A stretch of 64,000 nucleotides of DNA from Methylobacterium jeotgali (GTDB lineage: Bacteria; Pseudomonadota; Alphaproteobacteria; Rhizobiales; Beijerinckiaceae): contig NZ_BPQR01000031.1 of NCBI RefSeq assembly GCF_022179345.1, forward strand, positions 1 to 64,000, written 5' to 3'. The notes under the pieces were generated by a model. The model was not told the origin of the DNA and searched no databases. It was given only the letters and a program-made list of their open reading frames with translations. Positions 1 to 64,000 of the stretch are shown in pieces. Every line of letters begins with the position of its first letter. The first letter of the stretch is position 1. Made by a program: the position numbers and the translations under genes.

Positions 1-42
1 CCGGCTTGCCGCCGGAGCGCCCGGTTGCGAAAAGGCCGCGTG

Positions 43-801
43 ATGAGACCGAACCTGCCGCTCCGCCTCGCGATCCTCGTCCTCCTCGTCGGCTGCGGAC
101 CCGTGGCTGCGGAGGTCCCGGCCTCCGGACCGCCCGCCTTCGACAGGGCCTTCGCGGGTCTCGACGCGCTGGTGCGCGCGAAGGGAAGCCCGGCGCGGCT
201 CGGCAAGCCCTGGGAGGCGGAGGCGCTGAAGGCGGTCTGGGACGTCGACGCCTATCTCGGGCGGCCGCCCTACGGCGCCGCCGATGTCGGGCCGCTCCTC
301 GACATGTTCGGCAAGCAGGGGCGCCTGTTCAAGAGCTACGCCCTCGCCGCCCCGCCGGGCGCCGTGCCGGACACGGCCCGCAACACCGCCGTCTATCAGG
401 ACGAGATCGTGCGCGCGCAGGCCGCCATGCTGCGGGTGATCGGAGCGCTCTCGCCGGCCATGTCGGACTTCGTGCGCAAGCTGAAGCCGGCCGACCTCAC
501 CGCCACCCGGCGCGACGGCCTGCGTCAGGCCCGGCTCGGGCTTCTCGAGATGATCTCGGGGGCGGCCCTCACCCTGCGCAGCCCAGCCCTACGGGACCCG
601 AACCGCGTGATCCTGGCCGATGCCCTGGCGCGCGACGGCGACGGGCTCGCCGCGCTGATGACGAGACCCGACCGCGAGGCGGCCAGTGCCGCGATGCGCA
701 CGGCGCTGCCGAGCCTCACGCCCGAGGCGCGCGCCGGGGCGAACCGCTTCATCGCGGCGCTGGCCGACGAGCGCTGCGAGACCCTCTGCGCGATCGAGTA
801 G
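43..801 (+). CDS. Putative lipoprotein of unknown function
   Basis: The predicted product is 252 aa. I chose ATG 43 because an AAAAGG stretch at 30-35 precedes it with normal spacing; the same frame is open to a TTG at 25. Residues 1-17 form a short basic then hydrophobic signal ending in the lipobox LVGC, so Cys18 is the likely lipidated residue and the protein is probably envelope-anchored. The rest is Ala/Arg/Leu-rich and mainly helical, with no recognised domain. Two cysteines lie four residues apart near the C-terminus (ERCETLCAIE). It ends 2 nt before the convergent NDUFS4-like gene. Function is unknown. Confidence 0.7.
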   Translation: MRPNLPLRLAILVLLVGCGPVAAEVPASGPPAFDRAFAGLDALVRAKGSPARLGKPWEAEALKAVWDVDAYLGRPPYGAADVGPLLDMFGKQGRLFKSYALAAPPGAVPDTARNTAVYQDEIVRAQAAMLRVIGALSPAMSDFVRKLKPADLTATRRDGLRQARLGLLEMISGAALTLRSPALRDPNRVILADALARDGDGLAALMTRPDREAASAAMRTALPSLTPEARAGANRFIAALADERCETLCAIE

Positions 802-803
802 GG

Positions 804-1115
804 TCAGTGCGTCCAGGGGGCGGTGCGGTTGAACTTGAAGTTGTCGGAGTAGGACAGGCCCTTGCGCAGCATCGGCCGCTGGGGCTCCTCGACCCGGTAG
901 GCGATGCCCTGGCGGGTCGCGTAGGCCACGGCCTCCTCGCGGGTGTCGAACTCGAGATGAACCTGCTGGAGCATGTCCGACGAGCCGGTCCAGCCCATCA
1001 GCGGGTCGGTCTGCCGCGGGCTCGACTGGTCGAACTCGAGGAGCCAGGCCTTGGTCCGCGCCATGCCGGACTGGGAGGGGTCCTTGGAGGGCTGGTAGAT
1101 GCGCGCGCTCGACAT
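804..1115 (-). CDS. NDUFS4-like complex I accessory subunit (ETC complex I conserved region)
   Basis: The product is 103 aa and matches in layout the small alphaproteobacterial homologues of mitochondrial NDUFS4. It begins MSSARIYQPSKDPSQSG, has a W-L-L-E-F strand, the conserved DPLMGWTGSSDM segment, and the EEAVAYATRQGIAYRV helix near residues 70-85. In these bacteria the protein is an accessory subunit of respiratory complex I on the cytoplasmic side. ATG 1115 is preceded by GAGAGAG on the coding strand. The frame is open further upstream, but that extension runs into the tRNA gene and is not likely coding. It stands alone, away from any nuo operon. Confidence 0.85.
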   Translation of the reverse strand: MSSARIYQPSKDPSQSGMARTKAWLLEFDQSSPRQTDPLMGWTGSSDMLQQVHLEFDTREEAVAYATRQGIAYRVEEPQRPMLRKGLSYSDNFKFNRTAPWTH

Positions 1116-1164
1116 CGTCTCTCTCGCCAGGTCCTTCGCTTCGCCTTGCCGATCCGCAAGCTGA

Positions 1165-1241
1165 TGGTCGGGGCGATAGGATTCGAACCTACGACCCCCT
1201 GGTCCCAAACCAGGTGCGCTACCAGACTGCGCTACACCCCG
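1165..1241 (-). tRNA. tRNA-Pro (anticodon UGG)
   Basis: On the minus strand the 77-nt sequence begins CGGGGTGTAGCGCAG and ends in an encoded CCA. The acceptor stem pairs CGGGGTG with CGCCCCG, where one pair is a G-T wobble. The T-arm contains GGTTCGAATCC. The anticodon stem CTGGT/ACCAG encloses a loop with TGG at positions 34-36, giving proline. A weak hairpin (CTTGC/GCAAG, 1145-1160) lies just downstream without a clear U-tract. Confidence 0.96.
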
Positions 1242-1375
1242 ACTGATTGGGTTCTATGGACTCGCCCAGGGGCCGGCAAGAGCCGTCGCGACACGGCCCA
1301 GCCACCTTGAACGGCGCCCCGCACAACCCACCTCCGGCGGCGATGGGGCGCTACGCGCGCGACGGGACCCGCACG

Positions 1376-2083
1376 ATGATCGATCTCCACTACTGGCCGA
1401 CGCCGAACGGCCACAAGGTGACGCTGTTCCTGGAGGAGGCGGGCCTGCCCTACACGATCCGGCCCGTGAACATCGGCAAGGGCGAGCAGTTCGAGCCCGG
1501 CTTCCTCAAGATCGCCCCGAACAACCGCATGCCGGCGATCGTCGACCACGATCCCGTCGGCGGCGGCGGGCCGATCACGCTCTTCGAGTCGGGGGCCATC
1601 CTGCTCTACCTCGCCGAGAAGACCGGCCGCTTCATCCCGCAGGATCCGAGGGGCCGGGCCGAGACCCTGCAATGGCTGTTCTGGCAGATGGGCGGGCTCG
1701 GGCCGATGCTCGGGCAGAACCACCACTTCTCGCAATACGCGCCCGAGAAGATCCCCTACGCCATCAAGCGCTACGTCGACGAGACCAGCCGGCTCTACGG
1801 CGTGCTCGACCGTCGTCTGGCCGACCGCGCCTTCGTGGCGGGCGCCGCGTACGGCATCGCCGACATGGCGTCCTATCCGTGGATCGTGCCGTGGGAGAAG
1901 CAGGGCCAGAGGCTCGACGACTTCCCGCACCTGAAGCGCTGGTTCGAGGCCATCGCCGAGCGCCCGGCGACCAAGGCCGCCTACGCCCGCGCGGCGGAGG
2001 TGAACCCGGACCACGGCAAGTCGATGAGCGAGGACGCCAAGAAGGTGCTGTTCGGCCAGACCGCTCAGAGCACCGCGCGGTAG
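1376..2083 (+). CDS. Glutathione S-transferase, nu-class / YfcG-like
   Basis: The 235-aa product starts MIDLHYWPTPNGHKVTLFLE, the thioredoxin-fold N-terminus typical of YghU/YfcG-type (nu-class) GSTs. These bind one or two glutathiones and reduce disulfides or organic peroxides. The glutathione-binding NNRMPAIVDHD and FESGAILLYLAEKTG motifs lie at about residues 43-90. A helical C-terminal domain contains YGIADMASYPW. I chose ATG 1376 as matching the family start; an in-frame ATG at 1343 is possible. A cytosolic redox or detoxification role is expected. It converges on the next gene with a 4-nt gap. Confidence 0.9.
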   Translation: MIDLHYWPTPNGHKVTLFLEEAGLPYTIRPVNIGKGEQFEPGFLKIAPNNRMPAIVDHDPVGGGGPITLFESGAILLYLAEKTGRFIPQDPRGRAETLQWLFWQMGGLGPMLGQNHHFSQYAPEKIPYAIKRYVDETSRLYGVLDRRLADRAFVAGAAYGIADMASYPWIVPWEKQGQRLDDFPHLKRWFEAIAERPATKAAYARAAEVNPDHGKSMSEDAKKVLFGQTAQSTAR

Positions 2084-2087
2084 GCTC

Positions 2088-2954
2088 TCAGCGGCGCAGG
2101 CTGTCGAGAGGCACCGGCGCCGCGTGCGGGCGGCTGGCGAGCATCCCATCGATGAGCACCAGCACCTCGGCGCGCCCGCAATTCGCGGCGGGCTCGAAGG
2201 GCGTCCAGGTCTGGACGAAGTCGAGGCGCTCGAACACGTCGCGGTAGCGGCGCAGTTCGGCGGTCGTCAGCGGCACGCCGCGCACGAAGGCCTTGTGCGC
2301 GGAGATCGTGGTGGCGCGGCGCCGGTCCTGCGGGTCGAGCTCGAACTTCAGGGCATCGCCGCAGAGCAGGATGCGCCGCCGCCGGTCGTAGAGCACGGCG
2401 TGCCCGTCGAAATGGCCGGCCGTGCGGTGCAGCTCCAGGCCGGGCAGCGGCTCGAGAAAGTCGTCGTAGGGCCAGGAGACCTGAAGCGCCGCGCTCCAGG
2501 TGAAGTCAGCGGCCGGCAGGCAGAGCTCCGGGTCGAAGCGGTCCTGCAGCTGCGCCAGCGCCGCGTAGGAGTGCGGATGCGAGGCCGAGAGCACCTGCAT
2601 CCCGCCGAGCCGCGCGATCTGGTCGAGGGCCGCCTCGCTGAAGACCGGGCAGGCCTCGAAGCCCATGTTCCCGGCCTCGGTCCGGATCAGGTAGGCGCTC
2701 GGGCCGATGCCGGAGACAGGCTCGTTCCAGAAGCGCCAGACGCCGGGCTCCAGCTCCTCCCAGTGGCAGGGGAAGCGCTCCTGAGCCTCCCGCTCGGTCC
2801 AGAAGCGCCAGCCGTCCTGCGGGACGACGTGGCGGGCGTCGAGGCAGAGCGGACAGGAGGGCGGCGCCTCGAAATGCCGCTGCCAGAACCCGCAATTGTC
2901 GCAGACATAGGCGGGCAGCTTGAGGGCGCCCGCGAAGGGCAGGTAACCGGGCAC
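2088..2954 (-). CDS. Metallo-beta-lactamase-fold protein with N-terminal zinc ribbon
   Basis: The product is about 288 aa. I prefer GTG 2954 because AGGGGA lies 8-9 nt upstream on the coding strand; the frame is open to a TTG at 2999. The N-terminus carries a four-cysteine ribbon (CDNCG then CPLC, about residues 17-37). The rest resembles the metallo-beta-lactamase fold: SASHPHSYAAL at the usual metal-1 motif, AGHFDGHAVLYD at the third motif, and a CGDALKFELD strand. The usual HxHxDH is degenerate (HPHSYA), so hydrolase activity and metal load are uncertain. Substrate is unknown. Confidence 0.7.
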   Translation of the reverse strand: MPGYLPFAGALKLPAYVCDNCGFWQRHFEAPPSCPLCLDARHVVPQDGWRFWTEREAQERFPCHWEELEPGVWRFWNEPVSGIGPSAYLIRTEAGNMGFEACPVFSEAALDQIARLGGMQVLSASHPHSYAALAQLQDRFDPELCLPAADFTWSAALQVSWPYDDFLEPLPGLELHRTAGHFDGHAVLYDRRRRILLCGDALKFELDPQDRRRATTISAHKAFVRGVPLTTAELRRYRDVFERLDFVQTWTPFEPAANCGRAEVLVLIDGMLASRPHAAPVPLDSLRR

Positions 2955-3035
2955 GGGCGTTTCCCCTGACGGCCGGACCGGCCGGGCCCCTCCATACAAG
3001 GCCGCCGTCCGGCGGAGAAGCGGCGCGACAGGGGC

Positions 3036-4046
3036 TCAGCGGCCGCGAAGCAGGCGCCGGGGCGCGCTGAGGAGGCCGGCGACGGCGGCGCTCCCGAGGA
3101 AGACGCTGCCCGCGACGCCGAGCATCAGCAGGTCCCGCTCGCGGCTCGTCCAGAACTCGGTGCGCGTCGGCTTCTCCCGGTCGCCGAAGCGGCCTTCGGT
3201 GGCGGCCGGGCCCGGCACCGGCTCGAAGAGGTTGCCTTTCCGGTCGGGCATGGCGCCGTCGGAGAGCTGGCTGTCCCAGGCCTCGGCGGCCTTGCGGTCG
3301 GCGAAGCCCGGCGCGATGGCCTGCGCCGCGGCCATCATCAGCGTCGAGCGGCCGACCCAGATCTCCCGCTGGGGGCTCTCCACGGCGCCGACGATCGCCT
3401 CCGCGCAGAGTGCAGGGCTGAACACCGGGTCCGGCGCGACCTGATTGCGGCCGGTGCGGGTGCGCGACCAGTCGAACTGCGGCGTGTTCACCGCCGGCAG
3501 GTAGACGACGCTGAGGCTGACGCCGACGCGCTCGTGGATCAGCTCGGCGCGCAGCGCGTCCGTGAAGCCGCCGACCGCCGCCTTCGCCGCGCAGTAGGGC
3601 GCCTGGAGGGGCGCGGCGCGGATCGCGAGGCCGGAGGAGACCTGCACGATGGCGCCCCGCCCGCGCGGCTTCATGTGGCGGAGCGCCGCCAGCGTGCCGT
3701 GGACGGCGCTGAGATAGGTGGTCTCGGTGACGCGCCGGTACTCGTCGGGCCCGATCTTGTCGGCCGGGCCGACGATCGTCGACATGGCGTTGTTGATCCA
3801 GGCCCGGATCGGGCCGAGCGTCGCCTCGATGCGCTCCGCGGCGGCATCGATGGCAGCCGCGTCCGAGGCGTCCGCCGGGATCGCGAGCACGCGCGCGCCG
3901 CGGGCAGTGATGGAGGCCGCCGCCTCTTCGAGCCGGGCGGGCTCGCGGGCGATCAGGGCGACCGACCAGCCCCGCTCCGCAAGACGCCGCGCCGTCGCCA
4001 GACCGATGCCGGCGCTGCCCCCCGTGACGACTGCGACGCCGGCCAT
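3036..4046 (-). CDS. Short-chain dehydrogenase/reductase with C-terminal membrane segment
   Basis: The 336-aa product is a classical SDR. It has the nucleotide-binding TGGSAGIG near residue 8, NNA near 85 (INNAMSTIVG), the catalytic serine in VQVSSG, and YCAAK for the Tyr-Lys pair. It is longer than the usual 250 aa. After about residue 230 there is an extra region ending in a hydrophobic helix (LLMLGVAGSVFLGSAAVAGLL) and basic residues, suggesting inner-membrane anchoring. ATG 4046 has GGAGG 7 nt upstream, favouring it over the ATG nine codons further upstream. Substrate cannot be told from sequence. Confidence 0.85.
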   Translation of the reverse strand: MAGVAVVTGGSAGIGLATARRLAERGWSVALIAREPARLEEAAASITARGARVLAIPADASDAAAIDAAAERIEATLGPIRAWINNAMSTIVGPADKIGPDEYRRVTETTYLSAVHGTLAALRHMKPRGRGAIVQVSSGLAIRAAPLQAPYCAAKAAVGGFTDALRAELIHERVGVSLSVVYLPAVNTPQFDWSRTRTGRNQVAPDPVFSPALCAEAIVGAVESPQREIWVGRSTLMMAAAQAIAPGFADRKAAEAWDSQLSDGAMPDRKGNLFEPVPGPAATEGRFGDREKPTRTEFWTSRERDLLMLGVAGSVFLGSAAVAGLLSAPRRLLRGR

Positions 4047-4129
4047 CTCACGTCCTCCGCGATCGGTCGACAAGCGATGCCGACCGCGAAGGTTTCACAT
4101 CAGGCGCCGCGCCCTTGCGTCGCGCCGCC

Positions 4130-7100
4130 TCAGCCGTGGGCAGGTGCCGCGTGCGGGTCGTTCCCGTGGCCGTCCGCCGGGCGCTTGCCGCGCTTGCGCT
4201 CGATCCAGATCAGCACGCGCCGGATCGCCACGTAGAAGACCGGGGTCAGGAACAGGCCGAACAGGGTCGCGCCGATCATCCCGAAGAACACCGCCGTGCC
4301 GAGGGCCTGACGCATCTCGGCGCCGGGGCCGGTGGCGATGACGAGCGGCAGCACGCCGAGGATGAAGGCGAAGGCCGTCATCAGGATCGGCCGCAGCCGC
4401 AGGCGGCAGGCCTCGACCGCGGCGGCGACCGGCCCCTTGCGCTCGGATTCCTCGATCTGGTGGGCGAACTCCACGATCAGGATCGCGTTCTTCGCCGCCA
4501 GGCCGATCAGCACGATGAGGCCGATCTGCGTGAGGATATTGTTGTCCTGCCCCCTCAGCTGCACCCCGAACAGCGCCGAGAGCACGCCTGTGGGCACCAC
4601 GAGGATGATGGCCAGCGGCAGCGCCCAGGATTCGTACTGCGCCGCGAGCACCAGGAACACGAGCAGCACGCCGAGCGCGAACACGTAGATCGCCGTGCCG
4701 CCGGCCGCCTTCTGCTGGAAGGCGATCTCCGTCCAGTCGTAGGCGAAGCCCTCCGGCAGGTTCTTGGAGGCGATCTGCTCCATGGCGTCCAGCGCCTGAC
4801 CCGTCGAGATGCCGGGCTTGGCCGCGCCCTGGATCGGCACCGAGTAGAACAGGTTGAAGCGCTGCACGATCTGCGGACCGGTGATCTCGCGGATCGAGGC
4901 CAGCGTCCCCATCGGCACCAGGGCGCCGGTGGAGGAGCGGACCTTGAGCTGCTCGATGTCGGTCTTCGAGAGGCGGAAGGGCGCGTCCGCCTGCACGCGG
5001 ACCTGATAGATGCGGCCGAGCGTGTTGAAGTCGTTCACGTAGGCGCCACCGAGGTTGGCCTGCACCGTCGAGAAGACGTTGGCGAGCGGCACCTTGAGCA
5101 TCCGCGCCACCGTGCGGTCGATGTCGAGGTAGAGCTGCGGCGTGTCGTTGCCGAAGGTCGTGAAGACCCGCTGCACGTCCTTGCTCTGATTCGCCTGGCC
5201 GAGGATCTCGTTGACCGAGGCGAGCAGCGGTCCGATCGCCGAGGACTGCCGGCTCTCGATCTGCATCTTGAAGCCGCCGCCGGTGCCGAGGCCGCGCACG
5301 GGCGGCGGCGCGATCACGATGACCCGCGCCTCCTCGATGCCGGACGTCGCCTTGATCACGTCGCCGGTGATGACGGCGGCGGTGCGGCCGGCAGCGGCCC
5401 TCTCCTTCGCGTTCTTCATCGTCAGGAACATCACGGCGCTGTTCGTGGTGTTGGTGAAGGTGGCGCCGTCGAAGCCCGAGATGATGACCGTGTTGGTGAC
5501 GCCGTCGACCTTGCGGGCCTCGGCGGCGGCGCGGGTGATGACCTCGGTCGTCCGCTCCAGCGAGGCGCCGGAGGGAAGCTGCACGACGCCGATCAGGTAG
5601 CCCTGGTCCTGCTCCGGGATGAAGCCGGCAGGCGTGACGTGGGCCAGCCATACCGTTCCGGCGATCAGGCCGGCATAGACGAGAAGCATGGCGAGAAGCG
5701 CCACCACGTGGCCGGTGAGCCAGGAGATCACGCGCCCGTAGCCCCGCGAGAGCGCGTCGAAGCCGCGATTGAAGCGGTCGGCGGCCCAGGCGGCGAAGCG
5801 GGCGAGGAAGAACGTGGGCTTCTTGTGCTCGTGGTGGGGCTTCAGCAGCAGCTTGCACAGCGCCGGCGAGAGCGTCAGCGAGTTGAAGGCCGAGATCAGC
5901 GTCGAGGCGGCGATCGTGAGCGCGAACTGCTTGTAGAACTGGCCCGAGATGCCGGGGATGAAGGCGGTTGGAATGAACACCGCCGAGAGCACCAGCGCGA
6001 TCGCGACCACCGCGCCGCCGACCTCGTCCATGGTCTTATGAGCCGCCTCTCCGGCCGAGAGCCCGTCGGCCATGTTGCGCTCGACGTTCTCCACCACGAC
6101 GATGGCGTCGTCGACGACGATGCCGATGGCGAGCACGAGCCCGAACAGGGTGAGGTTGTTGAGCGAGAAGCCGAAAGCCGCCATCGCTGCGAAGGTGCCC
6201 ACGAGCGACACGGGGATGGCGAGAACCGGTATCAGCGCCGTGCGCCAGCTCTGGAGGAAGACCAGAACCACGATCACCACGAGCCCGACCGCCTCGAACA
6301 GCGTCTTGTAGACCTCGTGGATCGACTCCTCGATGAACTCGGTCGGGTTGTAAGCGATTCGGTACTCGACGTCGGGCGGGAAGGTCTTCTTGATCTCGTC
6401 CATGCGCGCCCGCACGTCCGCCGCCGCCTGGAGCGCGTTGGTGCCCGGACGCTGGAAGACGCCGACGCCGATCGCCGCCTTGTCGTTGAGGAAGGACTTC
6501 GTGACGTAGTCCTTCTGGCCCATCTCGATGCGGGCGATGTCCTTCACGCGCACGAGGCGCCCGTCGGACGCCTTGACGATGACCTCGGCGAACTCCTCGG
6601 GTGTCTGGAAGCGCCCCTGGGACTGCACGATGAGCTGGAACGCGTTCGACATCGGCGCCGGCGGGGCGCCGAGCGCACCGGCCGCGACCTGCACGTTCTG
6701 CTCCTGCAGCGAGGAGATCACGTCCGTGGTCGAGAGCCCGTAGGCGGCGAGCTTGTTCGGATCGAGCCAGATGCGCTCGGCGTATTCCGAGCCGCCGAAC
6801 ACGGTGATGTCGCCGACGCCGTCGAGGCGCAGCAGCTCGTCGCGGATGTTCAGGTAGATGTAGTTCGAGAGGTAGTTCTGGTCGTAGGTGTTGTTCGGCG
6901 AGAGCAGGTGCACGACCAGCATCAGGTCGGGCGAGGCCTTGCGCACCGTGACGCCGAGGTTACGCACGTCCGGCGGCAGACGGGGCTGGGCCACCGAGAG
7001 CCGGTTCTGCACGAGGACGTTGGCGATATCGAGGTTGGTGCCGACCTTGAAGGTGACGGTCAGCTGCATGTTGCCGTCGTTGGTCGACAGCGACGTCATA

Positions 7101-7336
7101 TAGAGCATGTTGTCGACGCCGTTGACCTCCTGCTCGATCGGCGTCGCGATCGTGGCGGCCACCGTCTCCGCGTTGGCTCCCGGATAGGAGGCGCGCACCA
7201 CGACGGTCGGCGGCACGATCTCGGGATACTGCGAGACCGGCAGGTTCTCGTAGGCGACGAAGCCGAGCAGCAGGAAGACGATCGACGTGACCGAGGCGAA
7301 GATCGGCCGATCCACGAAGAAATGGGCAAAGCGCAT
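4130..7336 (-). CDS. RND multidrug efflux permease, HAE1/AcrB type
   Basis: The 1068-aa product is a full-length inner-membrane proton/drug antiporter. It starts MRFAHFFVDRPIFASV, typical of AcrB/MexB, and has two large periplasmic loops between transmembrane (TM) 1-2 and TM7-8. TM4 carries the proton-relay Asp pair at residues 409-410 (GIVVDDAIVVVEN). The second half has the conserved GLAAKNAILIVEFA helix. The adaptor gene lies upstream on the same strand, 160 nt away, so they probably form one transcript. No outer-membrane factor or TetR-type repressor is adjacent; a TolC-like partner must be encoded elsewhere. Drug specificity is unknown. Confidence 0.96.
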   Translation of the reverse strand: MRFAHFFVDRPIFASVTSIVFLLLGFVAYENLPVSQYPEIVPPTVVVRASYPGANAETVAATIATPIEQEVNGVDNMLYMTSLSTNDGNMQLTVTFKVGTNLDIANVLVQNRLSVAQPRLPPDVRNLGVTVRKASPDLMLVVHLLSPNNTYDQNYLSNYIYLNIRDELLRLDGVGDITVFGGSEYAERIWLDPNKLAAYGLSTTDVISSLQEQNVQVAAGALGAPPAPMSNAFQLIVQSQGRFQTPEEFAEVIVKASDGRLVRVKDIARIEMGQKDYVTKSFLNDKAAIGVGVFQRPGTNALQAAADVRARMDEIKKTFPPDVEYRIAYNPTEFIEESIHEVYKTLFEAVGLVVIVVLVFLQSWRTALIPVLAIPVSLVGTFAAMAAFGFSLNNLTLFGLVLAIGIVVDDAIVVVENVERNMADGLSAGEAAHKTMDEVGGAVVAIALVLSAVFIPTAFIPGISGQFYKQFALTIAASTLISAFNSLTLSPALCKLLLKPHHEHKKPTFFLARFAAWAADRFNRGFDALSRGYGRVISWLTGHVVALLAMLLVYAGLIAGTVWLAHVTPAGFIPEQDQGYLIGVVQLPSGASLERTTEVITRAAAEARKVDGVTNTVIISGFDGATFTNTTNSAVMFLTMKNAKERAAAGRTAAVITGDVIKATSGIEEARVIVIAPPPVRGLGTGGGFKMQIESRQSSAIGPLLASVNEILGQANQSKDVQRVFTTFGNDTPQLYLDIDRTVARMLKVPLANVFSTVQANLGGAYVNDFNTLGRIYQVRVQADAPFRLSKTDIEQLKVRSSTGALVPMGTLASIREITGPQIVQRFNLFYSVPIQGAAKPGISTGQALDAMEQIASKNLPEGFAYDWTEIAFQQKAAGGTAIYVFALGVLLVFLVLAAQYESWALPLAIILVVPTGVLSALFGVQLRGQDNNILTQIGLIVLIGLAAKNAILIVEFAHQIEESERKGPVAAAVEACRLRLRPILMTAFAFILGVLPLVIATGPGAEMRQALGTAVFFGMIGATLFGLFLTPVFYVAIRRVLIWIERKRGKRPADGHGNDPHAAPAHG

Positions 7337-7496
7337 CGGTCACACCTCTCGGCCGTCCGCGCCGCGGGGCGCCTGACGGCCCATCATTTCCCGGTGCCGC
7401 GCGAGAGGGCGCGAAACCCCGTCTTGTTCCGAAGCCTGCCCGATCCGACCGGACCGGGCTCGTCCGAGAGTCCCGCCCCCTGCCGCCGGGCCGTCG

Positions 7497-8633
7497 TCAG
7501 GCCCGGTTGGGCGGAAGCTGCTTGGTCTCCGGCGTGACCTTCACGCCGGGGCGCACGCGCATCAGCCCGTTGATGACGACGCTCTCGTCGCCCTTCAGCC
7601 CCTCGCGGATCACGCGGTAGCCGTCGACGAGCGGCCCGAGCTTCACGTCGCGGGCGCTGACGGTGCCGTCCTCCGCGACGACGTAGACGATGCGCTTGTC
7701 CTGGTTTGCCGAGACGGCGTCGTCGGGCAGCAGGATGCCCTGGAACGGCCGCGTCGCCGGCAGCGAGACGATTCCGAACAGGCCCGGCTTGATGAAGTTG
7801 TCCGTATTCTCGACGGTGGCGCGCAGGAGCACGGTGCCGGTGGCGTTGTCGACGCGGTTGTCGACGAAGTCGACGATGCCCTTGCGGGTAGGCTTCGCCT
7901 CGCCGGTCAGCGCCACCAGGATCGGCACGCCCTTGTCCTTCTGGGTCACGCCCATGCCGATTCCGAGCGTCGACTGGTACTTGAGGAAGGAGCGCTCATC
8001 GACCGTGAAGCTGAAATAGATCGGATCGAGGGAGACGATCGTCGTCAGCATCGTCTGGTCGGTGATGACGATGTTGCCCTCGGTCACGAGGCGGCGGCTG
8101 ATGCGGCCGTTGATCGGCGCCTTCACCTCGGTGAAGTCGTAGTTGAGCTGGGCCTGCCGCAGGGCCGCCTCGGCGCTGTCGACGTCGGCCTGTGCGGTCT
8201 GCGAGGCCTGGCGCCGCTGGTCGGTGACCTGCTCGGAGATGTTGCCACCCTTCGAGAGCACCTGCGCGCGCTCGAGATCGGTCTGGGTGAAGGAGAGCCT
8301 CGCCTTGGCCGAGACGAGCGCGGCCTGGGCCTGCTCGAGCGTCGCCTTGTAGGGCCGGCGGTCGATGACGAAGAGCACGTCGCCCTTCTTCACCGTGGCG
8401 CCGTCCTGGAAGGCGATCTTCTCGAGGTAGCCGGTCACGCGGGCGCGGACCTCGACGAACTCAACGGCATCGAAGCGGCCAGTGTAGAAATCGCGCTCGA
8501 CGATCTCCTTCACGACGGGCTTCGAGACGGTGACTTTCGGTGGAGGCCCGCCGGGGGCCTGTGCGGCCGCGGGGGATGAGACGGCCGCCAGCGAGAGCGC
8601 GAGGAGCGGCGCGAAGAGCCGGAATGCATGCAT
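7497..8633 (-). CDS. RND efflux periplasmic adaptor (membrane fusion protein)
   Basis: The product is 378 aa with a cleavable signal peptide of about 25 residues ending AAAQA. It has the usual adaptor order: a half-lipoyl motif (RVTGYLEKIAFQDGATVKKG), an alpha-hairpin coiled coil (about residues 95-160), the second lipoyl half (DFTEVKAPINGRI), then beta-barrel and membrane-proximal domains (VNGLMRVRPGVKV). It bridges the RND permease to an outer-membrane channel. ATG 8633 gives the signal peptide; the frame is open far upstream but that stretch belongs to the rhodanese region. It sits directly upstream of the permease gene. Confidence 0.94.
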   Translation of the reverse strand: MHAFRLFAPLLALSLAAVSSPAAAQAPGGPPPKVTVSKPVVKEIVERDFYTGRFDAVEFVEVRARVTGYLEKIAFQDGATVKKGDVLFVIDRRPYKATLEQAQAALVSAKARLSFTQTDLERAQVLSKGGNISEQVTDQRRQASQTAQADVDSAEAALRQAQLNYDFTEVKAPINGRISRRLVTEGNIVITDQTMLTTIVSLDPIYFSFTVDERSFLKYQSTLGIGMGVTQKDKGVPILVALTGEAKPTRKGIVDFVDNRVDNATGTVLLRATVENTDNFIKPGLFGIVSLPATRPFQGILLPDDAVSANQDKRIVYVVAEDGTVSARDVKLGPLVDGYRVIREGLKGDESVVINGLMRVRPGVKVTPETKQLPPNRA

Positions 8634-8752
8634 GGTCCGAGGGTCCTGACACTTGCGCCGTAGAAGGTCGGCGCCGTTCGCGTCGTGCGCCAGCGCACAC
8701 GCTCGTGCTGCGGCGCACCGGTCGATCGCGGCCTGAGCCCCCAAAGGCCGCG

Positions 8753-9076
8753 TCAGTTCTCGATGGGTTCGCCGGCCGCGTACCAATCCTTGAAGCCACC
8801 CTTGTAGTGGGCCTCGATCGGCAACCCCGCCTCCTGTGAGGCCCGCAGGGCATGGACGGAGCGGACGCCCGACCCGCAGGAGAAGATCGGCCGGCGGGAA
8901 TCGTCCCGGATCAGGGCGGCGATAGCCTGCGGATCGAACTCGGACAGGGGATGGGTCACGGCGCCGGGGATATGGCCGGCCTCGTACTCGTGGGGCTCGC
9001 GCACGTCGATGACGAGGAGCGAGCCGTCCGCGAGGCCCTGCTTGACCGTGTCGCGGTCGAGATCGACCACCTTCAT
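8753..9076 (-). CDS. Single-domain rhodanese-like protein
   Basis: The 107-aa product is one rhodanese domain. It has the CH2A-like VIDVREPHEYEAGHIPGA and an active loop FSCGSGVRS in which Cys67 would carry the persulfide and Arg closes the loop. It has no signal peptide and is probably cytosolic, moving sulfane sulfur or detoxifying sulfide or cyanide; the acceptor is unknown. It lies 119 nt upstream of the efflux adaptor on the same strand, which may be coincidental. Confidence 0.9.
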   Translation of the reverse strand: MKVVDLDRDTVKQGLADGSLLVIDVREPHEYEAGHIPGAVTHPLSEFDPQAIAALIRDDSRRPIFSCGSGVRSVHALRASQEAGLPIEAHYKGGFKDWYAAGEPIEN

Positions 9077-9226
9077 AGAACTCTCCCTCGGCCGTCGCCG
9101 GGCGCCGGGGCGCCGCGAGGGCCGGGTTCGGAGGAGGCGGGCTCGCAGCGATCGAGCCGGCGCCGGGAGGCGCTGTCTTATTCGCGAATCCCGGCCGGCT
9201 GCAACCGCACCGGGCGCACCATCCCC

Positions 9227-10510
9227 TCAGAGCGCGGCGACGGCGGCATCGGCCCGCTCGAAATGCCGCTCCCAGGTCGGGGGCGCGTAGCCGTCGAGCC
9301 GGGCGGCGCACGCCGTCCTGAAGGGCGATCCGGGTTCCGACAGGGCCTCGACGGCGCGGGCCCAGCCGGGCCCGTCGAGCGGATCGAGGAACTCGGCGAA
9401 GCGCTCGCCGATCTCGCGGTGGACGGCGATGTCGGAGGCCACCACGGGCAGGCCGCAGGCGGCGGCCTCGACCACCGGCAGGCCGTAGCCCTCGATGAAG
9501 GAGGGCATCAGCAGGGCCGTGGCGCCGCGCATCAGCGCCGCTAGCCCGTGCGTGGACAGGCCGGAGACCTCGACGACGTGCTCCCGGATCGCGGGGCAGC
9601 GCTCGAGCATGTCGACGATGTTCTCCGCCTCCCAGCCCCGGCGCCCGACCAGGACGAGCCGCGGCGTCGCCGCGCCGAGGCGCTCGGCGAGCGCGCGCCA
9701 GAGATGGAGCAGGAGCAGGTGGTTCTTGCGCGGCTCGATGGTGCCGCAGGCGACGAAGGTCGGCCGGTCCGGAACGATGCGCGGGCCGTCGGGGCGAAAG
9801 CAGGCCTCGACGCCGAGATGGGCGACGGTGACCGGCCGCGCGGGAAAGCCGTCCTGCGCGATGCGGCGCGCGGTGCGCTCGCCGACATCGGCCGAGTTGG
9901 CGATGACGGCCGCGGCGTGCCGGCCGATGGTGCGCATCCGCTCCGCGTGCCGCGCGTCCTCACCCGGCCGTCCGTATTCGGGGTGGGTGATGGGGATGAT
10001 GTCGTGGACGAAGAACACCGGCCGCACGTCGCGCCGGGTGTAGAGCCAGTCGAACCGCTGCGGCAGGTCGAGGCGAAGATGCGAGGTGTGGAGGTAGACC
10101 GCTCCCTCCGGCAGGGCCTCGACGCCCTGTCCGCGCAGCATGCGCAGGGTACTCTCGGCTTGCGCCCGGCGGCGGCGCAGCGCCGTGCCGCGCGCCCTCG
10201 AAGGGCCGGTGCCAACCGGACCGGCATCGGAGTCTCCGAGCCGCGCCGCGAGCCGCCGGTAGACCGGATCGTCCGCGGCGGCGACATCCTCGACCCAGCC
10301 GGCCGCGACGGCATCGACGATCCGCAGTGCCTCGGCACGGTCGAGCACGCGCGGGCCCAGCGCCGTGGACACGAGGCCGAAGCTCTCGGACGCGCCCCCG
10401 AGAACGTGCCGCGCATAGGCGAGGTCCACGCGGTCGATGCCGCTCGGGCTCGCGTGACCGAGCCGCGTGACGAGACGGGTGAGATCGATCGCGACGGGAC
10501 GGGTGCGCAT
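9227..10510 (-). CDS. Glycosyltransferase family 4-like protein
   Basis: The 427-aa product has the GT-B layout of group 1 glycosyltransferases. A central VACGTIEPRKNHLLLLHLW segment starts the nucleotide-sugar domain. The donor-binding region LLMPSFIEGYGLPVVEAAAC contains the E-x7-E motif. It ends with a helical AEALSEPG-type tail. I chose ATG 10510 (MRTRPVAIDLTRLV) over the longer frame because GGAG lies immediately upstream. It is probably involved in surface polysaccharide or glycolipid assembly, but no other polysaccharide gene is nearby and acceptor and sugar are unknown. Confidence 0.88.
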   Translation of the reverse strand: MRTRPVAIDLTRLVTRLGHASPSGIDRVDLAYARHVLGGASESFGLVSTALGPRVLDRAEALRIVDAVAAGWVEDVAAADDPVYRRLAARLGDSDAGPVGTGPSRARGTALRRRRAQAESTLRMLRGQGVEALPEGAVYLHTSHLRLDLPQRFDWLYTRRDVRPVFFVHDIIPITHPEYGRPGEDARHAERMRTIGRHAAAVIANSADVGERTARRIAQDGFPARPVTVAHLGVEACFRPDGPRIVPDRPTFVACGTIEPRKNHLLLLHLWRALAERLGAATPRLVLVGRRGWEAENIVDMLERCPAIREHVVEVSGLSTHGLAALMRGATALLMPSFIEGYGLPVVEAAACGLPVVASDIAVHREIGERFAEFLDPLDGPGWARAVEALSEPGSPFRTACAARLDGYAPPTWERHFERADAAVAAL

Positions 10511-10663
10511 GGGCTCCGGAAGCAGGACAAGGCAGGCGGATCTGGGGCGGCGGCTTCCGGAGCCGTAACCCCGCGCTGTCCTCCCCGCCATCCGAGGGGG
10601 CCGCGAAATCGGGGTTGCGCCCTCGAGGACCGAACGCTATCACCCGCGGGCCCTTTGGGGCGT

Positions 10664-10741
10664 CGGAGCGTAGCGCAGCCCGGTTAGCGCACTAGTCTGG
10701 GGGACTAGGGGTCGGAGGTTCGAATCCTCTCGCTCCGACCA
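10664..10741 (+). tRNA. tRNA-Pro (anticodon GGG)
   Basis: This is a 78-nt cloverleaf beginning CGGAGCGTAGCGCAG and ending CGCTCCGACCA, with CCA encoded. The acceptor stem is CGGAGCG/CGCTCCG. The anticodon stem CTAGT/ACTAG encloses a seven-base loop CTGGGGG, giving GGG. The T-arm is GGTTCGAATCC. It is the second proline isoacceptor in the window. Confidence 0.96.
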
Positions 10742-10941
10742 TAACATCGCCGGGTCGATGTTTTTCCTCGCCAGCCCCTCTTAGTGATGCCCTCGCACAG
10801 GCCGGCGAAGGCTTTGTGCATGATCCGCCTTCGCAAACTCGCGGGGCGAGGACGAGCTTGCATGCCGATGGATCGCAGCTCGCCGCAGTCCATCGACGGT
10901 CTCGGAGACGGACCCCCGATCGGTGAGGCCGGTCCGCCCGA
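10742..10941. other. Intergenic region between tRNA-Pro and a dehydrogenase gene
   Basis: About 200 bp. Apart from the terminator at its left edge I see no credible ORF, direct repeat of the tRNA 3' end or integrase remnant. Short minus-strand frames here read through the tRNA and are not genes. Confidence 0.6.
10743..10765 (+). terminator. Intrinsic terminator of tRNA-Pro(GGG)
   Basis: It starts 2 nt after the tRNA: a 7-bp stem AACATCG/CGATGTT with a 6-nt loop, running directly into a T-run (TGTTTTTCC). This is a classic Rho-independent structure. Confidence 0.85.
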
Positions 10942-12114
10942 TCAGCCCGGGTGAAACACCACCTTCACGCAACCGTCCTCCTTCTTCTTGAAGGCGTCGT
11001 AGAGGGCCGGACCGTCGGCGAGGTCGGCCGAGCGGTGGGTGATGAGCGAGGTCGTGTCGATCCGGCCTTCCTGGATGAGCTTCGTCAGCGGCTCCAGGTA
11101 GCGCTTCACATGGGTCTGGCCGCTCTTCAGGGTCAGGCCCTTCTGCACGATCGAGCCCATGTTGACCGGGATCGGACCACCGTAGACGCCGGGCACCGAG
11201 ACGATCCCGCAGGGCCGCACGGCCTTGATCGCCTCGGCCAGCGCGATGGGGCGCTCCGTGGAGGTCAGCTTCTCCTGGATCGCCGTGACGACGCCCGCGA
11301 GGCCGTGGCCGCCGCTCGCCTCCATCCCGACGCAGTCGATGACGGCGTCGGCGCCGCGACCGCCGGTGATCGCCTTGATGCGCTCGAACACGTCCTCCGA
11401 TTCGAAGTCGATGATGTCAGTCGCGCCCGCCTTGATCGCGAGGGCGATCCGCTCGGGAACCGTCTCGATGACGATGATCCGCTCGGCGCCCATGATCTTG
11501 GCGGACTGGATCGCGAAGTAGCCGACCGGGCCGGCGCCCCATATCGCGATGGTCTCGCCGCCCTTGATCTCGCAATGCTCGGCGCCCTGCCAGCCGGTCG
11601 GCAGGATGTCCGTCAGGAACAGGACGGATTCGTCGTCCATGCCCTCGGGGACCTTCATCGGCGCCACGTCCGCCATCGGGACGCGCACGTACTCGGCTTG
11701 GCCCCCCGCGTAGCCCCCGGTCAGGTGCGAGTAGCCGAAAAGGCCGGCCGTCGTGTAGCCGAACTGCGCGGCCGCCATGGCGGCGTTGCGGTTGGAGCGC
11801 TCGCAGACGGAGAAGTTGCCGAGCCTGCACTGCCGGCACGCGCCGCAGTTGATGTTGAAGGGGACGACGATACGGTCCCCCTTCCGGAACTTCGCGTGCC
11901 CGGATCCGACCTCGACCACCTCGCCCATGAACTCGTGCCCGAGCACGTCGCCGCTCTCCATGGTCGGCATCAGCCCGTCCATGAGGTGCAGGTCCGAGCC
12001 GCAGATCGCGCAGCTCGTCACCTTGATGATCACGTCGCGCGCGTCCTCGATCGTCGGATCGGGCACCGTATCGCAGCGGATGTCATTCTTGCCGTGCCAG
12101 CAGAGCGCCTTCAT
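10942..12114 (-). CDS. Zinc-dependent alcohol / formaldehyde-dehydrogenase-like enzyme
   Basis: The 390-aa product is a medium-chain dehydrogenase/reductase. It has the catalytic-zinc motif CAICGSDLH near residue 37 and GHEFMGEVVEVG near 60. The structural-zinc cysteine cluster NCGACRQCRLGNFSVC is at about 90-105, and a Rossmann GAGPVG motif near 180. The sequence fits the glutathione-independent FDH-like subgroup, whose members oxidise alcohols or formaldehyde with tightly or loosely bound NAD. ATG 12114 (MKALCWHGKND) is the family start. It is divergent from the DMT transporter gene. In a methylotroph a role in formaldehyde or aldehyde handling is possible but unproven. Confidence 0.9.
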   Translation of the reverse strand: MKALCWHGKNDIRCDTVPDPTIEDARDVIIKVTSCAICGSDLHLMDGLMPTMESGDVLGHEFMGEVVEVGSGHAKFRKGDRIVVPFNINCGACRQCRLGNFSVCERSNRNAAMAAAQFGYTTAGLFGYSHLTGGYAGGQAEYVRVPMADVAPMKVPEGMDDESVLFLTDILPTGWQGAEHCEIKGGETIAIWGAGPVGYFAIQSAKIMGAERIIVIETVPERIALAIKAGATDIIDFESEDVFERIKAITGGRGADAVIDCVGMEASGGHGLAGVVTAIQEKLTSTERPIALAEAIKAVRPCGIVSVPGVYGGPIPVNMGSIVQKGLTLKSGQTHVKRYLEPLTKLIQEGRIDTTSLITHRSADLADGPALYDAFKKKEDGCVKVVFHPG

Positions 12115-12373
12115 GTGCGAACTCCTGCGGACGGCCCGGAGGGACCGCCTCGAATGATCGTTGCGTCGGGAGGGCGCCTGCTCGAGCAGCGCGCCTGTCC
12201 AGGCAAGTCCACGACGACTCGGCATGTTCCCCGATCCGGCATGCAAACACCGGTTGCGGCCTCACGCTTCCTCTCGCGAGCGCGGCCCACGAGAACGGGA
12301 TGTCCCGCCGCTCATCGCGCATGCCATGCTTGCGCGACCGGCACGTGCGCCGGAACGGTCCAGGGACCCGCCC
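12115..12373. promoter_or_regulatory. Divergent intergenic region
   Basis: About 260 bp separate the leftward dehydrogenase gene from the rightward DMT transporter gene and must hold both promoters. I could not assign convincing -35/-10 boxes. Frames across it look like out-of-frame extensions rather than genes. Confidence 0.4.
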
Positions 12374-12820
12374 ATGCTCGCTCTCGTTCTTCCGATCCTG
12401 CTGGCGCTCGTCGCCGGCGCGAGCGTCGTCACGCAGCAGGTGATGAACGCCAACCTGCGGGGCCTGATCGGCTCGGCAGCGTGGTCGGGCTTCGCGAGCT
12501 ACGCGATCGGGCTCGTCTGCATGCTCGGGCTCGCCGTGGCGCTGCGGGACCCGCTTCCCTCCGCCGCCGTGGCGGCGCGGGTGCCCTGGTGGGCCTGGAG
12601 CGGCGGCGCGCTCGGCGCGCTCTTCATCGGGCTGGCGATCTTCCTCGTGCCGCAGCTCGGCGCCGCGACCTTCATCGCGCTGCTGGTGACGGGGCAGATG
12701 ATGGCCTCGCTCGCCCTCGACCATTACGGCGTGCTCGGGCTGCCCCGGCACGGCGTCGACCTGCCGAGGCTCCTCGGCATGGCCTTCCTCGTGGCGGGCG
12801 TCGTGCTGATCCGCCGCTGA
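12374..12820 (+). CDS. DMT-superfamily inner-membrane protein (YdcZ/DUF606 family)
   Basis: The 148-aa product is almost entirely hydrophobic, with about five transmembrane helices. It starts MLALVLPILLALVAGASVVT, then QQVMNANLRGLIGSAAWSGF, a segment typical of the DUF606/YdcZ family. It closes with GMAFLVAGVVLIRR. These are half-size drug/metabolite-transporter relatives that probably dimerise; the substrate is unknown. It stops 1 nt before the convergent spoVR stop codon. Confidence 0.85.
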   Translation: MLALVLPILLALVAGASVVTQQVMNANLRGLIGSAAWSGFASYAIGLVCMLGLAVALRDPLPSAAVAARVPWWAWSGGALGALFIGLAIFLVPQLGAATFIALLVTGQMMASLALDHYGVLGLPRHGVDLPRLLGMAFLVAGVVLIRR

Positions 12821-12821
12821 G

Positions 12822-14381
12822 TCAGAAGAAGATCGGCCGGGCGCTCATGGCGTGCTCGGCGAGGATGTCGCCGGTCGCCGGGTCGATCTCCTTCATGACC
12901 ACGTCGTAGCCCCAGAGGTCGGCGAGATGCTGGAGGACGCGCCGGGCGTCCTCGGCCTGGAGGGTGATGCGGTTGAGCGCCCGGTGGTGGAGGATCAGCC
13001 GGCGGTCGCCGTCAAGATCGACGTCGACCACCTCGATGTCGGGGTCGAGCCAAGCCACGTCGTAGGCCTTGGCGAAGGAGCGGCGCATCTTCCGGTAGCC
13101 GCGCTCGTCATGGATCGCCTCGACCCGCATCTCCGGCTCGTCGGGATCGTCGATGACGTGGAACAGGCGCATGTCGCGCATCAGCTTCGGCGACAGGAAC
13201 TGGGCGATGAAGCTCTCGTCCCGGTAGTTCGACCAGACGTCGCGCAGCACCTCCATCCCGTCGCCGACCCCGGCGATGTCGGGAAACCACTGCCGGTCCT
13301 CGGCGGTGGGATTCTCGGCGATGCGGGCGATGTCCTGCATCATGGCGAAGCCGATGGCGTAGGGGTTGTGGCCGCCGTAGCCGCGCTCGTCGAAGTTCGG
13401 CTGGCGCACGACGTTGGTGTGCGACTGCAGGAACTCGAGATAGGCCGCCTCGCCGATGCGGCCGTCCCGCGAGAGAGCGTTCATGATGCGGTAGTGGACG
13501 TAGGTCGCGCAGCCCTCGTTCATGACCTTGGTCTGGCGCTGCGGGTAGAAGTACTGCGCCACGAGGCGCACGATCCTCAAGATCTCCCGCTGCCAGCGCT
13601 GGAGGCGCGGCGCCACCTTCTCCAGGAAGTAGAGGATGTTCTCCTGCGGCAGCTCGAGGAGCGCCCGGCGGCGCTCGGCCGCGTGGTCGGTGCCGGCCGC
13701 GCCCGCCTTCTGCGGCAGGGTCCGCCAGAGATCGTTGTAGATCTGCTCGCCGTGCTCGACGCGCTCGCGCTCCCGGCGCTGCTCGGAGGCGAGGTCGGGC
13801 CGCTTCTTGCGCGGATAGCGGTGGACGCCCTGGCTCATCAGCGCATGGGCGGCGTCGAGCACCTGCTCGACGGCCTGATGGCCGTAGCGCTCCTCGCAGC
13901 GAGTGATGTAGCTCTTGGCGAAGTCGAGATAGTCGAGGATGCCCTCGGCGTCGGTCCACTGCTTGAAGAGATAGTTGTTCTTGAAGAAGTGGTTGTGGCC
14001 GAAGGCGGCATGCGCGATGACGAGCGTCTGCATCGTCGCCGTGTTCTCCTCCATCACGTAGGAGATGCACGGGTCCGAGTTGATGACGATCTCGTAGGCG
14101 AGGCCCATCAGGCCGCGGCGATAGCCGGCCTCGTGCTGCGCGAAGTGCTTGCCGAAGGACCAGTGCTTGTAGAACAGCGGCATGCCGATCGACGCGTAGG
14201 CGTCGAGCATCTGCTCGGCGGTGATGATCTCGATCTGGTTCGGGTACCAGGACAGGCCGAGCTCCGGCCCCGCCACGGCCTCGCAGGCGTCGTGGATGCG
14301 CCGGATGGTGTCGAAGTCCCAGTCGTTGCCGGTGAAGAGGGGTTCTCCGGCAACGGCCTTCTGCGGTGCGGGGCGTGTCAT
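12822..14381 (-). CDS. spoVR: SpoVR family protein
   Basis: The 519-aa product matches the SpoVR/YcgB family in length (E. coli YcgB is about 510 aa). Family landmarks are FYKHWSFGKHF near residue 70, SYVMEENTATMQTLVIAHAAFGHNHFF with its histidine cluster, NEGCATYVHYRIM, and the C-terminal DGDRRLILHH. The family occurs with PrkA and YeaH in general-stress or stationary-phase loci of proteobacteria; its biochemical activity is unsettled. ATG 14381 (MTRPAPQKAV) was preferred to the much longer frame that runs through a repeat. It is third in the prkA-yeaH-spoVR cluster, about 200 nt after yeaH. Confidence 0.94.
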   Translation of the reverse strand: MTRPAPQKAVAGEPLFTGNDWDFDTIRRIHDACEAVAGPELGLSWYPNQIEIITAEQMLDAYASIGMPLFYKHWSFGKHFAQHEAGYRRGLMGLAYEIVINSDPCISYVMEENTATMQTLVIAHAAFGHNHFFKNNYLFKQWTDAEGILDYLDFAKSYITRCEERYGHQAVEQVLDAAHALMSQGVHRYPRKKRPDLASEQRRERERVEHGEQIYNDLWRTLPQKAGAAGTDHAAERRRALLELPQENILYFLEKVAPRLQRWQREILRIVRLVAQYFYPQRQTKVMNEGCATYVHYRIMNALSRDGRIGEAAYLEFLQSHTNVVRQPNFDERGYGGHNPYAIGFAMMQDIARIAENPTAEDRQWFPDIAGVGDGMEVLRDVWSNYRDESFIAQFLSPKLMRDMRLFHVIDDPDEPEMRVEAIHDERGYRKMRRSFAKAYDVAWLDPDIEVVDVDLDGDRRLILHHRALNRITLQAEDARRVLQHLADLWGYDVVMKEIDPATGDILAEHAMSARPIFF

Positions 14382-14417
14382 GCCGTCTCCCGGTTGAGCG
14401 CTTCGGCCGACGTACAG

Positions 14418-14552
14418 CTCTCCCTCTCCCCCATGCGGGAGAGGGTGGCCCGCGAAGCGGATCGGGAGAGGGGAGCGCCGTCTCCGGAGAGGGCGCTCCC
14501 CTCTCCCGACCCTCGCTGACGCGAGAGCCCCCCTTCCCCGCAAAGGGGGGCG
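14418..14552. repeat. Multi-hairpin palindromic intergenic repeat
   Basis: The yeaH-spoVR gap is filled by nested palindromes. CCCTCTCCC near 14423 pairs with GGGAGAGGG after ATGC. A perfect 18-nt inverted repeat lies at 14462-14479 and 14492-14509 with a 12-nt loop. CTCGC-TGAC-GCGAG follows, then CCCCCTT/AAGGGGG near 14528-14548. Repeats of this GGGAGAGG-rich type are scattered between genes in many Methylobacterium-like genomes. On the mRNA it should fold strongly and could attenuate or stabilise the spoVR segment; that role is inference. Confidence 0.75.
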
Positions 14553-14583
14553 GGAAACGCGCGTGTAATGGCACGAGAAACGC

Positions 14584-15882
14584 TCATGCCTCGGCCTCCG
14601 CTCGCGCGTCCTTCCGGCCGAACAGCTCCCGGAACACCGGGTAGATGTCGCGCCGGTGGTTGACCTTGCGCATGGCGACGGGGCCGCCGGCCTTGGCGAT
14701 GGCCTCGTAGGTGCGCCACAGGGTCGTGCGGTGCTCGACGAAGCCGGCCCGCGGCCCGTTCTCGTCGCCCACTTCCAGATAGGCGAAGTGCTGGCAGGCG
14801 GGCAGGATGTGGGAGCGCAGCAGCTCCGTCGCGGTCGGCCCGTCGCTCGACACGTTGTCGCCGTCGGAGGCCTGGGCGGCGTAGATGTTCCAGTCGTTCG
14901 GGTCGTAGCGCTCGGCGACGATGCGCTTCATCTCGACCAGCGCGGAGGAGACGAGTGTGCCGCCGGTCTCGCGCGAGCCGAAGAACGTCTCCTCGTCGAC
15001 CTCCGTCGCCCGGTCGGTGTGGCGGATGAAGACGATCTCGACGTGGCGATAGCGCCGCGTCAGGAAGATGTGCAACAGGATGTAGAAGCGCTTGGCGAGG
15101 TCCTTCATGTGCTCGGTCATGGAGCCGGACACGTCCATCAGGCAGAACATCACCGCCTGGGCGATGGGGCGCGGATAGGGCTCGAAGCGCCGGAAGCGCA
15201 GGTCGATCGGGTCGACGTAGGGGATGCGCTTCGCGCGCTCGCGCAGGGCCTCCAGGCGCTCGCGCAGGTCGGCCGAGGCGCCCTCCCCGGCCTCCGCGAT
15301 GCGGGCTTCGAGCTCCGCGATCTCCTCCGGCTTCGGGCGCTTGAGCGCGATGCGCCGCGACATCGAGTTGCGCAACGTCCGCGACAGGGCGAGGTTCGCC
15401 GGCGAGCCCGAGACCGTGTAGCCGGCACGGCGCAACCCCTCCGTCTCGACCACGGACAGGCGCCGCTTGGCGAGATCCGGAAGTTCGAGGTCTTCGAGGA
15501 ACAGCTCCAGGAACTCGTCGCGGGTCAGGACGAAGCGGAAGGCGTCCTCGGAGTTCTCGCCGCCGTCGCCGCCCTCCCCCGCGCCGCCCCCGCCGCCGCC
15601 CTGGCCCGGTGGGCGCTCGATGAGGTCGCCCTCCACGTAGGTCTTGTTGCCGGGCAGGATGTAGTCCTGACGACCCGTTCCGGGCTGGCGGGCGAAGCGG
15701 GGCTCGCGCACGCCGTCGGCCGGCACCGAGACGCGCCCGTCCTTGCCGAGATCCTTGATGTCCTTCTCGCGGGCGGACTCGCGCACGGCGCGCTGCGCCA
15801 CGTCCTTGATGCGACGGAGAAAACGCTGCCGGTTGGCGAGGCTCTTGCCGCCTGGATTGAGCCGACGGTCGACGATGTGCAT
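14584..15882 (-). CDS. yeaH: YeaH/YhbH family protein (DUF444) with VWA-type motif
   Basis: The 432-aa product has the family start MHIVDRRLNPGGKSLANRQR. A glycine-rich linker (PPGQGGGGGGAGEGG) sits near residue 95. A C-terminal von Willebrand A-like domain has the metal-site motif LMDVSGSM at about 249-256 and SALVEMKRIVAERY. The family is linked to the PrkA kinase and is thought to be a partner or substrate in stress adaptation. It lies 130 nt after prkA and upstream of spoVR on the same strand. ATG 15882 is the only sensible start for the conserved N-terminus. Confidence 0.94.
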   Translation of the reverse strand: MHIVDRRLNPGGKSLANRQRFLRRIKDVAQRAVRESAREKDIKDLGKDGRVSVPADGVREPRFARQPGTGRQDYILPGNKTYVEGDLIERPPGQGGGGGGAGEGGDGGENSEDAFRFVLTRDEFLELFLEDLELPDLAKRRLSVVETEGLRRAGYTVSGSPANLALSRTLRNSMSRRIALKRPKPEEIAELEARIAEAGEGASADLRERLEALRERAKRIPYVDPIDLRFRRFEPYPRPIAQAVMFCLMDVSGSMTEHMKDLAKRFYILLHIFLTRRYRHVEIVFIRHTDRATEVDEETFFGSRETGGTLVSSALVEMKRIVAERYDPNDWNIYAAQASDGDNVSSDGPTATELLRSHILPACQHFAYLEVGDENGPRAGFVEHRTTLWRTYEAIAKAGGPVAMRKVNHRRDIYPVFRELFGRKDARAEAEA

Positions 15883-16012
15883 CCGGTGTCTACGTCCCTC
15901 GCCTTGGGCCTCTTGGCCGGAGCGGGAAGGTGGAGCGTCGAGGCTCGTCCCCGAAAGTGGCGGCGGCAGGGACGCGCCTCGATACCCGGGTGATCGGCGG
16001 GCGGGCTTGTCG

Positions 16013-17965
16013 TCAGCCCGCCTGCTTCACGCGCATGTACCACTCGACGAGGCGCCGGACCTGCCGTTCGGTATAGCCCCGCGCCACCATGCGCTCGACG
16101 AACTCGCCGTGCTTCTTCTCGGTGTCGCCGTCCTTCTTCGAGCCGAAGGAGATGACCGGCAGCAGCTCCTCGACCTGGGAGAACATCCGCCGCTCGATGA
16201 CCTCGCGCAGCTTCTCGTAGCTCGTCCAGTTCGGGTTGCGGCCGCCGTTCTGCGCCCGCGAGCGGAGCGAGAACTTCACGACCTCGTTGCGGAAGTCCTT
16301 GGGGTTGGCGATGCCCGCCGGCTTCTCAATCTTGGTCAGCTCCTGGTTCAGGAGCTCGCGGTTGAGGAGCTGCCCGGTCTCGGCGTCCTTGAAGTCCTGA
16401 TCCTCGATCCAAGCATCCGCGTAGTCGATGTAGCGGTCGAACAGGTTCTGCCCGTAGTCGTGGTAGGATTCGAGGTAGGCCTTCTGGATCTCGTGGCCGA
16501 TGAACTCCGCGTAGCGCGGCGCCAGCTCGCCCTTGATGAACTCCAGGTAGCGCTTCTCGGTTTCCGGCGGCAGCTGCTCCCGGCGCAGCGCCTGCTCCAG
16601 CACGTACATGAGGTGCACCGGGTCGGCGGAGACCTCGTTGGTGTCGTGGTTGAAGGTCGCGGCCAGCACCTTGAAGGCGAAGCGGGTCGAGACCCCGTCC
16701 ATGCCCTCGTCGACCCCGGCCGTGTCCTTGTACTCCTGCATGGAGCGGGCGCGCGGATCGACCTCGCGCAAGGACTCGCCGTCGTAGACCCGCATCTTGG
16801 AGAAGGGGTTGGAGTTGGCGTGCTCGCGCAGGCGCGACAGCACCGAGAAGCGGGCGAGCATCTCAAGCGTGCCCGGCGCGCAGGCGGCGTCCGACAGTTC
16901 GGAGCCCGAGATCAGCTTCTCGTAGATGCGCTGCTCCTCGTGGACGCGCAGGCAGTACGGCACCTTGATGACGTAGATGCGGTCGATGAAGGCTTCGTTG
17001 TTCTTGTTGGTCTTGAAGCTCTGCCACTCCGCCTCGTTCGAGTGCGCGAGGATCACGCCGGTGAAGGGGATCGCGCCGATGTTCTCGGTGCCGACGTAGT
17101 TGCCCTCCTGCGTCGCCGTGAGCAGCGGATGCAGCATCTTGATCGGCGCCTTGAACATCTCGACGAACTCGAGAACGCCCTGGTTCGCCCGGTTGAGGCC
17201 ACCGGAGTAGGAGTACGCATCCGGGTCCGCCTGCGAGAGCGTCTCCAGGCGCCGGATGTCGACCTTGCCGACGAGGGAGGAGATGTCCTGGTTGTTCTCG
17301 TCGCCGGGCTCGGTCTTGGCGATGGCGATCTGGCGCAGCCGCGAAGGCCGCACCTTGATGACCTTGAAGCGGGAGATGTCGCCCTCGAACTCGTCGAGGC
17401 GCTTCAAGGCCCAGGGGCTCATCAGCCCGGTGAGGCGCCGGCGCGGGATGCCGTAGCGGCGCTCGATCTCCGGGCCCATCGTCTCGGGATCGAACAGGCC
17501 CAGCGGGCTCTCGAAGACCGGGGAGACCTCGTCGCCGGCCTTCAGCGCGTAGATCGGATGCACCTCCATGAGGAGCTTGAGGCGCTCGGCCAGCGACGAC
17601 TTGCCGCCGCCGACGGGGCCGAGCAGGTAGAGGATCTGCTTGCGCTCCTCGAGCCCCTGCGCCGCGTGCCGGAAGAACGAGACGATCCGCTCGATCGTCT
17701 CCTCCATGCCGTAGAACTCGGTGAAGGCCGGATAGACGCGGATGGTGCGGTTCATGAAGATCCGCCCGAGACGCGCGTCCTTGGCGGTATCGACGAACTC
17801 AGGCTTGCCGATGGCGTCGAGGATCCGCTCGGCCGCGCTCGCATACATCAGCGGCTCGTCGCGGCAGGCCTCCAGATATTCGGAGAGGCTCATCTCCGTG
17901 TCCCGGCGCGCTTCGTACCCGCGGGCGAAGCTCTGAAAAAGGTCGTTCGTCGCTTGCAGAGCCAT
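16013..17965 (-). CDS. prkA: PrkA family AAA-type serine protein kinase
   Basis: The 650-aa product is full length for PrkA (E. coli YeaG about 644). The N-terminal AAA module carries the Walker A GPVGGGKS at 116-123 and a conserved EMFKAPIKMLHPLL segment. The C-terminal part resembles the kinase-like PrkA domain and ends EWYMRVKQAG. PrkA proteins are cytosolic serine kinases or AAA proteases induced under nitrogen or stationary-phase stress. It is the first gene of prkA-yeaH-spoVR. The roughly 150 nt upstream must hold the promoter; no clear sigma or EcfG-type box was found. Confidence 0.95.
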   Translation of the reverse strand: MALQATNDLFQSFARGYEARRDTEMSLSEYLEACRDEPLMYASAAERILDAIGKPEFVDTAKDARLGRIFMNRTIRVYPAFTEFYGMEETIERIVSFFRHAAQGLEERKQILYLLGPVGGGKSSLAERLKLLMEVHPIYALKAGDEVSPVFESPLGLFDPETMGPEIERRYGIPRRRLTGLMSPWALKRLDEFEGDISRFKVIKVRPSRLRQIAIAKTEPGDENNQDISSLVGKVDIRRLETLSQADPDAYSYSGGLNRANQGVLEFVEMFKAPIKMLHPLLTATQEGNYVGTENIGAIPFTGVILAHSNEAEWQSFKTNKNNEAFIDRIYVIKVPYCLRVHEEQRIYEKLISGSELSDAACAPGTLEMLARFSVLSRLREHANSNPFSKMRVYDGESLREVDPRARSMQEYKDTAGVDEGMDGVSTRFAFKVLAATFNHDTNEVSADPVHLMYVLEQALRREQLPPETEKRYLEFIKGELAPRYAEFIGHEIQKAYLESYHDYGQNLFDRYIDYADAWIEDQDFKDAETGQLLNRELLNQELTKIEKPAGIANPKDFRNEVVKFSLRSRAQNGGRNPNWTSYEKLREVIERRMFSQVEELLPVISFGSKKDGDTEKKHGEFVERMVARGYTERQVRRLVEWYMRVKQAG

Positions 17966-18119
17966 GCGATAAACCTCTCAGGACATCAGACAGCTTCATC
18001 CTGTCTCGGATCGGATGCAACTCACAGGCCCGCTTTTGTCGCAGTGCGGCAGAGACCGGGGGCCGCCGTGTGCTTCCCGCAACACTGTGCGGATTGTGCA
18101 ACGACGGCCCGCCGGAGGC

Positions 18120-18566
18120 TCACAGGTCCGTCGAATCCTTCTTCGCGTCGTCCTTCTTGCCCGAGCCCGCCTCGACGGTGAGACGGATGTTCTGGGTCTG
18201 CACCGCGCCGTCCGCGTTTTTCACCTCGACGGTGACCTCGTCGGAGCCGGTGAATCCAGCCTTGCTCTGGTAGAACAGGGCCTGAACGGCGGCCTCCTTG
18301 TTCGGGCAGCGGTAGCTCGCCGGCGTCTTGGTCTTGCCGGTCTTGGTGACGATCGAGCCGTTCTTGGGCGCCGTGACGATGCGGAACTCCGGCATCGGGC
18401 CGACGGCGCAGTCCTTCTTAAGATTCGGCGCCAGGACCAGCCGGACCGACTTTCCGCTCGCGGCGGTCTCGGAGCGCGTCACCGTCGTCTCGGCCAGGGC
18501 GGCCGTCCCTGCCGAGGCCATCGTCAAGCCGAGGGCCAGGGCGGCGAGCGGGCGGAACGTCTGCAT
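18120..18566 (-). CDS. Secreted protein of unknown function
   Basis: The 148-aa product has a clear Sec signal peptide (MQTFRPLAALALGLTMASAG, cleavage after ALA near residue 25). The mature part is beta-rich: SVRLVLAPNLKKDC, FRIVTAPKNGSIV, SYRCPNKEAAVQALFYQ and FTGSDEVTVEVKN. This alternation resembles an Ig-like beta-sandwich, with two cysteines that could form a disulfide. The tail is Lys/Asp-rich (GSGKKDDAKKDSTDL). I do not recognise a named family. The long frame continuing upstream is antisense to the HPP-CBS gene and is not coding. It is divergent from that gene. Confidence 0.75.
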   Translation of the reverse strand: MQTFRPLAALALGLTMASAGTAALAETTVTRSETAASGKSVRLVLAPNLKKDCAVGPMPEFRIVTAPKNGSIVTKTGKTKTPASYRCPNKEAAVQALFYQSKAGFTGSDEVTVEVKNADGAVQTQNIRLTVEAGSGKKDDAKKDSTDL

Positions 18567-18821
18567 GGTCTGAAGTCTCCTCCTGCGCTCGCGGAAGACG
18601 GAGCACGGCCGCTCCGATGCGATGCGCCGGCCGGATGTGGGGAGCGCGACCGTCGAGAACGAGGGCCTCGTGTCGCGCGCCGCATCCGAGACCGGCATTC
18701 CCGCGCCGCAGCCGCTCCCTGCGCGACGCTCGTAGGCGGGAGCCGGGGCGCTGGTGTACCAGGGCTGCAAGCGGAAGCCCGGCGAGACGAACCGCGCCGA
18801 GAAGAAGGGGAGGACGCCGGA
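18567..18821. promoter_or_regulatory. Divergent intergenic region
   Basis: About 255 bp separate the leftward secreted-protein gene from the rightward HPP-CBS gene, so promoters for both must lie here. I cannot assign boxes with confidence and see no credible small ORF. Confidence 0.4.
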
Positions 18822-19991
18822 ATGTCCCTGGCCCTGCGCCATTTCATTCCCAACACGCCGTCGGTCAGCCTGCGCGAGCGTGCGCGCTCGGCGGCGGGCG
18901 CCCTCCTCGGAATCCTCTGCACGGGCCTGATCTGCCGGGCGGCCATCGGCCCGGACGCGGCCCTGCCAGCGCTGATCGCGCCGATGGGCGCCTCCGCCGT
19001 GCTGCTCTTCGCGGTGCCGGCGAGTCCCCTGGCGCAGCCCTGGTCGATCGTCGGCGGCAACGGCGTCTCGGCGCTCGTCGGGGTCGCGGCGGCGATGCTG
19101 ATCCCGAATCCGTTCGTCGCCGCCTCCGTCGCGATCTGCGTGGCGATCGCGCTGATGATGTCGCTGCGCTGCGTGCATCCCCCGAGCGGCGCCGTGGCGC
19201 TCACCGCCGTGCTTGGGGGCCCGGGGATCCACGATCTCGGCTTCGGCTTCGTGCTCTGGCCGGTCGGCGCGAACACGCTCGCGATCCTCACCGTGGCGCT
19301 CGTCTTCAACAACCTGGTCGGCCGCTCCTACCCGCACGTGCCGAGCCGGCCGGCCGGGGCGCCCGGGGAGCCGCCCGCCGCGAACCGCGTCGGCTTCACC
19401 TCCGCCGATCTGGACGAAGCGCTCAAGGGCTACGACCAGCTCCTCGAGGTCGATCGGAGCGACCTGGAGACGATCCTGCGGCGGGTCCAGATGCACGGCT
19501 ACGCCCGGCGGGCGGGCGAGACGGTCTGCGCCGACATCATGTCCCGGCAGGTCGTTGGGATCGCGCCGGACGCGCCGCTCTCGGAGGCCCTCGACCTCCT
19601 GCGGGGACATCACATCAAGGTGCTGCCGGTGACGGACGAGAGCGCCCGCGTCCTCGGCATCGTCACGCAGACGGACCTTCTCGACAACGCAGTCTGGGAC
19701 AGCGCCGGGCCGCGCCTCGGCTGGGCCCGGCGCCTCAGCCTCGCCGCCCGGCGGGGACGCGCTCCGGCGGGCCGGGTCGAGGACATCATGACCGCGCCCG
19801 TCGTCACAGCACGGCCGGAGACCCGCATCGCCGAGGTCGTCGCCAGGCTCTCCGAATCCGGGCTCCACCACATGCCCGTCGTCGGCGAGGACGACCGGCT
19901 CGTCGGCATCATCTCGCAGAGCGATCTCGTCGTCGCGCTGCTCGCCGACGCCGCCGAGCGCGGGGCCAAGGCGGAGCCGGTCCCCGCCTGA
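18822..19991 (+). CDS. HPP family membrane protein with two C-terminal CBS domains
   Basis: The product is 389 aa. Residues 1-175 form the HPP domain with about four to five transmembrane helices and the name-giving motif CVHPPSGAVALTAVLGG near residue 115. A linker follows (DLDEALKGYDQLLEVDRSDLE). Then come two CBS modules (ADIMSRQVVGIAPDAPLSEA and VEDIMTAPVVTARPETRIAE), which usually bind adenosyl ligands. Some HPP proteins transport nitrite; that role cannot be assumed here. ATG 18822 has AGGGGAGGA upstream and gives an N-terminus just before the first helix. Confidence 0.92.
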   Translation: MSLALRHFIPNTPSVSLRERARSAAGALLGILCTGLICRAAIGPDAALPALIAPMGASAVLLFAVPASPLAQPWSIVGGNGVSALVGVAAAMLIPNPFVAASVAICVAIALMMSLRCVHPPSGAVALTAVLGGPGIHDLGFGFVLWPVGANTLAILTVALVFNNLVGRSYPHVPSRPAGAPGEPPAANRVGFTSADLDEALKGYDQLLEVDRSDLETILRRVQMHGYARRAGETVCADIMSRQVVGIAPDAPLSEALDLLRGHHIKVLPVTDESARVLGIVTQTDLLDNAVWDSAGPRLGWARRLSLAARRGRAPAGRVEDIMTAPVVTARPETRIAEVVARLSESGLHHMPVVGEDDRLVGIISQSDLVVALLADAAERGAKAEPVPA

Positions 19992-20003
19992 GGCTCCCGC
20001 GCC

Positions 20004-20423
20004 TCAGCGCTGGAGCACCGCCGCCACGGCGCCGGTCACGCGGGCGATCTGCGCGGCGTCGAACTCGTTGGCGAGCGCCGCGCGAAGCCCGGCCTCGATG
20101 CGATCCCGCTCGCCGATGTCGTCGAACGGCGTCTGAGGGATGTCCTGCTCCTTGAGTCGGCAGGCCTTGCGGATCGTCTCCGCGGCGCGAAGAAGGTCCT
20201 CGCGGGCCGCCGGTCCCATCTCCCAGAGCGGGTTGCGCAGGCGGCTGATGACCCGGCGCGCGTCGCGGTAGTCGCGGTCGACCGCCGTCAGGGCCTCGAT
20301 CTGGCTGACGAGGAAGGTCAGCTCCAGGACCTCGCCGGCGGCCTCCGGACATGTCCGGACGATCCGCAGCATGCGGGCCATCAGTTCCTGGGCGGGAGAC
20401 AAGCGGCGCCGAGCCTCGGTCAT
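20004..20423 (-). CDS. Hypothetical helical protein
   Basis: The 139-aa product begins MTEARRRLSPAQELMARMLR. It is predicted mostly helical and is charged, with no signal peptide or membrane segment. It includes DRDYRDARRVISRLRNPLWEM in the middle and a C-terminal ANEFDAAQIARVTGAVAAVL. I do not recognise the family. Codon use is normal for the region. It lies downstream of the MerR regulator on the same strand, with a 76-nt gap, and converges on the HPP-CBS gene. Confidence 0.65.
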   Translation of the reverse strand: MTEARRRLSPAQELMARMLRIVRTCPEAAGEVLELTFLVSQIEALTAVDRDYRDARRVISRLRNPLWEMGPAAREDLLRAAETIRKACRLKEQDIPQTPFDDIGERDRIEAGLRAALANEFDAAQIARVTGAVAAVLQR

Positions 20424-20499
20424 GCGCGCCTAACGCGGCGCTCAAGGCAAAGTTCAGGCGAACGGTACGACGGTCAGAGCGGGCCTTCGCGACGGGATC

Positions 20500-20988
20500 T
20501 CACGCCTCCGGCACGGCCCTCAGCGCGGCCAGCGCCGCCTTGCAGGCGTGAAGCTCGGAGAGGACCGCCTCGATGGCCTCGCGGTCGACGGGCGGCTCGC
20601 CCCCCGCCTCGGCCGCGCCCTCGGCGCCGGCCTCCGCCGCACCGTCCGATACGCTGTCCTGGGGGCTCGGCGCCCCCGCGACCGCCTCGCCCCGGCCGAC
20701 CGCCTGGACGAAGCGCAGTCCTTGCGTGCGGACCACGCGCTGCGCGCCGCGGATCGTGTAGCCCTGCCCGTGCAGGAGCTGGCGGATGCCCTTGATGAGG
20801 TCGACGTCCTCGGGGCGGTAGTAGCGCCGGCCGCCGGCCCGCTTGATCGGGCGGATCTGCGCGAACTTGGTCTCCCAGAAGCGCAGGACGTGCTGCGGCA
20901 CCTCGATGGCTGCCGAGACCTCGCTGATGGTGCGGAAGGCACCGGCGCTCTTCTCGGCCGTCTCGGCCGTCACCACTGCGAGCGCCAT
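20500..20988 (-). CDS. MerR family transcriptional regulator
   Basis: The 162-aa product has an N-terminal winged-helix MerR domain. [20 protein letters not shown] forms the helix-turn-helix, followed by the wing [19 protein letters not shown] (about residues 18-75). The rest is a low-complexity Ala/Glu linker ([16 protein letters not shown]) and a short C-terminal helix. There is no metal-binding cysteine cluster. A MerR gene directly after ihfA is a recurring arrangement in alphaproteobacteria; its targets are unknown. ATG 20988 is preferred over GTG 20997, three codons upstream. Confidence 0.9.
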
Positions 20989-21031
20989 GCGTCCCACTCT
21001 CGATCAGAAGCCGCCGGAAGGGGGCCCGCGC

Positions 21032-21352
21032 TCACTCGTCGTCGGCGTCGTGGGCGGCGCTGAGCCCGTTGATCCGCGCCTTGAGGACGTTGGATGGCTT
21101 GAACACCATGACCTGCCGGGGCTCGATCGTCACCTCGACGCCGGTCTTCGGGTTGCGGCCGACGCGCTGGCCCTTGCTGCGCACCACGAAAGAGCCGAAC
21201 GAGGAGAGCTTCACCGTCTCGCCCTGGGCGAGGCAAGTGCAGATCTCCGACAGGACCGTCTCCACGAGGGCGGCGGACTCCGTGCGGGACAGCCCGACCT
21301 GCTGATAGACGGCCTCGCTCAAATCGGCGCGTGTGACCGTCCGCCCTGCCAT
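21032..21352 (-). CDS. ihfA: Integration host factor alpha subunit
   Basis: The 106-aa product is a DNA-bending HU/IHF family member. It starts [20 protein letters not shown] and has the [10 protein letters not shown] strand. The DNA-intercalating arm contains [14 protein letters not shown] with its conserved proline, and [15 protein letters not shown] follows. The length and the arm sequence fit IhfA rather than HU. It forms a heterodimer with IhfB, encoded elsewhere, and acts in replication, recombination and promoter architecture. It lies between fabH and the MerR gene in the plsX-fabH-ihfA-merR order. Confidence 0.95.
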
Positions 21353-21457
21353 GCTTCCCCTCGTCCGATTCGACGCTCGACCGCGTATCTCTATGATTCA
21401 GCACGCTAATCGGCCCGCAACGACGGGTCAACCGCCGTGAAGCGATCCGCGCGACGC

Positions 21458-22435
21458 CTACCAGCGGATCAGCGCGGCGCCCCAGGAGAAGCCGCCGCCG
21501 ATGGCCTCGATCATCACGAGGTCGCCGTCCTCGATGCGCCCGTCCTTGCGGGCGGTGTCCAGCGCCAGCGGGATCGAGGCGGCAGAGGTGTTGCCGTGCC
21601 GGTCGACGGTGAGCACCACCCGGTCGCGGGGGATGCCGAGCTTGTCGGCGGAGGCCTCGATGATCCGCCGGTTCGCCTGGTGGGGCACGAACCAGTCGAG
21701 ATCGGCCGCCTCGAAGCCCGCCTTCTCGAAGGCGTCCCGGATCACGTCGGTCACGGAGCCGACGGCGAAGCGGAAGACCTCCTTGCCCTGCATGCGCAGG
21801 TGGCCGGTGGTGCCCGTCGAGCCGGGACCGCCGTCGACGTAGAGCTTGTCGCGGTGGCGCCCGTCCGAGCGCAGGCTCGCCGAGAGCACGCCCCGGTCGT
21901 CGCTCGTGCCCGTGCCCTCGCGGGCCTCGAGCACGATGGCGCCGGCCCCGTCGCCGAACAGCACGCAGGTGGTGCGGTCCTCCCAGTCGAGGATGCGCGA
22001 GAAGGTCTCGGCGCCGATCACGAGGGCCCGGCGGGCGCCGCCCGTGGTCAGGAATCGGTCGGCGGTCGAGACCGCGAAGACGAAGCCGGCGCAAACCGCC
22101 TGGAGGTCGAAGGCCGCGCCCTGCTCGATGCCGAGCGCCGCCTGGATCTGCGTCGCCGTCGAGGGGAAGGTGTGGTCCGGCGTCGAGGTCGCGCAGATCA
22201 CGAGGTCGATGTCGGCACCCGACAAGCCGGCGTCGTCGAGCGCCGCCCGCGCCGCCTTAGCGCCGAGCGTCGAGGTGGTCTCGTCGGGGGCGGCGATATG
22301 GCGGCGGGTGATGCCGGTGCGCTGGACGATCCACTCGTCGGACGTGTCGACCCGCTCGGCCAACTCGGCGTTGGTGACGACCTTGGCCGGGAGAGCCGAG
22401 CCGCAGCCGACGACGACGGAACGCAGGGCTGCCAT
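21458..22435 (-). CDS. fabH: 3-oxoacyl-ACP synthase III (KAS III)
   Basis: The 325-aa enzyme condenses acetyl-CoA with malonyl-ACP to start fatty-acid synthesis. The catalytic triad is visible: Cys115 in [10 protein letters not shown], His in [12 protein letters not shown], and Asn in [12 protein letters not shown]. The substrate-loop region [17 protein letters not shown] and the C-terminal [13 protein letters not shown] are canonical. It starts 22 nt after plsX, consistent with one operon supplying acyl-phosphate and fatty-acid initiation. Confidence 0.97.
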
Positions 22436-22457
22436 GGGTGCCTCCTCCCGCTGCCGC

Positions 22458-23492
22458 TCAGGCCGTGACCGACGTGGGCGACTGGTCCAGCATGTCGCGG
22501 ATCGTGCGCATCAGGTCGTGCCGGGCCATGTCGTAGGCAAGGTCGACGGCGGCCGCGAAGCCCTGCGCATTCTCGGAGCCGTGGCTCTTGATGACGATGC
22601 CCTCGAGCCCGAGGAAAACGCCGCCATTGGCCCGGCTGGGGTTCATCTTGTCCCGCAGCGCCTGGAAGGCCTGCCGGGCGAAGAGGTAGCCGATCTTGGC
22701 CATCAGCGTGCGGCTCATCGCCGAGCGCAGGTAGCTCCCGATCTGCTTGGCGGTCCCCTCGGCGGTCTTCAGGGCGATGTTGCCGGTGAAGCCCTCGGTC
22801 ACCACGACGTCCACCGTGCCCCGGCCGAGGTCGTTGCCCTCGACGAAGCCGTGATAGGCGAGGTTGCCGGGCTCGCTCTCGCGCAGCAGGCGCGCAGCCT
22901 CCTTCACGGCCTCGTTGCCCTTCATCTCCTCGGTGCCGACATTGAGGAGCCCCACGGTCGGGCGCTCGATGTCGAAGACGATGCGGGCCATGGCCGCGCC
23001 CATCACCGCCATCTCCACGAGATGCTCCGCGTCGGTGCCGATGGTCGCGCCGACGTCGAGCACCACGCTCTCGCCACGCACCGTCGGCCACAGGCAGGCG
23101 ATGGCCGGGCGCTCGATGCCGGTCATGGTCTTGAGGCAGATCTTCGACATCGCCATCAGCGCGCCGGTGTTGCCGGCCGAGACCGCGGCCTCCGCCTGGC
23201 CGTCGCGCACCGCCTGGATCGCCTGCCACATCGAGGACTTGCCGCGCCCCTGGCGCACCGCCTGGCTCGGCTTGTCGTCCATGGCGACGGCCACCGTGGT
23301 GTGGCGGATCTCGACGGCGTCCTTGAGGCGGGGCTCGGCCGCCACGAGCGGCGCGATCACCGCCTCGTCGCCGAACATCAGGAAGGTCAGGTCCGGATGC
23401 CGCTCGCGGGCGATGGCCGCCCCCGGCACGACCACGGACGGACCGTGGTCGCCGCCCATGGCGTCGAGCGAGATGCGCACCCGTTGGGACAT
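22458..23492 (-). CDS. plsX: Phosphate acyltransferase PlsX
   Basis: The 344-aa product begins with the hallmark [19 protein letters not shown] and contains [20 protein letters not shown] and [17 protein letters not shown]. PlsX makes acyl-phosphate from acyl-ACP for glycerol-3-phosphate acylation by PlsY at the membrane. ATG 23492 ([10 protein letters not shown]) was chosen; the open frame extends further but is not conserved-looking. It follows the DUF177 gene and precedes fabH on the same strand. Confidence 0.96.
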
Positions 23493-23613
23493 GAGAGACC
23501 GAGCCGAAAGCCTAAGGCGGAGGAAGGGCCTGACGGAGCGGCCCGGAGGGTCCGGCCCTGCCGGCGGGGCGGAAAATAGCGATCCGCGCCCGCCGGGCAA
23601 ACGAATTCGGGAT

Positions 23614-24132
23614 TCAGCCTTCCCGGCCCTTCAGCCGGTGCAGCGCTGCGAGGGGCTTCTCCGCCGCCTCCTCGTGCGGCTCGAAGGCGACGCCGGGCTT
23701 GCGGGGATAGGGGTCGAGGCCGAGCGCCAGGAACTCGGCGGTGAGCGCGCCGAGGTCGATGCGGCCGCCAACGATCGGGTCCGGCACGTCCTCGTCCTCG
23801 GCGTCCGTTCCAGCGAGCCGGTCGGTATCGGTGAAGGCGACCTCGACCGGCTCGGAGACCTCCGTCTCGAAGGGCTCGAGCGTCACCGAGCAGGTCTGCG
23901 TGATCCGGGCCTCGACCGTCCCCGTCACGACGAGGCGCGTGGTGGGGCCGTCCGCCCGGAAATGGCCGCTGAGCGCGTGGATCGCAGGCAGGCCGAAATC
24001 GGCGGCGAGGGCGGCGCATTCCTCCGGCGTCGCCTCGACGGTGTAGCCGTCCGGCCCCTGGCGGAGGCGGTCGACGGGCACGCTGCGGGACAGCGGGGAG
24101 GAGCCGGGAGGAAAGGTTCTGTCGGCGCTCAT
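23614..24132 (-). CDS. DUF177 (YceD-like) protein
   Basis: The 172-aa product has the DUF177 core: [20 protein letters not shown] with a conserved cysteine, followed by an acidic stretch ([19 protein letters not shown]) and [11 protein letters not shown]. In many bacteria this family sits next to rpmF or plsX and has been linked to 23S rRNA accumulation. Here rpmF is absent. Its ATG overlaps the stop of the upstream CBP3-like gene (ATGA), so the two are translationally coupled. Confidence 0.88.
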
Positions 24133-24674
24133 GCGGGTCTCCCGTACTGGGCCGGATCGGGAAAGAGGGCGGCGCCGCCGAGGATGCCGTCGAGATCGAT
24201 CCGGGCAAGGCCGGCGGCGGCGGCGAGGACGTAGGCCGCGAGCGCCTCCGCACCGTCCTCCTCGCGGCCGAGCACGTTGCGCGCGAGGGCGAGCGCCAGG
24301 GCGGGCGTGTCGCCGGCCTCGATCGCTCCCTGATAGCCGGAGGCGCGCCCGTAGAAGGCGGCGCCGAGCTTCTTCATGCGCTTGGGCACGCCGACGTCGC
24401 CGACGCCGAGCTCCCGCAGCGAGGCGTCGAACTGGAGGAAGACCGAGTTCACGAGGTCCTGGGCGATGTCCGGCCCAGGCGACGGCAGGGTGTTGAGCCG
24501 CCGCAGCAGCAGGATCGCGTGGAGCGTCAGCGACTCGAAGCGGCCCTCCACGGTGTCCGGCACCCCGAGCGCCGTGTAGAGGCCGGGCTGGCGGGAGGCC
24601 TCGCTGAGGCGCAGGTGCAGCGCCTCGATCACCCGGCGGCGATCGCCGTTGCGTCGGAAGAAGGCGCCTAGCAT
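24129..24674 (-). CDS. Ubiquinol-cytochrome c chaperone family (CBP3-like) protein
   Basis: The 181-aa product contains FESLTLHAILLLRRLNTLPS, QDLVNSVFLQFDASLRELGVGD and VPKRMKKLGAAFYGRASGY. This is the core of the CBP3/UQCC1 family, which assists cytochrome bc1 assembly. ATG 24674 (MLGAFFRRNGDRRR) is the natural start; the upstream frame extension is probably non-coding. It heads the leftward operon to plsX-fabH-ihfA and is divergent from bamE. Confidence 0.9.
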   Translation of the reverse strand: MLGAFFRRNGDRRRVIEALHLRLSEASRQPGLYTALGVPDTVEGRFESLTLHAILLLRRLNTLPSPGPDIAQDLVNSVFLQFDASLRELGVGDVGVPKRMKKLGAAFYGRASGYQGAIEAGDTPALALALARNVLGREEDGAEALAAYVLAAAAGLARIDLDGILGGAALFPDPAQYGRPA

Positions 24675-24831
24675 CCCGTCCACCGGTTGCGCTGGAGGTG
24701 TGGCCGCGCTTGCCTTGTCAAAGCCATAACCCCGCGGTACGGCACCCAACGGTCAAGGTGCAAGTGGCTTCCGGTCGTCCCGGCCGGCAGTGCACACGCG
24801 GCTGATTTCGCAACAAGATCAAGGGGGGCCG

Positions 24832-25329
24832 ATGTCGCGCCGTCTCGTCTCGTCGCTCGCTCGCGCGGCCATCATCGGCCTTCTCGGCGGCGCCGTCTCC
24901 GGCTGCATCGGCGAGGATCTCCGCCACGGCTACCAGATCGATCAGGCGGCGCTCGCCGCCGTGAAGCCGGGCATGAGCCCGGAGCAGGTGCTCCAGACGC
25001 TCGGCACGCCCTCCACCGTCTCCACGGTCGGCAACAAGAGCTGGTACTACATCTCGCAGAACACCCGCCGCACGGTGATGTTCATGGGCGAGAGCGTCGA
25101 GGACCAGAAGGTCGTCGCCGTCTACTTCACCCCCGGCTTCAAGGTGGAGCGCGTGGCCCTCTATGGGCTGCAGGACGGGCGCGTGTTCGACTTCATCGAG
25201 CGCACCACCCCGACGAGCGGCCAGGATCGCGCCTTCCTCAGCCAGCTCTTCCGGGGTCTCACCCGCTACGAGCCCTTCGGCAGCGGCAGCGGCACCAGCG
25301 TGGTGCCCGGCGCCCAGCGCGGCCTCTAG
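24832..25329 (+). CDS. bamE: Outer-membrane assembly lipoprotein BamE (SmpA/OmlA family)
   Basis: The 165-aa product has a basic signal peptide and lipobox VSGC (Cys near residue 24). The SmpA/OmlA domain follows: VKPGMSPEQVLQTLGTPSTV, KSWYYISQ and VVAVYFTPGFKVERVALYGL. It belongs to the BAM complex that inserts beta-barrel proteins in the outer membrane. AAGGGGGG sits just before ATG 24832, which settles the start. It is divergent from the CBP3-like gene, a common alphaproteobacterial arrangement. Confidence 0.93.
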   Translation: MSRRLVSSLARAAIIGLLGGAVSGCIGEDLRHGYQIDQAALAAVKPGMSPEQVLQTLGTPSTVSTVGNKSWYYISQNTRRTVMFMGESVEDQKVVAVYFTPGFKVERVALYGLQDGRVFDFIERTTPTSGQDRAFLSQLFRGLTRYEPFGSGSGTSVVPGAQRGL

Positions 25330-25331
25330 AG

Positions 25332-25373
25332 CGCTTTCCGACGAAGCGGACACCGGTTCCGTCGCAGGAAAGC
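25332..25373. repeat. Short palindromic intergenic element
   Basis: The arms GCTTTCC (25333-25339) and GGAAAGC (25367-25373) flank GACG...CGTC and an ACCGGT palindrome. Elements with the GCTTTCCGACGAAGCGG core are abundant between genes in Rhizobiales-type genomes. It lies directly after the bamE stop codon and before a perfect hairpin. Confidence 0.65.
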
Positions 25374-25408
25374 AGAGCATTGGCCCGACGTGGTCGGGCC
25401 AATGCTCT
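25374..25408. terminator. Perfect 16-bp hairpin between convergent genes
   Basis: AGAGCATTGGCCCGAC (25374-25389) pairs exactly with 25393-25408 around a GTG loop. It lies between bamE (+) and the convergent HAD gene (-), and touches the HAD stop codon. There is no U-run on either side, so it may act as a bidirectional stem terminator or be part of the adjacent repeat element. Confidence 0.65.
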
Positions 25409-26129
25409 AGCCCGGCACCGGAACGAGCGCCCCGGCGATGTCGTCCGGGCGCTCGAACAGGTGGTCGGGCGCCAAGGCGGCGAGCGCCTCCCGGCGCGTG
25501 TAGCCCCACACCGCCGCCCCGAACGCGCAGCCGGCCCGTCGCGCCGCGTCATGATCGCGCGTCTCGTCGCCGACCGCGAGGACACGATCCGCGGGCAGTC
25601 CGCTCGCGCGGATCAACCGGCGGAGCCGGCCCGCCTTCCCGGACAGCGACGTGCCGCAGGCGAAGCGCTCGATGCGGGCGGCGTTGGGGCCGAGAACCGC
25701 GCGCACCGTCGCCTCGGCGTTCGAGCTGAGGACGAACAGGCGGATGCCGCGCTCGTCCAGCGCCTTCAGCATCGCGCCGACGCCCGAAAAGAGCGGGATC
25801 GAAGCCGCGTCGCGGGCGGCGAGCCAGCGCATGTGCCGGGCAACGAGGGGCAGCTTCCAGGTCGGGATGCCGAGATGCGCGACGATCTCGCGGGCGGACA
25901 GCCGCCGGAGCCCGTCCTCCTCGCCGGCCTCGACCCGGCGGAAGCCGTAGCGGTCCGCGACGCCGTTGAGGACGCCGCGGAACCACGGATAGGAATCGGC
26001 CAGCGTGCCGTCGAAGTCGAGGACGACGAGGCGGATGCCCGAGCCGTCCTCGGCGTTCGCCCGGGTCAGGCGGCCCTGTCCGTCAGGGCCGGATAGTCGA
26101 CGTAGCCTTCGGGGCCCTGGCTGTACCAC
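25407..26129 (-). CDS. HAD-superfamily phosphatase (phosphoglycolate-phosphatase-like)
   Basis: The product is up to 240 aa. It has the HAD motifs LVVLDFDGTLADS (catalytic Asp pair), VLSSNAEA (motif II), a Lys in SLSGKAGRL and VGDETRDHDAARRAG (motif IV). The layout with a helical cap between motifs I and II resembles Gph-type phosphatases; substrate unknown. The start is uncertain. The listed GTG 26129 makes a 64-nt overlap with the end of the upstream flavin oxidoreductase gene, while a CTG some 20 codons later would nearly remove it. The genes are otherwise contiguous and probably co-transcribed. Confidence 0.82.
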   Translation of the reverse strand: MVQPGPRRLRRLSGPDGQGRLTRANAEDGSGIRLVVLDFDGTLADSYPWFRGVLNGVADRYGFRRVEAGEEDGLRRLSAREIVAHLGIPTWKLPLVARHMRWLAARDAASIPLFSGVGAMLKALDERGIRLFVLSSNAEATVRAVLGPNAARIERFACGTSLSGKAGRLRRLIRASGLPADRVLAVGDETRDHDAARRAGCAFGAAVWGYTRREALAALAPDHLFERPDDIAGALVPVPG

Positions 26130-27154
26130 GTCGCCTGCACGTCCTTGTTGAGCGGCGCGCCCTCGCGCAGACGCTGCGGCAGGTCCGGGTTGGCGATGAA
26201 GGTGCGGCCGAAGGCGACGGCGTCGGCCTTGCCCTCGTCGAGCACCGCCTGGGCGCTGGCGCCGTCGTAGTCGGAGTTCAGCACCAGCGGGCCGGCGAAG
26301 GCACGCTTCACCACGGGCGCCACCGGCGGATGGTTCGGCTTGCCGAAGGTGCCGTCAGGGCCGGGCTCGCGCATCTCGAGGAAGGCGATGCCGATCTCGG
26401 AGAGCTTCGCGGCGGCGGCGCCGAACAGCGCGTCGGGATCGGAATCATCGACGCCCTGGATCGCGCCGTTCGGCGAGAGCCGCACCGCCGTACGGTCCTT
26501 GCCGACCACGCCCGCCACCGCCCGCGTCACCTCGTCGAGCAGCCGCACCCGGTTCTCGATGGAGCCGCCGTAGCGGTCGGTGCGGTGGTTGACGCCGTCA
26601 CGCAGGAACTGGTCGATCAGGTAGCCGTTCGCGGCGTGGATCTGGACGCCGTCGAAGCCGGCCGCGCGGGCGTTGCCGGCGGCGCGCTCGTAATCGGCGA
26701 GAAGCCGCGGGATCTCGTCGAGCTCCAGGGCACGCGCCTCGGCGTAGGGCTGCTTGCCCTTGTAGGTGTGCGCGGCGTCCGGGGCCGTGGTGGCCGAGGA
26801 GGAGACGGGCTTGGCGCCGCCGAGGAAGTCCGGATGGACCACCCGGCCCATGTGCCAGAGCTGCGCGAAGATGCGTCCTCCCGCGTCGTGCACCGCCTTC
26901 ACCACGGGCCGCCACGCATCGACCTGCCGGTCCGACCACAGACCCGGCGCGTAGGGCCAGCCGAGGCCCTCCTGCGTGATGCCGGTGGCCTCGCTGAGGA
27001 TCAGGCCGGCCCCGGCGCGCTGCGCGTAGTACTCGGCCATGATCGGCGCCGGCACGTGCTCGCTTGTGGCGCGGCCGCGGGTCAGGGGGGCCATGAGGAT
27101 GCGGTTCGGCGCCTCGATGGCACCGAGGCGGATCGGGTCGAAGAGTGACGGCAT
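26066..27154 (-). CDS. Old Yellow Enzyme family alkene reductase (NemA-like)
   Basis: The 362-aa FMN enzyme starts MPSLFDPIRLGAIEAPNRIL. It has the MAPLTRGRA segment, the substrate-binding IHAANGYLIDQFLRDG with the His/Asn pair, the RTDRYGGSIENR motif with catalytic Tyr, and the FMN-phosphate region VAFGRTFIANPDL. Such enzymes use NAD(P)H to reduce activated C=C bonds (N-ethylmaleimide, enones, nitro compounds). ATG 27154 is the family start; the upstream frame is unsupported. It lies just downstream of kdpE, with about 140 nt between, and is unlikely to belong functionally to the kdp system. Confidence 0.94.
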   Translation of the reverse strand: MPSLFDPIRLGAIEAPNRILMAPLTRGRATSEHVPAPIMAEYYAQRAGAGLILSEATGITQEGLGWPYAPGLWSDRQVDAWRPVVKAVHDAGGRIFAQLWHMGRVVHPDFLGGAKPVSSSATTAPDAAHTYKGKQPYAEARALELDEIPRLLADYERAAGNARAAGFDGVQIHAANGYLIDQFLRDGVNHRTDRYGGSIENRVRLLDEVTRAVAGVVGKDRTAVRLSPNGAIQGVDDSDPDALFGAAAAKLSEIGIAFLEMREPGPDGTFGKPNHPPVAPVVKRAFAGPLVLNSDYDGASAQAVLDEGKADAVAFGRTFIANPDLPQRLREGAPLNKDVQATWYSQGPEGYVDYPALTDRAA

Positions 27155-27293
27155 CGTCGGTCTCGTGTCTGATGAGAGGCGGCGCCGGGGCCGCCGGGAG
27201 TGGCCTTCAGGTGGGCCGGCGCCGCGCCGTCGCCAGAGGTTTAGAACCCGCCCGGCTCGCGCATGTGCGCGGACGCACACGCCGGCATCGGAC

Positions 27294-28013
27294 CTAGGGC
27301 GAACCGGCGGGCCGGGGCGGCGGGGCCGGCTCGTCGTCGGGCGCCCGCAGGCGGTAGCCGACCCCGGTCTCCGTGAGCAGGATGCGCGGCCGCTCGGGAT
27401 CGACCTCCAGCTTCTGCCGGAGCTGGCGCATGTAGACGCGCAGGTATTGCGGGTCGGACGAGGTCGAGACCTCGTGCATGAGCTGTGCGTGGGTCAGCAC
27501 CTTGCCGGCGTGGAGCACCAGAGCCTTCAGGAAGTCGTACTCCCGCGGCGTCAGCTTCACGTCCGTTCCGTCGACCCGCACGATCCGGCGGACGAGATCG
27601 ACGCTGAGCCCGTCGACGCGGAAGACCGGCCGCTCGCCCTTCACCGCGAGCTGATGCCGGAGCGCGGCGCGCAGCCTGGCGAGAAGCTCGGCCATGCCGA
27701 ACGGCTTGGTGACGTAGTCGTCCGCCCCGAGATCGAGCGCCTCGACCTTGCCGGACTCGTCGTCCCGGCTCGACAGCACCACCACCGGCAGGGCGGGATG
27801 GCGCGCGCGGATCGCCCGGAGCAGGTCGTGGCCGCGCATGTCGGGCAGGCCGAGATCGAGGATGACGAGATCGGCCTTCTGGCGCCCGAGGAGCTGGACG
27901 GCCGTTCGGCCGTCGGGTGCCTCGAGGATCGCGTAGCCCTGCGTGGAGAGCCCCGTCCGCAGGAGCCTGCGGATCGGCGGCTCGTCATCGATGATCAGGA
28001 CGGTCGGGCTCAT
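27294..28013 (-). CDS. kdpE: KdpE response regulator
   Basis: The 239-aa OmpR-type regulator has a receiver with phospho-acceptor Asp53 ([13 protein letters not shown]), the VLSSRDDE switch and Lys in DYVTKPFG. The winged-helix output contains [19 protein letters not shown] and [14 protein letters not shown]. It activates kdpFABC under low K+ or turgor stress when phosphorylated by KdpD. Its ATG overlaps the kdpD stop (ATGA), so the pair is coupled. The C-terminus carries a Pro-rich tail. Confidence 0.97.
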
Positions 28014-30727
28014 GCGGCGATGTCTCGCGGCGGGCTTCCGGCGGGAACCGGCAGGGTGATCACGAAGCGCGCCCCTTGCCGGTCGGTCCGGTTGCCGGCG
28101 GTGACGGTGCCCCCCATCGCCTCGACGAAGCCGCGGGCGATGGCGAGGCCGAGGCCGGTGCCGGCGCGGACCCGGTCCCCTTTACGGGCTCGGTAGAACT
28201 TGTCGAACAGCCGCTCGGCATCCTCCTCCGCGATGCCGTCGCCCTCGTCCAGGACCTCGAGGCGCACCTGCCGCCCGTCGCGACGCGCCCGCACGGTCAC
28301 GGTCGAGCCTTCGGGAGCGTACTTGGCGGCGTTGTCGAGGAGGTTGACGAGCACCTGCTCGAACAGGACCGGATCGAGCCGCAGCACCGGCAGGTCCGGC
28401 TCGACCTCGACCCGGGCGCGGTGGCCGGCGAGCACCTTGTCGACCCGGCGCAGCGCCGTGTCGACGATCTCGGAGACGTCCTGGCCGGCGAGGTTCGGCG
28501 CGACGGCGCCCGCCTCCAGGCGGGTCATGTCGAGGAGGTTGGCGATGAAGCGGTTCAGCCGCTCCGATTCCTCGATGATCGTCGCCAGCAGGTCCGCCTT
28601 CGCGTCGGGCGGGAGCATGGCGTCGAGGTCGCGCAGGGTGCTCGCCGCCCCGAGCACGGCGGCGAGCGGAGTGCGCAGGTCGTGGCTGATCGAGGTGAGG
28701 AGCGCCTGCCGCAGGCGGTCGGTCTCGGCCGCCCGTTCGGCCCTGTCGAGATCCTCGACGAGGCGGAACCGCTCGACGGCGAGCGCGCCCATGTCGGCGA
28801 GCGCGTCGAGGAGGCGCCGGCCTTCCGGCGTCAGGATCGGGCCGGTCCCGTCCGCGTCGAGCCCGATCACCCCGATCGTCCCCCGGCCGGTGCGCATCGG
28901 CAGGAACAGGCGCGGGGCGCCGGGCAGGGTGTCGGCCCCTCGCCCGGCCGGGCGGTCGTTGTCGAAGGCCCATTGGGCGGCGGCTAGGTCGGCCTGGTCG
29001 AGCCTGTCCTCGGGCGGATAGCCCGCGCGGACGACGATGCCCCCCTCCCCCGGCAGAAGGACGACGACGCGGACCTTCAGCATCGCCGCGACCTGCGCGG
29101 AGGTCGCCCAGAGCACGTCGTCGAGCGTGGCGCAGGCGGCGAGCTTCCGCGAGAACCCGTAGAGCCGCTCCGTGGACCGGGCGCGGTCCTGGGCGACGAC
29201 GGCCACCGCCCGCGACCGGGCGGCGAGGTTCGAGACCAGCACGGCGACGAGGGTGAAGAGCAGGAAGGCCGCGACGTTGGTCGGGTCGGCGATGGTGAAG
29301 GTATAGATCGGCGGCAGGAAGAAGAAGTTGTAGGCGAGCGAGGCCAGCACCACCGCGAGGAGCGACGGCCCGAGCCCGTAGCGGACCGCCACCGCCACCA
29401 CCGCGGTGAGCAGGACGAGGTCGGCGTTCTCGACGCCGGCATGGGGTTCGAGCAGCAGGGCGAGCCCCAGGGCCGCCGCCGTCGCCAGCCCCGCGAGCCC
29501 GTATGGGCGCAGGCCGATGGAGGCGCGGGGCGGCGCCGTGACGACCGACCGCCGCGCGCTCGCTGCGGCGGGCTCCGCCTCGCCCGGCACCACGTGGACG
29601 CCGATGTTGCCGCTGCGCCGGACGAGATCGTGCACCACCGAGCCGTTGACGAGCTCGAAGGCCCAGGAGCGCGTCGCCTTGCCAACGACGATGTGGTTCA
29701 CGTTGGCCGAGCGGGCATAGGCCAGGACGTCGTCGGCGATGTGCCGCCCGCCGGGATGGGTGACGGCGTCGCCGCCGAGCCGGTCGGCGAGGCGCAGGGC
29801 CTCCGCGATGCGGTCCCGCTGCGCCTCGCTCAGCGCAGCGCTGCGCGGGCCCTCGATGGTCAGCGCCGTCCAGGGCGCGTGCAGGCGGTCCGCGAGGCGC
29901 TTGGCGTAGCGGACGAGACCAGCCGAGCGCGGATTCTCGTCCACGCAGACCAGCACCCGCTCGCCGGCCGCCCAGGGGCCGGCAATGGCGTTCGCCCGCA
30001 TGTGGCTGAGCAGCTCGTCGTCGACCCGGTCGGCGGTCCGCCGCAGGGCGAGCTCGCGCAGGGCCGTGAGGTTGCCGCGGGAGAAGTAGTGGCGCAGCGC
30101 CCGCTCGGCGTTCTCCGGAACGTAGACCTTGCCGGCCTTCAGGCGCTCGATCAGGTCGTCCGGGTTGAGATCGACCACCTCGATGTCGTCGGCCCGGTCG
30201 AGCACCCCGTCCGGCACCGTCTCGCGCACGCGGATGCGGGTGATGGAGGCGACGACGTCGTTGAGGCTCTCGACGTGCTGGATGTTCAGCGTCGTCAGGA
30301 CGTCGATGCCGGCGTCGAGCAGTTCCTCGACGTCCTGGTAGCGCTTCGCGTGGCGCGAGCCCGGGGCGTTGGTGTGGGCGAGCTCGTCCACCAGCGCCAG
30401 GGCGGGGCGGCGGGCGAGCAGCGCGTCGAGATCCATCTCCTGGAGGACAGTCCCCCCGTAGGCCACCGGCCGGCGCGGGATCACCTCGAAGCCGTCGAGC
30501 AGCGCCTCGGTCTCGGCGCGACCGTGCGTCTCGACCACGCCGACCACCGCGTCGGTGCCGGCCTTCAGCCGGGCGCGGCCGATGGTGAGCATCTCGTAGG
30601 TCTTGCCGACCCCCGGCGCGGCGCCGAGGAAAACCTTGAGACGGCCGCGCCTCCGCTCCTCCCGGCGCGCCGCATCCAGCAGCGCCTCGGGCGACGGTCG
30701 GCTGGGGTCGCGGCCGGTCTCGGGCAA
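28010..30727 (-). CDS. kdpD: KdpD sensor histidine kinase
   Basis: The 905-aa product is full length. The KdpD domain carries a Walker A site ([13 protein letters not shown], about 34-46). A universal-stress-like domain follows ([20 protein letters not shown], about 250). Four short transmembrane helices lie near residues 405-510, then a GAF domain. The kinase core has the H-box [15 protein letters not shown] and the [10 protein letters not shown] and [16 protein letters not shown]-site motifs. It senses K+ limitation and phosphorylates KdpE. It begins 16 nt after kdpC. Confidence 0.97.
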
Positions 30728-30743
30728 TGGCGCTCCTCGACGC

Positions 30744-31349
30744 TCAGCGGCGGGCGATCTCGTCCAGGGCGAGGTTGAGCGCCAGGACGTTGACGCGGGG
30801 CTCGCCGATCAGGCCCAGGGTGCGCCCTTCGATCCGGGACGTCACCAGCGCGCGCACCCTGTCCTCCGGCAGATTCCGCGCCTTGGCAACTCGCGGCACC
30901 TGGAACAGGGCAGCCTCCGGCGAGATGTCGGGGTCAAGGCCCGAGCCGCTCGCCGTGACGAGGTCGACCGGCACCGGCACGCCGGGCCGCTCAGCCTTGA
31001 GGGCATCGAGGTCGCCCTTCACCCGCTCGGCCAAGGCCGCGCTGGTCGGGCCGAGGTTGGAGCCGGCGGAGTTCGAGGCGTTGTAGGGGGACGGCACAGT
31101 CTTCGAGGCGTCCGCCGGGTCGGCCGCCGTCGTCGCCGAGGGGCGGCCGTGAAAGCTGCCCTCGCCAGTGAAGGACTGCCCGATCAGGGCCGAGCCGACG
31201 ATCCTGCCGTCGCGCTCGACGGGGCTCCCGGCGGCCTTCCCCGGAAAGATCGCCCCGGCGAGGCCGGTGACGGCCAGGGGATAGGCGAGCCCGGTGATCG
31301 CCGTCAGGGCGACGAGCAGGACCAGGGCGGGACGAAGCTGGTTGAGCAT
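30744..31349 (-). CDS. kdpC: K+-transporting ATPase subunit KdpC
   Basis: The 201-aa product has one N-terminal transmembrane helix ([21 protein letters not shown]) and a periplasmic domain with [30 protein letters not shown] and [19 protein letters not shown], all canonical. It stabilises the KdpFABC complex and raises K+ affinity. GGAG precedes the ATG. It lies 24 nt after kdpB and 16 nt before kdpD. Confidence 0.97.
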
Positions 31350-31373
31350 GAGAGGTCTCCTTCGGACCTTCGT

Positions 31374-33464
<2,091 letters not shown>

Positions 33465-33524
33465 GGGTGGTTGCGTCCGAAGGGAGGCGGGGAAGCCCGG
33501 CGCCGTGCGCCGGGCCGGTCCGGT

Positions 33525-33710
33525 TCAGGGGGCGACCGTCGCGACGGCCGCCGCGAGGGCGAGGCCGCCGAGCAGGGCGACGGCAAGGATCGCCAGCACG
33601 AGGTCGGAGCCCCGCGGCGGCGGCGGCTCGGCCCGGTCCCGCCGCTGCGGCGGCCGATGGAAGGCGAGGTGGTGGCGCGGCACGCGCCGGTAGAGGTTCG
33701 CCCGGGCCAT
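33525..33710 (-). CDS. Small single-span membrane protein inside the kdp operon
   Basis: The 61-aa product lies between kdpA and kdpB. ATG 33710 is 1 nt after the kdpA stop codon, and GGAGG sits 5 nt before it inside the kdpA end, the best Shine-Dalgarno of the operon. That makes it a credible translated gene. The N-terminal half is strongly basic (ARANLYRRVPRHHLAFHRPP, then RRDRAEPPPPRG). The C-terminal half is one hydrophobic helix (LVLAILAVALLGGLALAAAV), giving a predicted basic-inside, C-out topology. It is not KdpF, which is encoded upstream of kdpA. Possible roles are an extra Kdp subunit or regulator, or none. Confidence 0.7.
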   Translation of the reverse strand: MARANLYRRVPRHHLAFHRPPQRRDRAEPPPPRGSDLVLAILAVALLGGLALAAAVATVAP

Positions 33711-33711
33711 C

Positions 33712-35427
33712 TCAGCCTCCGGTCGCGAAGGTCTGGCCCGCCACCGCGGCGAAGTGCTCGACGATCGGGCCCAGCGCCAGCGAGGGGAAGAAGGTCAGGC
33801 CGCCGATGATCAGCACCACGCCGACGAGGAGGCCGACGAACAGGCCGCCATGGGTCGGGAAGGTGCCCGAGGAGGCGGGGACCGTCTTCTTGGCGGCGAG
33901 CGAGCCGGCGATGGCCAGCGCCGGGATCTTGATGAAGAAGCGCCCCACCAGCATCGCGACCGCGAGCGTCGTGTTGTAGAAGAGCGTGTTGGCCGTCAGC
34001 CCGCCGAAGGCCGAGCCGTTGTTGGCCGCCGCCGAGGTGTAGGCGTAGAGGATCTCCGAGAAGCCGTGCGGTCCGGCATTGGCGGGGCCGGCGAGCCCCG
34101 CGGGCAGCACGGTGGCGAGCGCCGTGAAGCCCAGCATCGCCAGCGGCAGGCAGAGGATGCCGAGCATGGCCATCTTCACCTCCTTCGCCTCGATCTTCTT
34201 GCCGAGATACTCGGGCGTGCGCCCGACCATCAGGCCGGCCACGAAGATCGCCACGATGACGAAGATCAGCATCCCGTAGAGGCCGGCGCCGACGCCGCCG
34301 ACGATGACCTCGCCGAGCTGCATGTTGACGAGCGGCACCAGCCCGCCCAGCGCCGTGAAGGAGTCGTGCATGGCGTTCACCGCGCCGCAGGAGGCGGCGG
34401 TGGTGACGACGGCGAAGAGCGCGGACGCCGCGATGCCGAAGCGGGTCTCCTTGCCCTCCATGTTGCCGCCGGAGAGGCCGAGATTCGAGAGCACGCCGCC
34501 GGCGCTGGCCTCGGCCCAGTAGGTGACGGCGACGCCGACCAGGAACAGCACGCCCATCGCGGCGAGGATCGCCCATCCCTGACGCTCGTCGCCGACCATG
34601 CGGCCGAAGACGTTGGTGAAGGCCGCTCCGATCGCGAAGATCGTGACCATCTGCACGAAGTTCGCCAGCGCCGTGGGGTTCTCGAAGGGATGGGCGGCGT
34701 TGGCGTTGAAGAAGCCGCCGCCGTTGGTGCCGAGCATCTTGATGGCGACCTGGCTCGCCACGGGCCCGACCGCGATGGTCTGCTTGCCCCCCTCCAGCGT
34801 CGTCGCCTCGATGGAGGGCGCGAGCGTCTGCGGCATGCCTTGCGAGACGTAGAACAGGGCGAGGACGACGCAGAGCGGCAGCAGCACGTAGAGGGTGGCG
34901 CGGGTCGTATCGACCCAGAACGAGCCGAGCGTCCGCGTCGAGGCGCGGGAAAAGCCCCGGATCAGCGCCACGGCGACCGCTATGCCGGAGGCCGCCGACA
35001 CGAAGTTCTGGTGGGTCAGCCCGAGCATCTGCGAGAGGTAGGAGAGCGTGGTCTCGCCGCCGTAGGACTGCCAGTTCGTGTTGGTGACGAAGCTCGTGGA
35101 GGTGTTGAAGGCAAGGTCTGGCGCCACCGCGGCCTGCTCGGCCGGGTTCAGTGGCAGCCCCGCCTGCAGGCGCAGGATCGCGTAGAGCAGGACGAAGCCC
35201 GCCGCGTTGAACAGCACCATCGCTCCGGCGTAGCCGAGCCAGGTCTGCTCCTGGCGGGCGTCGATGCCGGCGATGCGGTAGAGGCCGCGCTCGAAGGGGC
35301 CGAGCACGGGCGTGAGGAGGGTGCGCTCGCCCTCGAAGACGCGGGTCATGTAGGCCCCGAGGGGCTTCACGAGCGCCAGCACGACCGCGCAGTAGAGCGC
35401 GATCTGGATCCAGCCGTTGGGAGTCAT
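33712..35427 (-). CDS. kdpA: K+-transporting ATPase channel subunit KdpA
   Basis: The 571-aa polytopic protein has about ten helices and four pore-loop segments that form the K+ filter: [33 protein letters not shown], the [18 protein letters not shown] region, and [13 protein letters not shown]. It belongs to the superfamily of K+ transporters with TrkH/KtrB-like folds. No clear Shine-Dalgarno precedes ATG 35427 (the coding-strand leader is pyrimidine-rich). The stop of kdpF lies 24 nt upstream, so reinitiation is possible. Confidence 0.97.
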
Positions 35428-35451
35428 GGGAGGAGGGTCCGTCAGGGCCGC

Positions 35452-35541
35452 TCAGAACCGCTCGGGGCGGACGAGGGCGTAGGTGAGGTAGACGAGGAGG
35501 CCGGCAGTCACGAGGGCGCCGAGAACGAGGTCGAAGGTCAT
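35452..35541 (-). CDS. kdpF: KdpF small subunit
   Basis: The 29-aa product is one membrane helix: start MTFDLVLGALVTAG, then LLVYLTYALVRPERF. The Y-ALVRPERF ending is the usual KdpF signature. GGGAGG lies 5 nt before ATG 35541. KdpF stabilises the KdpABC complex. It is too short for most gene callers. Confidence 0.92.
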   Translation of the reverse strand: MTFDLVLGALVTAGLLVYLTYALVRPERF

Positions 35542-35552
35542 GACGGCCTCCC

Positions 35553-35636
35553 TCAGAGACGCTCGCAGAGCGGCCCGTAGCCGGCGGCGAGAGCGAAGAA
35601 GGCGAGCCCTCCGGCGAGGAACACGATGTCGAGCAT
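35553..35636 (-). CDS. 27-aa small membrane ORF upstream of kdpF
   Basis: The product is MLDIVFLAGGLAFFALAAG followed by YGPLCERL: one hydrophobic helix with a short charged tail. Its stop is 11 nt before the kdpF start. The upstream Shine-Dalgarno is weak (GGACGACC). From general knowledge, similar small ORFs ending in CERL-like residues occur before kdpF in other bacteria, which supports it being real. Whether it is a Kdp subunit is unknown. Confidence 0.6.
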   Translation of the reverse strand: MLDIVFLAGGLAFFALAAGYGPLCERL

Positions 35637-35812
35637 GGTCGTCCGTATCCGTTCGGCCGGCCGGACGCGGACGCTCCGCGACCGGCCTCGGCCAGCCCGG
35701 AATCTGGGCCCGAACCGCGTTAGGGTTCGAGAGGGAGAGGACGGCGATCCCATAAGGATCGCATGAGGATCGAGCCGGAAGGGGCGGCCAGCGGGCGGGC
35801 CCCGAAACGGCG
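35637..35812. promoter_or_regulatory. kdp upstream region with 11-bp-periodic GATC repeats
   Basis: Three GATC boxes lie at 35746, 35757 and 35768, exactly 11 bp apart. They are embedded in a repeated unit GATCCCATAAG / GATCGCATGAG / GATCGAG. The array is about 110 bp upstream of the first small ORF of the kdp operon. One-turn spacing on a single helix face is what a tandem-binding response regulator such as KdpE would use. Assignment as the KdpE operator is inference; I could not place -35/-10 boxes. Confidence 0.45.
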
Positions 35813-35844
35813 ACGGGGCCGCCGCTCGAAAGCGACGGCCCCGT
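35813..35844 (-). terminator. Probable hppA terminator
   Basis: ACGGGGCCG (35813-35821) pairs with CGGCCCCGT (35836-35844). An inner CGCT/AGCG stem is closed by a CGAA loop. It lies 33 nt beyond the hppA stop codon, in the order expected for leftward transcription. The U-tract is weak (TCGCCGTTT). Confidence 0.6.
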
Positions 35845-35876
35845 TCAGGCGCGAGGATGCGGGAAGCGCTGCGCGC

Positions 35877-38024
<2,148 letters not shown>

Positions 38025-38240
38025 TCTACCGTCCTTGGCTGTGTGGCTTGGGGCATGGATCGGGGGCCGGTCGGGCCGGTCTTATGGCGTTGTCCCCGAT
38101 TCAGCATTCCTCCCTGGATATGCCTGCCTTTGGTGCCAAACTTCACCGCCTTAAGCAAACAGCCAAAAGCAGGATGGAAATAATACGGTTCGTATCTCTT
38201 CCGATGACGATCGGGCATCGTCGAGCGCGAACGATCCCGC
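38025..38240. promoter_or_regulatory. AT-richer leader upstream of hppA
   Basis: About 215 bp between the PilZ gene and hppA, both leftward. It is noticeably less GC-rich than its surroundings (for example CAGGATGGAAATAATACGG), consistent with a promoter region for hppA. No convincing sigma-factor boxes could be placed and there is no good ORF. Confidence 0.4.
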
Positions 38241-38564
38241 TCAGCCGGCGGCCAGCGCCGGCCCCTCCTGCCGAAGCGACAGGCGGATCAGTTCCTGCGC
38301 GACCCATTGCGTGGGACGGCTGCGGCCGAGCACGGTGACGACGAAGTCCTGAGGCGTGGAGCGGATCACCAGAGCCTCGACACTGCCGATCTGGGGGATG
38401 CTGACCACGAGCTCCTCGCCGAGTTCCGGAGTGGTGGCCGAACGCAGCCGGATGCCGTCTACGGAGATGTCCTCGGTCACAGCGTAGAAGTCGCTGCGGT
38501 CCCGGCCCCAGCACAGGGCCGGGAGGATGATCCGGTAGCGTTGACTCTTGCGTTTCTCGATCAT
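38241..38564 (-). CDS. PilZ domain protein (c-di-GMP binding)
   Basis: The 107-aa product starts MIEKRKSQRYRIILPALCWG. It has the PilZ ligand motifs RKSQR (RxxxR) near the N-terminus and DISVDGIRLR (D/NxSxxG) near residue 32. The beta-barrel ends VVTVLGRSRPTQWVAQELI. A single PilZ domain like this is a cytosolic c-di-GMP effector, often tied to motility or exopolysaccharide; its partner is unknown. The ATG at 38564 gives the correct N-terminal motif. Confidence 0.85.
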   Translation of the reverse strand: MIEKRKSQRYRIILPALCWGRDRSDFYAVTEDISVDGIRLRSATTPELGEELVVSIPQIGSVEALVIRSTPQDFVVTVLGRSRPTQWVAQELIRLSLRQEGPALAAG

Positions 38565-38741
38565 CGCGGCCGCTCTTCGCCCCCGCGGAGAGTTGCAGCC
38601 CGGACCTTGCGGCTGCACCAGCGAAATCCATAAAATGCGATCCGATGACGCTGCGGCCGCAGGGCGACGGCTTTCGCGGATGCTGCACCCCTTGCGCCCA
38701 GCGGCGGCTCGGGATTTCCGGAGGCCGAGCCTTACGAACAA

Positions 38742-39737
38742 TCAGAAGTGTTCGAAGGCCCTGCGGGCGAAGCCGCGCGCGTTTCCGGATAGATCGATGA
38801 ATTCGGGGGCCACCTGTCCGTCTGCAACCTGTCCGATCATTGTGATATCGACGCCGAGGACACAGGCCTCGGCTTCGATGGCCGGCCAATCCGCCTCCGG
38901 GATACAGAAAATCAGCTCGTAATCGTCGCCGCCGCAGAGAATCGTCTCGATCAACCCTTCATTAACCATGACCGCATGTCGCGCTGCGGAAGAATGCGGG
39001 ATGCGACGCGCGTCCACGCGCGCCGTCGTCCCGCCACCCAGCATCTTGCCGAGATCGCCGACGAGCCCGTCCGAGACGTCCATCGCGGCGGTGGCGTGGC
39101 GGCGCAGGAGCCCGGCCAGCGCCGTGCGCGGGCGCGGATGCAGGTAGCGGTCGGCGAGATGCGCCCGCTCGCCGTCGGACAGCGCGGTTGCCCAGGCGGC
39201 GCCGGGATCGAGGCGCAGGGCGAGCCCCAGGGCCGCGTCGCCGATGGTGCCGCTCACGCAGATCAGGTCGCCCGGCCGCGCGGTCTGGCGGCGCACGATG
39301 CCGCCCGACGGCACCTCACCGAAGGCGGTGACGCCGATGAGCAACGGGCCGTCCGTGCGCACGGTGTCGCCGCCGAGAAGCGGGCAACCGAGCGCGCGGC
39401 TCGCCTCTCCGAGCCCCTCGGCGAAACCGGCCAGCCAGGCCTCGGTCCAATCGGAGGGCAGTGCGAGGGTCAGCAGGAAGCCGCGCGGGTCGGCACCCTT
39501 GGCGGCGATGTCCGAGAGGTTCACGCCGAGCGCCTTGCGGGCGATGGAGGCCGGGGGATCATCGGGAAAGAAGTGCATGCCGGCGACGATCGCGTCCGTC
39601 GTCACCACGAGGTCGTGGCCCGGCGTCGGCGCCAGGCTGGCGGCGTCGTCGCGCAGGCCCTCGGCGCCCTCCCCCGCGAGCGGCGCGAAGTAGCGGGCGA
39701 TGAGCGCTTCCTCGCCCGGACGCCCCGGCCCGCTCAC
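38742..39737 (-). CDS. thiL: Thiamine-monophosphate kinase
   Basis: The 331-aa product phosphorylates thiamine monophosphate to thiamine pyrophosphate. Canonical segments are LRDDAASLAP, VVTTDAIVAGMHFFPDDPP, LSDIAAKGADPRGFLLTLALP, AAMDVSDGLVGDLGKML and CGGDDYELIFC. The start overlaps the nusB stop by 4 nt (ATGA). It is the last gene of the nrdR-ribD-ribE-ribH-nusB-thiL operon. Confidence 0.96.
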   Translation of the reverse strand: MSGPGRPGEEALIARYFAPLAGEGAEGLRDDAASLAPTPGHDLVVTTDAIVAGMHFFPDDPPASIARKALGVNLSDIAAKGADPRGFLLTLALPSDWTEAWLAGFAEGLGEASRALGCPLLGGDTVRTDGPLLIGVTAFGEVPSGGIVRRQTARPGDLICVSGTIGDAALGLALRLDPGAAWATALSDGERAHLADRYLHPRPRTALAGLLRRHATAAMDVSDGLVGDLGKMLGGGTTARVDARRIPHSSAARHAVMVNEGLIETILCGGDDYELIFCIPEADWPAIEAEACVLGVDITMIGQVADGQVAPEFIDLSGNARGFARRAFEHF

Positions 39738-40213
39738 CCCTGCTTCGACCGTTCCGGAAGGGCGAGCTCGGCGGCGCGGGTGCCGCGGGCGACCTTGTCG
39801 AGAACCGCGTTGATAAGGCCCGGCTCATCGCCATCGTAGAAGGAATGGGCGACGTCGACATAGGCGGAGATCGCCGAGCGCGCCGGCACGTCGCGGCGGA
39901 ACATCAGCTCGTAGGTGCCCGCCCGCATAATCGCGCGCAGCACCGACTCGATACGCCGCAGGGGCCAGCCCTGGGCGAGCGCGCCGTCGACCGTCACGTC
40001 GATCGCCCGCTGCTCCTCGACCACGCCCCGGAGCAGGTCGCGGAAGAAGGCCCCCTCGGCCGGCGGATGGAGGATGCCCTCGACCTCCTGGCCGATCCAG
40101 AAGGCCTCGAACTCGGCCAGCGCGTCGAGGACGCCCTTGCCGGAGATCTCCATCTCGTAGAGCGCCTGGACCACCGCGAGGCGGGCTCCGGCGCGTTCGT
40201 CGAGCTTCGTCAT
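39734..40213 (-). CDS. nusB: Transcription antitermination protein NusB
   Basis: The 159-aa helical RNA-binding protein starts RAGARLAVVQALYEMEISGK after an initial MTKLDE. It contains IESVLRAIMRAGTYELMFR, VPARSAISAYVDVAHSF and GLINAVLDKVARG. With NusE it binds boxA RNA in rRNA antitermination. It starts 5 nt after ribH, a standard rib-nus arrangement. Confidence 0.95.
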   Translation of the reverse strand: MTKLDERAGARLAVVQALYEMEISGKGVLDALAEFEAFWIGQEVEGILHPPAEGAFFRDLLRGVVEEQRAIDVTVDGALAQGWPLRRIESVLRAIMRAGTYELMFRRDVPARSAISAYVDVAHSFYDGDEPGLINAVLDKVARGTRAAELALPERSKQG

Positions 40214-40218
40214 CGCCT

Positions 40219-40767
40219 TCAGACCTCGACGCTCTGGCTGCCGTCGCGGCTCGAGGCGACGGCCGCGACCGCGGCTTCCGCCGCGCGCTTCAGCGCGAGC
40301 ACGGAGAGCGCCGCCTCAGCCGCACCGCCGCCCTTGTTCATCTCCGCCACGCGGGCGCGGGCATGTGCCTGCGCCTCGTTCTCCACGGTGAGGATGCCGT
40401 TGCCGAGCGGCAGGCGCAGGGCCACCGACAGGTCCATCAGCGCCCGCGAGCTCTCCCCGGCCACGATGTCGTAATGCCCGGTCTCGCCGCGGATGACGCA
40501 GCCCAGCGCCACGGCGGCGTCGTAGGGCTCGCCGGCCCGCTCGGCGGCCTCGACCAGGATGGCGATGGTCGCCGGGATCTCGAGGGCACCGGGCACCGAG
40601 ACCGTGAAGGCCTTCGCTCCGGCGGCGTCGATGGCGCCCTGCGCGCCGGCGAGCAGCTCGTCGGCGAGGTCGTCGTAGAAGCGGGCCTCGACGACGAGCA
40701 CGCGGGCGCCCTTCAGGGAGGGCCCGACAGCCTTGTCGCGGCGGGGGGTGGGTGCGGTCGAGACCAT
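40219..40767 (-). CDS. ribH: 6,7-dimethyl-8-ribityllumazine synthase
   Basis: The 182-aa product has [20 protein letters not shown] and the substrate site [36 protein letters not shown] contains the catalytic His region, and [16 protein letters not shown] follows. It condenses the RibA-derived butanone phosphate with the pyrimidine product of RibD. It lies 71 nt after ribE. Confidence 0.96.
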
Positions 40768-40838
40768 GGCCTGCCTTCAGCCTCCGCCGATGCTGCGGCG
40801 CGGTGGGCGGCGAGCACTAGACCGAAGCGGAGCCTACC

Positions 40839-41471
40839 TCAAGCACCCGCCCGCGCGTCGGTCAGCCGGGCCGCGTAGCGGGCGATGAGATCGACCTCGA
40901 TGTTGAGCCGGTCGCCCGTCCGGCGCTCGCCCCAAGTGGTGACGGCGAGCGTGTGAGGGATGAGGAGCACGCTGAAGAGGTCGTCCTCAACGCCGTTCAC
41001 CGTGAGCGAGGTGCCGTCGAGGCAGACCGAGCCCTTCTCGGCGATGAAGGCGGCGAGGTCGCGGGGGGCGCGCAGCACGAAGCGCTCGCTCGGGCCCCAG
41101 TCGTTCTCCCGCTCGGTGACGGGCTCGCGGGCGACGATCTCGGCGAGCCCGTCGACATGGCCGGTGACGAGATGGCCGCCGAGTTCGTCGCCGATGCGCA
41201 GCGAGCGCTCCAGGTTGACCCGCCGCCCCGCCTGCCAGGCCCCGACGTTGGTGCGCGCCAGCGTCTCGGCGGCCGCATCGACCGCGAAGACGCAGCCCCC
41301 CTCGGCGGGCTCGACGGAGACGGCGGTGAGGCAGGGCCCGGAGCAGGCGATGGAGGCGCCGAGCAGGATGCCGGCGGGATCGTAGCCGCAGCGGATGGCG
41401 ATGCGCCGCAGACGCGCGTCGCCCTCCACGGACAGCACGGTGCCGACATCGGAGACGAGGCCGGTGAACAT
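40839..41471 (-). CDS. ribE: Riboflavin synthase alpha subunit
   Basis: The 210-aa product begins [20 protein letters not shown] and has the internal duplication of the family: GASIACSGPCLTAVSVEP in the first half and GSVCLDGTSLTVNGVEDDLF in the second, plus GHLVTGHVDGLAEI. It dismutates lumazine to riboflavin as a trimer. Its ATG overlaps the ribD stop by one base (TGATG). Confidence 0.96.
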   Translation of the reverse strand: MFTGLVSDVGTVLSVEGDARLRRIAIRCGYDPAGILLGASIACSGPCLTAVSVEPAEGGCVFAVDAAAETLARTNVGAWQAGRRVNLERSLRIGDELGGHLVTGHVDGLAEIVAREPVTERENDWGPSERFVLRAPRDLAAFIAEKGSVCLDGTSLTVNGVEDDLFSVLLIPHTLAVTTWGERRTGDRLNIEVDLIARYAARLTDARAGA

Positions 41472-42577
41472 CAGGACGCTCTCTCGTAGGTGGCGGCCCG
41501 GTCGGGGCCGAGGGTCTCGTCGTCGCAGACATGGAAGCCCGCGAGCCGCGCCGCCAGGGCCGGCCCTACCGCCGGAAGGCCGGGCTCGGCCAGCGTGCCG
41601 GGCCCGGTGATCAGCGTGCAGCGGTCGACGAGATCGGCCCCGGCCAGAGCCTCGGCGAGGCAGGGCCCGCCTTCGCTGCAGAGGCGCGTCAGCCCCCGTT
41701 CTCCGAGATGGGCGAGCGCGGCCGGCAGGTCGACGCGGCCATCCGGAGCGGTGGCCACGATCTCGACCTCGACGCCGAGGGCCGCGAGCGCCCGGCGGGC
41801 ATGGACGGGGGCGCGGCGCGTCGTCAGAACGAGGGTCGGGACATCGTGCGCGGTGCGCGCCAGGGTGCTCGCCGGGCTGAGCCGCAGCTCGGAATCCAGC
41901 ACGATCCGCAGGGGCGAGCGCGGCTCCAGTCCCGGCAGCCGAACGGTCAGGGCCGGATTGTCGGCCCGCGCCGTGCCGACGCCGATCAGGATCGCGTCGG
42001 CATGGGCGCGCCAGAGATGCACGCGCCCGTCCGCGAGGGGGCCGGTGATGCGCAGCCGCTCGCCGGGCGCGCCGGCGGCAAACCCGTCCCGCGTCCGCGC
42101 GAGCTTCAGCCAGAGCGCCGGGCGCCCCTTAGTGACGCGGGTGATGTGGCCGAGATGGTCGCGGGCAGCCTCCTGCGCCAGCAGCCCCGTCTCGACGGCG
42201 ATTCCCGCCGCTTCGAGCAGGGCGTGGCCGCGGCCGGAGACCCGCGGATCGGGATCGCCCACCGCGCTCACCACGCGCGCAATGCCGGCGCGGACGATGG
42301 CGTCCGTGCAGGGCGGCGTGCGGCCCTGGTGCGAGCAGGGCTCGAGGGTGACGTAGAGGGTGGCGCCGCGCGCCGCCTCGCCGGCCATGGCAAGCGCCAG
42401 CGTCTCCGCATGCGGCCGGCCGCCGATCTCGGTCGCGGCGAGCCCGACGATCCGCTCGGCACCGGGCCCGCCCGCGACCACGACCGCGCCGACGGAGGGG
42501 TTCGGCCAGGTGCGGCCGAGGTTGCGCCGCCCTGCCGCCAGCGCGAGGCGCATGAAGCGGCGGTCTAGGACGCTCAC
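41471..42577 (-). CDS. ribD: Bifunctional riboflavin deaminase-reductase
   Basis: The product is about 368 aa. The N-terminal deaminase has the zinc site PHAETLAL and [16 protein letters not shown] (about residues 50-90). The C-terminal reductase has [30 protein letters not shown] and [13 protein letters not shown]. It performs the second and third steps of riboflavin synthesis. The start is taken as GTG 42577, which overlaps the nrdR stop as GTGA; the alternative ATG 42553 would drop eight residues. Confidence 0.95.
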
Positions 42578-43089
42578 CGGGAGCCCTTGGCCGCGCGCGC
42601 GAGTTCCGCGGGGCCGCCCTCTTCGGGGGCAGCGCGCTGAGTCTCGCCGAGGGTGCCGAGCAGCGTCTCGAAGTCCTTGGCCTCGCGGAAGTTCTTGTAG
42701 ACGGAGGCGAAGCGGACATAGGCCACGTCGTCGACGGCCTTGAGCCCTTCCATCACCAGCTCGCCGATCGCCTCCGAGGCGATCTCGGCCTCGCCGCTGC
42801 TCTCGAGCTGCCGGGTGATGCCGCTCACGAGCCGCTCCACCCGCTCCGGGTCGACCGGGCGCTTGCGCAGGGCCACGTCGATGGAGCGTTGGAGCTTGTC
42901 GCGGTCGAAGGGCACGCGCTTGCCGGAGCGCTTGAGCACCGCGAGCTCGCGCAGCTGCACCCGCTCGAAGGTCGTGAAGCGTCCCGCGCAGTCCGGGCAG
43001 ACGCGGCGGCGGCGGATCGAGCTTCCGTCCTCGCTCGGACGGGAATCCTTCACCTGCGTGTCCGAGCCGCCGCAGAAGGGGCACCGCAT
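42574..43089 (-). CDS. nrdR: Transcriptional repressor NrdR
   Basis: The 171-aa product starts [17 protein letters not shown] and has the second cysteine pair in [19 protein letters not shown], forming the zinc ribbon. The ATP-cone follows ([20 protein letters not shown]). NrdR senses ATP/dATP and represses ribonucleotide reductase genes. It is the first gene of the rib operon, and ribD is translationally coupled to it. It follows a terminator that ends the glyA unit. Confidence 0.96.
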
Positions 43090-43126
43090 GGGGCGGACGC
43101 GCTCCTGATTCGTACCGCTGAAAAGA

Positions 43127-43160
43127 GAACGGCCGCGGAGCAGGTTGCCCGCGGCCGTTC
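43127..43160 (-). terminator. Intrinsic terminator after glyA
   Basis: The 12-bp arms GAACGGCCGCGG (43127-43138) and 43149-43160 are perfectly complementary with a 10-nt loop. On the minus strand the stem is followed by TCTTTTC, a proper U-tract. It separates glyA from the nrdR-rib operon. Confidence 0.85.
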
Positions 43161-43216
43161 TGTAGCGTCTCGGGGAGGCCAGCGGAAGCCGCCTCCCCCA
43201 CACCCTCGCCGGGATG

Positions 43217-44521
43217 TCAGCCGTAGATCGGGAAGCGCTCGGTCAGCGCGTGGACGCGCTGCTTGACGCTCGCCTCGACGGCGGAGTCACCCTCCTCACC
43301 CTTGGCGGCGACGCCGTCCAGCACCTCGACGATGAAGCCGCCGATCTGCTTGAACTCGGCGACGCCGAAGCCGCGGGTGGTGCCGGCCGGGGTGCCGAGG
43401 CGGATGCCCGAGGTGACGGTCGGCTTCTGCGGGTCGAAGGGCACGCCGTTCTTGTTGCAGGTGATGTCCGCCCGCGAGAGGGCCGCCTCGGCCGCCTTGC
43501 CGGTGAGGCCCTTCTTCTGAAGGTCGACCAGCATCAGGTGGTTGTCGGTGCCGCCGGAGGTGATGTCGTAGCCGCCGGAGATCAGGGTGTCGGCGAGCGC
43601 CTTGGCGTTCTCGATGACCTGCTTGGCGTAGATCTTGAACTCGGGCTTCAGGGCCTCGCCGAAGGCCACCGCCTTGCCGGCGATGACATGCATGAGCGGG
43701 CCGCCCTGAAGGCCGGGGAAGATCGCGGAGTTGAACTTCTTGGCGAGCGCCTCGTCGTTCGTGAGGATCATGCCGCCGCGGGGGCCGCGGAGCGTCTTGT
43801 GGGTCGTCGTGGTGGCGACGTGCGCGTGCGGGAACGGCGAGGGATGCACGCCCGCCGCAACGAGGCCGGCGAAGTGGGCCATGTCGACGAAGAAGTAGGC
43901 GCCGACCGCATCGGCGATCTCACGGAACTTCGCGAAGTCCCAGTGGCGCGGGTAGCCCGAGCCGCCGGCGATGATGACCTTGGGCTTGTGCTCGTGGGCC
44001 AGGCGCTCGACCTGCTCCATGTCGATGCGCTGATCGTCCCGGCGCACGGTGTAGGAGACGGGCTTGAACCACTTGCCCGAGACGTTCGGGGGCGCGCCGT
44101 GGGTGAGGTGGCCGCCGGCAGCGAGGTCGAGACCCATGAAGGTGTCGCCGGGCTGCATCAGGGCCATGAACACGCCCTGGTTCGCCTGCGAGCCGGAGTT
44201 CGGCTGGACGTTGGCGAAGCCGCAGTTGAACAGGCGCTTGGCGCGCTCGATGGCGAGGTTCTCGGCCACGTCCACGAACTGGCAGCCGCCGTAGTAGCGC
44301 CGGCCCGGATAGCCCTCGGCGTACTTGTTGGTCAGCACCGAGCCCTGGGCCTCGAGCACCGCGCGGGAGACGATGTTCTCGGAGGCGATCAGCTCGATCT
44401 CGTGCTGCTGCCGGCCGAGCTCCTGCTCGATGGCGCGGGCGAGTTCAGGATCGGTCTGCGCGACGGACGCCTTGAAGAAGGTGTCCTGCACGGAATGGTC
44501 GGCAGCGGTACCGGCGCTCAT
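43217..44521 (-). CDS. glyA: Serine hydroxymethyltransferase
   Basis: The 434-aa PLP enzyme interconverts serine and glycine with tetrahydrofolate. The PLP Lys242 lies in [15 protein letters not shown]. Other landmarks are [33 protein letters not shown] and [15 protein letters not shown]. In serine-cycle methylotrophs it also feeds formaldehyde carbon into assimilation. It is monocistronic, with a strong terminator. Upstream on the coding strand, CTTGGC and TAGTAA about 18 bp apart resemble -35/-10 boxes. Confidence 0.97.
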
Positions 44522-44727
44522 GGTGGCCTCTATTCTGGTACGGGCTCGGCCCGTCGTCCGTTGGCGTTCACGGGTGGGCGTTGAAGCCGGGATTACTACA
44601 CGCGGCCGCCTGCGAGGCCAAGCGTTGCAGAATTTGCCGTCCCGTTGAAAAAAATTCGGCAGCGCGGTGCTTTCCGACGTTTCGCGTCACCTTGCCGGCA
44701 GGCCGCGAGCGCCCTGCGAAACGACGA
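44522..44727 (-). promoter_or_regulatory. glyA upstream region with possible promoter
   Basis: Reading the minus strand, CTTGGC (near 44620) and TAGTAA (near 44596) are spaced about 18 bp. This resembles an alphaproteobacterial -35/-10 pair, about 75 nt before the glyA ATG. No riboswitch-like conserved core was recognised. Confidence 0.35.
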
Positions 44728-44757
44728 AGGCCGCCGTCCCGGGCGGGACGGCGGCCT
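44728..44757 (-). terminator. Hairpin terminator after the L,D-transpeptidase gene
   Basis: AGGCCGCCGTCCC (44728-44740) pairs perfectly with 44745-44757, leaving a 4-nt loop. It lies 29 nt beyond the stop codon in the leftward direction, followed by TCGTCGTTTCG, so the U-tract is weak. Confidence 0.7.
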
Positions 44758-44785
44758 CGTATCGCCGGGACGCGGTGAGGAAGGC

Positions 44786-46096
44786 TCAGTTGCCCTCGTC
44801 GCCGGGCTCGTAGACCTCGGGCATCGTGGACTGGGCGCTGGCGACGGGAGTCGGCGCCGAGATGGTCGAGGGCACGTTCACGCCGTCGCGCTTGTAGATG
44901 TCGTCGCGGAACTGCACGAGGCCGTCCGGGGTCGACCAGGCGGTGATGTAGGTCCAGTAGACCGGCACCGGGGTGCTGATGTTGGCGTCGACGCGCTTGC
45001 CGCTCTCGATCGCCTCCTCGACCTGCTGACGGCCCCAGCCGGGCGTGTCCTTGAGCAGCCAGGTGATGTACTCGCGCACGTTCTGCACGCGGACGCAGCC
45101 CGAGGAGATGAAGCGGAAGTCGTCGCCGAACACGCCCTTGGTGTTGGTGTCGTGCATGAACACCCCGTGCGGGTTGGGGATGTTGATGCGCACGATGCCC
45201 ATGGAGTTGAAGTCGGCGCCCGAGTCCTGCCGGTAGGTGTAGCGGGTGCCCTCGTCCGAGAACCAGTTCACCGACTTCGGCGAGACCTCGCCGGCACCCG
45301 AGAGGATGCGGATCTTGTTGTCGGTGAGGTAGTTCGGGTCCTTCTGCATCTTGGGGATGAGGTCCTTCTTCACGATGGAAGCGGGGACCGTCCAGGTCGG
45401 GTTGAAGTTGATCTGCGTCGCCTTGGTATTCATGATCGGCGACTGGCGGTCGATCTTGCCAACGCCGGCCGCGTGCAGGGTCACGACCTGACCGTTCTCG
45501 ACGGTCTGGACCAGGGCCGCGGGGATGTTGGTGATGACGAAGCGGTTGCCGAGGTTGCCCGAGTAGGAGCGCAGGCGCACCACGTTGATCTCGAGCTGGC
45601 GCAGCCGCACGTCGGCGGGCACATTCATGGCCTGCTGGGTGGCGGCGCTCATGGCGCCGGTCTGGCCGAGGCCGTGGCGGGCCTGGAAGCGCTTCACCGC
45701 GGCGGCGACGTAGGAATCGTAGACGCCGGAGGAACCGGCCACAGGGTCGAGATCGCCGGTCACGATCAGGCGCTGGCGCACGGCGTCGACCGCCGGGCCG
45801 CGGGAGCCGACGCGCAGGCGGTCGGCGCCAGAGACCTGCCGCCAGCCGCCGCGGGCGACGATGTCCTTGTAGCGCTCGGCCATCTGCTCGGTGGCCGCCA
45901 CGGTCTGCGGCGACAGGATCGGCGTCAGCGAGCGCTGCACCTGCATGCCGGTGGGGGCGGCGTAGTCCTGGGCCCACTCCGCCTGCGCGAAGCCGGCCTC
46001 GCGGGCGCCGGCGGGGACGGCGAAGGCGGCCGAGGCGAGCAGCGCAAGGCCGAGGGCGCCAAGGTTCGCGCGAAGGGTCGGTGCCAGGGTCAGCAT
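44786..46096 (-). CDS. L,D-transpeptidase (YkuD) with peptidoglycan-binding domain
   Basis: The 436-aa periplasmic protein has a signal peptide of about 31 residues (ending PAGA). A peptidoglycan-binding domain 1 follows (LRVGSRGPAVDAVRQRL to VKRFQARHGLGQTG, about 95-150). The YkuD catalytic domain has His in GVFMHDTNTKGVF and the nucleophile Cys334 in FISSGCVRVQN. It would make 3-3 crosslinks or attach proteins to peptidoglycan. It resembles the larger YcbB-like enzymes in domain order. Confidence 0.94.
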   Translation of the reverse strand: MLTLAPTLRANLGALGLALLASAAFAVPAGAREAGFAQAEWAQDYAAPTGMQVQRSLTPILSPQTVAATEQMAERYKDIVARGGWRQVSGADRLRVGSRGPAVDAVRQRLIVTGDLDPVAGSSGVYDSYVAAAVKRFQARHGLGQTGAMSAATQQAMNVPADVRLRQLEINVVRLRSYSGNLGNRFVITNIPAALVQTVENGQVVTLHAAGVGKIDRQSPIMNTKATQINFNPTWTVPASIVKKDLIPKMQKDPNYLTDNKIRILSGAGEVSPKSVNWFSDEGTRYTYRQDSGADFNSMGIVRINIPNPHGVFMHDTNTKGVFGDDFRFISSGCVRVQNVREYITWLLKDTPGWGRQQVEEAIESGKRVDANISTPVPVYWTYITAWSTPDGLVQFRDDIYKRDGVNVPSTISAPTPVASAQSTMPEVYEPGDEGN

Positions 46097-46327
46097 CTAC
46101 GGGCTCTGTCAGATGTCGGGACGCCGGAACCGCGAGACCTCACGCAGAACCGGACGGCCCGAGGGTGTCGCGGTAGCGTTAAGAACCCATGTCCTCCGGG
46201 CCAGAATATGGCGCCCTCGTGCGGCGGCGCACATGGCGGCTCGATTGGCCGCCGCGGCGACGCGATCCGTCCGCCGGATCGGCCCCCGTCTGGCGCGGCC
46301 GGCGGCGATCCCCTATGGCTGGCGGCC

Positions 46328-46690
46328 ATGCTTCACGCCGCGACGGCACGGCTGCGCCTGCGCGCGATCATCTCGGTGATCGCGCTCTACGCGCTCGTGC
46401 TCCAGGCCCTGGCCGGGAGCCTGTCGCCTGCGCCCGCCACCGAGACGGCGGCGATCTGCGCTCCGGGCGTGGCGGCACAGGATCGGGGTGGTCCGGACCG
46501 GCCGGAGCCGCATCCCGCCTGCTGCCTCCTGCATCACGCCGGTCACGCGTGCGACCTGCCGGCTCCGGCGGCGGCCGCCCTCCGCGTCCCGCGAGCGGCG
46601 GACCGAACGGTCTCGATCTCCCCGCCGCGAGAGGCCGGTCGCGAGCCCGCCGGTCCGACCGGCCGCCCTCGGGGACCGCCCCTCGCCTGA
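46328..46690 (+). CDS. DUF2946-like small protein
   Basis: The 120-aa product has an N-terminal hydrophobic segment (AIISVIALYALVLQALAG) acting as signal or anchor. A His/Cys-rich stretch follows (HPACCLLHHAGHACDLP), then a Pro/Arg-rich tail. This is the pattern of the DUF2946 family often found beside copper-handling genes. The Cys/His cluster could bind copper on the periplasmic side. It precedes the YcnI-PCuAC fusion by about 70 nt on the same strand. Confidence 0.7.
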   Translation: MLHAATARLRLRAIISVIALYALVLQALAGSLSPAPATETAAICAPGVAAQDRGGPDRPEPHPACCLLHHAGHACDLPAPAAAALRVPRAADRTVSISPPREAGREPAGPTGRPRGPPLA

Positions 46691-46763
46691 CCGATTCGAC
46701 AGCCGGCACGACGGGCCCTCGGCCCGGCGGCCTCGTCCGCTCGCTCAGCTTCAGGACCGTTCC

Positions 46764-47717
46764 ATGCCCACCCGATCCCCGGCCGCCCTCCTCGCGGCGC
46801 TCGCCCTCGCCGCCGCCCCTGGCCTCGCCCGGGCCCACGCCAACCTCGAACGCAAGGAGGCGAACCCCGACAGCGCCTATCGCGGCGTCGTCCAGATCAT
46901 GCATGGCTGCGAGGGCACGCCGACGACCCGCGTCACCGTCACGATTCCCGAGGGCGTGGTCGGCGCCAAGCCGATGCCGAAGCCGGGCTGGCAGGTCGCC
47001 GTCACGAGGGGCGCCTACGCCCGGCCCTATCAGAGCTTCCACGGCACGGTGTCGGAGGGCGTGAAGACCATTATCTGGAGCGGCGGCAGCCTCCCGGACG
47101 ATCAGATCGACGAGTTCACCTTCTTCGCCCGCGTCAGCGACGCCTTCGCGCCGGGTGCCACGATTCATTTCCCCATCGAGCAGGATTGCGAGAAGGGCAG
47201 CTATCGCTGGACGGAGGTTCCGGCGGCGGGCCAGGACCCGCGGGAATTGAAATCGCCCGCTCCCGCCGTCCGCGTGGTCGCCGCCGAGGGAAAGACCGCT
47301 CAGGCGCCCGCGAAGGCCGGCACCGTTACCGTGACGGCGCCCTGGATCCGGGCAACGCCGGCCGGCGCCAAGGTCGCCGGCGGATACTTCACCGCGTCGA
47401 ACAGCGGACGGGAGCCGGACAAGCTCCTCTCGGCCACAGCCGAGATCGCCGGCCGCGTCTCGATCCATTCCATGAGCATCGAGAACGGGGTGATGCGCAT
47501 GGCGCCCGTCGAGAACGGCTTGGCCATCAAGAGCGGCGAGGCCGCGGAGCTGAAGCCCGGCGGGTATCACCTGATGCTCGAGGACCTGAAGCGTCCGCCC
47601 AAGGCCGGCGAGAGCGTGAAGGGCAGCGTCACCTTCGAGCGCGCCGGCACGGTGCCGGTAGTGTTCGAGGTGCGCGGCACGGCGCCGGCCGCCGCGTCCG
47701 GCGGCCACCAGCACTGA
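46764..47717 (+). CDS. Periplasmic copper chaperone: YcnI (DUF1775) fused to PCuAC
   Basis: The 317-aa secreted protein has a signal peptide ending ARA at residue 24, so the mature chain would start with His25 (HANLERKEANP), as in YcnI proteins that bind Cu(II) with an N-terminal histidine brace. The DUF1775 domain runs to about residue 155, with Trp149 in YRWTEV. After a linker, the PCuAC domain has the copper motif H235-x10-M246-x22-H269-x-M271 (IHSMSIENGVMRM and GGYHLML). The C-terminus ends GGHQH. It would capture and pass copper for cytochrome oxidase assembly. The two domains are usually separate proteins. Confidence 0.92.
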   Translation: MPTRSPAALLAALALAAAPGLARAHANLERKEANPDSAYRGVVQIMHGCEGTPTTRVTVTIPEGVVGAKPMPKPGWQVAVTRGAYARPYQSFHGTVSEGVKTIIWSGGSLPDDQIDEFTFFARVSDAFAPGATIHFPIEQDCEKGSYRWTEVPAAGQDPRELKSPAPAVRVVAAEGKTAQAPAKAGTVTVTAPWIRATPAGAKVAGGYFTASNSGREPDKLLSATAEIAGRVSIHSMSIENGVMRMAPVENGLAIKSGEAAELKPGGYHLMLEDLKRPPKAGESVKGSVTFERAGTVPVVFEVRGTAPAAASGGHQH

Positions 47718-47723
47718 GGACGC

Positions 47724-47755
47724 GGACGTCCTCCAAGTTCGCGGGGAGGACGTCC
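47724..47755. terminator. Bidirectional hairpin between convergent genes
   Basis: GGACGTCCTCC (47724-47734) pairs with GGAGGACGTCC (47745-47755) over a 10-nt loop. It lies 6 nt after the copper chaperone stop and just before the stop of the opposing small gene. There is no U-run. Confidence 0.7.
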
Positions 47756-47761
47756 CGACGC

Positions 47762-47962
47762 TCAGGCGTCCCGGCGCGCCCGCGGATAGCGATAGGCGAC
47801 CCGGGCCAGGAGCAGCGCGCCGCCGAACTGCGCCAGCCCGTTCTCGCCGAGATCGCTCGGGGCGATCTGCATCTGGACGACGGCGCGGGTCAGCGCGTTG
47901 AAGGCGATGACGCCCATGCAGAAGGCGGCGGCGGCGAAGAGAGCGGCAACGAAATCGGGCAT
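47762..47962 (-). CDS. Small membrane protein of unknown function
   Basis: The 66-aa product starts MPDFVAALFAAAAFCMGVIA and has a hydrophobic N-terminal helix, an acidic middle (QIAPSDLGENGL), a second mildly hydrophobic stretch (QFGGALLLARVAYRY) and a basic tail (PRARRDA). The longer open frame upstream is antisense-like. I do not recognise the family. It shares its strand with the upstream hydrolase-like gene. Confidence 0.5.
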   Translation of the reverse strand: MPDFVAALFAAAAFCMGVIAFNALTRAVVQMQIAPSDLGENGLAQFGGALLLARVAYRYPRARRDA

Positions 47963-48051
47963 GGCGCGAATCCCGTCCAATCGACGGAACAAGCTTAGCA
48001 AGGGCCGCGCCAGAGCGTAGCCGCCGAAGGGATCAGGGGCGGCAGACGGGA

Positions 48052-49245
48052 TCAGGGACGGCGGACGGGCTGCTTCTGCGCCGGGCCCTTCGCGGGCTGT
48101 GTCGCAGGCGCGGCGACCGGCGTCGCGTGCGGAGCCGGCGGCTTCGGCGTCTCGACGGCGAGGCGCTTCACGGGCCAGCCATCCGCCCAGCGCTGCATGT
48201 CCCCGAAGCGAGGATCGTTCTTGAGCACGGTGGCCTCGGAGCTGGCGAAGGCGGCGGTCGCCGCCATGTCGAAGGTCTTCCAGAAGGCCAGATAGTCGAG
48301 CGTGTCCGTGCGGGCGTTGTTGATCTGCGCCACGAGGGTCTGCTGCTCGCCGCTGAGCGCCATCTCCGCTGACCACTTGAACGGCGGCGGCTTCGGGCCG
48401 TCCTTGGGCTCGGGCGCCAGCTTGATGGCACCGCCGTCATAGGCCGAATCGGTGCCGGCCGGCGCCGCGAGGGTCGCCGTGAGCGCCGGGAAGCCGTGAT
48501 CGTCGGAGAGCGCCCGCACGAGAAGCTTGCGCTCGCTCGGCACGGCGCTCGCCTCCCGCAGGATGCGGCGCGCGGCGATGTCGGCGGCGCGGGCGTCCCG
48601 GTCGCCGATCACGGCGACGATCATGGTGCCGGCGGGGATGGTCGAGAGATCGGCGAGCGGCACGCCCCGCGACTTCGGGGTGCTGGCGATGCCGCCGGGC
48701 ATGATCGCGTAGACGAGTTTCGGAGCCGGTAGGCCTTTGCCCGCGGCTTCCGCGGCGATGTTCGCAGCGATGGGGGCCCCGGCGAGGTGTCCGATGACGG
48801 CGAGACGCTTCGGGTCGGGCTTGGCCTCCGCGTCGCCGGACAGCTCGGAGAGGGCCGCCTTCACGAGGTCCTCGGCCTTGGCCGTGGCATCGGAAGGCTT
48901 GGAGCGGTTCACCTCCTGGAAGCGCGGGAACAGCACGAGATGGCCCTGCCGGGCGAGGTGGTCGATCCAGGTCCCGTAGGCCTGCGGGTTCGTGGCGCCC
49001 CAGGCGTGCAGAAACACGACGACGGGCCGTCCCTCGGCAGGCGCCGCACCGGCCTTGTGGAAGACGTAGGTCGAGGCGCTCGCCGGACCGACCGCCTTCT
49101 TGGCGATCGTGGCAGCCTTGTCGCCCATGCCGCCGGGCCCCTCGACGGGCTGGGGCGGCGGTGCGGCCGCGTAGGCGGACCCCGCCGGCGTCCCGAGGCA
49201 GGCCAGCACCGCGGCGGCGCGAACGAGGGAACGGGTGGGACGCAT
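48052..49245 (-). CDS. Secreted alpha/beta-hydrolase-like protein lacking the nucleophile Ser
   Basis: The 397-aa product has a signal peptide (cleavage near AYAAAP, residue 27). The fold is alpha/beta hydrolase: VVVFLHAWGATNPQAYGTW forms the oxyanion strand and RLAVIGHLAGAPIAANIAAE is the nucleophile elbow. However, residue 154 is Leu (codon CTC), giving G-H-L-A-G instead of G-x-S-x-G. A candidate His lies in LSDDHGFPALTAT. The tail is a Pro/Ala/Lys-rich low-complexity region (PKPPAPHATPVAAPATQPA). It may be a non-catalytic binding protein or use another residue. ATG 49245 gives the signal peptide. Confidence 0.8.
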   Translation of the reverse strand: MRPTRSLVRAAAVLACLGTPAGSAYAAAPPPQPVEGPGGMGDKAATIAKKAVGPASASTYVFHKAGAAPAEGRPVVVFLHAWGATNPQAYGTWIDHLARQGHLVLFPRFQEVNRSKPSDATAKAEDLVKAALSELSGDAEAKPDPKRLAVIGHLAGAPIAANIAAEAAGKGLPAPKLVYAIMPGGIASTPKSRGVPLADLSTIPAGTMIVAVIGDRDARAADIAARRILREASAVPSERKLLVRALSDDHGFPALTATLAAPAGTDSAYDGGAIKLAPEPKDGPKPPPFKWSAEMALSGEQQTLVAQINNARTDTLDYLAFWKTFDMAATAAFASSEATVLKNDPRFGDMQRWADGWPVKRLAVETPKPPAPHATPVAAPATQPAKGPAQKQPVRRP

Positions 49246-49343
49246 GGTCGGCTCGGCGCTCTCGGAACGTATCAGCGTCAATACCAGATCGCGCCCCCGT
49301 GGCGATGGCATCCGCGCAACGGAGGAACGCCGGGCCGGCAGGC

Positions 49344-49775
49344 TCAGTCGCCGCGGCGCTCGCCGATCACGGAGGGGCCGCCGCCGGGGGGCAGGCCCGC
49401 CGCCTCCTGGACCCAGGCCAGGATGTCTTGCGCCCGCCAGGGCTTGGGGATGAAGGTCGCGGAGACCCGCAGGTCGCTCGGCTGATCGCCCGCGTCGCCC
49501 GAGGTGAGGAGGACGCGCACGCGCGGCCAGGTGACGCCGATGATCCGGGCGAGCTCGAAGCCGCCGATCGGCCCCGGCGTGCGCACGTCCGAGAACACGA
49601 CGCTGACCTCGTCGGCGCGGTCGTTGAGGATCGCCAGGGCGTGGTCGGCGGTCTCGGCCTCGATCACGGCGAAGCCCGTCTCCTCCAGCAGCGAGGCCGC
49701 GAGAAAGCGCTCGTCCGGCTCGTCCTCGACGACGAGGATGACGGGCTTCCGGTCCGGGGCGTTCGCGTCGCTCAT
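49344..49775 (-). CDS. Stand-alone response regulator receiver protein
   Basis: The 143-aa product is a single receiver domain: ILVVEDEPDERFLAASLLEE with the acidic pocket, Asp63 in VVFSDVRTPGP as phospho-acceptor, LLTSGDAG, and Lys in FIPKPWRAQDILAWVQEA. There is no output domain, so it probably relays phosphate or sequesters a kinase (CheY- or FixJ-receiver-like). No histidine kinase lies next to it. ATG 49775 is the natural start; the frame extends upstream without support. Confidence 0.88.
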   Translation of the reverse strand: MSDANAPDRKPVILVVEDEPDERFLAASLLEETGFAVIEAETADHALAILNDRADEVSVVFSDVRTPGPIGGFELARIIGVTWPRVRVLLTSGDAGDQPSDLRVSATFIPKPWRAQDILAWVQEAAGLPPGGGPSVIGERRGD

Positions 49776-50066
49776 GGTCGGCGTACTCGCTCTCGGCGTA
49801 ACGGCGGACCCGTCGCGAGGTTCTGTGTGCTCCGCCCGCGCCGGGAAACGCGGGGCCAGCAGGCACAGTGGCACAGGAGGGCGAGAACAGCCGTGTCCTC
49901 GAGAGCACAGCCAAGAACGGAGCGTGCGGCGCAGCGAGAGACACGACCTCGTGACCGCTGCGCCCGCAGCCGCCTTCAGGCGTCCGCGAGCAGGGGTCAC
50001 GCGAGGCTTCGCGCGGACGTCGACGGCAGGGGGCCCGGCGGCCCGGCGGCCCACCGGACCTTCGGA
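49776..50066. other. Intergenic region without recognised feature
   Basis: About 290 bp between two leftward genes. It is rich in GC and short repeats (GGCCCGGCGGCCCGGCGGCCC near 50033-50052) but shows no credible ORF, RNA or promoter boxes that I could place. Confidence 0.5.
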
Positions 50067-50552
50067 TCAGACGCGCGCGGCGACCTGTGCGGCGAGACGC
50101 CGCGTCGGCGCAACCGCGACCCGTTCGCGAGCCCGGGTGCGCGGCCGTAGGATCTCGCCGAGGCGGGCGAAGGCGGCCTCGCCCTCGCTGCGGCTCGCGC
50201 GGATGCCGAAGCCGAGGGCGAAGCTCTCGGCCAGAGCCGCGTCCCGCGCGATGCCGTAGCGCTCGAGGGCGACGAGGAAGGCTTCGCGGAACAGGCTCGG
50301 CGTGCACCAGCCCTTCTCAGCCATGTGGAGCGGCCAGTCCCAGAGCTCCGGCCCCCGGCGGCGGTCGATGGCCTCCCTCGGGATGTCGTAGCCGGTGTCG
50401 CGATGCTCCAGACCGTCCGCGGTCACCACCCACTCCGCGTTGCGGAAGAGGATCGCGGCGGCGAGATCGAAGTCGAGGTCGAGAACGTCGAGCACTGGCT
50501 CCTCCCGGTCGATCGCGGCGCCGACGCGCCGGATAGAACGTTTGAGGAACAC
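50067..50552 (-). CDS. Hypothetical cytosolic protein
   Basis: The 161-aa product starts MFLKRSIRRVGAAIDREEPV. The conserved-looking core is VLDVLDLDFDLAAAILFRNA, then EWVVTADGLEHRDTGYDI, RGPELWDWPLHMAEKGWC and FREAFLVALERYGI. It ends in an Arg/Ala-rich tail. It has no signal peptide or membrane helix. I do not recognise the family. It is downstream of the DUF192 gene on the same strand, 72 nt apart. Confidence 0.7.
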   Translation of the reverse strand: MFLKRSIRRVGAAIDREEPVLDVLDLDFDLAAAILFRNAEWVVTADGLEHRDTGYDIPREAIDRRRGPELWDWPLHMAEKGWCTPSLFREAFLVALERYGIARDAALAESFALGFGIRASRSEGEAAFARLGEILRPRTRARERVAVAPTRRLAAQVAARV

Positions 50553-50624
50553 TGTGCCGAATCGATGCGGGCGTCAACAGCACCGTTCACGATGCGTTCG
50601 TTTTTCCGACGAAGGCAGCGATCG

Positions 50625-51110
50625 TCAGCGCGTGCGGAACAGCGGGTGATCGATGCGGTCGCCGGGTCTGATGCCGAGCCGCGCGGCGGTGCCGGCGTTG
50701 AGCTCCAGCACCGACAGCACCGGCTCGTTCGAGGGGATGACCTGGGTCGAGAGCGGCTCGGCGTCGGCGGCGATGCGTGCGATGGTGCCGTCCTGCCGGA
50801 TGAAGAGCATGTCGAGGGGCAGGTAGGTGTTCTTCATCCACATCGCGACGGGCTGCACCCGCTCGAAGTCGAACAGCATGCCCTGATCGGGCGCCATGCT
50901 GCGTCGGAACATCAGCCCGCGGGCGCGGGAAGCGTCGTCGCGCATCACCTCGACGTTGAAGACGTGGGTGCCCGAGCGCGTGACGATCGCCAGCGCCTCG
51001 CCGAGGGTGGTCTCGGCGCCGGGCGGGGCGGCGTTCACGGCGGCGGAGGGCAGCGCGCAGCCGAGGCCGAGCGCCAGGGCGAGGAGCGGGAGCCTGGGCA
51101 TGGGTCTCAT
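50625..51110 (-). CDS. DUF192 family secreted protein
   Basis: The 161-aa product has a signal peptide (LPLLALALGLGCALPSAAV) and the DUF192 core: FNVEVMRDDASRARGLMFRR, GMLFDFERVQPVAMWMKNTY, LPLDMLFIRQDGTIARI and VLELNAGTAARLGIRPGD. Family function is unknown; members are small beta-rich proteins. Its ATG overlaps the stop of the tandem cold-shock gene (TGATG), so the two are translationally coupled. An in-frame ATG three codons later (51101) is also possible. Confidence 0.9.
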   Translation of the reverse strand: MRPMPRLPLLALALGLGCALPSAAVNAAPPGAETTLGEALAIVTRSGTHVFNVEVMRDDASRARGLMFRRSMAPDQGMLFDFERVQPVAMWMKNTYLPLDMLFIRQDGTIARIAADAEPLSTQVIPSNEPVLSVLELNAGTAARLGIRPGDRIDHPLFRTR

Positions 51111-51718
51111 CAGTGCGAGGCCGGGAGCGCCCCGTCGACGAGGCGGACCTCGGCGGCCATCACGCCCTTGGAGCCGTCGCCGTAACGGACGAGGACAGTG
51201 TCGCCAGGCTTCAGCTCGGCGATACCGTAGCGGCGCAGGGTCTCCATGTGGACGAAGATGTCCGGCGTGCCCTCCCCCCGGCTGAGGAAGCCGAAGCCGC
51301 GCAGGCGGTTGAACCACTTCACCACCGCCGTCTCGAGCCCGCTCGTCGGCGTCACGCTGACATGGGTGCGCGCCACCGGCAGCTCCGCCGGATGCAGGGC
51401 CGCCGACTGGTCGAGGGAGACGACCCGGAAGGTCTGCCAGCCGCGCGCCCGCTCCACCGCCTCCACGACGATGCGCGCGCCCTCGCTGGCGGCCTGATGC
51501 CCGTCCCGCCGCAGGCAGGTGATGTGCAGGAGGATGTCCGGGCGGCCGTCGTCGGGCACGATGAAGCCGAAGCCCTTCGAGACGTCGAACCACTTGATCC
51601 GGCCGGCAACCTCCTCGAGCCGCAGATCGGCCCGCGACTCCTCGTCGAGGCCGCCCCCGGCCAGGGTCGTGGTCCCTGGCGCCTTCTCGGCGACCCCCGA
51701 TCCCGCTTCGTCGGACAT
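51110..51718 (-). CDS. Tandem cold-shock-domain protein
   Basis: The 202-aa product carries two cold-shock domains. The first is AGRIKWFDVSKGFGFIVPDD with GRPDILLHITCLRRDG (about 38-75). The second is TAVVKWFNRLRGFGFLSRGE with GTPDIFVHMETLRRYG (about 130-170). Both have intact RNP1 (KGFGFI / RGFGFL) and RNP2 motifs. It binds single-stranded RNA or DNA, probably as an RNA chaperone. ATG 51718 is chosen; upstream frame is unsupported. It is divergent from the DUF1624 gene. Confidence 0.92.
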   Translation of the reverse strand: MSDEAGSGVAEKAPGTTTLAGGGLDEESRADLRLEEVAGRIKWFDVSKGFGFIVPDDGRPDILLHITCLRRDGHQAASEGARIVVEAVERARGWQTFRVVSLDQSAALHPAELPVARTHVSVTPTSGLETAVVKWFNRLRGFGFLSRGEGTPDIFVHMETLRRYGIAELKPGDTVLVRYGDGSKGVMAAEVRLVDGALPASH

Positions 51719-51961
51719 GTAAGCAACCCAACCCGAATCACACGCTGCGGCGTCAGAAACGAGATTAACAAAGTCTAGACTCGGCGGAAGCCCGTTCCAC
51801 CGGCGCGGCTCGGCAGCATCTGCGTATTTTTCCGGCAATCGTCCCCGCCGCCACAGAGCGCCCTCAGGGGCGCGCCGCGCTGCATTTCGGACGCCCTCCG
51901 CCCTCACTCACGATCCCGTGAGCGCTTCGACCGCCCGGTGCGGGAATGCTAGGGGCGGAGC
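51719..51961. promoter_or_regulatory. Divergent leader region of the cold-shock and DUF1624 genes
   Basis: About 240 bp. Next to the cold-shock gene there is an AT-rich patch (GATTAACAAAGTCTAGACTC, 51763-51782) that is the most likely promoter site. Exact boxes cannot be assigned. A cold-responsive 5' leader would fit the downstream gene but is inference. Confidence 0.4.
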
Positions 51962-52987
51962 ATGTCCGATCCGGATCCGACCGACGCGCCGCACCCGACC
52001 GACCGCGCGGCCGCGCACGAGGCCGTCGTCACGCAGCGGCGCCTGCCGGTCGTCGACGCCGCGCGCGGCCTCTGCCTCGCGGCGATGGCCGCCTATCACA
52101 CGCTCTGGGATCTCGGCTTCCTGCGGCTGACGCCGGAGAACTACGCCCTCACCGGGGGCGGCCGGGCGGCGGCCCATGCCATCGCCGGCAGCTTCCTCCT
52201 GCTCGTCGGCGTCGGCGTGGTACTGATGAACGGGGCCGGCATCCACTGGCGCGCGACCCTGCAGCGCCTGCTCCGCATCGGCACGGGCGCGCTCCTCGTC
52301 ACCGCCGGCACCTATCTCGCCTTCCCCGAGACCTACGTCTTCTTCGGCATCCTGCACTGTATCGCCGTATCGAGCCTGATGGCGCTGGCCTTCCTACGCT
52401 GGCCGGCCTGGATGCTGGCGCCGGCCGGGCTCGCGGTGATCGCGGCGCCGTTCGTCGTCGCGCATCCGCTCCTCGATGCTCCGGCGCTGGCCTTCCTCGG
52501 GCTCGGGCAGGCGGTGCCGCGCACCAACGACTTCGTGCCGCTGTTTCCCTGGTTCGGTCCGGTGCTGCTCGGGATGGCGCTGGCGAAGCTGGGGCTGCCG
52601 ATCCTCGCCGCCTCGCGCGCCGGCTCCTGGCAGCCGCGCGGCTGGCCCGGACGGGCCGCCGCCTTCGCCGGCCGGCACAGCCTGATCGTCTACCTGATCC
52701 ACCAGCCGGTGCTGCTGGCTCTGCTCTCTGGGCTCGCGGCGCTGACCGGCCCGCATCCCCGGGCCGGCTGGCCCGAGTTCCGGCGGGACTACGTGGCGAT
52801 CTGCACCCGCACCGGCGGCTCGGCCGAGGCCTGCCGCATCGCGGCCCGCTGCACGGCCGAGGCGCTGCGGGCGGAGGGGTTGTGGTCGCGGGGCGAGCGC
52901 AGCTTCACGACGCCGGAGCGGCTGCGGGCGCAGCGCCTCTCGGGCGACTGCTACGCGGCGGCGGAGGGCTCGGCCCCGCCGCCGTGA
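51962..52987 (+). CDS. DUF1624 (heparan-alpha-glucosaminide N-acetyltransferase-like) membrane protein
   Basis: The 341-aa product starts with a charged 25-residue leader, then RLPVVDAARGLCLAAMAAYH, which is the family signature (R-x-x-x-x-D-x-x-R-G). About seven transmembrane helices follow: GSFLLLVGVGVVLM, YVFFGILHCIAVSSLMALAF, FVPLFPWFGPVLLGMAL and HSLIVYLIHQPVLLALL. The C-terminal 90 residues are soluble with four Cys, including AICTRTG and RIAARCTAEA. The function is probably acyl transfer across the membrane; the substrate is unknown. Confidence 0.88.
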   Translation: MSDPDPTDAPHPTDRAAAHEAVVTQRRLPVVDAARGLCLAAMAAYHTLWDLGFLRLTPENYALTGGGRAAAHAIAGSFLLLVGVGVVLMNGAGIHWRATLQRLLRIGTGALLVTAGTYLAFPETYVFFGILHCIAVSSLMALAFLRWPAWMLAPAGLAVIAAPFVVAHPLLDAPALAFLGLGQAVPRTNDFVPLFPWFGPVLLGMALAKLGLPILAASRAGSWQPRGWPGRAAAFAGRHSLIVYLIHQPVLLALLSGLAALTGPHPRAGWPEFRRDYVAICTRTGGSAEACRIAARCTAEALRAEGLWSRGERSFTTPERLRAQRLSGDCYAAAEGSAPPP

Positions 52988-52993
52988 CGCCGA

Positions 52994-53560
52994 TCAGTCC
53001 TTGGCGCGCTCCACGTAGGCGCCGTCCGCCGTCATGATCACGACGCGGGTGCCGGTGCCGATATGCGGAGGCACGGAGGTGCGCACGCCGTTCGAGAGCA
53101 CCGCCGGCTTATAGGAGGAGGAAGCGGTCTGGCCCTTGAGCACCGGCTCGGTCTCGACCACCTCGAGGGTGACGCGCTGCGGCAGCTCGATGGTGAGCGG
53201 CGTGTCGTTGTGGATCGAGAGCATCACGGCCATGCCCTCCTGGAGGTAGGGGGCGGCATCGCCGACCACGTCCTCCGGCACGGCGACCTGCTCGTAGCTC
53301 TCGGGGTTCATGAAGTGGAAACCCTCGGCGTCGCTGTAGAGGAAGGTGTGCTCCCGGTCCTCGACGAAGGCGCGCTCGACCTGCTCGGTGGTGCGGTAGC
53401 GCTCGGAGACCTTCACGCCGTCGGTGATGCGGCGCATGTCGAGCTGCGTCACCGGAGTGCCCTTGCCGGGATGGATGTTCTCGGCGAACAGGATCACGTA
53501 GAGCTTGCCGTCCTTCTCGACGACGTTGCCCTTGCGGAGCGTTGAGGCGATCACCTTCAC
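52994..53560 (-). CDS. efp: Elongation factor P
   Basis: The 188-aa translation factor relieves stalling at polyproline motifs. The modification site Lys33 lies in [18 protein letters not shown]. Downstream are [20 protein letters not shown] and the OB-fold C-terminus ending [17 protein letters not shown]. EpmA and EpmB, the enzymes that beta-lysylate this residue, are encoded divergently 189 bp away, so Lys33 is presumably (R)-beta-lysylated. Confidence 0.97.
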
Positions 53561-53749
53561 GGGGTCAGGTCCTGCTTTGATGGAATCCGGAGGCGCTCGG
53601 CAGCGCGGCGATCCGCGGGCCGAGGGCGTGTTGTTCCGCCACTATCCTATCCGCGAGGCGGTTGCCAGCCGCAGAGAGCCGACCATCGAGCCGACTTTGG
53701 AACCCGCCGTGCCGCCGATTCGCCCCCGTTCGCCGAGCCGGTCCGCCGG

Positions 53750-54802
53750 ATGAGCGCCCCCTCGCCCTGGTGGACTCCGGCGCGCCACGCGGACCGCCGC
53801 GGCCGGCTGCTGACCCGCAACCGGATCACCGCGGCGCTGCGGGCGCATCTCGGCGGCCAGGGCTTCGTCGAGGTCGAGGCGGCTGCGCTCCAGGTCTCGC
53901 CGGGCAACGAGGCGCATCTCTCGGCCTTCGCCACCGCGGCGACGGCGCCGGACGGCAGCCGGCATCCGCTGTACCTGCACACCTCGCCGGAGTTCGCCTG
54001 CAAGAAGCTGCTCGCGGCGGGCGAGGAGCGCCTGTTCAGCCTCTCGCGGGTGTTCCGCGACCGCGAGCGCGGACCGCTGCATCATCCCGAGTTCACGATG
54101 CTCGAATGGTACCGCGCGGGGGAGCCCTACGCGCGCATCATGGCCGACTGCGCCGCGATGCTGGCGCTCGCCGCCGAGACGGCCGGTACAGACCGCCTGA
54201 CTTGGCGGGGTCGCGAGGCCGACCCCTTCGCCGCGCCGGAGCGGATCACCGTCGCGGAGGCTTTTTCGCGCCACGCCGGCATCGATCTCCTCGCGACGCT
54301 CGGAGCCGATGGCGAGCCCGACCGCGAGGCTCTGGCGGAGCAGGTCTCGACGGCGGGCCTGCGCGTTGCCGACGACGACACCTGGGCGGACCTGTTCAGC
54401 CGCGTGCTCGTGGCGCGGGTCGAGCCGCAGCTCGGCCTCGGCCGCCCGACGATCCTGTGCGAGTACCCGGCCTGCGAGGCCGCGCTCGCCCGGCGCAAGG
54501 ACGGCGACCGGCGCGTCTCCGAGCGCTTCGAGCTCTACGCCTGCGGGGTCGAGCTCGCCAACGGCTTCGGCGAGCTGACCGACCCGGAAGAGCAGCGCCG
54601 CCGCTTCGAGGCGGAGATGGCCGAGAAGCTGCGGGTCTACGGCGAGACCTACCCGATCGACGAGGATTTTCTGGCCGCGCTGGCGATCATGCCGGAGGCG
54701 AGCGGCGTCGCGCTGGGGCTCGACCGGCTGGTGATGCTCGCGACCGGCGCCCGCCACATCGAGGACGTGCTCTGGACCCCGGTCGCGGAGACCGTCGCGT
54801 GA
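53750..54802 (+). CDS. epmA: EF-P (R)-beta-lysine ligase EpmA (GenX/PoxA)
   Basis: The 350-aa product is a lysyl-tRNA-synthetase paralogue without an anticodon domain. It contains FVEVEAAALQVSPGNEAHLS, the class II motif 2 region RVFRDRERGPLHHPEFTMLE, and motif 3 SGVALGLDRLVMLATG near the C-terminus. It activates beta-lysine and transfers it to EF-P Lys33. The stop overlaps the epmB GTG start. Confidence 0.95.
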   Translation: MSAPSPWWTPARHADRRGRLLTRNRITAALRAHLGGQGFVEVEAAALQVSPGNEAHLSAFATAATAPDGSRHPLYLHTSPEFACKKLLAAGEERLFSLSRVFRDRERGPLHHPEFTMLEWYRAGEPYARIMADCAAMLALAAETAGTDRLTWRGREADPFAAPERITVAEAFSRHAGIDLLATLGADGEPDREALAEQVSTAGLRVADDDTWADLFSRVLVARVEPQLGLGRPTILCEYPACEAALARRKDGDRRVSERFELYACGVELANGFGELTDPEEQRRRFEAEMAEKLRVYGETYPIDEDFLAALAIMPEASGVALGLDRLVMLATGARHIEDVLWTPVAETVA

Positions 54803-55848
54803 GCCGGCCGCTGCGCACGGCGCGGGACCTCGTGGCGGCGGGCCTCGCCTCGGCGGACGATCTGCCGATGCTGGAGGCGGTGAGCGCCCGCTACGCGCTG
54901 TCGCTGACGCAGGACCTCGCCGAGCTGATCGATGCGGCCGACCCCGCCGACCCGATGGGCCGCCAGTTCCTTCCCCGGGCCGAGGAGCTGGAGACCGCGC
55001 CCGTCGAGCGCGCCGACCCGATCGGCGACGACGCGCACGCGCCGCTTCCCGGCATCGTCCACCGCTATCCCGACCGGGTGCTGCTGAAGCCGCTCCACGT
55101 CTGCCCGGTCTACTGCCGCTTCTGCTTCCGGCGGGAGGTCGTGGGACCCTCCGGACTCGGCACGCTGAGCGACACCGAGATGGAAGCGGCGCTCGCCTAC
55201 ATCGCGGAGCGTCCCGCGATCTGGGAGGTGGTGCTGACGGGCGGCGATCCTTTCGCCCTGTCGCCGCGCCGGCTCGGCGCCATCGCGAGCGCGCTCTCGG
55301 GGATCGCGCATGTGAAGGTGCTGCGCGTCCACACCCGCGTGCCGGTGGTCGATCCGGGCCGCGTCGGCGGCGACCTCGTCGCGGCGCTCAGAGGGTTCGG
55401 ACGGGCCGTGTTCGTGGCGCTCCACGCCAACCACCCCCGCGAGTTCACGCCTGCGGCCCGCGCGGCCATCGCCCGGCTCGTGGATGCCGGCATCCCGATG
55501 GTGAGCCAGAGCGTGCTGCTGCGGGGCGTCAACGACGACGCGCCGACGCTGGAGGCGCTGATGCGGGCCTTCGTCGAGAACCGCGTGAAGCCCTACTACC
55601 TCCACCACGGCGACCTCGCCCCGGGCACGGCGCACCTGCGCACCGGTCTCGATGAAGGGCAGGCGCTGATGCGGACCTTGCGCGGAAAGCTCTCCGGGCT
55701 TGCGCAGCCGGCCTACGTGCTCGACATCCCCGGCGGCCACGGCAAGGTGCCGGTGGGGCCGGGCTATCTCCGCACCGGGTCCGGGCGGTCCGTCGTCACC
55801 GATCCGTCCGGGATCGAGCACCCCTACCCGCCCGAGGAAGAGGCCTGA
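54799..55848 (+). CDS. epmB: EF-P lysine 2,3-aminomutase EpmB (KamA family)
   Basis: The 349-aa product is a radical-SAM enzyme that makes (R)-beta-lysine for EF-P. The Fe-S motif is VCPVYCRFCFRREVVG (CxxxCxxC). VLTGGDPFALSPRRLG follows, and the PLP-lysine region is LDIPGGHGKVPVGPGYL near the C-terminus. GTG 54799 overlaps the epmA stop as GTGA, which decides the start and implies coupling. Confidence 0.95.
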   Translation: MSRPLRTARDLVAAGLASADDLPMLEAVSARYALSLTQDLAELIDAADPADPMGRQFLPRAEELETAPVERADPIGDDAHAPLPGIVHRYPDRVLLKPLHVCPVYCRFCFRREVVGPSGLGTLSDTEMEAALAYIAERPAIWEVVLTGGDPFALSPRRLGAIASALSGIAHVKVLRVHTRVPVVDPGRVGGDLVAALRGFGRAVFVALHANHPREFTPAARAAIARLVDAGIPMVSQSVLLRGVNDDAPTLEALMRAFVENRVKPYYLHHGDLAPGTAHLRTGLDEGQALMRTLRGKLSGLAQPAYVLDIPGGHGKVPVGPGYLRTGSGRSVVTDPSGIEHPYPPEEEA

Positions 55849-55856
55849 GAGGACGC

Positions 55857-56477
55857 ATGCGCAAGCTCTGGGGACGGGCGAACTCCGTCAACGTGCAGAA
55901 GGCGCTCTGGGCGCTGGAAGAACTCGGCGAGCCCTACGAACGCGTCGAGGCGGGCGGCGCCTTCGGCGTCGTGAACGATCCCGCCTTCCTGGCGCTCAAC
56001 CCCAACGGCCTCGTGCCCGTGCTGGAGGAGGACGGTTTCGCGCTCTGGGAATCGAACGCCATCCTGCGTCACCTCGCCGAGACCGGCGGCGCAGCGCTGG
56101 CGTTGCCCGAGGCGCCCCGCGAGCGCGCCCGGGTGCATCAGTGGCTCGACTGGCAGGCGACGGCCTTCACCCTCGCCATGCGCGACGCCTTCCTCCAGAG
56201 CTTCCGCTTCAAGCCGGCCGACCGCGACCAGGCCCTCATCGCCGCCTCCGCCGCCCGCAGCGAGCGCTGCGCCGAGATCCTCGACCGGCACCTCAATGGG
56301 CGCGACTTCATGGTCGGCGAGCGCTTCGGCATCGCCGACATCGCGGTGGCCTGCGCGGCCTATCGCTGGCTGAACATCCCCGTCGATCCGAAGCCGCGCC
56401 CCAACGTCGCCCGCTGGCTCGATCGCCTCGCCGAGCGCCCGGCCTCGGCCTGCGTGCTCGGCCAGCCCCTGAGCTGA
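55857..56477 (+). CDS. Glutathione S-transferase family protein
   Basis: The 206-aa product has the GST N-terminal domain (MRKLWGRANSVNVQKALWAL). The GSH-binding NPNGLVPVLEEDGFALWESN and AILRHLAETGG follow. A helical C-terminal domain contains GERFGIADIAVACAAYRWL and WLDRLAERPA. The SVNVQKALWALEELG start resembles Ser-type bacterial GSTs. It begins 8 nt after epmB and is probably co-transcribed, without an obvious link to EF-P. Confidence 0.93.
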   Translation: MRKLWGRANSVNVQKALWALEELGEPYERVEAGGAFGVVNDPAFLALNPNGLVPVLEEDGFALWESNAILRHLAETGGAALALPEAPRERARVHQWLDWQATAFTLAMRDAFLQSFRFKPADRDQALIAASAARSERCAEILDRHLNGRDFMVGERFGIADIAVACAAYRWLNIPVDPKPRPNVARWLDRLAERPASACVLGQPLS

Positions 56478-56556
56478 CCGGAAAGACCTTGCCGCGGGGC
56501 GCGCCGCGCCACAGGTTCGCCCCGCTCCACCGACCCATCGAAAGTGTTTGAGCCCG

Positions 56557-57210
56557 ATGTCGATCGATCCGACGCTGCGCGACGCCCTTCTCGCCGTGCC
56601 GTCCTCCGGGCTGGCGCGGGTGCTTGCACGGCGCGGCCTCTCGGCCTGCGCCCTGCGGGGCCTGCGCGCCCGCACCGGCGCGGTGGCGGCCGGCCCGGCC
56701 TTCACCCTGCGCTTCATCCCGGCACGGGGCGATGCCGGCGTGTCGCTCGCCGAGGCGATCGAGGCGGTACCCCACGGCGCGGTGGTGGTCGCCGACACCG
56801 GCGGCGCGCGGGAGCCCCTGCCCTTCGCGGCGATGCTGAGCGTGCGCCTCGCAAACCGGGGCGCCGCGGGCTTCGTCACCGACGGCACCCTCGCCGGGCC
56901 GAACGTGATGCCGGTCTGGCACGGGGCCGGGGCCGGACACGGGCCGGGCCTGATCCTGGCGGGCTACGACCAGCCGGTGGCCTGCGGCGGCGCGGCGGTG
57001 CATCCCGGCGACATCGTGGTCGGCGACGCGGACGGCGTCCTCGCGATCCCCGCCGAGATCACCGAGGAGGTGGCGCTGGAGGCCGTCGACCAGCAGCGGC
57101 TCGACCTCTGGCTCCAGCGCGAGGTCGATTCCGGCCGCCCCCTCTCCGGCCTGCTGCCCCCCGATGCGGAAACGCTCGAGCGCTACCGGACCGAGACCGG
57201 GCAGGCCTGA
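56557..57210 (+). CDS. RraA/HMG-aldolase-fold protein with altered active-site motif
   Basis: The 217-aa product has the RraA-like core: GAVAAGPAFTLRFIPARGD, ANRGAAGFVTDGTLAGPNVM and GGAAVHPGDIVVGDADGVLA. The usual aldolase/decarboxylase signature DG-x-x-RD reads DGTLAG here, so the pyruvate-contacting Arg and metal-ligand Asp appear missing. Activity as an HMG aldolase or oxaloacetate decarboxylase is doubtful. ATG 56557 (MSIDPTLRDALL) is preferred over TTG 56548 upstream. Confidence 0.8.
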   Translation: MSIDPTLRDALLAVPSSGLARVLARRGLSACALRGLRARTGAVAAGPAFTLRFIPARGDAGVSLAEAIEAVPHGAVVVADTGGAREPLPFAAMLSVRLANRGAAGFVTDGTLAGPNVMPVWHGAGAGHGPGLILAGYDQPVACGGAAVHPGDIVVGDADGVLAIPAEITEEVALEAVDQQRLDLWLQREVDSGRPLSGLLPPDAETLERYRTETGQA

Positions 57211-57309
57211 CGCGTCCCCGGCCGCCTCGTCGTCACGACGTCCCGCGTTCCGGTCCCGACGCGCACTCGCGCCGGACCGGCATCCCCTTCGGCTGAGAGC
57301 GCCCCTTCC

Positions 57310-58134
57310 ATGTTCTTCCCGCTCTCGAAGGTGATCTTCTTCGCGATCACCCCCTCGAACCTGCTGATCTTCGCAACCGTCCTCGGGGCGCTCATCGCCG
57401 TCACGCGCTTCCGCCGCACGGGCGCGGCGCTCGCCGTCCTCGGCGGCGGCGGTCTCGTCGTCGCGGGCCTGAGCCCCCTCTGCTACCTCGTCGTCCTGCC
57501 CCTGGAGCAGCGCTTCCCCGCCTTCGTCGACGACGGGCGCCCGATTGCCGGCATCATCGCGCTCGGCGGCGGCATCGAGGCGGGCCTGTCGAGCGCCCGC
57601 GATCAGGTCGTCGTCAACGATGCCGGCGAGCGGCCGATCTACTTCGCCGACCTCGCCCGCCGCTATCCGCAGACGCGGCTGGTGTTCTCCGGCGGCAGCG
57701 GTTCGCTCCGCGACGGCACCCTGGCGGAGGCCAACATCGTCAGCCGGCAGGCCGAGGTGCTGGGCCTGCCGCGCAGCCGCCTGATCCTCGAGACCCAGTC
57801 GCGCAACACCCGCGAGAACGCCCTGTTCAGCGCCCGCATCGTCCAGCCGAAGCCCGGCGAGCGCTGGATCCTGGTGACCTCGGCCGCGCACATGCCACGC
57901 TCGGTCGGCTGCTTCCGGGAGGCGGGCTTCGAGGTGATCGCCCATCCAGTCGACTACCGCGCCCGCGGCTGGATGGACGCGACCCGCGTCAACAGCTTCG
58001 CCTCGGACGGGCTCCTCACCCTCGACCTCGCGGTGAAGGAGTGGATCGGCCTCGTCGCCTACCGGCTGTCGGGCTACACCGACGCGCTGTTTCCCGCGCC
58101 AGAGGCGCCGTCGGCGGGCAGCGCCAGCCGGTAG
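57310..58134 (+). CDS. YdcF-like (DUF218) membrane-anchored protein
   Basis: The 274-aa product has two N-terminal transmembrane helices (SNLLIFATVLGALIAV and GGGGLVVAGLSPLCYLVVL). The DUF218 domain contains GIIALGGGIEAG, RLVFSGGSGSLRDG, ILETQSRNTRENALF and WILVTSAAHMPRSVGCFREA. The acidic/Ser SGG and HMPR motifs match the SanA/YdcF family, implicated in envelope glycan or lipid-carrier metabolism. Its last 61 nt overlap the convergent DUF3253 gene. Confidence 0.9.
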   Translation: MFFPLSKVIFFAITPSNLLIFATVLGALIAVTRFRRTGAALAVLGGGGLVVAGLSPLCYLVVLPLEQRFPAFVDDGRPIAGIIALGGGIEAGLSSARDQVVVNDAGERPIYFADLARRYPQTRLVFSGGSGSLRDGTLAEANIVSRQAEVLGLPRSRLILETQSRNTRENALFSARIVQPKPGERWILVTSAAHMPRSVGCFREAGFEVIAHPVDYRARGWMDATRVNSFASDGLLTLDLAVKEWIGLVAYRLSGYTDALFPAPEAPSAGSASR

Positions 58135-58367
58135 ATGCCGCGGAAGGTCTCGGGATCATCGACGACCCGGCCCTTGCGCAGGATCGCGACGCGGTTCTCG
58201 CGCATCAGCCGCTCGGCGACCCGGCGCACCGGCTTCATCAGCGGCCCCCAGCCGTCCGGATGCGGGCCTCCCAGCGCGCGGGCGACCTCGGAGGGGCAGA
58301 CGGTCTTGCCGGCGCCCCGCTCCGCGACGAGCCGCAGCATCGTCTCTTCGATCTCCGCCTCGCTCAA
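58074..58367 (-). CDS. DUF3253 protein
   Basis: The product is about 97 aa. TTG 58367 overlaps the DUF599 stop (TTGA), and GGAGGCGAGG immediately precedes it, so I prefer it to ATG 58433 within the upstream gene. The core is EIEETMLRLVAERGAGKTVC, then PSEVARALGG and MKPVRRVAERLMRENRVAIL with RKGRVVDDPETFRGIYRL, a helix-turn-helix-like small domain of unknown function. The 3' end overlaps the ydcF-like gene by 61 nt on the other strand. Confidence 0.85.
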   Translation of the reverse strand: MSEAEIEETMLRLVAERGAGKTVCPSEVARALGGPHPDGWGPLMKPVRRVAERLMRENRVAILRKGRVVDDPETFRGIYRLALPADGASGAGNSASV

Positions 58368-59086
58368 CCTCGCCTCCAGGGTTCGTCCCGCAGCAGCGAG
58401 GCGCGGATCGGCGAGGCGAACTGGCGCCGCCACATCACCAGCACCACGGCGGTGGTCGTCGCCATCATCAGCCAGGCGCTCACGAACCAGCCGAGATAGG
58501 CGAGCGCGAAGAAGAAGGCCCGCTGCCCCTTGGCGAAGTGCCGGCCGGCGGCGGTGTTCATCGCCGCAGCGCGGTGGGCGGCCTTCAGCATCTCCTCGCG
58601 GGGGACGCCGGCCCCCATCGGGGGAATCGCGCCGATCAGGATCGCGCCGTAGTTGAACAGGCGATACGCCCAGGCGAACTTGAAGAACGCGTACACGAAC
58701 ACCACCGCGAGGCCCGCGACCTTCATCTCCCAGGTGGCACGGCTCGCGATGGTGCCGAAGGGCAGCGCGCCGAACAGGGTCAGCACGTCGTCGCCCGAGC
58801 GCGACAGGGTGAGGACGCCGCCGAGCGCCAGCAGCGAGGTCGACGCGAAGAAGGCGGTGCCGTTCTGGAGCGAGGCGTTGATGGTGGTGTCGACAACCCG
58901 GTTGTCGCGCACGAGCATCTGCTCCGCCCAGACCCGGCGCTGCTCGTTCATGATCTGCGTCAGCGACACCGCCCGCCCGCGCAGGCGCCCCACCGAGAGG
59001 CCGTAGCCGACCCAGGCGGCGATGAAGTAGGCGAGCGCCGCGAGATCGGCATAGGCGAGGCCGATCCGGCTCGTCAGGCTGTCCAT
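58364..59086 (-). CDS. DUF599 membrane protein
   Basis: The 240-aa product has about four transmembrane helices: DLAALAYFIAAWVGYGLSVG, NGTAFFASTSLLALGGVLTL, WEMKVAGLAVVFVYAFFKFA and YLGWFVSAWLMMATTTAVVL. Family residues include MLVRDNRVVDTTINASLQNG and RHFAKGQRAFFFALAY. Function is unknown. The long upstream frame extension is unsupported. It sits 92 nt after acylphosphatase on the same strand. Confidence 0.88.
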   Translation of the reverse strand: MDSLTSRIGLAYADLAALAYFIAAWVGYGLSVGRLRGRAVSLTQIMNEQRRVWAEQMLVRDNRVVDTTINASLQNGTAFFASTSLLALGGVLTLSRSGDDVLTLFGALPFGTIASRATWEMKVAGLAVVFVYAFFKFAWAYRLFNYGAILIGAIPPMGAGVPREEMLKAAHRAAAMNTAAGRHFAKGQRAFFFALAYLGWFVSAWLMMATTTAVVLVMWRRQFASPIRASLLRDEPWRRG

Positions 59087-59178
59087 GGTCCTCGCGGCCG
59101 AGAGCTGAAGGCCGGAGGGAGCCCGGCGCCGATCCATGGGCTCGCTAGCGCGGGGGACGGCGCCCTGTCGAGGGCGAT

Positions 59179-59457
59179 TCAGCCGTAGCGGATGACGAAC
59201 CCGTCCGCCGGCCGCTCCCCGCGCTCGGTTACCTGCACCCCGTCGACTCGGGCTCCCGAGGGCCCCTCGCGGCACTCGGCGAGCATCGCCTCGACGGTCT
59301 CAGACGATCCGGAGAAGACCGCCTCGACCGATCCGTCCTCCCGGTTGCGGACGTGGCCGCAAAGGCCGTGGGCAAGCGCCCGCCGCTCCGTCCAGGCACG
59401 GTAGCCGACGCCCTGCACCCGCCCGGTGATCACCGCCTCGACCGTGCGATCGCTCAA
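59179..59457 (-). CDS. acyP: Acylphosphatase
   Basis: The 92-aa product has the catalytic loop [18 protein letters not shown], with the phosphate-binding Arg, and [17 protein letters not shown], with the Asn that positions water. It hydrolyses carboxyl phosphates. The start is TTG 59457 (first residues [10 protein letters not shown]), with GGGAG 8 nt upstream. It is 13 nt after the GGCT-like gene. Confidence 0.94.
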
Positions 59458-59470
59458 TTCCGCATCTCCC

Positions 59471-59902
59471 TCAGGCCGCCGGCCGGCGCAGCCAGCCCGC
59501 CATCTCCCGGCGATACGGGCCGGGAAGCTGCGCCGCCTCGGCCGCGCGCAGCACGCCTTCCATGTAGCCCGGCCGCGGGGCGCCGCTCGCGGTGCTGCGC
59601 CCGAGATAGATCAGCGCCCGCTTCGCGCCACCGGACATCGCCACCGGCTGCGCGGCCTTCACGTAGAGCCCACCGGCCACACCCTCGTAGCGGTCGAGCG
59701 CCGGCACGTCGCCGAGCGCCAGGTCCCAGACCACGCCCCAGACCGAGCGGGCGGGGTCGCGCAGCACCGAGGCGTAGCCCTCCTTCATGATGATGAAGCG
59801 ATGGCGCAGAAGCCGGCCCTGGCCGATCAGCCTGGAGTTCGGACAGCGCAGCGCCATGGCGGCGGCGTCCATGTTGGCGCCGTAGGCGAAGTAGAGGGGC
59901 AT
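59471..59902 (-). CDS. Gamma-glutamylcyclotransferase-like (AIG2/GGCT fold) protein
   Basis: The 143-aa product starts [20 protein letters not shown], the substrate-loop signature (YGSN-like). It continues [20 protein letters not shown] and has the catalytic-Glu segment [17 protein letters not shown]. It is probably a cytosolic cyclotransferase acting on gamma-glutamyl amines or dipeptides; substrate unknown. It lies 19 nt after the 41-aa membrane gene. Confidence 0.9.
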
Positions 59903-59921
59903 CGGCTCCGGCGGCGGACGG

Positions 59922-60047
59922 CTACTTCAGCTCGCCCCGTTCCTCGGCGCGCTTCACGGCCCACTCGTTGGCGCGCACGGCCGCGTAGGCCATCGTCAGT
60001 GCGATGGCCGGAATCCCGAAGATCACGAAGATCTCGCCCGAACTCAT
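59922..60047 (-). CDS. 41-aa small membrane protein
   Basis: Start MSSGEIFVIFGIPAIALTMA, then YAAVRANEWAVKRAEERGELK: one N-terminal transmembrane helix followed by a charged amphipathic C-terminal helix. Its ATG overlaps the stop of the upstream 76-aa gene (ATGA), and GGAG lies about 9 nt before it. It is too short for usual gene calls. Function is unknown. Confidence 0.65.
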   Translation of the reverse strand: MSSGEIFVIFGIPAIALTMAYAAVRANEWAVKRAEERGELK

Positions 60048-60274
60048 GGCTTGAGGCTCCGAAGCGCGCGCCTTGCCGCCCAATGTAAGCAGACGCCCGT
60101 GGAAAGCCAGAGGACGACGAACAGCGCGGTCGCCGACTGGAACGGCGGCGCGTTGGAAACGCCGAAGCTCAGCGCGATCACCGGCGTCACGAAGCCGACG
60201 ACGACGAAGGCCACCGCGACGTTGTTGAGCGCGGTGGCGAGAAGCTTGGTCTGCTCGTTATGGACCGCGCTCAC
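60044..60274 (-). CDS. 76-aa small membrane protein
   Basis: It starts at GTG 60274, 15 nt after the pccA stop. Residues 1-15 are polar (MSAVHNEQTKLLATALN), then two transmembrane helices (NVAVAFVVVGFVTPVIALSF and TALFVVLWLSTGVCLHWAA) and a basic tail (RRALRSLKP). Its stop overlaps the 41-aa gene start. Topology suggests both ends in the cytoplasm. Family not recognised. Confidence 0.72.
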   Translation of the reverse strand: MSAVHNEQTKLLATALNNVAVAFVVVGFVTPVIALSFGVSNAPPFQSATALFVVLWLSTGVCLHWAARRALRSLKP

Positions 60275-60289
60275 CGCCGCGCCTGCGCG

Positions 60290-62293
<2,004 letters not shown>

Positions 62294-62462
62294 CGCGTGC
62301 GCCTGCTTCCGGGTGCTTACTCGTCCCGGAAGGACCGGGTGGAGGACCCCGTTAAAGCAGTCGAGAAGCCGGCGAAAGCTGTACCCTGGTCGACCACGGA
62401 ATCCCGGCGCAAATCGCTTTGAGAGCCTCGTGAAGCGATTTTGACGGGCCGAGCCGAGCCGG
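62294..62462 (-). promoter_or_regulatory. pccA upstream region with 9-bp inverted repeat
   Basis: The arms AAATCGCTT (62411-62419) and AAGCGATTT (62433-62441) are perfectly complementary with a 13-nt loop. They lie 118 nt before the pccA ATG and 22 nt after the upstream gene's stop. It could be an operator for pccA or a weak terminator for the upstream gene; the sequence does not decide. Confidence 0.45.
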
Positions 62463-62906
62463 TCAGGCGGCGAGCGGGAAGGCCTGCTCGCGCACCGCGG
62501 GAAGGCCCTGGCTGCGGCGGTTGGCGTCGAGCGCGAAGGCGACGAGACTCTCGTCGCTGGCCTGTGCCTCGCGGACCACGGCGATGGCGATGCGCGCGGA
62601 GAGCTCGGAAGGGCCGTCGCGGCCGGTGAGCGAGGCGCGCAGCCAAGCGGCGGTCTCGCGCTCGATCCGGCCGGTCGGGCGCTCGCCCCACACCGAGAAG
62701 TCGACGATCGCGGCGACGAGCCAGTCGCCGAAGGCGCCGTCGGCATCCGTGACGGCGCGGCCGAGCGCGATCAGCATGTCGGCCTCGTCGCGCTCCATGA
62801 TGCCGTCCGGCAGGATGTCGCGGGAGAGATGCGCCACGTCGCGGGCCTCGATGCGGCCGGCGGCGGCGACATGGTTGCAGAAGTGCTGCAGCGTTGCGTT
62901 GATCAT
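62463..62906 (-). CDS. Hypothetical cytosolic protein
   Basis: The 147-aa product starts MINATLQHFCNHVAAAGRIE. It is soluble and mostly helical, with VAHLSRDILPDGIMERDEAD near the N-terminus, then ALGRAVTDADGAFGDWLVAA and GRIERETAAWLRASLTG. It ends GLPAVREQAFPLAA. I do not recognise a family with confidence. ATG 62906 is the likely start; the open frame runs 19 codons further upstream. Confidence 0.7.
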   Translation of the reverse strand: MINATLQHFCNHVAAAGRIEARDVAHLSRDILPDGIMERDEADMLIALGRAVTDADGAFGDWLVAAIVDFSVWGERPTGRIERETAAWLRASLTGRDGPSELSARIAIAVVREAQASDESLVAFALDANRRSQGLPAVREQAFPLAA

Positions 62907-63258
62907 CTCTTGATACCTCCCCGGCTTTTGCTTGCGCCGGTCTTGAACCCCGTGTGTCTCCACTATGATCGGCGCCGCTCCTTTCGCGGTTAATGGCGAA
63001 ATCTGAACTGGCGTTCAGGTTAAAGCGTGCTCACGAACCAGGATTACGGAGAGGTTGCCGGGCACCGTCGCAACGGCCCGCCCGATGCGAGGGGCCCGAA
63101 GGCGCGGCTGTCGGACTGGCGCACAACATGCCAGGATAGGAGCGCGCGTCGTTCGCCCTTAAGCGAACACGTCACGAAGCTTCGGTCCGCGCTACCTTGA
63201 GCGACGGCGCGACATGATCCGGTCGAGAACGGCCGGACCTCGGGAGGACGAGAACGAC
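62907..63258. promoter_or_regulatory. Divergent intergenic region
   Basis: About 350 bp between the leftward hypothetical gene and the rightward deacetylase-like gene, so promoters for both should be here. There is a more AT-rich patch at 62990-63045 (GGTTAATGGCGAAATCTGAA, then GGTTCAGGTTAAAGCG). I see no credible ORF, RNA gene or strong hairpin. Confidence 0.45.
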
Positions 63259-64000
63259 GTGACCACCCTTTACGTGAGCCATCCCGCGGCCCTGGAGCAC
63301 GAGGTGCCCTCGGGCCATCCCGAGCGTCCCGATCGCATGCGCGCCGTCGAGCGGGCGCTGGAGAACGAGCGCTTCGCCGGGCTGGTGCGGGTGCAGGCGC
63401 CCCGCGCGGAGCCGGAGGTCGCCACCCTCGCCCACCCGACGGAGTTCGTGGAGGCGATCGTCTCGGCGGTGCCGGCGAGCGGCATCGTGGCGATCGACTC
63501 CGACACGCTGCTCTCGCCGGGAAGTCTCGGCGCCACCCTCCACGCCATCGGCGGCGCCAACCACGCCGTCGACGCGGTGATGAAGGGCGAGTGCGCCAAC
63601 GCCTTCGTGGGGATGCGGCCGCCAGGCCACCATGCGGAGAAGACCAGGGCGATGGGCTTCTGCCTGTTCAACCACGCGGCCATCGCGGCGCGCTACGCCC
63701 GCAAGGCGCACGGCCTGTCCCGCGTGGCGCTGGTCGACTGGGACGTGCACCACGGCAACGGCTCGCAGGACATCTTCTGGGACGACGAAGACGTGCTCTA
63801 CGCCTCGACCCACCAGATGCCGCTCTATCCCGGCACCGGCGCCCCCTCCGAGCGGGGCAGCAAGAACACCATCGTGAATGTGCCCCTGCGCCCGAACGAT
63901 GACGGCGAGGTGTTTCGCGAGGCGTTCGAGAACGGCGTCCTGCCCCGCGTCGACGCCTTCGCGCCGGACCTGATCATCATCTCGGCCGGCTTCGACGCCC
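63259..64000 (+). CDS. Histone-deacetylase-family (AcuC/Hda-like) hydrolase, cut by window end
   Basis: The first 247 residues are visible. TTLYVSHPAALEHEVPSGHP opens the arginase/deacetylase fold. The catalytic region has VGMRPPGHHAEKTRAMGFCL (tandem His) and VALVDWDVHHGNGSQDIF (zinc ligands Asp and His). APDLIIISAGFDA is cut at 64000. Such enzymes deacetylate acetyl-lysine or acetyl-polyamines. GTG 63259 with GGGAGGA upstream is chosen; an in-frame ATG at 63214 would add 15 residues. Confidence 0.93.
   Translation, partial: MTTLYVSHPAALEHEVPSGHPERPDRMRAVERALENERFAGLVRVQAPRAEPEVATLAHPTEFVEAIVSAVPASGIVAIDSDTLLSPGSLGATLHAIGGANHAVDAVMKGECANAFVGMRPPGHHAEKTRAMGFCLFNHAAIAARYARKAHGLSRVALVDWDVHHGNGSQDIFWDDEDVLYASTHQMPLYPGTGAPSERGSKNTIVNVPLRPNDDGEVFREAFENGVLPRVDAFAPDLIIISAGFDA

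Follow-up and report, generated by a model that had tools for sequence, protein, structure and literature searches.

In Methylobacterium jeotgali, the gene of a fused YcnI-PCuAC copper protein (P0001; 46764-47717, plus strand) is preceded by a small upstream open reading frame (uORF; P0002; 46328-46690, plus strand, 120 aa), and we consider it likely, at a probability of about 0.65, that the pair is a copper-chaperone unit regulated by the uORF, which would act as a nascent copper-sensing arrest peptide that opens a hairpin at the Shine-Dalgarno (SD) region of the fusion gene. Positions are those of the window, that is, the whole stretch of 64,000 nucleotides that was analyzed. The stop codon of the uORF and the start codon of the fusion gene are separated by 73 nt on the same strand, and the two genes probably form a two-gene unit, because they are located between minus-strand genes on both sides: a divergent L,D-transpeptidase-like gene upstream (44786-46096, minus strand; Pfam) and a hydrolase-like gene downstream (minus strand; Pfam). 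A search of Rfam with positions 46000-48000 at E values up to 1 gave no match, and NCBIfam gave none for either protein.

The small gene is probably a copper switch and not a partner handing on copper, the role that an earlier, sequence-only reading had given it, and this shift changes the first thing to test. The fusion architecture and the RAPP/RGPP class of uORFs are already known; the stop-codon stem and the constrained RGPP codons are possibly new at this locus.

The YcnI-PCuAC fusion and its distribution

The fusion gene encodes 317 aa in one open frame, in which Pfam recognizes both DUF1775, the YcnI domain (residues 25-171; E 1.2e-39; 136.4 bits against a cut-off of 25; 46836-47276, plus strand), and PCuAC (residues 190-299; E 1.1e-34; 119 bits against a cut-off of 29.4; 47331-47660, plus strand), so that the two copper modules are indeed joined in one chain, as had been read from the sequence. 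The paper on the DUF1775 family cited here as PMC8424229 is presumably that of Damle et al. (2021). An AlphaFold2 model of the protein (mean pLDDT 93.6, pTM 0.71) agrees with the domain assignment: its YcnI half matches the YcnI structure 7me6 (Z 17.0, rmsd 1.9, 125 aligned) and its PCuAC half matches the PCuAC protein AccA, 9yah (Z 20.1, rmsd 1.3, 121 aligned). Further PDB matches (integrins, pilins and the like) were taken as general beta-sandwich resemblance. We consider the product to be probably a two-domain periplasmic copper protein. In the genome of this strain, DUF1775 and PCuAC each gave a single match, and both are in this protein; no other YcnI or PCuAC protein was found there.

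The two modules had been described as usually separate. This holds for the family, about 90% of which is single-domain according to the accessible text of PMC8424229, but not for the genus: a full-length fusion match was obtained in 85 of the 111 genomes of Methylobacterium (with Methylorubrum) that make up our genus set, which also answers how widespread the fusion is. The remaining genomes gave four split matches, one match cut at a contig end, and separate PCuAC matches only (21 genomes, e.g., G020, G052, and G081). The 90 genus loci used below comprise 86 full-length matches, from the 85 genomes, and the four split ones. Both domain motifs lie in one frame at 89 of these 90 loci, the other being frame-shifted, and an assembly artefact as the source of the fusion is ruled out on this ground.

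In a sample of 385 genomes of the class, for which at most five candidates were scored per genome, full-length matches were found in at least five genomes outside the genus among the rows listed, which is a floor for fusions of other genera. A search of named genomes gave 36 single-ORF fusions among the 80 loci listed, 11 of them from Methylobacterium and 25 from others, including Microvirga, Devosia, Nitratireductor, Mesorhizobium, Rhizobium, Roseivivax, and one Comamonadaceae bin among the matches listed; this search is not a survey, because it used two peptide patterns, covers the matches listed, and drew 11 of the 36 listed fusions from the genus itself. A DUF1775-PCuAC fusion has been noted for a subset of proteobacterial DUF1775 proteins, with the suggestion that the domains may act in concert (PMC8424229, accessible part, in which none of the fusions is characterized). 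The architecture is thus already in print and is not unusual in the genus; the present protein has the same two domains as the published fusions and a conserved N-terminal His.

Predicted copper sites of the fusion protein

Residues 1-24 (46764-46835, plus strand) resemble a signal peptide that ends in ARA before His25, and cleavage at A24|H25, which would make His25 the first residue of the mature protein, is probable. The residue before the mature His is Ala at 82, Ser at 7, and Gly at 1 of the 90 genus loci, and the residue at -3 is Ala at 87, Ser at 2, and Pro at 1; this AxA|H arrangement is a conserved signal-peptidase pattern, and a mature N-terminus at His25, as predicted by the sequence-only reading, is probable.

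The published copper site of Bacillus subtilis YcnI consists of His27, Glu50, and Trp137 (PMC8424229, accessible part). The fusion lacks the Glu50 ligand of this monohistidine brace and has an invariant HGC (His47-Gly48-Cys49) instead, present at 90 of 90 genus loci. Numbered on the full-length protein, H25, H47, G48, C49, C142, and W149 do not vary among 53 aligned sequences. In a weak profile alignment (E 0.011), Gly48 falls at the Glu50 column and His47 one residue earlier; the profile alignment with 7me6 stops short of Trp137, W149 being invariant in the 53 sequences. The earlier proposal of a YcnI-type histidine-brace site at His25 is supported as regards the conserved His, but the Glu ligand of the published site is missing, and the label "monohistidine brace" is barred for this protein. 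Its membership of the YcnI family is unaffected, because many proteobacterial members lack Glu50, and most of the sequences with an incomplete ligand set come from proteobacteria as far as the available sections of PMC8424229 report.

It is conceivable, though we hold it only tentatively, that His47 of the HGC takes the place of Glu50 and forms a two-histidine brace with His25. The invariance of H25, H47, G48, C49, and W149 in the 53 sequences is in its favor, as is the alignment of Gly48 with Glu50, which puts His47 immediately ahead of that column; but His47 may point away from the site, and B. subtilis YcnI aligns only weakly (E 0.011). A brace of this kind is compatible with every explanation of the uORF considered below (arrest, Rho, relay, or the CutF sign). 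The HGC in place of the Glu ligand bears on how the proteobacterial YcnI site binds copper. A disulfide close to the copper site might link Cys49 (46908-46910) and Cys142 (47187-47189), which are both invariant; in the alignment with B. subtilis YcnI, Cys49 faces a gap, and Cys142 is beyond the aligned part.

The copper motif of PCuAC proteins has the form H-x10-M-x(21-22)-H-x-M. It is intact here as H235-x10-M246-x22-H269-x-M271, the domain also containing M237 and M244, and H-x10-M-x(20-24)-H-x-M was found at 89 of the 90 genus loci; the claim that the second domain keeps a His/Met motif of the Cu(I) type is supported. The C-terminal GGHQH tail (47700-47714, plus strand) belongs to the low-confidence part of the model, and a His occurs within the last six residues of the fusion at 89 of the 90 genus loci.

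The uORF peptide

The uORF encodes a hydrophobic N-terminal segment, Cys residues at 44, 65, 66, and 75 only, His residues at 62, 69, 70, and 73, and an end of RGPP-Leu-Ala-stop, with RGPP (46670-46681, plus strand) at residues 115-118 of 120, two residues from the stop. The Cys65-Cys66 doublet (CC; 46520-46525, plus strand) lies 48 residues ahead of RGPP, at the place where CruR has CXXC; neither CXXC nor CXXXC is present in the peptide. The sequence-only reading called this neighbor a Cys/His-rich DUF2946 gene. The gene and its Cys/His-rich composition were found as described, but the label is weak, the DUF2946 (PF11162) score of 14.0 bits being under the cut-off of 23.7. A DUF2946 search of the strain's own genome at E values up to 1 did not return the peptide and gave no match over the cut-off; among 34 aligned uORFs, 20, this one included, matched DUF2946 at E values up to 1, the best at 9e-07.

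A directly upstream ORF ending in R[AG]P[PL]-x-x-stop was found at 84 of the 90 genus fusion loci, with RGPP in 63, RAPP in 20, and RAPL in 1. Of the 3,514 other stop-to-stop frames with at least 60 codons at these loci, 13 have such an end, and 12 of these 13 resemble uORFs of the same kind; an RGPP ending by chance is ruled out by this control. At four of the six loci without a direct uORF (L019, L029, L033, and L034), the uORF is located one gene further upstream, and the gene between is a frame of 729-730 codons that encodes a TonB-dependent receptor in the two scanned with Pfam. At L013 the RGPP end is in a frame lacking the conserved N-terminal part, probably as a result of a frameshift, and at L035 no uORF was found in the sequence examined. 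In the search of named genomes, a loose pattern finds such a uORF at 34 of the 36 listed fusions and at 23 of the 25 listed ones outside the genus; a strict pattern finds it at 32 of the 36.

The CC doublet occurs in 84 of 84 genus uORFs, 47-50 residues ahead of the motif, and CXXC in the last 110 residues of none of them; CXXC was seen in many uORFs of other genera in the search of named genomes. C44, C65, C66, R115, P117, and P118 are invariant in 24 aligned uORF sequences, and dN/dS over the last 70 codons was 0.14-0.70 in 13 chosen pairs of relatives, values which indicate purifying selection on the peptide. GGT encodes the Gly of RGPP in 42 of 63 uORFs but accounts for 211 of the 3,347 Gly codons in the fusion genes, and this excess implies that the RGPP codons are constrained beyond the amino acid. 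Direct pairing between the RGPP codons (GGTCC) and the SD (GGACC) averaged 4.64 bp, against 4.30 bp for mismatched loci and 3.74 bp for shuffled sequences, and the longest run in the window is 3 bp; such pairing is a weak lead that is not relied on here.

A second R(A/G)PP-like copy was observed a few residues before the terminal one in 75 of 84 genus uORFs by a loose pattern (e.g., L014, L044, and L063); in the window, the degenerate sequence PAGPTG stands in its place. CCxxxC, and hence CXXXC, is present in some genus uORFs (e.g., L072 and L077) and in Microvirga uORFs.

The predicted leader hairpin

The gap between the uORF and the fusion gene, 73 nt in the window, is 41-62 nt at 73 of 84 genus loci; start codons for gap lengths and for the stems in named genomes were assigned by simple scoring, and that of L130, at least, seems incorrect. 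In the genus, the uORF stop codon TGA and its neighbors can pair with a TCA-containing segment before the ribosome-binding site of the fusion gene, the chosen TCA starting 18-22 nt before the start codon at 63 of the 83 loci with any site. A stop-codon stem of at least 5 bp was found at 75 of 84 genus loci, compared with 7.3 when the gaps were shuffled and searched in the same way, the best of several TCA sites being taken in data and null alike. All nulls shuffle single bases of the gap, with 300 shuffles per locus for stem counts (genus and named-genome sets), 30 for expected pairs, and one for SD accessibility (genus only). In the named-genome set, the stem of at least 5 bp was present at 23 of 40 loci against a null of 4.7; 11 of these 40 loci are from the genus and overlap the first set, and ten loci with YcnI not directly downstream had been dropped beforehand.

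RNAalifold predicted the stop-codon stem unprompted in 45 aligned leaders. The named stem is paired in 94.5% of cells, against at most 50.5% at offsets of one to three columns, and changes on both sides occur in 20 cells, against 6.0 in shuffles. Two of five measures fail in these 45 leaders: neither the number of pairs with change on both sides (360 of 500 shuffles as high) nor that of further pair types (158 of 500 as high) is above the shuffles, because four of the five stem pairs hardly vary. Over all loci with a site, the loop-side pair next to the stop codon is C-G in 25, G-C in 22, A-T in 18, T-A in 4, and non-Watson-Crick in 14; the first pair on the outer side is C-G in 62, G-C in 15, and other in 6; and the second outer pair is C-G in 29, T-A in 16, and other in 38, that is, 38 of 83 rows are non-Watson-Crick there. 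With mismatched rows left out, Watson-Crick types switched on the protein tree at least 8, 2, and 4 times at the three pairs; tree-based sign tests on independent pairs were not significant, being underpowered with too few pairs.

The expected number of pairs between the uORF tail and the SD region is 11.57 in the 84 genus loci against 2.41 in shuffles, with 81 loci above the null mean. Other genera contributed 29 loci, 23 with a fusion and 6 with an unfused YcnI gene; here the expected number is 8.02 and that of the shuffles 1.89, with 22 loci above the null and 7 not. SD accessibility in the genus was 0.39 with the tail free (null 0.51) and 0.51 with the tail occluded (null 0.52), and SD opening rose on tail occlusion at 65 of 84 loci (null, 44 of 84). 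At the level of sequence, then, a predicted covarying stop-codon hairpin is present in the relatives.

In the fold of the window's own leader, the 5' arm (46685-46690, plus strand), which contains the uORF stop codon, pairs with TCAGC (46745-46749, plus strand), located a few bases 5' of the SD-like AGGA of the fusion gene (46753-46756, plus strand), with pair probabilities of 0.44-0.79. Expected tail-SD pairs are 5.35 against 2.97 in shuffles (a fraction of 0.27 of 30 shuffles as high), and AGGA is not opened by tail occlusion (0.29 and 0.26). The window's hairpin is among the weaker ones, and the case for the hairpin therefore rests on the relatives.

Comparison with CruR and CutF

CruR, the product of a DUF2946 uORF in Bordetella pertussis, is a nascent regulator (Roy et al., 2022; PMC9426467, accessible text), and CutF of Rhodobacter capsulatus, likewise of the DUF2946 family, is a nascent copper sensor acting in cis, with a stem-loop that shields the downstream SD (PMC9973294, accessible text). 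In the parts of these two papers that are accessible, arrest goes with expression in both systems, copper releasing CruR and holding CutF. The arrest of CruR was shown in vitro, the ribosome holding the two RAPP Pro codons in its P and A sites (PMC12992588, EMBO J 2025), and the available sections of the same paper report that RGPP gave the most stable arrest among RAPP-like motifs in the contexts tested, and that uORFs of the RAPP/RGPP type are enriched upstream of YcnI and PCuAC genes.

Like CruR, the present peptide is encoded by a small ORF heading a copper operon and has R(A/G)PP near its stop, with 48 residues between the Cys motif and the arrest motif (45 in CruR). It differs from CruR in having CC instead of CXXC, RGPP instead of RAPP, a following gap of 73 instead of 162 nt, a stop-codon stem by the SD in the relatives, and a score below the DUF2946 cut-off. 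Because it is below the Pfam cut-off and has CC instead of CXXC, we do not file it as a DUF2946/CruR member, though it most likely works like one. With CutF it shares the short gap, a Cys motif, and a proline-rich end, and a stem by the downstream SD is strong in relatives and weak in the window's own leader; it has no CXXXC, and the downstream gene encodes a chaperone fusion and not a multicopper oxidase. Set beside the features listed for CutF-like proteins in the accessible text of PMC9973294, the peptide has 120 aa, PP at 117-118, a gap of 73 nt, and, at the place of a signal peptide, a hydrophobic N-terminus.

The authors of PMC9973294 sought intergenic RNA motifs behind cutF-like genes, with results that are partly in supplements. 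The accessible main text of PMC12992588 does not contain the words Methylobacterium, tandem, hairpin, stem-loop, stop codon, or Shine-Dalgarno. Neither a stop-codon stem nor a tandem R-x-P-P for YcnI-type loci was found by word search in the accessible text of the closest papers, nor was the CC form seen there; the wider literature was searched under gene names and generic terms. Copper acts on CruR and CutF in opposite directions, and the conserved locus described here has features of both in a tractable genus, so that the control of a stalled ribosome by a nascent copper site should be directly testable.

Proposed mode of regulation

In our preferred explanation, the uORF (46328-46690) would encode an arrest peptide that senses copper while nascent, in the manner of CruR and CutF. 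The ribosome would stall at RGPP, two codons ahead of the stop; with the Pro codons at its P and A sites it would reach approximately to the stop codon, so that the stem would stay open. When free, the uORF tail and stop codon would pair with the sequence flanking the SD of the fusion gene. Arrest would thus let the YcnI-PCuAC fusion be translated, release of arrest would close it, and copper at the CC/His cluster, 48 residues before RGPP, would set arrest or release. The expected sign is expression of the fusion at low copper, as with CruR, a sign that we favor since copper uptake is suggested both by the products and by the receptor genes next to some copies. The fusion may then take up periplasmic Cu(II) through the H25 site and keep Cu(I) in the PCuAC site, to serve the assembly of cuproenzymes. 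In this explanation we infer arrest, copper binding, the sign of the response, the role of the window's own hairpin, and interdomain transfer. A more specific form of it, which we put somewhat short of an even chance, is a combined peptide-RNA switch, in which an RGPP arrest peptide with a CC/His site has its own stop and tail hairpinned to the SD and the stalled ribosome opens the gene, joining arrest of the CruR type with gating of the CutF type across Methylobacterium and, more loosely, in other genera.

The relay role proposed by the sequence-only reading does not stand well. A mature DUF2946 protein acting as a periplasmic Cys/His copper carrier and partner of the fusion would suit the export-like N-terminus, the Cys/His-rich composition, and the position on the same strand 73 nt upstream, but we judge it very improbable, because the C-terminal RGPP, two residues from the stop, is conserved and because CruR and CutF act as nascent sensors. 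The invariant residues of the peptide include this R-x-P-P at a fixed distance from the stop, the RGPP codons are constrained at the nucleotide level, and neither CruR nor CutF was detected in mature form in the published work (PMC9426467; PMC9973294), CutF acting in cis. The peptide could also act wholly in the manner of CruR, that is, by Rho-dependent termination between the genes, copper relieving the arrest so that Rho acts and the hairpin being incidental. CruR also ends in a motif of this kind and regulates a TonB-dependent transporter (PMC9426467, accessible text), which recalls the four genus loci with a 729-730-codon frame between uORF and fusion, a TonB-dependent receptor in the two scanned; however, the intergenic region of CruR, 162 nt, is longer than the 73 nt here and the 41-62 nt at 73 of 84 genus loci, and a covarying stop-codon stem by the SD fits translational control better, so that we consider termination as the sole mode unlikely, although the Rho and translational modes can coexist.

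The opposite sign, known from CutF, is likewise doubtful. In that case, copper would enhance the arrest and the fusion would be switched on at high copper as a detoxification chaperone. The short gap and the SD-masking stem do resemble cutF-cutO (PMC9973294, accessible text), and a CXXXC lies within the CCxxxC of some genus uORFs (e.g., L072 and L077) and those of Microvirga. On the other hand, YcnI has been linked with the uptake of copper by B. subtilis, and PCuAC with the assembly of oxidases, and RGPP-type motifs of other peptides arrest without a metal ligand (PMC12992588, available sections).

Related frames at other loci

At seven loci (L042, L046, L065, L066, L070, L071, and L079), an extra frame on the same strand ending in PRAPP...ARAPPxx-stop was observed 445-487 nt past the fusion stop, and the same type of frame lies about 1.7 kb past the fusion at L090 and L091; these loci may have a second gene controlled by an arrest peptide behind the fusion. 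A uORF with CC and a PRAPP end was also seen about 0.7 kb before an unfused YcnI gene at ten loci (L157, L162, L166, L167, L168, L170, L172, L178, L179, and L182), nine of them from Mesorhizobium; the gene between is perhaps that of a PCuAC protein, that is, the same parts in another order.
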